Source of the DNA: a virus
Strand: one strand, 5' to 3'
Length of the DNA: 21,586 nucleotides
IMG/VR virus record: IMGVR_UViG_3300032083_002862
Span: 1-21,586 of that record
Numbering within the stretch: the first letter of the stretch is position 1; each line of letters begins with the position of its first letter. The translations under genes and the position numbers were made by a program. This document shows positions 1 through 21,586 of this stretch, piece by piece. Below the pieces are notes generated by a model, which saw only the letters and a program-made list of their open reading frames with translations, had not been told where the DNA came from and ran no database searches.

Positions 1-41
1 CCTCGGTAAGTTTGTGTAGTAATAGTAGTATTGTTGCTCAT
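1..41 (-). CDS. 5' end of a small gene, truncated by the window edge
   Basis: Only the first 13 codons are inside the window, reading MSNNTTITTQTYR and then running off the left edge. The start is supported by a GGAGG placed 4 nt before the ATG and by a promoter of the local family (86..114) upstream. The product cannot be identified from so little; the Thr/Asn-rich beginning says nothing specific. It continues the run of small, individually promoted genes of this end of the window. Confidence 0.6.
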   Translation of the reverse strand, partial: MSNNTTITTQTYR

Positions 42-85
42 TTTTCCTCCAATGTTTAATGAGATTGAGTTATTCACTCTTTTAT

Positions 86-114
86 AATATAACATGAAAT
101 GTCCATCATGTCAA
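86..114 (-). promoter_or_regulatory. Sigma70-like phage promoter P1 with extended -10
   Basis: Read on the minus strand: TTGACA (114..109), 17-nt spacer, TATATT (91..86), with TGT immediately before the -10 hexamer (extended -10). It lies 45 nt upstream of the partial gene at 41. It belongs to the repeated promoter family seen at 191, 407, 808, 1190, 1432 and 2123. Confidence 0.75.
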
Positions 115-131
115 GTAATTTTTTTAACTTT

Positions 132-143
132 TTCACCGGTGAA
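132..143. other. 12-bp perfect palindrome between P2 and P1
   Basis: TTCACCGGTGAA reads identically on both strands and lies between two tandem promoters in the 222-base gene-free stretch 42..263. Such a site could bind a dimeric regulator, but no binding protein is identified. There is no T-run placed to make it a terminator in the direction of transcription. The rest of 42..263 holds the two promoters, a second short palindrome (TTTCCGGAAA, 237..246) and no convincing gene. Confidence 0.35.
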
Positions 144-190
144 GTTAGTAACCACAGTGCAATTGTTTGGGAGTTTTGCGTCTCTTATGT

Positions 191-218
191 AATATAACAT
201 GTTGACTAAGTTTGTCAA
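191..218 (-). promoter_or_regulatory. Sigma70-like phage promoter P2
   Basis: Minus strand: TTGACA (218..213), 16-nt spacer, TATATT (196..191), preceded by TGT. It sits just after the stop of the small lipoprotein gene and is in tandem with P1, so both would serve the partial gene at 41, or P2 may serve an unrecognised short transcript. Confidence 0.7.
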
Positions 219-263
219 GTAAAAAGTGAAAGTTTTTTTCCGGAAACTAACAAAACCGTTCCA

Positions 264-380
264 TCATTCAGCAGAAGAAGTGTCTTCTACTATCTCTTCT
301 TGTTCTTCTACGACAGGAGCCGCAGAATCATCAACTTTCTCTTCGCCACAAGCCAAGAGGGTTAGTAAAATAGTAAACAT
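264..380 (-). CDS. Tiny putative lipoprotein (38 aa)
   Basis: The reading frame begins MFTILLTLLACGEEK and ends after 38 residues. The N-terminus is a short hydrophobic stretch followed by LLAC at residues 8-11, which fits a signal peptidase II lipobox with Cys11 as the lipidated residue. The rest is strongly acidic (about 11 Glu/Asp in 27 residues), as in many small surface lipoproteins. The start has an AGGAG 5 nt upstream and a local-family promoter at 407..434 with the shared leader. Odd points: the n-region has no Lys/Arg and the signal is only 10 residues long, so lipidation is inference. Phage lipoproteins of this size are known to act in superinfection exclusion, but nothing here proves that role. 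Confidence 0.55.
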   Translation of the reverse strand: MFTILLTLLACGEEKVDDSAAPVVEEQEEIVEDTSSAE

Positions 381-401
381 TTTTTCTCCTTTTTGATTAC
401 C

Positions 402-439
402 TTTATAATATAACATGTTGTTGTTATTTGTCAAGTTTT
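402..439. repeat. Direct repeat copy A (promoter segment, 38 bp)
   Basis: Identical to 803..840. The repeat covers the -10, the spacer and the -35 of P3 and P4, so the promoter itself is the duplicated unit, not a coding region. Confidence 0.85.
407..434 (-). promoter_or_regulatory. Sigma70-like phage promoter P3
   Basis: Minus strand: TTGACA (434..429), 16-nt spacer, TGT-TATATT (-10 at 412..407). It directly precedes the lipoprotein-like gene starting at 380. Its -35 overlaps the region just after the stop of the 113-aa gene. Bases 402..439 are identical to 803..840. Confidence 0.8.
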
Positions 440-781
440 TTATGATGCTTTTTTATATTTGTACACAACCGGTCTGGTTTTGATTCTATCATATTTTCCC
501 CAGTCTTCACAGTGCGAATCACCATGGTGGTACCTTGTAAATTCAAACCCATAATATTCTTTGGTTTCGTTGCACTGAACAATGCAGAGTTTTGTCTCAT
601 AACCTCTTTTATAATCCAAATAAGAATCTATTTCAATTGAATCAATGTATTCAAAATATTCTGACTGTTCTTCACAGATAAAAAACTCTTTGCTGGTTCC
701 GTTTAGCCAGTTAATAAACTTACTAGTAGTTTCCCCTAGGAAACCTTCGTGATATTCATCACAATAAAATTTGTACTCCAT
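440..781 (-). CDS. Hypothetical protein, 113 aa
   Basis: The start at 781 (MEYKFYCDEY) is chosen because GGAGG lies 4 nt upstream; the frame is open further 5' to 835, but that part runs through the promoter P4 and has no ribosome binding site. The product is rich in Tyr, Glu and Asp, acidic in its middle, with a basic C-terminal tail (YKYKK), and has five Cys and a HHGDSHCEDW stretch that could bind metal. No signal peptide or membrane segment is visible. I do not recognise a family. It sits alone with its own promoter among other small accessory genes. Confidence 0.75.
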   Translation of the reverse strand: MEYKFYCDEYHEGFLGETTSKFINWLNGTSKEFFICEEQSEYFEYIDSIEIDSYLDYKRGYETKLCIVQCNETKEYYGFEFTRYHHGDSHCEDWGKYDRIKTRPVVYKYKKAS

Positions 782-802
782 ATTTCCTCCATTTGTTGTA
801 CA

Positions 803-840
803 TTTATAATATAACATGTTGTTGTTATTTGTCAAGTTTT
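803..840. repeat. Direct repeat copy B (promoter segment, 38 bp)
   Basis: Identical to 402..439; contains promoter P4 complete. The two copies flank the 113-aa gene, so recombination between them would delete or exchange that gene cleanly. Confidence 0.85.
808..835 (-). promoter_or_regulatory. Sigma70-like phage promoter P4
   Basis: Minus strand: TTGACA (835..830), 16-nt spacer, TGT-TATATT (-10 at 813..808). It serves the 113-aa gene that starts at 781; the expected transcript start is about 20 nt upstream of that ATG. Confidence 0.8.
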
Positions 841-1162
841 ATTTTAATCCTTCCGGAACAAAAGTTGCTAGCACACTGCGATTATCAATCCAGTGATAAG
901 TTTCACCATCGTTGATTCTCGGCTTGTTGTAGCACACACTTTCATATGGAAAGTCGTGCTTGTCCAGCCACGCCTCAGTTGCTTCGGCATGTTCGTCAGT
1001 TCTTGCTGTGAAGAATGTGACACGGTCTCCATTCTCATAAAGCTCTTTAACTTTTTCTAAAGCACCATCAAGCGGTTTTGCTGTCTCAAACAATTCCGGT
1101 GTTTCATTTGGAATGTCTTCGCAGACTGTTCCGTCTATGTCAATTAGCCACAATGTACTCAT
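839..1162 (-). CDS. HAD-superfamily phosphatase, minimal (107 aa)
   Basis: All four HAD motifs are present in order. Motif I is LIDIDGT with Asp8 as expected nucleophile and Asp10 as acid/base. Motif II is the Thr52 of FFTART, motif III is Lys80 of YNKPR, and motif IV is Asp93 of WIDNRS. The protein has no cap insertion, so it is a C0-type, phosphohydrolase-like member acting in the cytoplasm. Phage proteins of this layout include 5'-nucleotidases and the phosphatase half of polynucleotide kinase, but the substrate cannot be read from the sequence. The start has GGAGG 6 nt upstream in the shared leader, with promoter element P5 behind it. Family call is firm; substrate is unknown. Confidence 0.85.
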   Translation of the reverse strand: MSTLWLIDIDGTVCEDIPNETPELFETAKPLDGALEKVKELYENGDRVTFFTARTDEHAEATEAWLDKHDFPYESVCYNKPRINDGETYHWIDNRSVLATFVPEGLK

Positions 1163-1200
1163 TTTTTCCTCCTTTTTGATTACCTTTATAATATAACATG
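1157..1200. repeat. Direct repeat copy C (promoter core plus leader plus start codon, 44 bp)
   Basis: Identical over 44 bp to 1399..1442. It runs from the start codon (both genes begin ATGAGT) through the GGAGG and leader to the CATG before the -10. A near copy with one base deleted lies at 378..417. Confidence 0.85.
1190..1195 (-). promoter_or_regulatory. Promoter P5, extended -10 only
   Basis: The TGT-TATATT core and the downstream leader are the same as in P3 and P6, but the place where TTGACA should be (about 1212..1217) reads CTAAGT because the 3' end of the Hc1-like gene occupies it. It may work as a -35-independent extended -10 promoter, or the HAD gene may depend on read-through from P6. 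Confidence 0.55.
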
Positions 1201-1209
1201 CTGAAAGAA

Positions 1210-1404
1210 TTACTTAGATTTTTCAACTTCTAAGGTCAACTTAACCAGAGCAGCAGAGGCATGTTTTAGTCTTCTTAGTCCGCGTCTGGCTCTTACACCT
1301 GCGGATTTGACTCCGATTGCATTTTTGTGAACATCTAGTTCTAAAGACGCTACTAACTCCTTCAGGTCTTCCCAACTTTCGAGAATTTTGATTGAATCAC
1401 TCAT
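1210..1404 (-). CDS. Histone H1-like (Hc1-type) small basic protein, 64 aa
   Basis: After an acidic N-terminal third (IKILESWEDLKELV), residues about 21-64 follow the pattern of bacterial and phage Hc1-type proteins: an L-D-K-x-x-x-G-K-A-G-R-A-R run, then a basic helix RRGLRRLKHASAALVKL. That family binds and compacts DNA as short coiled-coil helices; here the role would be on phage or host DNA in the cytoplasm, by inference. The start is supported by GGAGG 6 nt upstream in the shared leader and by a full promoter, P6. The usual N of the GNK core is replaced (IGVKSAG). It could instead be another small helical protein; no other family fits better. Confidence 0.5.
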   Translation of the reverse strand: MSDSIKILESWEDLKELVASLELDVHKNAIGVKSAGVRARRGLRRLKHASAALVKLTLEVEKSK

Positions 1405-1442
1405 TTTTTCCTCCTTTTTGATTACCTTTATAATATAACATG
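1399..1442. repeat. Direct repeat copy D (promoter core plus leader plus start codon, 44 bp)
   Basis: Identical to 1157..1200. Copies C and D flank the Hc1-like gene, so the gene plus one cassette forms a unit bounded by direct repeats. Confidence 0.85.
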
Positions 1443-1459
1443 TTGGGAGAATTTGTCAA
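1432..1459 (-). promoter_or_regulatory. Sigma70-like phage promoter P6
   Basis: Minus strand: TTGACA (1459..1454), 16-nt spacer, TGT-TATATT (-10 at 1437..1432), followed by the common leader of the Hc1-like gene. Confidence 0.8.
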
Positions 1460-1473
1460 GTTTTATTTTAACT

Positions 1474-1671
1474 TTATTCGCTGTGGTATTTGAGTACTTG
1501 GCCAAATGCGAATAGACAAGTATCTGTATAAGCACTTGATCCGATCGTGGTTTCACCCCATCGTTCGAAACAAACTTGATCTAATCTATTCTGTGTTGCT
1601 TCGTCATGGCGTTTAGTTATCGCATAGTAACCAGTGATGATGATTACTATTGTCGCTAGCGTCTTTATCAT
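1474..1671 (-). CDS. Small membrane-anchored protein, 65 aa
   Basis: Residues 2-17 (IKTLATIVIIITGYYA) form one hydrophobic helix or uncleaved signal anchor. It is followed by a basic patch (TKRHDEATQNR) and then a polar domain with two Cys (VCFERW and DTCLF), which could form a disulfide. The start has GGAGG 6 nt upstream. It follows the 85-aa gene after 13 bases, so the two are probably one transcript from the promoter at 2123..2151. Phage proteins of this type can act as membrane-targeted effectors or lysis accessories, but there is no evidence for either; function unknown. Confidence 0.7.
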   Translation of the reverse strand: MIKTLATIVIIITGYYAITKRHDEATQNRLDQVCFERWGETTIGSSAYTDTCLFAFGQVLKYHSE

Positions 1672-1684
1672 TATGTCCTCCGTT

Positions 1685-1942
1685 TTAATCTTCTTCGTAA
1701 ATAAATTCTGGATATTGTTTAACGTAGTCTCCGGTTCTTACAGTGTTATAATTGAACCAGTCCCACGCTTCTTCGTAAGTCATTCCGTCCTCTTGGAAAC
1801 ATTCAATCAGAACTTGTACACTATAATGCAGAATGTCTTTTTCTTTGTCATATTTTACAACCGCTTTATCCAAAAGGCTTGACGGTTCAAGTTTAATTGC
1901 TGTGGTGTTATCCGGCAGTCTTATTCCATTAATATTTATCAT
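1685..1942 (-). CDS. Small hypothetical phage protein, 85 aa
   Basis: An acidic cytosolic protein. The segment GMTYEEAWDWFNYNTVRTGDYV (split here as GMTYEEAWDWFNYN and TVRTGDYV, about residues 53-74) resembles a motif common in small phage and bacterial proteins, in which a helix with EEA-x-x-x-F-x-Y-N precedes a glycine. I recognise the pattern but not a function. It begins 3 bases after the stop of the tubulin-like gene, with AGGTG a few bases before the ATG, and is probably transcribed from the promoter inside that gene. Confidence 0.75.
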   Translation of the reverse strand: MININGIRLPDNTTAIKLEPSSLLDKAVVKYDKEKDILHYSVQVLIECFQEDGMTYEEAWDWFNYNTVRTGDYVKQYPEFIYEED

Positions 1943-1945
1943 ATG

Positions 1946-2752
1946 TCACCTAGTTTGTAAAAAGTGAGTGAATCTGATTGCATAATAGAAAGATTGTTCA
2001 TAATCAGACTTAAACACAACAAAAGAAGATAGAATTTGTTTTTCGTTATCTTCAATTATTTTTTGCTTAAGTTGAGAAAGAAGCTCTTTATTGTTTTTCA
2101 TCTCATCATCACTTACAATATTAATATAACATGTTTCAGTTGTGTTGTCAAGCGGATAATATAGTTTTTTCTTTTCGGTGTTAAAGTCCCCATATTCAAT
2201 AGTTCTAATCCTAGAAATGTCTTTAGGTTCGTGGTGGGCTCCCATTACCGGGTCTTGGTGTAGATAGAAGATTATGTTCTCAAACACGTTAATTATGGCT
2301 TCGTTTAGGTGCTCGTAGAGGTTATCAATGGTGATGTGCGGCAGCATGTCAGTTATTGACTCATTACACATTAAATACATTGAACTTAACAGGCCAGATC
2401 TGGTGTATTCTTGAAAAACATTAAAAGCAACTCGGTTTAGCTTTCGCTGAGTTGGAGACAGCATTATTTCTTCGGGATAGATATAGACTAGGTTGATTTT
2501 CTTGTCGTGAATTAATTCTAAAAGCCTTAATGACGCTGCGGAAACTTTTCCGGCGCCACAAACGAAGAAAAAACATTCATCTTCGTCAAATTCAAGCAAA
2601 TGGCGGTAATCCGTCAGCTTTTGGTCGTAATCCTCTGGTGAGCTGAACTCTGGAAGTTCCGAACCAGCATCTATGGTAATTTTTTTATGAGAATCTGAGA
2701 ATCCTTTAACAATCTCACATCCCGCCTTACCTAATCCAATTAATACGCTCAC
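1946..2752 (-). CDS. Divergent FtsZ/tubulin-like protein, 268 aa
   Basis: The N-terminus VLIGLGKAGCEIV (residues 3-15) matches the first nucleotide-binding loop of FtsZ/tubulins (GxGxAGC). Residues 61-71, FFFVCGAGKVS, sit where the FtsZ signature GGGTGTG is expected, at the end of a hydrophobic strand. They are followed by a helix (AASLRLLELI), a strand (INLVYIY), and a helix with VAFNVFQEYTRSGLL, matching the order seen in FtsZ. The signature itself is degenerate, and the protein is shorter than FtsZ, so GTP hydrolysis is doubtful. The start is GTG at 2752 with GGAGG 4 nt upstream; it overlaps the polymerase stop as GTGA, which suggests translational coupling. An NAD-type Rossmann protein is the main alternative. 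Confidence 0.55.
   Translation of the reverse strand: MSVLIGLGKAGCEIVKGFSDSHKKITIDAGSELPEFSSPEDYDQKLTDYRHLLEFDEDECFFFVCGAGKVSAASLRLLELIHDKKINLVYIYPEEIMLSPTQRKLNRVAFNVFQEYTRSGLLSSMYLMCNESITDMLPHITIDNLYEHLNEAIINVFENIIFYLHQDPVMGAHHEPKDISRIRTIEYGDFNTEKKKLYYPLDNTTETCYINIVSDDEMKNNKELLSQLKQKIIEDNEKQILSSFVVFKSDYEQSFYYAIRFTHFLQTR
2123..2151 (-). promoter_or_regulatory. Intragenic sigma70-like promoter P7
   Basis: Minus strand: TTGACA (2151..2146), 17-nt spacer, TGT-TATATT (-10 at 2128..2123), inside the 3' part of the tubulin-like gene. It shares the CATGTTATATT core with the intergenic promoters and points at the 85-aa and 65-aa genes. Confidence 0.65.
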
Positions 2753-3924
2753 ACTTCCTCCATGTCTCTGTAGTTTTTGCCAATGTGCATTGATGATTTG
2801 AAGTGTCCTAGTCTCGTGTCTTCAAAAATTTGTCTTATATGAGTAATTAGATCTCTGTCTGTTTTGTCTAAATCAATAGTTATTGAATCGTGCACAACAG
2901 AATGGACGAAAGATCGTCTTCCGCTCAGAAATTTATTTATCTTGATTGCTTGAGCCAAACAATTATCGGAAGAAGATGATTGAAGCAAATAATTAAACGA
3001 ATGAAAATCGTCTGTCTCAATTCTTCGACCGAATGGTGTTTGAACAACACCGTTTATGTAATGGTTCTCTAAAACCTTGTCTCGCTTGTAAAATTCAGCT
3101 AGCTCTTGGTTTTTCTTGTTCGGATTATAGAACCAAGCGAAGAATTTCTTCTTTGCCTTGTCACGAGAACATTTAAGTATTTTTGCGTTAAATTCATGTA
3201 TATCTTCCTTGGGTTGGGGTTCGCCGGATAGAGACAAGAGAGTTCTTATCTCGGCACCATTGAAATCGAATTGAATGAATGCATCATTCTTTGGAACAAC
3301 AATATCTGCAATTTCCTTCTTTAAATTAAGAATAGGAAAAGAGTTTGGTTTTGTTGTTAGACGACCGGTCACAGAACCATAAATATCGTAGGAAATGTAG
3401 GAAGTTTTGCCTCCAAAACTCTTCCAAAGAGATCTAGCCTTATGATCGGTCTTCTGGTAGTTAAATAGTTTGTTTTGATTCAAAATTACCTGATTATTGG
3501 AAATTTCGTGAACTAATTTACTGAGATCAATCATAAACTTATGATTTGATGGTTTGGTATGATTTTCAAACACATATTCACAAATTTCATTTTTAACTTG
3601 ACACCAATGAATCAACGCTTGTTCTGGGATGATATCAAACAAACATACATCATCAATGTTAATTTTTGCAATTGATGCTGCCTTTACAAAATTCTTAACT
3701 TTCTTTTTGTGGATTTCAAGTCGTTCGGACAAATGTTGAGGGCAAGCTTCTTCAAGTGATTTACCTCCACACCAAATCCGAGCATATTCATAATCATCAT
3801 CTGATAGATGAGGTGACCAATCCCAAGTCTTCTCAAATGCTCTCTTAATGTGTCCATAGTAAAACTCTCCGTTTGAAAAGAGACCTAAACAGTCTCGCTT
3901 GTCATCTAAAATTTGAAATATCAT
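2749..3924 (-). CDS. Minimal family A DNA polymerase, 391 aa
   Basis: The C-terminal half carries the Pol I motifs: TGRL at 186-189; motif A FDFNGAEIR with Asp220 (metal) and Glu225 (steric gate); a motif B O-helix in which Arg254, Lys258, Phe262 and Tyr266 have the exact 1-5-9-13 spacing of E. coli Pol I; TPFGRR; and motif C VHDS with His345 and Asp346. It ends in HIGKNYRDM, like the Pol I terminus. Motif C has Ser instead of the usual Glu after HD. The first 170 residues do not show 3'-5' exonuclease motifs. The start at 3924 is chosen for GGAGG 4 nt upstream; the frame is open to a GTG at 3957 without a better ribosome site. Its place behind baseplate genes is unusual. A role in replication or repair is inferred. 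Confidence 0.85.
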   Translation of the reverse strand: MIFQILDDKRDCLGLFSNGEFYYGHIKRAFEKTWDWSPHLSDDDYEYARIWCGGKSLEEACPQHLSERLEIHKKKVKNFVKAASIAKINIDDVCLFDIIPEQALIHWCQVKNEICEYVFENHTKPSNHKFMIDLSKLVHEISNNQVILNQNKLFNYQKTDHKARSLWKSFGGKTSYISYDIYGSVTGRLTTKPNSFPILNLKKEIADIVVPKNDAFIQFDFNGAEIRTLLSLSGEPQPKEDIHEFNAKILKCSRDKAKKKFFAWFYNPNKKNQELAEFYKRDKVLENHYINGVVQTPFGRRIETDDFHSFNYLLQSSSSDNCLAQAIKINKFLSGRRSFVHSVVHDSITIDLDKTDRDLITHIRQIFEDTRLGHFKSSMHIGKNYRDMEEV

Positions 3925-3959
3925 TTGCCCTCCATAGCTGAAGAGACAAACTACCACAT

Positions 3960-5159
3960 TTACCTCTTCTTTAATTCCGATTTTCTTAGTACGTGGTTTA
4001 ATCCTCCAGGTTTATTTTTGTAAACACTTCTGTACTGTTCATTAATATAACCTATTGCTCTGGATATGTCAAATGTTTTTTCTAAGTTTTTTGCATTTGC
4101 TGTAAATTTGTTTCTGTCTGATATTGAATACTCAGTATTTTCTTCAAAATACCTTATATTATTATAATATTCTATAAAGTATTTATTATTATATAATATA
4201 TTAAATTTATTAATATTAATATTATTTCTTATTATATTACTCTTTATAGATTTCTTTCCACAAGTTATAATATTCTTTTCATAAGGATATTTATCTGCAA
4301 ATCTATTGTAAGAATTAAATAAATTTCTCTTAAGTATATCAACATCTAAAGTATTCGTTTGTATAAAATTCTCAGAAAATATCTGATTTATACTTGACAA
4401 GTTGTATGTTTCATGATATATTATAGATGAGGGACTGGCTAGATCTGCAACAATGATCCACGGCGAGTTTTTCATAACGGAGAAACCAAAATTATTACAA
4501 ACGTTCAAATAATATGGGAAATTTTCGCTTTCTATGAAAGTTTCCTTTAGCTCATCAACATCAATTGCTAAACCAGATAAATCTATTGCAAGTCCAGAAT
4601 GAAAAATACTGGAATTCTTGCTTCTATGCCATGCCGTATAGGTTATTGGAAAGGTTGGAGTTATTTGTTGAATATAGGCCATAAACTCTTGAAAATAAGA
4701 TTCAGCAGTCAAAGTTCTTCTTCTGTTCAAAAATATATTTTCAAAATTAATCATAACATTAGAGAAATATTCTTCATAAGCAACTTTAGGATTCTTATAT
4801 GTTCCGTATGCTTGTGGAGTTGAAAGAAAATCATCATCTGATCTTATCTTTCCTCCATTCAATGCTCTCTCAAAAGTTCTCTGGAAGTCCTTGAACTGAT
4901 CTGCCACGAAGTTCATCAGGACAACTCCGGTTGGATTTTCCCCTGAGACAACGGTCTTTAAAGAATCTTGATTGGGCACCACTACGTTTAAATTTTGGTC
5001 AACTCTTCCGTAAAGGTTCCTCTCAGCAAATAGGAAGTCAACAACGCCGACAGGTCCGAGGGAATTATTCTCCGGAAATGCTTGAATATCATACTTTCGT
5101 CTATTGACGGTAAGTACTGTTGTTGATTTTGTTGCGTTTTTTGCTTTAAATTTGGCCAT
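3960..5159 (-). CDS. Putative virion/baseplate protein, 399 aa
   Basis: The start overlaps the stop of the 1304-aa gene as TAATG, with GGAG 7 nt upstream, so it belongs to the structural operon. The middle (about residues 125-250) has a pattern I associate with phage baseplate-region proteins: a YEEYFSNVMINF helix, GLAIDLSGLAID, FPYYLNVCNNFGF and then SPWIIVADLASP. The N-terminus is basic (MAKFKAKNATKS), and the C-terminus is also basic (LRKSELKKR). Residues about 297-340 are an Asn/Ile/Tyr-rich segment encoded by an extreme AT island, with composition unlike the rest of the gene. No enzyme motif is intact. Structural role inferred from position and the recalled pattern. Confidence 0.6.
   Translation of the reverse strand: MAKFKAKNATKSTTVLTVNRRKYDIQAFPENNSLGPVGVVDFLFAERNLYGRVDQNLNVVVPNQDSLKTVVSGENPTGVVLMNFVADQFKDFQRTFERALNGGKIRSDDDFLSTPQAYGTYKNPKVAYEEYFSNVMINFENIFLNRRRTLTAESYFQEFMAYIQQITPTFPITYTAWHRSKNSSIFHSGLAIDLSGLAIDVDELKETFIESENFPYYLNVCNNFGFSVMKNSPWIIVADLASPSSIIYHETYNLSSINQIFSENFIQTNTLDVDILKRNLFNSYNRFADKYPYEKNIITCGKKSIKSNIIRNNININKFNILYNNKYFIEYYNNIRYFEENTEYSISDRNKFTANAKNLEKTFDISRAIGYINEQYRSVYKNKPGGLNHVLRKSELKKR
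4044..4072 (-). promoter_or_regulatory. Intragenic promoter-like site P8 upstream of the polymerase
   Basis: Minus strand: TTGACA (4072..4067), 17-nt spacer, TATATT (-10 at 4049..4044) within GTTATATTA, shared with the local promoter family, although the TG of the extended -10 is missing. It lies about 115 nt upstream of the polymerase start. Confidence 0.5.
4394..4422 (+). promoter_or_regulatory. Antisense promoter-like site
   Basis: Plus strand: TTGACA (4394..4399), 17-nt spacer, TATATT (4417..4422), with TGA before the -10 (extended -10). The CATGATATATTATA core differs from the CATGTTATATTATA core of P1-P6 by one base. It points against all genes of the window. No convincing plus-strand gene follows. 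Confidence 0.4.
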
Positions 5160-8100
5160 TATTCATCTCCAACAATTACTTTTTCTCCGCCAACAAGTTT
5201 GAACTTAATACCTGTGTCCACCTCTGTGTAAATACCGGTCTCCGGAGAAAACAATACTGGCCCAAGATCAGCAAATATATCATCAATGGCTGCTTCTTCG
5301 GCTTTCTTTGTTTCTTCTGCTTCTTCTCTTGCGGCTCGTTCATCAATGGAATCATATGCCGTCTGGAATCCATATCCAGTTGCGGCGAGTTGTTTATATA
5401 AATTATTTTTGATTGCGTCACAATAAGTCTTTTGTGCCGTTGTTTGCGGGGATTCATTGATAAAGCTTTTATCTATAGAAGGGACAGCCACCTCATCCCC
5501 AGATCCCAACAAGGTACTCTTTGGGTTATTATCTCCATTATATGAGAAAAGAGCCTCAACAGATGTAGTAAATTTACCGGGTCCGATTGAGGATTTTACG
5601 CTTGTCACAAGATGGTATCCACCAAATCCAAGTTTGTTTGCGATTGAGGGGTTCTCACCTCCAATTGTGGGATCAAATTCTCTTCCACCACCTAGCAATC
5701 CTCGTGGGTCAATAAACACTTCCATTCCGGGATAATATAGCGTATTACCAACCATATCCATTGAGATTTTATACACAGCAGACATCTGCATAAGTCCATC
5801 AGCACCGTGTCGGAAAAATCTTGCCTCACGAATATATTTCATATCTGTTTTTGAGAATTTGATTTTCTTAAGAATACCGCGATCTCTTCCAATCTGGTAA
5901 TGCATTATTCCATTTTTTTCATCATCAGTCTTGATTCCTTGTTTATCTGTTTTTCCTCGGGTTGTTTCTGCAAAAATTGTTATATAATTAAACAAGTCCT
6001 TTACTGGTGTTGTTATTCCTTCAATGTCGGCAGATAAAGGCAAATCACCTTTTGTGTATGCTGGCCCAACATCTAGGATGACGTCGCTGCCCAACATACT
6101 TGATATGGGACATTCTCCTCTGGTTCTCTTCCCTAAGAAACTAGTTGTCTTGAATTGTAATCTTTTGTCAAGATCATTTTTAAAACAAGACTCAAGCAAT
6201 ATCTCAGTTATAAGAAACTTGGTTAAATCTCTTATAAAATACATAACTGGATAAGATGTTCTTTCTGGTTTGATAACATTTTCTGTAAACCATTCGTTAA
6301 ACAATTCAACCGAGATTGGGATGTTTCCTAGGTTAACACTTTCAATTTGAGATTGGTCAAATGCACTAGTGTACTGGAAGGAAGATAATAAAAACTTGAA
6401 GTTTTCTGTACCAGCAACGTAAGATTCATTGATATTGCCTGTATCCGGCTCGTATAGGCATTCTAGAATAACATATAAAAGATCTGCCAAATAAAAATAA
6501 TTTATAAATTTATTATCACCGCTGTTTGATAATTTAACATCTTTGAATTTGTTTTGTTTTAAGGAAAAGTCTCTCGGATTTGATTTTTTTGCGATTGTTT
6601 CACCGGCAGCGGTTGGCTCATCGCCAACAAATATCGCAGGACTAACAATAAAACCAGTTCGCTCAAAGGACACCGCAGATTCTCCAGCAACTTGAACGTA
6701 GTTCATTAAATTATTCTCTATTAATCTCTTGATAATTGATTGGAAGGAGTTTTTTCTTAAGTTTTCTTCTATCTGCAGAAACTGACCTCTTATTGATGTT
6801 AATTCTTTTAAACTGCATGCTTTTTTCTTCAACACTTTATTATAATCTCCTCTTACTTTTGCAAGGGCTTCTCTAGCCTCGCGAGAAGCTAGCGCATCTA
6901 AAGTTGTCCCCTTTAAGGCAGTCTCAATATATGCTCTATAAGAAACGTTTATTTCAACAGAGCCGTCATCCCTTATGTCTATCTCATGATCTACCATGTT
7001 AAGATAAAATGTTTTGTTTATCTTCTGTATTGCTTTTTTAATTGCTGCATTTGGAGCAGACTCTGCTTCCCAGCCCACATCTGCTCTGATTCTGTAATAG
7101 GAGGGATCATATTGCAATGGAGATGCGGCCCCAGAACCTTTCTTGGTTCCTTTATCTCCCGCGGGTAAAATCAAGAGATCAACATAGCGATGACCACCAT
7201 TTGCTGCTTTTTTTTCTACAAAGTCTTGAAAGGATTGAAAATAAAGCTTAAGATTTGCGGTAATATCATTTTTTGCCGTGGCTGGTGTTGTTCCGTCAAA
7301 TGAAAAAGAAAACTCCTTAACGCCAAAGTCTGCTCCCCGATCAAAAACTCCAGGAGAAGATAAATTATTCACTCTGTTTGTGTTTGAATGTTTTGGAAAT
7401 TTAAATTCGTGCTCTTCCAAAACACCACCGGAAGAATAAACCTTAACTAATCTTATTTTTGGAACAAGACTTGCATGCTCACTTGGTTTTATATCTAAAA
7501 AAGATCCTATCGCTTCTTTGTTTGGTATCAATAATTTATTGATTATTGAAGATTTATCTTTATTAATGTCTAATTCATCGATCAAATACAACCTTCCCTT
7601 GTATGGTTTTTTGCTGTGAATTGGGTTTGTTTTGCCTTGGATCTGCATTGTGTTCAATTCCGCTAAATACCCAAGGCGACTCATAAGAAGACACTGTTTA
7701 AGAAACTTTTGTTTTGCTTCAATATCTTCTTCGGAAAGTTTTCTAGTATCGGTGTCATTACCGCTTATTTCTTCTTTGTTTTTTACTAGCTCTTCTGCAC
7801 TCGCAAATGAGTCATTCAATTCTTCTGCGGATAAAGTTCCACCGGTGCTTTTAAATTTTTTTAGAATATCAATTAATGCATTTGCTCTAATGTTGTTCAA
7901 TACGTGTTGAGCGAATCTGTACCCAACCTGACCTTTATCAATACTGGACTCTACTATTCCGTAGTCCTTGTTCTTTTTGTTGACCCACTTTGTTACTTCG
8001 TCTCTAAAGAGAGTCTCTAAGGCGACTTTATCAAGTCTTCCTTCGTCGCTATCTAATAAAACAAGTGCATGTGTCCTAAGTAATTCTTTTGCTATAGCCC

Positions 8101-9073
8101 AATAAGCTTGTCTTATGAAGTTTTGAAAGACTTCATCCGTACCAAAAGCAAACCACCTAGACGTTTCAAATGCCGCAGAATCAACAACTTCTAAATTCTG
8201 ATTTGCTCTTACTTCATTCATTGGTGAAACACCCTCAACCACAGTGAGACCAGTGGTATAATTAATATAACGTGCAGTGGGCTGTGTAAACCCTACATTG
8301 TTTAACTGTTCGTATTGTTCAGGTGTTAACTGAAATTGTTTTTTATCTGCCAATTCGCCTGAAAGTTTTGTCTCTGGAGCCCCTTCTTTCACTGATTCAG
8401 AAGTCAAGCCGAAAAAATATTGAAATTTCCCCTCACCTCCATAGCCATCGCTGATATAAGCTGTATTAACTTGGTATAAATCTTTAATGACTGGATCTGT
8501 TTCAAGCCATTCGTTTATCTTTAAAGATAGTTCTCTTTTAAAATCAAAAAATTTATAATCTCGCAACGCAGAGTCTAATCCATTAAAAATAACACCTTCA
8601 TTTTCATAATAATAAAAGGTTTTTTGAATTATTCTCCGAATCTTTTCTTGGTCGCTATTGGTATAAATATAATCAAAAACCCTAGAATCTGCAAGCTTTC
8701 CACCTAATTTCTGTGTCATTTGTATATATGCACCAGAATATTTAACAAAAGCACTGACAACCTTGGGAGCTATACTAGGTTTTTCTTTAGCAAAATATGA
8801 TATCATACCACCACTGGCATCAAAATCAGCAAATAAATAAGCAGCAATCTTAATCGGTGTAATTTCACCACCCAATTTTTTGCTTTGATTAACTGCGGTA
8901 TCTTCTAGATCTTGAAATATATCATCTGCAAAACTTATATCTTCTTCGTCCCAATTGTAGTCAGAAAATCCAGGACGCTCATACGCAGAGTATAGATAAA
9001 AAGCCTGTGTTGAAAGAGGTTGGGCGTCAAAGTCTGCAGCTTTAGCTTTTGCATCTTTTAAAAGTTCTCCCAT
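5159..9073 (-). CDS. Large baseplate/hub-like virion protein, 1304 aa
   Basis: This is the largest gene. It starts directly on the stop of the gp53-like gene (TAATG). Two regions look like those of large baseplate-region proteins of contractile phages. One lies in the middle (about residues 575-650), with GVKEFSFSFDGTTPATAKN followed by LKLYFQSFQDFV. The other lies near the C-terminus (about 1085-1215), with IGRDRGILKKIKFSKTDMKY, REARFF, YKISMDMVGNTLYYPGMEVF and LGFGGYHLVTSVKSSI. The extreme C-terminus is acidic with an E/A-rich helix (ERAAREEAEETKKAEEAA). No lysozyme or peptidase motif is evident. Placement after tape measure, initiator and gp53 supports a central hub or wedge role; the precise subunit is not determined. 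Confidence 0.65.
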   Translation of the reverse strand: MGELLKDAKAKAADFDAQPLSTQAFYLYSAYERPGFSDYNWDEEDISFADDIFQDLEDTAVNQSKKLGGEITPIKIAAYLFADFDASGGMISYFAKEKPSIAPKVVSAFVKYSGAYIQMTQKLGGKLADSRVFDYIYTNSDQEKIRRIIQKTFYYYENEGVIFNGLDSALRDYKFFDFKRELSLKINEWLETDPVIKDLYQVNTAYISDGYGGEGKFQYFFGLTSESVKEGAPETKLSGELADKKQFQLTPEQYEQLNNVGFTQPTARYINYTTGLTVVEGVSPMNEVRANQNLEVVDSAAFETSRWFAFGTDEVFQNFIRQAYWAIAKELLRTHALVLLDSDEGRLDKVALETLFRDEVTKWVNKKNKDYGIVESSIDKGQVGYRFAQHVLNNIRANALIDILKKFKSTGGTLSAEELNDSFASAEELVKNKEEISGNDTDTRKLSEEDIEAKQKFLKQCLLMSRLGYLAELNTMQIQGKTNPIHSKKPYKGRLYLIDELDINKDKSSIINKLLIPNKEAIGSFLDIKPSEHASLVPKIRLVKVYSSGGVLEEHEFKFPKHSNTNRVNNLSSPGVFDRGADFGVKEFSFSFDGTTPATAKNDITANLKLYFQSFQDFVEKKAANGGHRYVDLLILPAGDKGTKKGSGAASPLQYDPSYYRIRADVGWEAESAPNAAIKKAIQKINKTFYLNMVDHEIDIRDDGSVEINVSYRAYIETALKGTTLDALASREAREALAKVRGDYNKVLKKKACSLKELTSIRGQFLQIEENLRKNSFQSIIKRLIENNLMNYVQVAGESAVSFERTGFIVSPAIFVGDEPTAAGETIAKKSNPRDFSLKQNKFKDVKLSNSGDNKFINYFYLADLLYVILECLYEPDTGNINESYVAGTENFKFLLSSFQYTSAFDQSQIESVNLGNIPISVELFNEWFTENVIKPERTSYPVMYFIRDLTKFLITEILLESCFKNDLDKRLQFKTTSFLGKRTRGECPISSMLGSDVILDVGPAYTKGDLPLSADIEGITTPVKDLFNYITIFAETTRGKTDKQGIKTDDEKNGIMHYQIGRDRGILKKIKFSKTDMKYIREARFFRHGADGLMQMSAVYKISMDMVGNTLYYPGMEVFIDPRGLLGGGREFDPTIGGENPSIANKLGFGGYHLVTSVKSSIGPGKFTTSVEALFSYNGDNNPKSTLLGSGDEVAVPSIDKSFINESPQTTAQKTYCDAIKNNLYKQLAATGYGFQTAYDSIDERAAREEAEETKKAEEAAIDDIFADLGPVLFSPETGIYTEVDTGIKFKLVGGEKVIVGDE

Positions 9074-9405
9074 TAGCCCACCACCTGTAGAGCATCAGCC
9101 AAGGATTTAGGCACTCTTATTGTCTCTCCCATCGTAATATGACTCTCTGTTGGTTTTCTGTTGAATGAAGCTATGACCCACCAAAGAGTTGGATCTGCAT
9201 AGAATTCAGAGGCTAATTTCTCATAAGACAAACCAAAGTACCAAGTAACATTGTGGCATTCAACCTTCGCTAATTGCTCATCACTTATGTATGTTGCTTT
9301 TGGAGAACGATATTGTGTGATCTCGCGAATTCCTCGCTTCTCAAAGATCTTATCGTATTGTTCTTTGTTGTTTATTGCTTTTTTTCTATCTAAATATCTT
9401 GACAT
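9073..9405 (-). CDS. Baseplate wedge protein, gp53-like, 110 aa
   Basis: The core YFGLSYEKLASEFYADPTLWWVIASFNRKP, at about residues 56-85, is the typical pattern of T4 gp53-like and LysM-like tail proteins: a tyrosine-rich helix, then DPTLWW and an FN turn. It is followed by GETIRVP, which marks the end of the fold. In T4, gp53 joins neighbouring wedges of the baseplate. Length is shorter than T4 gp53 (196 aa), so only the core is present. The ATG has GGAGG 7 nt upstream, embedded in the last codons of the gp48/gp54-like gene. Confidence 0.7.
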   Translation of the reverse strand: MSRYLDRKKAINNKEQYDKIFEKRGIREITQYRSPKATYISDEQLAKVECHNVTWYFGLSYEKLASEFYADPTLWWVIASFNRKPTESHITMGETIRVPKSLADALQVVG

Positions 9406-9408
9406 AGT

Positions 9409-10077
9409 TTATCCTCCGAATGGAAACATTCCTGTACTTTTTTGGCTTGGGGTTTTCTCGTGAAGAACATTGAACGAGAAAGACAGTGAAATAACTTTTG
9501 GATAAAGCTCTCCGTTGGCTGCAAACATTCCCATTTCCAAATTTGGTTTCCAAGAGAGACCGCTTATCCACCCAAGCAGACCGAATACTTTTGGTGTTGC
9601 GTTTTCATTATCAATAAGTTCAAATTCTCGATCACCAGCCTCATTCACAAAATCCTTACTTATCTCTTCATCCCCGTCATGATCAATCCCAATATCCGAT
9701 TTAATTAAATTCGCAAATTGTATTCTAACCAATGGTGGCTTTGCCAAGATGTCTTGGTTGTTGTACACAGGGTAAACCATCTTTATTAGTTCCGAGCATC
9801 CTTCAAGATTTTTCTTTGCTTCTTCAGTTGACCCAGCCGGCAAATCAAACCCGAGAGACATTGTTCTTTTGGTGCCTTGATATGTTGCTATTGGATCCAT
9901 TCTTCCAAATACTTCTTCTGTGTTCCATTTTGCGTCAAACGTTTGAGAAAAATCGGTTAAAAAAGCAGGAAACATAAGCAAAAATTGTGTTGGAACACTC
10001 ATAATCTGTAGTTGAGCATTAGTTGCACCAACATAGCCTGATATTGTTTTTCCATCTGATAAATTAAGTGTCTTCAT
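9409..10077 (-). CDS. Tail-tube initiator / baseplate cap protein, gp48/gp54-like, 222 aa
   Basis: Residues about 38-80 contain FPAFLTDFSQTFDAKWNTEE, VFGRMDPIATYQGTKRTMSL and FDLPAGS. This reads like the segment conserved in T4-type tube-associated baseplate proteins (gp48 and gp54), in which a tube-like beta sandwich carries an RMDPIxxYxxTxR pattern. Such proteins cap the hub and start tube polymerisation. The C-terminal part (YPKVISLSFSFNVLHE) is also typical. The start overlaps the stop of the tape measure gene (TAATG), fitting coupled assembly partners. Which of the two T4 proteins it equals cannot be decided. Confidence 0.65.
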   Translation of the reverse strand: MKTLNLSDGKTISGYVGATNAQLQIMSVPTQFLLMFPAFLTDFSQTFDAKWNTEEVFGRMDPIATYQGTKRTMSLGFDLPAGSTEEAKKNLEGCSELIKMVYPVYNNQDILAKPPLVRIQFANLIKSDIGIDHDGDEEISKDFVNEAGDREFELIDNENATPKVFGLLGWISGLSWKPNLEMGMFAANGELYPKVISLSFSFNVLHEKTPSQKSTGMFPFGG

Positions 10078-12170
10078 TATGCTGCTCCGGTGTCAACTGC
10101 TTTGTTATCAACAATTGTTGCGATTTTGTCTGTAATTGTTTCATCGCCAATCTTAACTATCACATTCGGCTTAAATACGTTTTCAAAATTAGCAGCAAAT
10201 TGACTTATAGCGGTTGATGTGGTCGCTCTTGTTATGCTTTGTGTTGTTGCCCCTGTTGATATGAGAGCCATATCCCCAAGAATTGGTCTAAGGGTGGCTT
10301 GATTGTCCACAAGAACATCTGCTGTGTCAAGTATTACGTTTTTGGCGACTTTGACTTCTCCGATCTTAGCCAGTCCGGAAAATATAGAGCCCAAAGCTTG
10401 AAGCTTTTTAAGATTCAATGTTGCTATACCAATAGACAACGCAGCGAGCGCAGCAACCAACACGACTCCTATAACAGTACCTATAGTCCCAAGCGCCGGT
10501 AATGCTGCAAAAATAGCACCAGTTAGAGCAGGAATCAACCCAATAAGTCCGGGAAGGAAAGCCATCAATATATATCCAGCAGCAACAATCGCAATAATCA
10601 TAGCAGGGACGCCTCCAGCAGCTTGGCTGAGGTCTAAAAGCCCTTGTGCTGCCCATGCAATCCAATTAACCAATGGAGCGATTTGAATTGCAAAGTTCTT
10701 CATTGCCATTTCTAGTTTCTTGAAAACATCCATCGCATCTTTTAATCGGTTATTAAACTCTTCTTCAGAGGCTGCTTCTTTGAGTCCTTTACGGTAATCA
10801 TTAACAGACATACCAAATATTCGCTGAGCCTCGGCCATATCGGTTATACCAGCGGCATTTGCAACAGCCATTTGGGAATATTTATCCATATCTGCAAATG
10901 CCATACCTTGTGCTTGAACAGAACTAATAAGAGCTTCAATACGTTTTTCATCACTCATACGAACCATATCTATTGCTGACATTTGTGTTCCTAGGATAGA
11001 ATTTAACTTACCAATAGTATCGGCTGCGGTATCAAATTTGTCGAATTGGCCGCTTATTGCCATAAGTGAAGACACCTCTGTCCCAGCAGCCTTTGCTTGT
11101 GCTGCGAGGTCTGTGAATACCTTAATTGAGTCTTTTCCATAAACAGCAAGAGATTTTGAAGCAGCAACAAACCCATCCAACATTTTAGAAGCCGAGATAC
11201 CAATCTTTGTTCCGGCAACCGACAACTGTTTGGTCATTTTAGAGGCTTGTCTTGTTGAAAGTCCAAAGTTACTTGACATTATTTGCAAGGATTTTGATGC
11301 AGTTTGCCCGGAAACTCCAATTTTTTCCAATGAAGCCACGGTGAGCATTAAATCTTTTCTACCAGCTTGTGAAGTTTGCATAAAGCCAGTGAAATCGCTA
11401 AATAGAGCCTGTGCAGCCTTACCCGCATCTTCTGCTCCAATTCCGAGATTACGATAACCTCCACCAATTGCCATAATTTCTTCGGTCAAAGCACGACCAG
11501 CACCAGTTTGAGCAGCAAAAGCAGCCGTTGCCTTATCCACAGCCATTGTAAGCTTCATAGTTTGTGTAAGAACCGACATTGCCAATGCCGCACCCATTCT
11601 TTTAAAAGAAAACGTATCTTTGAATGCTTGAGCCTTTTCTTGTTTAGACATTTTTCCCATCTCGGTCATCTTGTTGATGAATCCGTTGGCCGCTCTAGAG
11701 TTTAAGCCGATCTTAACCGCTATATCTTCATAAAAACCTCTGGCTTTTTTTAGTCTTTTTTCCTGAGCAGCAGAATTCTCATCCTCTAAATCTGTTATAC
11801 CTTGAAGTTCATTTTTTCTCTGTTCATATGCATTTGATTGAGCGACTTTTAGTCTAGAAACTCTTAATAATTTTTCCTCATCAGCCGTTAAACCTTGTTG
11901 TGCTTGCTTTTCTTCAAGTTCGGTGATCTTTGCGGAAGCAGCAGTGCTAGCTGCTTGTACTTTCTCAAGTTCTTTTCGTAGTTTAATTTGTGCTTGATAC
12001 ATTTGGTTATACTCACCAAGCGCCTTGTTTTGCGCTACAGTCACTTCCAATTCTTTTATTCGACCATCTATGACCTTGGGATCTGATGATGTCGCTTCTT
12101 TATTTTCTTCATACTTTGCCAGTTTTTCTTCTAAAGCTTTAATTTTGTCTTCTAATTCTTCTTGAGTCAT
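10077..12170 (-). CDS. Tail tape measure protein, 697 aa
   Basis: Residues 1-150 are charged heptad-like helix (EELEDKIKALEEKLAKYEE and later KITELEEKQAQQ) predicted to form coiled coil. The middle is Ala/Gly/Ser-rich with repeated helical segments. A long hydrophobic stretch at about residues 515-585 (AMIIAIVAAGYILMAF ... GTVIGVVLVAALAAL) would cross the host membrane. This order and the position between tube genes and the tube initiator identify a tape measure. If about 0.15 nm per residue applies, the tail would be near 100 nm (inference). The start follows the upstream stop by 4 bases, with GAGGA about 9 nt before the ATG. No peptidoglycan hydrolase motif is visible. Confidence 0.85.
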   Translation of the reverse strand: MTQEELEDKIKALEEKLAKYEENKEATSSDPKVIDGRIKELEVTVAQNKALGEYNQMYQAQIKLRKELEKVQAASTAASAKITELEEKQAQQGLTADEEKLLRVSRLKVAQSNAYEQRKNELQGITDLEDENSAAQEKRLKKARGFYEDIAVKIGLNSRAANGFINKMTEMGKMSKQEKAQAFKDTFSFKRMGAALAMSVLTQTMKLTMAVDKATAAFAAQTGAGRALTEEIMAIGGGYRNLGIGAEDAGKAAQALFSDFTGFMQTSQAGRKDLMLTVASLEKIGVSGQTASKSLQIMSSNFGLSTRQASKMTKQLSVAGTKIGISASKMLDGFVAASKSLAVYGKDSIKVFTDLAAQAKAAGTEVSSLMAISGQFDKFDTAADTIGKLNSILGTQMSAIDMVRMSDEKRIEALISSVQAQGMAFADMDKYSQMAVANAAGITDMAEAQRIFGMSVNDYRKGLKEAASEEEFNNRLKDAMDVFKKLEMAMKNFAIQIAPLVNWIAWAAQGLLDLSQAAGGVPAMIIAIVAAGYILMAFLPGLIGLIPALTGAIFAALPALGTIGTVIGVVLVAALAALSIGIATLNLKKLQALGSIFSGLAKIGEVKVAKNVILDTADVLVDNQATLRPILGDMALISTGATTQSITRATTSTAISQFAANFENVFKPNVIVKIGDETITDKIATIVDNKAVDTGAA

Positions 12171-12174
12171 TCAT

Positions 12175-12534
12175 TTAATCCTCGTCTTTGAAAGGCCACT
12201 TAAGACCGGTTGTTCTTTCAAAATTAGCCACTTCGTTTCTTAGTTCTTCTCTTTTAGCCATAGTTTGCGGATGCCCTTCTCCGAACTCTTTGAATGCATC
12301 AAGGAATTCTTTTTCCGCAGAGATTGCAACAGCATATGCCTTAACATCTTGATACTTTCCAGTGATCTTGAATTTTGTTGTGGTTTGCTCTTCTTCATTG
12401 AGATTTGCAACAATATTAACGTCTTTTCCGTACATATATTTGAGAATGGTCTTTGTCCAAGATCCCAACATTTCATCCCAAGTCTCGTTTAGCGTTACTT
12501 TCGCCCTTTCTAAGTCAATAACAAGCATATACAT
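12175..12534 (-). CDS. Conserved tail-operon protein, 119 aa, unknown
   Basis: A mixed-charge soluble protein. The N-terminal half carries TWDEMLGSWTKTILKYMYGKD and then VANLNEEEQTTTKFKITGKY, followed by DVKAYAVAISAEKEFLDAF. It resembles small proteins lying beside gp26-like genes in T4-type marine phages, but no function is known to me. Position directly before the tape measure suggests a tape-measure or tail-assembly chaperone. AAGGAG lies 4 nt before the ATG at 12534 and 10 nt before a second in-frame ATG at 12528, so the start may be two codons later. It is the first gene after the terminator at 12561..12582. Confidence 0.65.
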   Translation of the reverse strand: MYMLVIDLERAKVTLNETWDEMLGSWTKTILKYMYGKDVNIVANLNEEEQTTTKFKITGKYQDVKAYAVAISAEKEFLDAFKEFGEGHPQTMAKREELRNEVANFERTTGLKWPFKDED

Positions 12535-12560
12535 TTCTCCTTAATCTAATTAGTTTGCAT

Positions 12561-12582
12561 AAAAAAATGCCCGTTAGGGCAT
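12561..12582 (-). terminator. Rho-independent terminator before the tape measure block
   Basis: On the minus strand ATGCCC-TAAC-GGGCAT forms a 6-bp stem (12582..12567) with a 4-nt loop, and its end runs straight into seven T (12567..12561). The stop TGA of the small ORF overlaps the first base of the stem. This is the clearest intrinsic terminator of the window. Confidence 0.8.
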
Positions 12583-12833
12583 CATCTTCTTTTCTTGTTT
12601 GCTTTTTCCATTTCTTTCTTTTCATCTTCAAACTGCTTTCGCATTCTCTCGCAAAACCAATTACGAAGACCAATTGGGAGATTATATATCTCCGTGAAAG
12701 ACCATCCACCAAAATGCTTCATTATAAATATTTGTTCATAAAGAGCTTCGGAGTATTTATCGGTCAGGCCAAAAAAAGTCCGTATTAAACGGAACCTCCA
12801 TTTCTTGCGAATATCCACAAGAACCGCATTCAA
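12582..12833 (-). CDS. Small tail-assembly-like ORF without a usable start (frameshift product?)
   Basis: The recognisable part, from FFGLTDKYSEALYEQIF through HFGGWSFTEIYNLPIGLRNWF to a Lys/Glu-rich C-terminal helix, resembles small proteins found next to gp26-like genes in T4-type phages. The frame has no ATG until residue 39, inside that conserved part. The limit at 12833 is only a TTG without a ribosome binding site, within the coding part of the gp26-like gene. The frame is +1 relative to that gene, and both share a T7 run at 12777..12771. It may therefore be translated as a 3' extension of the gp26-like protein (about 341 aa fused). Initiation at a rare codon after GGAGG (12801..12797) is the alternative. 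Ends right at the terminator. Confidence 0.6.
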   Translation of the reverse strand: MNAVLVDIRKKWRFRLIRTFFGLTDKYSEALYEQIFIMKHFGGWSFTEIYNLPIGLRNWFCERMRKQFEDEKKEMEKANKKRR

Positions 12834-13608
12834 AATTGTTTGTAATCTTCACATCGGGTGAAGCCACCTTGTAACATGCTTTGAGGTGTCTACTGTCTAA
12901 AGTCGGCATATTATCAACATATTTACCTATAATTGACTTATCACTGTGACCTTCAATTGAGACGATCATAATTTTGAACTGATCTGTTAGGGTTGTCTCG
13001 TTCATCTTTCTTTTCTTCTTATCTGCTGTGAGTTTAGCCAAATACTGTTCATCCTTGCCATCCAACAACTTAAAGACAATATTGAAGTTTGAATAGGGCA
13101 TCTTACAAGTAAAACTCCCATTGTCTAATTTTTGCATTGAAAGAGTTTCATCTACGGATGACTCATGTATTTCTTGTTGTGTGAGATCAAAATCAAATTG
13201 CGTTCTAGTTCCGCAAGAAGGACATCCTATTTGTGTTTTATAGTTTGCCCCATATCCAGAGATACGTGCAGCAATAACCAAAGCATTTCTGTCTCCGACC
13301 AATAAATCTTGCGCTTTGATTGATTTATTTATAATAAGTGAATCAATCATTCTTTCAATTGCAATTCCTTTTTTAAGGAGAGTTTGTGAAGATAGAATAT
13401 CTTCCTCTTTTGCTGTCATAAATCTCATCTCAATAACTTCTTGTCCATGAAGTGGATGTCCTTCAGGATAGTTTCCTTTTGATGGTAGGTCAACAAATTC
13501 TGTTGGTGCAACAAAGCTTAATGGATCAAAAGCTTTTTCTACCGGTTGTTGTGGTGCCTCTGTTGGCTCCGGAGTGTGTCCTCCGAGTCTATCTTTATTT
13601 CTGCTCAT
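12757..13608 (-). CDS. gp26-like baseplate hub/tail assembly protein with zinc motif, 283 aa
   Basis: After a Pro/Glu-rich N-terminus, residues 36-115 read PTEFVDLPSKGNYPEGHPLHG, then EIRFMTAKEEDIL-type helices and SLIINKSIKAQDLLVGDRNALVIAARISGYG. This is a pattern of the gp26-like hub protein family of T4-type phages. Two CxxC pairs, Cys129/Cys132 and Cys261/Cys264, can bind one zinc ion. It ends FFWPDR. Its place between tube and tape measure genes is where other myophages keep tail assembly chaperones made by frameshifting. The start has GAGGT 4 nt before the ATG. Family call is by eye; the exact role (hub part or chaperone) is open. Confidence 0.65.
   Translation of the reverse strand: MSRNKDRLGGHTPEPTEAPQQPVEKAFDPLSFVAPTEFVDLPSKGNYPEGHPLHGQEVIEMRFMTAKEEDILSSQTLLKKGIAIERMIDSLIINKSIKAQDLLVGDRNALVIAARISGYGANYKTQIGCPSCGTRTQFDFDLTQQEIHESSVDETLSMQKLDNGSFTCKMPYSNFNIVFKLLDGKDEQYLAKLTADKKKRKMNETTLTDQFKIMIVSIEGHSDKSIIGKYVDNMPTLDSRHLKACYKVASPDVKITNNFECGSCGYSQEMEVPFNTDFFWPDR
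12771..12777 (-). promoter_or_regulatory. Candidate ribosomal slippery site (T7)
   Basis: In the gp26-like frame the mRNA reads GAC UUU UUU UGG, four codons before the stop. Skipping one U (+1) or slipping back two (-2) enters the downstream small ORF precisely at FGLTDKY. A GGAGG lies about 17 nt upstream and could pair with 16S rRNA as a stimulator. Confidence 0.45.
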
Positions 13609-13617
13609 TTATACCTC

Positions 13618-14109
13618 TTAGTTTAATGTTGCTGAGTCATATGCAACTGTGATTGTTATTTCAAGTAGATCATCTGAGGAGTAATCAAGTTCTCCAAATT
13701 TAACTGACTTTACAAATGGGTTAATAAGTTCCCATGTTTCATGGACCTCTCCGGCTGCATCTAGTTGTTCTATTAAAACATTTGTGACATTCGTGTTCGT
13801 ATGCTTGGGTTTCTTCATTATCCCATCTGGAGTTTCCCCTCCAAAGACATAACCAGAATTTAAAAGATTACCGTAATAATTTTTACCCCTGCCTTGGTCA
13901 ACACTATCAACAATAACAATATCGATATCGTTCCATGTAACAATACCAGGATACTTTATCTTATGGTTGATAAGTTGATACTCAGAAACACTAACGTCAA
14001 AAGCTGGCCTTGTTACGCTTTTCGCATACCAAAGCACATCTCCTGCAAATGTTACTTGAAATCTATACTTTCGTAGTGGTTCAAGTGCTTTATCAGACCA
14101 AAAAGACAT
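13618..14109 (-). CDS. Tail tube protein paralogue 2 (gp19-like), 163 aa
   Basis: It begins MSFWSDKALEPLRKYRFQV and continues with LWYAKSVTRPAFDVSVSEYQLINHKIKYPGIVTWNDIDIVIVD. The same layout and many of the same residues occur in the preceding gene. The C-terminus VKSVKFGELDYSSDDLLEITITVAYDSATL is the terminal beta hairpin of gp19-like tail tubes. The paralogue is 20 residues shorter than the first copy, mainly in the C-terminal tail and the central loop. It lies 10 bases after the first tube gene, and its ribosome binding site is part of a hairpin with the stop codon of that gene. One copy probably builds the bulk of the tube; the other may form a terminal ring or be an alternative subunit. 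Confidence 0.8.
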   Translation of the reverse strand: MSFWSDKALEPLRKYRFQVTFAGDVLWYAKSVTRPAFDVSVSEYQLINHKIKYPGIVTWNDIDIVIVDSVDQGRGKNYYGNLLNSGYVFGGETPDGIMKKPKHTNTNVTNVLIEQLDAAGEVHETWELINPFVKSVKFGELDYSSDDLLEITITVAYDSATLN

Positions 14110-14113
14110 TTAT

Positions 14114-14127
14114 GCTCCCCTAGGAGC
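14114..14127 (-). promoter_or_regulatory. Hairpin holding the SD of the second tube gene
   Basis: In the mRNA GCUCC-UAGG-GGAGC forms a 5-bp G/C-rich stem. Its 5' arm is made of the last codons of the first tube gene, its loop contains that gene's UAG stop, and its 3' arm is the GGAG that serves the ATG at 14109. Ribosomes ending on the first gene would open it, coupling the two genes. Confidence 0.5.
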
Positions 14128-14671
14128 TAGTGGGAACAAATTGGTCTGGGCCTGTGTTAACACAAGTAGCCCAATCGTAACGGAAAGTCATTTCAACTGT
14201 TCTCAAGTCGTCCGAGGAATAATCTAGATCGCCATATTTAGCAGATTTAATGAAAGAATTATTGAGTGTCCATATTTCTATAGGTACTCCACTTGCACTT
14301 AAGATAGAAATAACCACATCTCCCACAGCCCCGGTGGACTTTGTCTTAGAGAGAGTTGACTTATCACTGGCATTAGCAGGAGGTCTGCCGGGTATTACAT
14401 ACCCAGAATCAATAATTAATTGATTTGTCAATTGAACAGCATCAACAGAAATTGGATCAACCAAAGTCAAAGACACCTCGTTCCATGAAACACGCCCAGG
14501 AAAATAATATTTATTATCCAAATGATTGTGCTCTACTTCTGAGACATCAAAAGCAGGTGTGGTCACTGTTTTTGCCCACCAGAGAACAGAGTTTTCTCCC
14601 AAGCCTGTAATTTCTACTTGGAACCTAAAGTTTCTTTTAGGTTCTACATCGTTTGTTGACCAAAATGCCAT
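14120..14671 (-). CDS. Tail tube protein paralogue 1 (gp19-like), 183 aa
   Basis: It begins MAFWSTNDVEPKRNFRFQVEITGL, with LWWAKTVTTPAFDVSEVEHNHL, then YYFPGRVSWNEVSLTLVDP, and ends KSAKYGDLDYSSDDLRTVEMTFRYDWATC plus a 12-residue tail. This is the layout of T4 gp19-like tail tubes, which stack as hexameric rings inside the sheath. It comes directly after the sheath gene as in most contractile-tail phages. GGAG lies 9 nt before the ATG. It is clearly a paralogue of the next gene; the longer C-terminal tail and central loop (PGRPPANASDKSTLSK) are the main differences. Confidence 0.85.
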   Translation of the reverse strand: MAFWSTNDVEPKRNFRFQVEITGLGENSVLWWAKTVTTPAFDVSEVEHNHLDNKYYFPGRVSWNEVSLTLVDPISVDAVQLTNQLIIDSGYVIPGRPPANASDKSTLSKTKSTGAVGDVVISILSASGVPIEIWTLNNSFIKSAKYGDLDYSSDDLRTVEMTFRYDWATCVNTGPDQFVPTSS

Positions 14672-14704
14672 TGTTATTTTCTCCTATAATCTTTAATAAC
14701 TAGT

Positions 14705-17700
14705 TTAGAATTCAATTCCGGAACGGGTAATTGAGAAATCGATAGCAATAAACTCTATTGCCTTTGCTGGTTTAATGAAAACCTTAGCATACATAATGTT
14801 GCGATCCTGGTAATCAGGAGTGGTTGTTGTCTCATCAAGAACAAGCTTGTACTCTGAAATACCGAATCTTGACTTAGCATCCGCAAGGATTGGGTTTGCT
14901 GACGCTTTGAATCGGTTCCAAGTAGCATTTACATTCTGATCAAAAAGAACAGTTCTTGCAACTGCACCAACGCGGCTCTTGAGATAAATCATCAAACGAC
15001 GAACGTTGATGCGATCAAGAGCGGAAGGGGTTTGTTGAAGAGTCTTTTGACCGAATACAACTGTTCCTTCACCCGGAAAGTTAGCAATTGGGTTAATATT
15101 AACTTGATAGAGATCATCACGATCTGCTTTGTTAAGATTCTCAGTTGCTTGAGCTACTCTTGGTCCGTTATTTCCACCGAGTCTGCGGATACCACCGCGA
15201 TTAAATCCAGCAGGAGCGAACCAAGGTGCACCAGATGCAGCGTCACTTTGAGCAAGAACTCCAACACCAGCGACAGAAGAAGGCACAACCAATCCAGAAT
15301 CAAGACCACCAAGTCTGACCGGTGGATAGTATGTCGCAGCATAGCTTGAATTATAATCAGCTGTGTTAGCATCTGAGATTACTCCGTTGACTGTAGGAAG
15401 AACTTGTGTTCCACTGTTTTCGTGTGCAGCAAGATAGCCACCATCAAAATCTACTATAGCTAGAGCATCTCCTCTATCGCCGGTATTCTCTATCAATTCT
15501 CTCTGAAGAGATGTATTGGTAAGTCCGGGCATTGAAACAACATCGTATTGAACAATCTCTGAATCTGATACAAGATCAATGACCTTGTTAACAGAGTAAT
15601 AAGCATAAGAACTAGTTTCATTTTTCCCGCTAAGAGCGATTGCACTTGAGAACGGATCAACCAAAGTGATATCAACACCATCAAACCCACCAAAGAATGG
15701 AGCTCTGAATTGTCTAACTTTCTGTGTTTCTAGAAGGTTTTTACTTCCACTGTTTGAAGTAACAGCTGTTTGAGCAGCGTGAGATCCGGAAGAGTAATAA
15801 TACTTACCATTTGTATCTTCAATGATTTCATCTAGAGAGAAAACAAACGCAGTCTCTGTTGAGGTACCATTGCTAGCAAAAATATCCAAACCTGCAGGAA
15901 GAGCACGAACGATATCTTTATAATCTTTTCCTTCAAAGATAGCAGAAGTGTTCGCATCATTATCGCGAGCGTGTCTAACACCAAAGTAATCTTCTTTTCT
16001 ATAGTTTCCACCATTCTTTGTTCCGGTCTCTGTGAGGCGGAATGTTGGGAATTTGTAAGAAGAAGTAACGTTTGATAAGTGGGTGTTAATAAACGCGTTT
16101 GCTGCAGTGTGACCAATCGCAAGTGAGCTAGACTTAGAATCGTCAACAAAAGCGTGAACAGTGTCGTCTGTATCTGTACCAGCAGTTGGAGTGGGTAGAG
16201 CTTGAACAGAACTGCCATCAACTTCAGTACCGTATGTTACAGTCCAATAAGGCCCTGTCTCATCAGCAGTAAAAGTTACTACACCAGCGCCACCTGTCAC
16301 AGCAGAGTAACCGGGAATCTTGTTCAAGAGTACGATAACTCTAGTCGCAGTGAGCGTACTGTTTGTCGCATCAGATTGTTGATTGACATTTGCCGTCTGA
16401 CTAGTAAATGCAGTGTCTGTTGAACCACCAGCATCATTAACAAAGTTGATCACAAAGTCTCCTAATGCTGGATGTGTAATTGTTAGTTTATCACCATTTT
16501 GCATGCCGGCAGTATAAGTAATCGTAGCTGTTGATTTAACACCAGCATTTGTACCATCTCCGTGCAATTGTGGCCCGGTTGATTCTCTTTTAAGAGTAAA
16601 CCCAACTGGACGAGCAGGTCCGTAGAAACCAAACGGAAGAGCAAAAGTATCAGAAAGACCAGCTTTCCAAGCATCAGACATTTCAACATAAACATAGTTA
16701 GAAACATTTGGATAATCACCCTTAAGGATATACTTGTCGTTTGTTTGATCCCAAGTTTGGAATTGAGTACCAATTCTTCTACCGATGAAATCTTCTGAAT
16801 TTTCATTCAAGTTACATCCGGTAAAAGTTTCTTCAATAAGACCGGATTCAAGATTTTGAATTCCAACTGTGAATGTAGAGTCTGGGCTTGTAACTGTTCC
16901 AAGTTTAAGATCTTGAATAACAGCAGCATAATTTCTTTGAAACCACTCTCCATCATGAAGAGATATAAGGCGGAACAATTTGTCTGCATTAAGCAAATCA
17001 TATGAAGCATATCCGCTTGTTGGGTTTGGATTTCTATTGACGAACCAACCAGCCTTAGCCGCTGTTGCTTCTCTTCTCTGGTCTGCCCAGTAAGCAGAAC
17101 CACTAGCCAACGGAAGAAGCACTCCGACTTGCTTTCCAGCACTAGAAGATGTATCTGTTACAATCTCTTTGACATTTGTTTCGTGGCTCTCACCAAGGAA
17201 ATATTTCTCAGTGGTGGCTTGGTTTGTAGAAGTTAATTTCTGTGGGTTACAATTCAAAACATTGCGAATGAAACCGTCTTGGACATTGTCATTCAAGTGA
17301 AAAGTGAATGATTCACTTGTGGCAGGTCCAGTGTGAACTTCAAGCTTGAATGTGTTTGGTTGTCCTGATGTACTATCTGAATTAATCATAACACCAGCAG
17401 AGGCTGTTGTTGTACTTGTTGTTCCAGCGATTGTTCCACTGAGAGCAAGTGCAGCTCCAGATGTATAGATAATAGCAGCCAATGTACCGTTTGCTGCTCC
17501 GGTAGAAGCAGAAGGTGCTACAAAGAGACCGTATGCAAGTTTATTGCTAGCAACTGTTGTACTTACAGCGTGATCTAGAGTCCAACCAGCTTTTACATAA
17601 GAGCCACCTTGCTTAGAAGATGCTTGATCTTCTCCAAGAAGCCTTACGAATGTAACAGGTGAAGTTTCAGATGCAAGCCATGCTTGAGCAGCATAGAGTC

Positions 17701-17947
17701 CGTAAGTTGGAAGTTTTGTGTTTCCATCTCTCCAGATATCTGTTGCGTTGCTTTTGCCACTTTGTGGTCTTCCAAAAACTTCATACAACTCGTTCAAGTT
17801 ATTTATCTTGACGGGCTTCATAGCAGGTCCTGCTATAGATTGTCCAATAATCAAAGCACCGTCATCGGTTACTTCGTTTGGCACTTGGCTTTCATCAACT
17901 TCACGTAGAAGGATGTCAGGTGATATAAAATCAAATTTACTAGGCAT
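14705..17947 (-). CDS. Tail sheath protein, gp18-like, unusually long (1080 aa)
   Basis: The N-terminus (DILLREVDESQVPNEV, GALIIGQSIAGPAMKPVKI, LNELYEVFG) and C-terminus (ALDRINVRRLMIYLKS at about 985, then YAKVFIKPAKAIEFIAIDFS and TRSGIEF) are typical of contractile tail sheaths, whose ends link neighbouring subunits. T4 gp18 has 659 residues; here about 400 more are present. Two Thr/Ser/Gly-rich, beta-type stretches look inserted: about 145-245, and about 470-590 (DKLTITHPALGDFVINF ... GVVTFTADETGPYWTVTYG). These probably decorate the outside of the sheath (inference). GGAG lies 8 nt before the ATG. A 61-base gap precedes the gene, the longest in the operon. Confidence 0.9.
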   Translation of the reverse strand: MPSKFDFISPDILLREVDESQVPNEVTDDGALIIGQSIAGPAMKPVKINNLNELYEVFGRPQSGKSNATDIWRDGNTKLPTYGLYAAQAWLASETSPVTFVRLLGEDQASSKQGGSYVKAGWTLDHAVSTTVASNKLAYGLFVAPSASTGAANGTLAAIIYTSGAALALSGTIAGTTSTTTASAGVMINSDSTSGQPNTFKLEVHTGPATSESFTFHLNDNVQDGFIRNVLNCNPQKLTSTNQATTEKYFLGESHETNVKEIVTDTSSSAGKQVGVLLPLASGSAYWADQRREATAAKAGWFVNRNPNPTSGYASYDLLNADKLFRLISLHDGEWFQRNYAAVIQDLKLGTVTSPDSTFTVGIQNLESGLIEETFTGCNLNENSEDFIGRRIGTQFQTWDQTNDKYILKGDYPNVSNYVYVEMSDAWKAGLSDTFALPFGFYGPARPVGFTLKRESTGPQLHGDGTNAGVKSTATITYTAGMQNGDKLTITHPALGDFVINFVNDAGGSTDTAFTSQTANVNQQSDATNSTLTATRVIVLLNKIPGYSAVTGGAGVVTFTADETGPYWTVTYGTEVDGSSVQALPTPTAGTDTDDTVHAFVDDSKSSSLAIGHTAANAFINTHLSNVTSSYKFPTFRLTETGTKNGGNYRKEDYFGVRHARDNDANTSAIFEGKDYKDIVRALPAGLDIFASNGTSTETAFVFSLDEIIEDTNGKYYYSSGSHAAQTAVTSNSGSKNLLETQKVRQFRAPFFGGFDGVDITLVDPFSSAIALSGKNETSSYAYYSVNKVIDLVSDSEIVQYDVVSMPGLTNTSLQRELIENTGDRGDALAIVDFDGGYLAAHENSGTQVLPTVNGVISDANTADYNSSYAATYYPPVRLGGLDSGLVVPSSVAGVGVLAQSDAASGAPWFAPAGFNRGGIRRLGGNNGPRVAQATENLNKADRDDLYQVNINPIANFPGEGTVVFGQKTLQQTPSALDRINVRRLMIYLKSRVGAVARTVLFDQNVNATWNRFKASANPILADAKSRFGISEYKLVLDETTTTPDYQDRNIMYAKVFIKPAKAIEFIAIDFSITRSGIEF

Positions 17948-18000
17948 TAATAATTCTCCTTAAAACTAATATTCTCATATAAATAGTATGTTTATTTCTC

Positions 18001-18024
18001 AAAAGGAACTATTCTCTATAGTCC
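18001..18024 (-). terminator. Weak terminator-like hairpin before the sheath gene
   Basis: Minus strand GGACTAT-AGAGA-ATAGTTCC pairs with one bulged T and is followed by only four T. It overlaps the stop codon of the sheath-terminator-like gene. It could partly end transcription or only protect the mRNA 3' end. Confidence 0.3.
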
Positions 18025-18842
18025 TTGTCTTTCTTTTTCCATGGAACCTTATCTCCAACGATAACTCGCTCTCTAGAAATCTTAACTTCAACAGCGTTTT
18101 CACGAATTGTTATCTGCGGCTTATCTCTATTAGGCCCTTCCCCAATCAAATAACCAAGCACCTTAATGGACACTTTTGTCTCAAACATTCTCTCGTCTTC
18201 GTTTAAAGAGGTTGTGTTTTTGTTCTCGGAAAAGTCGGACTGAATAAAGGCTTCGTATCTATGTCCATCATATTCAAATAGAAAAGAATTTAATTGACCG
18301 GTTCTCGTGATGAACGGAGTCATTAGATCATTCATTTGTTGTTGATACTCAGTTCTCAGGACAACTGTGTACATAACTGTTACATATGTCGGGATTGGAG
18401 AGGTCATAAATTCGTATACAATTTTTTTATTATCGGACTTTCCGGTATTACGTGAATCTTTACTGGAACGAGCTACGTCGGCATTTGCAAAGTTTCTTGT
18501 CTTTTCTTGTTGTATTCTACGAACTCTCGTTATTGCCCCACCCTTGTAGTCTGAATTTTCAAATAAATGCGCTTGAAATGATCCTTTAAATGACGGATCT
18601 TTTGCAATTGAGTCACGATTAACTGTTATAATAGGCAACTTTATCTTTCCAACGCTATCTCTCAGCTCTTTGTTGTTTTTAACTTGAAAAAGTCGGTCTG
18701 TTCCAAGCCAAATCACGGGAGTTTTCTTAAATCCCTCATTTGTTGTTGTGCTTAGATCTAAATTCTCATTGACATAGCGATATATCCCAAGATCAATTGT
18801 CTCAATTGTTGATGGTTCTAATGTTTCTACTTTATTCGGCAT
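18009..18842 (-). CDS. Tail completion / sheath terminator-like protein, 277 aa
   Basis: The start at 18842 (MPNKVETLEP) is chosen because GGAG lies 6 nt upstream; the frame extends to 18908 only through a TTG without a ribosome site. The centre, TYVTVMYTVVLRTEYQQQMNDLMTPFITRTGQLNSFLFEYDGHRYEAF (about residues 153-200), resembles T4 gp15-type tail completion proteins, which cap the tube and the last sheath ring. In those, a YxxxxxTxYQQQMN helix precedes a Pro-Phe strand. The C-terminus VSIKVLGYLIGEGPNRDKP fits such proteins too. It overlaps the neck-like gene by 11 bases and precedes the sheath, the expected place for a tail terminator. Call is by motif and context. Confidence 0.55.
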   Translation of the reverse strand: MPNKVETLEPSTIETIDLGIYRYVNENLDLSTTTNEGFKKTPVIWLGTDRLFQVKNNKELRDSVGKIKLPIITVNRDSIAKDPSFKGSFQAHLFENSDYKGGAITRVRRIQQEKTRNFANADVARSSKDSRNTGKSDNKKIVYEFMTSPIPTYVTVMYTVVLRTEYQQQMNDLMTPFITRTGQLNSFLFEYDGHRYEAFIQSDFSENKNTTSLNEDERMFETKVSIKVLGYLIGEGPNRDKPQITIRENAVEVKISRERVIVGDKVPWKKKDKDYRE

Positions 18843-19326
18843 TGAATACTCCGTCTCTTGCTCTGATGCACTCGGCTTGAATTTCAAAACGATGCTCAAC
18901 TTGGCCAAATAGCAGTTTTGGCTCTATTAATTTAACTATCTCGTAAAAAACTTCTCCGTATCTTACAAAATCACCTTCTCTAACGAAAAGGTTTTGATCT
19001 TCCGTTAATCTTCTCTTATGAAAGTTAACTTTGATCTTAGTTGCTTTGTCAACAGCAACGTTGTCCATAAAAGAAGTTTCAACTCCTTGAAATTCCACAA
19101 GAGCGTGAACTCTGACCGGCGGAAGGAATGTCTTCTCAACAGCTTCTCCATATAAAGGATGATAGTTTGTTGTTTCAATATCAATCGGAAAATATAAAAC
19201 TTGCTGCCCAACAACTCTCTCAATAATTTCATCATTAACCTGCTTAACGAGATCTCGCTCCTTCTTTCCAAAGAACATTGGAGGTGGTGGAGAGGCCGGC
19301 TTGTCCCATTTGTTATCTTCTGACAT
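18832..19326 (-). CDS. Neck / head-tail connector protein, gp14-like, 164 aa
   Basis: After a Pro-rich N-terminus (KPASPPPPMFFG), residues 27-60 read DLVKQVNDEIIERVVGQQVLYFPIDIETTNYHPLYGEA. This combination, a helix, a short YFPI strand and then LYGEA, is seen in gp14-like neck proteins of T4-type phages. The remainder (HKRRLTEDQNLFVREGDFVRYGEVFYEIVKLIEP) looks like a beta-barrel that binds the connector. The start overlaps the previous gene by 14 bases, with AAGGATGAGA upstream. Position between the upstream large gene and a tail completion-like gene fits. Assignment to gp14 rather than gp13 is uncertain. Confidence 0.5.
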   Translation of the reverse strand: MSEDNKWDKPASPPPPMFFGKKERDLVKQVNDEIIERVVGQQVLYFPIDIETTNYHPLYGEAVEKTFLPPVRVHALVEFQGVETSFMDNVAVDKATKIKVNFHKRRLTEDQNLFVREGDFVRYGEVFYEIVKLIEPKLLFGQVEHRFEIQAECIRARDGVFNAE

Positions 19327-21586
19327 GTATTCTCATCCTTTTTTTGTTTTCGGTGACACTTTGCTGTCCTTTTAATTTATCTGCAACGTATTTTTCAAGT
19401 GCTGCGAGAATTCTTTCGTTCAAATCGTCTATGCTAGCCTTGTTTTTAAGAAAGTAAGCAGTTTTTTGCAAACGCTGAACTGGATAGTCATTATACATGC
19501 TGACACCAGCTTTGAGGTCAATTGTGTCTTGCTCCGCTACTTCCTCTGGTGTTAAATCTTGTGTACTGCCATCATAGGTTATGACAATGCCGGGGTCTTT
19601 TATTTTATCCCAAGTGTCTTGGCTTAATGCTAGTTTACCTGCGAGTTCGTCGCTCTTTGTAACAAGGTTTAAAAAGTCTGCTATGTGTTTATAGGCCGCT
19701 TGTTTCATATTTTCTGGGATCTTTTCTTTAATTTCTTCAATCTCTAGACTGGTGTAGTCTTCAAAAGCGATAAATTCAAGATATTCTCCGCCAAAATAGT
19801 CTGTTTCTCCCATCTCTCGTTCGTCTTCATTCCACCAAGAATCATCGGGGAGGCCAAAATCTCGCATAACATTCTGGACGTTATACCTTTCCGCTTCTAT
19901 GACCCCATACTCTTCTAGTTGGTACTCAATATATTGAATGGCTCCATCTTCATAGTAGTGATCAAAAACATTAAACTTTTGAACAATATCAGGAAGATTT
20001 CTTTCCAACCCGTCCATATAAGCTGTCTCTTCAAAATCGTTTCCATCATAAACTAATTGAATTTGCCACTTGTCTTTATCATTTATTGAAACAAAAACAT
20101 TGTCAGTCTCCGGAAGACCGTAGTAGTCCGGAAAATAACTATCAGCAGCATCAACTACAGCGTTTTCAATTTCTGAGCCGTTTGTGCCTTCTTCCGGAAT
20201 GTTCATATAAAAAGTTACAAGCATTTTCCATTGGTAGTATGGCTCACCATCATAGTCTTCTTCTACATCCCAATTGAATGAGATAAAGCCGCCCATGTGG
20301 TCATCAAAAATTTCATTCAACCTTTGTCTCATGACCTCAGCGCCGTTCTGTCCGATTGTGCCCATTAGTGCTTCTTCTACGTCTGGTTCATATCTAACAG
20401 CACTACCTTGAAGCACAAGATCTCTAGAATACTTGCGGAACAACATCGGTAAAGTTTGTGCGACAGAATAGCCTGTGTCTTGATAGCTTCCGCCGTATCT
20501 TGTAAACTTAGACAAAAAGATTGTTGGCTTGCCCAAGTCTTCTGAACCTTGCTTGATGATCTCTTTAATTTGCTTTTCTTGTGCTGTGGAGATCTTATCG
20601 TTTACAGCATTAACAAAGCCTGGATATTGTGGTCCGTAAATCTTTCCTTGAGAGACAGCAAGTCTAATTGGTTCAGAATTTTCGTCTTTATGAAAAGCAA
20701 CGTTTTTTATTCTAATCCTGGAGGTGGGAACTAGTTCTCCGGCATCTGGTCGTTTTTTGTCATAAAAAATTTCTTCATCATTCATGCTATCTAGAGACTC
20801 TTGTGTGGGCGGAAACATTTTAAAGTCTTTTGCTGGTATTACATAAGCAATCATTCCGTTCCCATAGGCTTCTGAGAGGGCACATTTGTTATATTGATCA
20901 AACCTGTCATCTCCTTTCTCACTTGGAAGAGAATGGCATGACTGAATTCCTTGATGATCTGACATTCTAAACACATCAATGGGATGCCGAGAATAAATAA
21001 CATAGTTTTGCACCAAATACTTGTCGATGTTATTCATTAAGTCTTCCATGGAGTCGTTAACATAAGTTGAATAGTTCTCAAAAGACTCAAAATTAATGTT
21101 TTTTGATTTAAAAAACTTGCTCAAATCCGCAGCCATTTTTTGATCTCCCACGTCTCCGACCCAGTAATTTTGTGCATCAAAAAATTTGTAAGCGGTGCGA
21201 TATTCATTGGCTGTCATTTTTGCTTTAATTCCTATGGGAGCATCATACTTGGCATCTTTTTGTTCTATATTGTCAAAATATCTTTTTACTGAAGTTGTAA
21301 TTTGATCCCCTGCTGCTGTAGCTAATTTAACTCTGGTACTTTTAACAAAGTTAACAATACCAGCCAGAACTTTTGGTAGGTTTAGGGTCACACTTTTTCT
21401 AGAGATTCCCGGCTCTCCTTTGCCTGAAATAAAGTGCGTTACTTTTGTCTTTGTGCACAGAATCTTTCCATCTTTGGGAGAAGCAACATCCCATCCAAAT
21501 TTTTTAAGAGCCTTCATTGTAACACCGAACGAAGTGGTCTCGGACATAGAGGTAAACGGTTCAATAATCCTATAAGAGTCTCCAAA
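19313..21586 (-). CDS. Large protein with SRHP...SC motif, unknown function, 5' end probably outside
   Basis: From the ATG at 21547 the product has 744 residues, but that ATG has no ribosome binding site and the frame stays open for 13 more codons to the window edge, so the gene probably begins outside. Residues 182-205, YVIYSRHPIDVFRMSDHQGI followed by QSCHSL, are a motif I associate with large phage proteins of unknown function. It is followed by GMIAYVIPAKD and, about 100 residues later, IYGPQYPGF. The second half is very acidic (EEDYDGEPYYQWK, DEREMGETDYFGGEY). The C-terminus turns basic (NKKRMRIHVRR). It lies upstream of the neck genes and overlaps the first of them by 14 bases, which suggests a late, perhaps virion-associated, protein. 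Confidence 0.6.
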   Translation of the reverse strand, partial: FGDSYRIIEPFTSMSETTSFGVTMKALKKFGWDVASPKDGKILCTKTKVTHFISGKGEPGISRKSVTLNLPKVLAGIVNFVKSTRVKLATAAGDQITTSVKRYFDNIEQKDAKYDAPIGIKAKMTANEYRTAYKFFDAQNYWVGDVGDQKMAADLSKFFKSKNINFESFENYSTYVNDSMEDLMNNIDKYLVQNYVIYSRHPIDVFRMSDHQGIQSCHSLPSEKGDDRFDQYNKCALSEAYGNGMIAYVIPAKDFKMFPPTQESLDSMNDEEIFYDKKRPDAGELVPTSRIRIKNVAFHKDENSEPIRLAVSQGKIYGPQYPGFVNAVNDKISTAQEKQIKEIIKQGSEDLGKPTIFLSKFTRYGGSYQDTGYSVAQTLPMLFRKYSRDLVLQGSAVRYEPDVEEALMGTIGQNGAEVMRQRLNEIFDDHMGGFISFNWDVEEDYDGEPYYQWKMLVTFYMNIPEEGTNGSEIENAVVDAADSYFPDYYGLPETDNVFVSINDKDKWQIQLVYDGNDFEETAYMDGLERNLPDIVQKFNVFDHYYEDGAIQYIEYQLEEYGVIEAERYNVQNVMRDFGLPDDSWWNEDEREMGETDYFGGEYLEFIAFEDYTSLEIEEIKEKIPENMKQAAYKHIADFLNLVTKSDELAGKLALSQDTWDKIKDPGIVITYDGSTQDLTPEEVAEQDTIDLKAGVSMYNDYPVQRLQKTAYFLKNKASIDDLNERILAALEKYVADKLKGQQSVTENKKRMRIHVRR

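Follow-up and report, generated by a model that had tools for sequence, protein, structure and literature searches.

A probable divergent member of the tubulin superfamily encoded beside a family A DNA polymerase gene in uncultured phages

The locus and its relatives

The window is the whole 21,586-nucleotide stretch of DNA that was analyzed, positions 1 to 21,586 of IMG/VR virus record IMGVR_UViG_3300032083_002862. An open reading frame at positions 1946-2752, on the minus strand, starts with GTG and encodes 268 amino acids; an earlier, sequence-only reading had given the same limits and length, to which the strand is now added. The gene is called tubulin-like here on the grounds of its 61 homologous loci and the predicted fold of a homolog. 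Directly upstream of it (2749-3957, minus strand) is polA, encoding a family A DNA polymerase of 402 amino acids that matches the phrog_17 DNA polymerase (E 2.1e-17) and PF00476 (E 9.3e-8, yet below the curated cut-off). The start of the tubulin-like gene overlaps the polA stop by four nucleotides (GTGA, 2749-2752, minus strand), and a Shine-Dalgarno-like GGAGG (2757-2761, minus strand) lies a few nucleotides 5' of the GTG. A sigma-70-like promoter, TTGACA-17-TATATT, is found ahead of polA (4044-4072, minus strand). Another, within the 3' part of the tubulin-like gene (2123-2151, minus strand), probably serves the small genes downstream.

Other features of the window were also recorded. A leader reaching about 70 nucleotides is repeated at 374-446, 775-847, 1157-1229 and 1399-1471. 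It consists of a sigma-70-like promoter and a ribosome site and precedes small minus-strand genes; three of its four copies keep an exact TTGACA. Positions 1210-1404 encode a 64-amino-acid protein with a histone H1-like Hc1 match above the cut-off (PF07432, E 1.4e-7), and positions 839-1162 a 107-amino-acid HAD-type phosphatase that matches polynucleotide kinase and acid phosphatase families. The tail sheath protein (14705-17947) is very long, at 1080 amino acids. Its tblastn matches in known phages and its Pfam sheath domains are mainly C-terminal, and the remainder may therefore have been inserted or serve as decoration.

The tubulin-like gene is present at 61 distinct loci, whose proteins are 22-78% identical to the window protein and about 265-300 amino acids long; 31 of them are mutually less than 85% identical. 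With the window protein as sole query, 11 loci were recovered, and iterated alignments widened the family to a clade at 43% identity, a pair at about 60% (L057 and L056) and a distant group, clade C, at about 30%. Eleven residues are invariant in the 28 aligned members (G8, F18, Y42, F62, L75, Q114, R118, S119, R181, I182 and Y209), which together with the number of loci indicates that the gene is more than a chance reading frame. No homolog was found by tblastn with the window protein and a clade C protein in 50,697 GenBank phage records, and a pattern scan of GTDB genomes did not recover the family. Nothing usable was matched when PDB, Pfam, PHROGs and phage genomes were searched with single sequences, and no description of the family was found in the open-licence literature. 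FtsZ matches within the phage collection mostly look like host contamination and were set aside.

The gene neighborhood is well conserved. All 51 loci that have upstream sequence carry polA upstream, immediately so in 47, and the two genes overlap by 1 to 25 nucleotides in most relatives. This linkage supports the earlier proposal that the protein is translated together with a DNA polymerase. At the other four loci a single reading frame of 104-131 codons, which may be mis-called, sits between the two genes. A sigma-70-like promoter matching at least 10 of 12 positions was found within about 175 nucleotides ahead of polA at 24 of 30 loci, 15 of these at 11 of 12. The usual downstream genes are a gp32-type single-stranded DNA-binding protein (SSB) and RecA, preceded at many loci by a small Sm-like protein, and clade C continues with a 5'-3' exonuclease, DnaB and ribonucleotide reductase. 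The 82-amino-acid Sm-like/WYL_2 protein that often lies between the tubulin-like and SSB genes (for example L090:489-737) is a possible partner of the tubulin-like protein. The T4 gp23 capsid protein is carried by 6 of 11 records tested. A single-sequence query with the phiKZ nuclear shell protein (chimallin), run with no positive control, gave no match in 11 partial records. No TubR or tubC neighbor was recognized among the labeled genes of the loci, with short unlabeled reading frames covered in part.

Predicted fold and nucleotide pocket

The predicted fold is clearest in a clade C homolog, L087, which is about 30% identical to the window protein. Its AlphaFold2 model, calculated from 13 sequences, has a pLDDT of 69 and a pTM of 0.72. 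A fold search with this model returned TubZ, FtsZ and tubulins as 47 of the best 50 PDB matches, with TubZ at the top (E 1.2e-6); the remaining three were two SelB chains and one short-chain dehydrogenase. The TM-score against Methanocaldococcus jannaschii FtsZ is 0.59 over 315 columns, and among viral proteins a phage product labeled FtsZ GTPase matches best (E 3.7e-7, TM 0.67). The window protein's own model (18 sequences) is poor, with a pLDDT of 56, and Foldseek gave a mixed list including septins, flavodoxin-like reductases and FtsZ, the last with the highest listed TM (0.43). At that pLDDT, and with element names that are our own assignment, the model reads S1-H1-S2-H2-S4-H4-S5-H5-S6-H6-H7, the strand-helix order that the sequence-only reading had considered to fit the tubulin fold. 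The window protein is assigned the fold because it is homologous to L087 over its full length in one collinear alignment.

A GTPase fold with a central helix H7 is thus predicted for L087, and more weakly for the window protein, rather than a plain Rossmann dehydrogenase or another fold lacking H7. After H7 the L087 model has strands and a helix, mostly at pLDDT 40-72, so a C-terminal domain is predicted with low confidence. Known filament formers have H8, H9 and a C-terminal tail helix, all of which seem to be missing from this low-confidence region. In phiKZ PhuZ the protofilament interface involves T7, the base of H8 and S9 (PMC3678025). The apparent loss argues against a canonical protofilament and leaves canonical filaments uncertain.

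Profile comparisons point to the same superfamily. The family scored 34.9 against 17 PhuZ sequences in hhalign, a score reached by none of 150 column shuffles (mean 14.9, sd 2.5, maximum 22.5). The PhuZ signal comes from the GTPase domain alone (32.7; shuffles 13.4, sd 2.9), and in profile comparison the C-terminal part resembled the C-terminal domains of neither FtsZ nor PhuZ in sequence. Against FtsZ the score was 22.5, equaled by one of 60 shuffles. TrkA, NAD_binding_2 and flavodoxin controls fell within their own shuffles, although the shuffle distributions for FtsZ and these controls contain outliers and are a rough null. With few family members aligned, an early comparison did not distinguish FtsZ from the controls, and a larger alignment and PhuZ templates proved necessary. 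When profile A4 was searched against 177,635 PDB sequences, the top five matches were all FtsZ, though weak (E 0.1-0.2), and the alignment between the family and FtsZ is collinear over about 110 residues. With broader profiles FtsZ or CetZ stayed among very few matches, without significance; the broadest, A7, gave three, one of them an FtsZ/CetZ entry (E 1.1). No family member exceeded the curated cut-off of PF00091, and none matched the PhuZ family phrog_4733.

Both glycine-rich segments noted earlier are present, GLGKAGC at residues 6-12 and CGAGKVS at residues 65-71. The first belongs to the T1 loop, IGLGKAGC (residues 5-12; 2717-2740, minus strand), in which G8 is kept in all 28 aligned members and G6, A10 and G11 in 27 each. 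The second lies at the T4 position, CGAGKVSAA (residues 65-73; 2534-2560, minus strand), a degenerate loop with G66 in 25 and G68 in 27 of the 28. The canonical GGGTG[ST]G is missing from the window protein, in agreement with the earlier statement that the GGGTGTG loop is lost. Clade C has GGSGDVSGAAL at this position, a GGSGxVxG type resembling PhuZ loops such as GGSGSVIGPxx. In H7, Tyr146 and Asn150 (2303-2317, minus strand) form a putative guanine-pocket pair, with Tyr or Phe in 23 and Asn in 27 of 28 members; their spacing of four is that of tubulin Y224/N228 and FtsZ F183/D187. The T1 glycine loop and the H7 aromatic and Asn pair thus occur together across the aligned members, and their roles are presumed from known tubulin and FtsZ families.

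The segment after H7 is T7-like and may correspond to T7. The catalytic motif N-x-D-x-x-D is absent from the 28 members, aligned by eye, and a single acid remains, Glu175 in the window protein (2228-2230, minus strand) and Glu or Asp in 24 of the 28, which could act as the T7 residue. Since this acid is kept, the earlier suggestion that the protein binds but does not hydrolyze nucleotide reaches beyond the evidence. Farther along is an R-I-x-T motif (residues 181-184; 2201-2212, minus strand) without known counterpart, with R181 and I182 in all 28 members and T184 in 27. Taken together, structure prediction, fold search, controlled profiles with PhuZ above all shuffles, and the H7 base-pocket residues support the FtsZ/tubulin fold, and the family is assigned to the tubulin/FtsZ superfamily with high confidence.

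A second protein with an FtsZ/tubulin domain was also encountered. It has 346 amino acids, is encoded at L352:2188-3228 (minus strand; the record of L331, IMGVR_UViG_3300032048_000004), and is more canonical, with an AGGGGGTGSS loop and a phmmer match to FtsZ (E 7e-6). Its gene lies between the prohead protease and prohead core genes of a phage that also has the polA-linked one, and its relatives, L354-L357, are 67-82% identical. It was considered as an alpha/beta-like partner and rejected. A profile found it in one of 24 records, and the prohead protease-to-core slot holds other genes in four other records, so it is no general partner. The single weak match in that slot, L363:1560-2222, is a glycine-rich beta structural protein and not a tubulin.

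Possible roles

In our reading the gene represents a new family of divergent phage tubulins that is linked to a PolA replisome. Gene order is the basis for placing the product with the replisome or with replicating DNA, and the protein is probably a GTP-binding organizer or accessory of replicating phage DNA. A sigma-70-type promoter would drive polA and the gene together, probably early, and translation of the gene would be coupled to that of polA. Most likely the conserved T1/H7 pocket would hold a guanine nucleotide, and the product would self-associate or bind the polymerase/SSB machinery. Replicating phage DNA could thereby be gathered, held or positioned in the cell, organized as by PhuZ or TubZ but attached to the replisome and not to a phage nucleus. 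The positioning or scaffold function proposed earlier would fit here. The computed part of this explanation is supported, namely the fold, the GTPase-domain homology, the T1/H7 conservation and the linkage to polA and other replication genes. As a whole, a polA-coupled divergent tubulin that organizes phage DNA and characterizes a lineage of uncultured T4-like phages replicating with family A DNA polymerase is the best explanation, and we give it about an even chance. That the protein is a GTP-binding subunit or short polymer of the superfamily, co-translated with and attached to the PolA replisome in phages without a nucleus, is suggested tentatively. PhuZ is dispensable in phiKZ (PMC10299810), so a gene kept in a conserved operon is not necessarily essential.

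The protein could instead serve the DNA polymerase as an accessory subunit with a tubulin fold, forming no filaments and acting in processivity, regulation or nucleotide sensing; we consider this possible, though doubtful. Such a subunit would sense GTP or GDP and attach to the polymerase with which it shares a message. Several observations are consistent with it: even highly divergent relatives keep the gene strictly next to polA and overlapping it; PolA, SSB, RecA, exonuclease and DnaB genes form a cluster; the predicted model seems to have lost elements through which filaments make contact; and the R-I-x-T motif is invariant, unlike known tubulins. Gene order alone, however, does not demonstrate contact, and in Flavobacterium phage immuto unrelated genes occupy the tubulin-like slot of a comparable PolA replication cluster, so PolA in general does not need the protein.

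It is improbable that the protein is a host-takeover factor, a truncated FtsZ/tubulin mimic that stops division during infection by capping host FtsZ or assembling together with it. The FtsZ-like predicted fold, the shortened C-terminal part and the early expression that the promoters make probable would suit this role, but the gene occupies a fixed slot between polymerase and SSB genes and not a place among variable early genes, and its nearest profile is PhuZ, not FtsZ. Least probable is a Rossmann- or flavodoxin-like protein that binds NAD or nucleotide and has look-alike glycine loops: weak Pfam matches (TrkA_N, best E 5.8e-4 in single members, and Sacchrp_dh_NADP) and the mixed fold matches of the window protein's poor model are countered by an L087 model matching almost only the tubulin superfamily, a predicted H7 whose Tyr/Asn pair is a non-Rossmann feature, the lack of any NAD-binding Rossmann profile match over cut-off in the window's record, and the hhalign controls, on which this identity was rejected.

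Two kinds of phage tubulin are described in the open-licence literature: PhuZ, from jumbo phages that form a nucleus, and partition proteins of the TubZ type. If it is indeed a polA-coupled divergent tubulin, this widespread family of T4-like phages would extend phage tubulins to another lineage, hint that a tubulin-like GTPase is directly connected with a replisome, and show, as an experiment of nature, how far the tubulin fold can be reduced.

Comparison with known systems

PhuZ of the phiKZ-like jumbo phages (phrog_4733) is likewise phage-encoded, gives the best profile match and shares the T1 glycine loop, and many PhuZ proteins have a T4 loop of the GGSG type without GGGTGTG, as in clade C. 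The sequence-only reading had supposed a protein unlike PhuZ, a view that this profile match and the PhuZ-like T4 loop of the sister clade contradict. The family differs in length (PhuZ has 312-344 amino acids), in its lack of a phrog_4733 match and of a detectable PhuZ-like C-terminal domain or tail, and in adjoining polA in T4-like (gp23) phages whose 11 partial records gave no chimallin match. With FtsZ the family shares the predicted fold, the element order up to H7 and the collinear alignment, but it lacks GGGTG[ST]G and the N-x-D-x-x-D of T7, has a shorter C-terminal part and remains below the PF00091 cut-off. TubZ, the plasmid and phage partition tubulin, is the top PDB fold match; the family proteins are about 100 residues shorter, have no recognized TubR-like neighbor and adjoin a DNA polymerase gene.

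FtsZl1 (Makarova and Koonin 2010, PMC2875224) is also a divergent FtsZ-like GTPase domain in which the FtsZ C-terminal domain is unrecognizable. It was recognized through its GTP-loop signature and belongs to cellular vWA/GTPase operons, whereas the present family is found in phages, lacks the signature and lies beside polA. AlpC of prophage CGP3 (PMC4446434) is another phage protein of a cytoskeletal superfamily linked to phage DNA replication, but it is actin-like where this family is tubulin-like.

Follow-up and report, generated by a model that had tools for sequence, protein, structure and literature searches.

A putative +1 frameshift site links the gp26-like gene of T4-superfamily marine myophages to a second coding frame at a likely tail chaperone locus

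How is a small frame in a tail gene cluster translated when no ATG precedes its conserved part? This question arises in the window, a viral contig of 21.6 kb (21,586 nucleotides) with its tail genes, like all its features named below, encoded on the minus strand. The original prediction was a programmed shift that joins the small frame to the preceding gp26-like gene. Along the minus strand, a putative sheath gene (14705-17947; a 1080-aa ORF) and two tail tube paralogues in tandem (14120-14671 and 13618-14109) are followed by the gp26-like gene (12757-13608; 283 aa). The second tube gene, which is gp19-like (PF06841, E 1.7e-7; phrog_4542), lies directly upstream of it. Then come the small frame (12582-12770), a gene for a 119-aa protein without clear family (12175-12534) and a putative tape measure gene (10077-12170), which is named for its position and length and had no family match of note. 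The small frame had been placed between the tube and tape measure genes; the position is right, but the ORF at 12175-12534 also lies in that gap. A location between the genes for the major tail protein and the tape measure protein is that of G/GT chaperones, and it is found here, the tape measure gene being putative. For a 1304-aa protein encoded at 5159-9073, neither Pfam nor PHROG offered a notable match.

The gp26-like protein, the proposed short chaperone form (TAC-N, gpG-like), matched PF12322 (T4_baseplate, gp26/gp51) with 58.3 bits against a curated 24.5 (E 1.2e-15), and phrog_150 with E 1.2e-18. NCBIfam gave no match above cut-off among four proteins tested. The zinc motif attributed to this protein was confirmed by four cysteines, in two CxxC pairs, that are invariant in 38 aligned sequences including that of the window.

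The 3' end of the gp26-like gene reads GAC TTT TTT TGG CCT GAC CGA TAA, the stop codon of the unshifted frame occupying 12757-12759. A run of seven T (TTT TTT T; 12771-12777) is present as predicted. Its last T is also the first base of TGG (12769-12771), the fourth codon ahead of the stop. The small ORF lies in the +1 frame of the gp26-like gene, also as predicted, and not in the -1 frame of the classic heptamer arrangement X XXY YYZ. Reading shifted by +1 begins GLTDKYSEALYEQ... and continues for 62 codons; with its stop, this stretch runs from 12770 to 12582. The proposed shift would take place at the second TTT with TGG in the A site, and the frame that follows translates as GLTDKYSEAL... 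We call this 62-residue product the T domain (T-like, C-terminal); it was delimited by the inventory of frames and starts, the codon-position pattern and hhalign. As the T frame adds 62 codons after a +1 shift, translation from 13608 to 12582 gives a fusion (TAC-NC, gpGT-like) of 341 aa, the length originally proposed. The small ORF had been given as 12582-12833; its end at 12582 stands, but the part gained by the shift starts at 12770 and not at 12833. The frame opens 78 nt upstream of the junction, and before the T domain it offers just two candidate starts, a TTG (12833) and a GTG (12818), neither of which has a Shine-Dalgarno sequence within 20 nt upstream. The first ATG of the frame is codon 17 of the T domain (12722), within the conserved part. 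The claimed lack of an ATG and of a ribosome site at the alternative start was thus correct.

We collected relatives from IMG/VR in two sets. A peptide-pattern search with the gp26-like protein, with no pattern over the slippery site, yielded the first set (best 80 of 346), of which 77 were used because L030, L031 and L033 end short of the junction; protein identity in this set goes down to 44%. A profile search yielded the second set (best 80 of 599 relatives), of which 78 were used, two loci being already in the first. One protein pattern of the second set contains FFW, so that loci with TGG were to some extent favoured there, and the pattern QEMEVPFN of the first set spans the residues of an upstream GGAGG stretch, so the Glu itself is partly selected. 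Synonymous codon choice at both places was not selected by the search, because the patterns are degenerate. In five loci (L053, L076, L245, L248 and L271) the T ORF is truncated by the contig end.

The motif YTT TGG was present in all 77 loci of the first set (best 80 of 346) and all 78 of the second (best 80 of 599), that is, in 155/155; its loss was looked for in these relatives and none was found. The first-set sites (best 80 of 346) were TTTTTTTGGCCT in 65/77 loci, TTT CTT TGG CCT in four, TTC TTT TGG CCT in four, and in four more the base after TGG was changed. Interrupted runs in the second set (best 80 of 599) were TTC TTT TGG (2/78) and TTT CTT TGG (3/78). Codon choice at this site is strict. 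Elsewhere in the 77 first-set genes (best 80 of 346), Phe is encoded by TTT in 608 of 842 cases (72%), whereas all 73 Phe codons directly before TGG are TTT and the remaining four codons are CTT. Clustering at 70% identity left 24 clusters, with TTT in 22/22 Phe codons before TGG and CTT in the other two (p ~0.001 if the clusters are independent).

An additional T in a homopolymer, where assemblies err, could in principle feign a second frame, and a sequencing error or pseudogene was therefore weighed. The frame relation is the same in 155 contigs (best of 346 and 599), 13 of which have interrupted T runs, and extends to two isolates, Microcystis phage Mel-JY01 with the site TTT TTT TGG and Flavobacterium phage immuto with TTT CTT TGG. 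These relatives and isolates refute a broken or misread gene, to which we give practically no credence. In the immuto record (L083:4701-4943), the annotated 36-aa ORF QQO92150.1 comprises the last part of the T frame only, from an inner ATG. Nine of nine selected contigs of 131-194 kb, which may be incomplete, carried one gp26-like ORF and one adjoining T-domain match; in two of them the gp26-like ORF matched as two pieces in one frame. A search of bacterial and archaeal genomes gave 20 pattern matches and no relatives, and plasmids searched with the Mel-JY01 protein gave no match. Some phages depart from this pattern. In GXN1, LIS04, SP-15 and BRock (L085-L087, L093), a T-like ORF follows gp26 in the +1 frame without YTT TGG; candidate sites there are TTT C and NCC CGA. 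LR756508 has TTT CTA with an ATG four codons before, and in LR756511 an ATG sits on the stop.

The small ORF might instead be a gene of its own, started within gp26 or by termination-reinitiation. A conserved canonical start was looked for in the relatives and not found. From the last upstream stop to the junction, the T frame had no ATG, GTG or TTG in 7/77 loci of the first set (best 80 of 346) and 19/78 of the second (best 80 of 599). An ordinary start upstream of the T domain is therefore excluded in these 26/155 loci, some of which do carry the rare starts CTG, ATT or ATA. Three loci (L059, L061 and L075) have their first ATG, GTG or TTG at domain index 30, 53 and 39, respectively, beyond the conserved start. 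On the other side, a T-frame start with a loosely defined Shine-Dalgarno sequence was found upstream of the junction in 25/77 and 13/78 loci, 38/155 altogether (best of 346 and 599). In 11 and 5 of these loci, respectively (16/155; best of 346 and 599), such a start is a TTG located 18 nt upstream of the junction; local initiation is possible there because of the Shine-Dalgarno-like sequence that precedes it. Mel-JY01 and immuto likewise have a TTG six codons before the junction. Phages with a -1-frame arrangement, described below, also offer some support for a separate gene, since KVP40, 121Q and others are annotated with one whose start overlaps the gp26 stop. Set against the start-less loci, these observations leave independent initiation very unlikely as the general explanation.

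Whether translated by a shift or otherwise, the frame carries a coding signature. For 75 of the 77 first-set loci (best 80 of 346), we compared a stretch of 120 nt that begins 15 nt inside the T frame. Differences fell on T-frame codon positions 1, 2 and 3 in the numbers 2712, 912 and 9897 (544 pairs, which are related and not independent). Stop codons were absent from the T frame in all 75 loci and present in each other frame in 75/75 (best 80 of 346). By this pattern the small frame is plainly protein-coding. A second ORF in another frame without a conserved start of its own, preceded by a conserved shift site (YTT TGG, 155/155), is characteristic of G/GT chaperone genes. The invariant site, the 26/155 loci without an upstream start and the coding signature strongly support, on comparative grounds, the prediction of a frameshift from the gp26-like gene into the small ORF.

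The direction had been left as +1 or -2, and the +1 alternative fits better. A +1 slip re-pairs YUU with UUU in every variant found. For a -2 shift, the P-site tRNA would have to retreat by two bases within the T run, and the junction would gain one Phe (NTDFFFGLTDK, where a +1 shift gives NTDFFGLTDK). Runs of seven or eight T permit this in 69/77 first-set (best 80 of 346) and 73/78 second-set loci (best 80 of 599). Backward shifts tend to prefer a far-upstream Shine-Dalgarno-like element, and the GGAGG sequence considered below does lie far upstream. In the TTC TTT TGG variants (4/77 and 2/78, or 6/155; best of 346 and 599), however, tRNA-Phe would meet UCU after a -2 slip, with a mismatch at the middle base, while its +1 pairing is perfect. 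The CTT TGG variants do not discriminate between the two. A shift of -2 is used by phage Mu according to the 2016 Atkins review, yet at the present site we consider it unlikely.

The T run could also act in transcription, the RNA polymerase slipping on it and so editing the mRNA. Seven T form a homopolymer, although efficient transcriptional slippage usually requires longer runs. Moreover, the longest run is only three or four T in 13/155 loci (best of 346 and 599), and both frames are kept there, which makes this explanation highly improbable. The variants TTC TTT TGG and TTT CTT TGG thus favour a +1 shift over both a -2 shift and transcriptional slippage.

A second conserved element lies upstream of the site. 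In the window, the Shine-Dalgarno-like sequence GGAGG (12795-12799) stands 17 nt before the slippery codons. Exactly this spacing was found in 68/77 first-set loci (best 80 of 346), and GGAGG occurs within the same stretch in 63/78 second-set loci (best 80 of 599). The Glu codon within it is GAG in 73/73 first-set cases (21/21 clusters), against a background of 38% GAG in these genes (best 80 of 346); among Glu codons before GT, GAG accounts for 12/34. In the second set (best 80 of 599), the Glu codon of this stretch is GAG in 65/65 loci, and 13 loci have another residue. GGAGG is kept in 24 of the 26 start-less loci, and in L059, L073 and L076 a T-frame stop follows immediately behind it. We conclude that it is not simply a start signal of the small ORF, which also speaks against an independent gene. 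Stimulators of this kind stand 3 nt from the shift site in RF2 and 10 nt in dnaX; at 17 nt, GGAGG is further away, a spacing not known from any stimulator. On these alignments it is a candidate stimulator. Folding of 23 of the 24 cluster representatives by RNAalifold gave -0.61 kcal/mol and four pairs near the site, too little for us to claim a conserved RNA stimulator.

The gp26 family also occurs with a -1 arrangement. We assembled 94 loci from cyanophages, KVP40 and jumbo phages: 79 from IMG/VR (best 80 of 597; L162 ends before the junction) and 15 hand-picked isolates (L089-L092, L094-L096 and L098-L177 are among the loci). T TTT TTN was found in register near the gp26 end, followed by a -1-frame ORF, in 91/94 (including the best 80 of 597), the exceptions being L178, L183 and L185. 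The heptamers in these 91 loci were TTTTTTC (50), TTTTTTT (28), TTTTTTA (12) and TTTTTTG (1). From the upstream stop to codon 15, no start was present in 33 of the 89 -1-frame ORFs of at least 40 residues (including the best 80 of 597). The T ORF is truncated by the contig end in L138 and L142. Several records of this set annotate the T part as a separate gene or omit it.

Comparison of 30 +1-frame with 35 -1-frame T domains by hhalign, with the divergent jumbo-phage ORFs of 121Q, Atu_ph07 and PA5oct left out of the alignment, gave a probability of 96.5% (E 9e-10). The -1-frame (cyanophage) T set matched the single C-terminus of T4 gp51 at 85% (E 6e-6), and the small ORF of KVP40 is described in its record as resembling 40 C-terminal residues of T4 gp51. 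For T4 gp26 and gp51 themselves, the PF12322 match (E 8.8e-64 and 3.9e-52, respectively) covers almost all of the length that the two share. By these matches, gp26 and gp51 are paralogues, gp51 being a gp26-like protein with a T-like C-terminus (L097:4303-5729). T4 gp26 ends GAG TTC TTT GAG TTA CTA TAA with gene 25 next, and has neither a slippery site nor a T domain. At the sequence level, then, both parts of the window's proposed fusion are homologous to their counterparts in the -1-frame and two-gene versions. The T domain also resembles DUF6760 (PF20546), a family from contractile injection systems. The window's T domain scored 20.5 bits against a curated 27 and so fell below the cut-off; the likeness is weak and in register, 21/30 members matching at E up to 1 (best 1.1e-4). 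DUF6760 had no match in the Mel-JY01 record, nor did the control. A profile comparison of P2 E' with the T alignment was not significant.

Structure models gave a hint of chaperone function. The AlphaFold2 model of the gp26-like protein (pLDDT 84.5) aligned best in VIA-align with 3fgx (Z 6.9; residues 31-129) and second with 2ob9, the tail assembly chaperone of HK97 (Z 5.5, rmsd 4.4, 86 residues; residues 23-119). Foldseek gave E 1.1 against 2ob9 and no PDB match at E <= 0.001. With Z under 8 and Foldseek alone not significant, the resemblance of the modelled fold to the TAC-N fold of HK97 gp13 amounts to a hint. For the T domain, helices are predicted at residues 4-21, 25-29 and 33-61 (pLDDT 79); its model had two rows only against the PDB, at E 9 and 9.7, and a search by sequence found no solved structure for T4 gp51. 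In lambda, as the 2016 Atkins review states, the partner of gpG is the tape measure protein and that of the gpGT T part is the tube protein. By analogy, the gp26-like short form and the T domain may have the same roles.

Taken together, these results make it very probable that the locus is a G/GT-type tail chaperone locus of a T4-superfamily marine myophage, which would yield a short form of 283 aa and, by +1 programmed frameshifting, a 341-aa fusion. Most ribosomes would terminate at the gp26 stop codon and release the short form. In a minority, tRNA-Phe (or tRNA-Leu) would be on YUU in the P site with UGG awaiting decoding in the A site; the P-site tRNA would slip +1 onto UUU, and GGC CUG would be decoded next. 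The shifted ribosomes would produce the long form with its extra helical domain of 62 aa. If the lambda analogy applies, the short form would serve as a coat on the tape measure protein, with the long form bringing in subunits of the tail tube.

Part of this picture is established. The principle that G/GT tail chaperones arise by frameshifting is known, and the 2016 Atkins review describes G-T frameshifting as widely conserved except in T4, the shift being -1, -2 or +1 depending on the phage. According to PMC10885494, frameshifting is replaced in some T4-like phages by two genes, a short one and a long fused one, and PMC12846349 (2025) treats poly-T -1 signals in T4-like TAC-N genes as known. 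In the 2010 T4 tail review, gp26 and gp51 appear among the hub assembly chaperones, gp51 being described as essential but of unknown function. From these statements and the homologies given above, genes 26 and 51 would be the TAC-N and TAC-NC genes of T4. The chaperone identity itself is not new. Vladimirov, Gautam and Davidson (2022, Virology 566:9-15) reportedly identified the T4-like tail assembly chaperone genes, and secondary sources credit them with it. The original prediction rightly named a gp26-like partner and found it surprising; given that report and the paralogy of T4 gp26 and gp51, the partner is less of a surprise.

We found no description of a +1 shift in the gp26 family in the open-access literature, outside which most subscription papers lie. 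What is new here is the proposed +1 mode with UGG, a sense codon, in the A site, together with the upstream GGAGG that is kept by codon choice. At the level of comparative genomics we regard the finding as real. It suggests that, besides the -1 and two-gene versions, the T4 superfamily has one in which a +1 shift can yield the tail chaperones from a single gene. Many genomes have small ORFs after gp26 that are labelled 'hypothetical' or 'gp51-like'; these are probably the tail ends of fusions and not genes of their own, and many records would need a joined CDS annotation. The locus would also provide a natural, highly conserved +1 site with UGG as the A-site codon, usable for reporter work, and, 17 nt away, a second conserved element without ready explanation. 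A broader reading, to which we give an even chance, is that the tail chaperones of a large clade of marine phages depend on an undescribed bacterial +1 cassette, GGAGG-N17-YUU_YUU_UGG, which acts at a sense codon and has its Shine-Dalgarno-like stimulator far upstream. Sister lineages would reach the same two-domain product by -1, by +1 or by gene duplication (T4), evolution keeping both forms and not the mechanism.

As in lambda (gpG/gpGT), P2 (gpE/gpE+E') and SPP1 (gp17.5/17.5*), the proposed chaperone gene stands just before the tape measure gene and would give a short and a long form; unlike here, those chaperones belong to another sequence family and shift by -1. In shift direction the locus is likened to the tail chaperone of HSTV-2, for which the 2016 review considers +1 very likely. 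The SPP1 tube protein gp17.1* arises at CCC UAA by a +1 P-site slip, as proposed here, in an unrelated gene. In RF2 the P-site tRNA slips +1 at CUU UGA (PMC10885494), a step that the CTT TGG variant would share; the genes are unrelated, and the A site holds a stop codon in RF2 whereas here it holds the sense codon UGG, the fourth ahead of the stop. Closest is the version of cyanophages, KVP40 and jumbo phages, with homologous G and T parts and the shift at the same place in the gene, which differs in shifting -1 at a T TTT TTN heptamer where the window family has +1 at YTT TGG. T4 gp26 and gp51 likewise belong to PF12322, with homology also between the T domains and the end of gp51; T4, however, relies on a pair of genes and its gp26 end lacks a site, whereas the window phage would use one gene and a shift.
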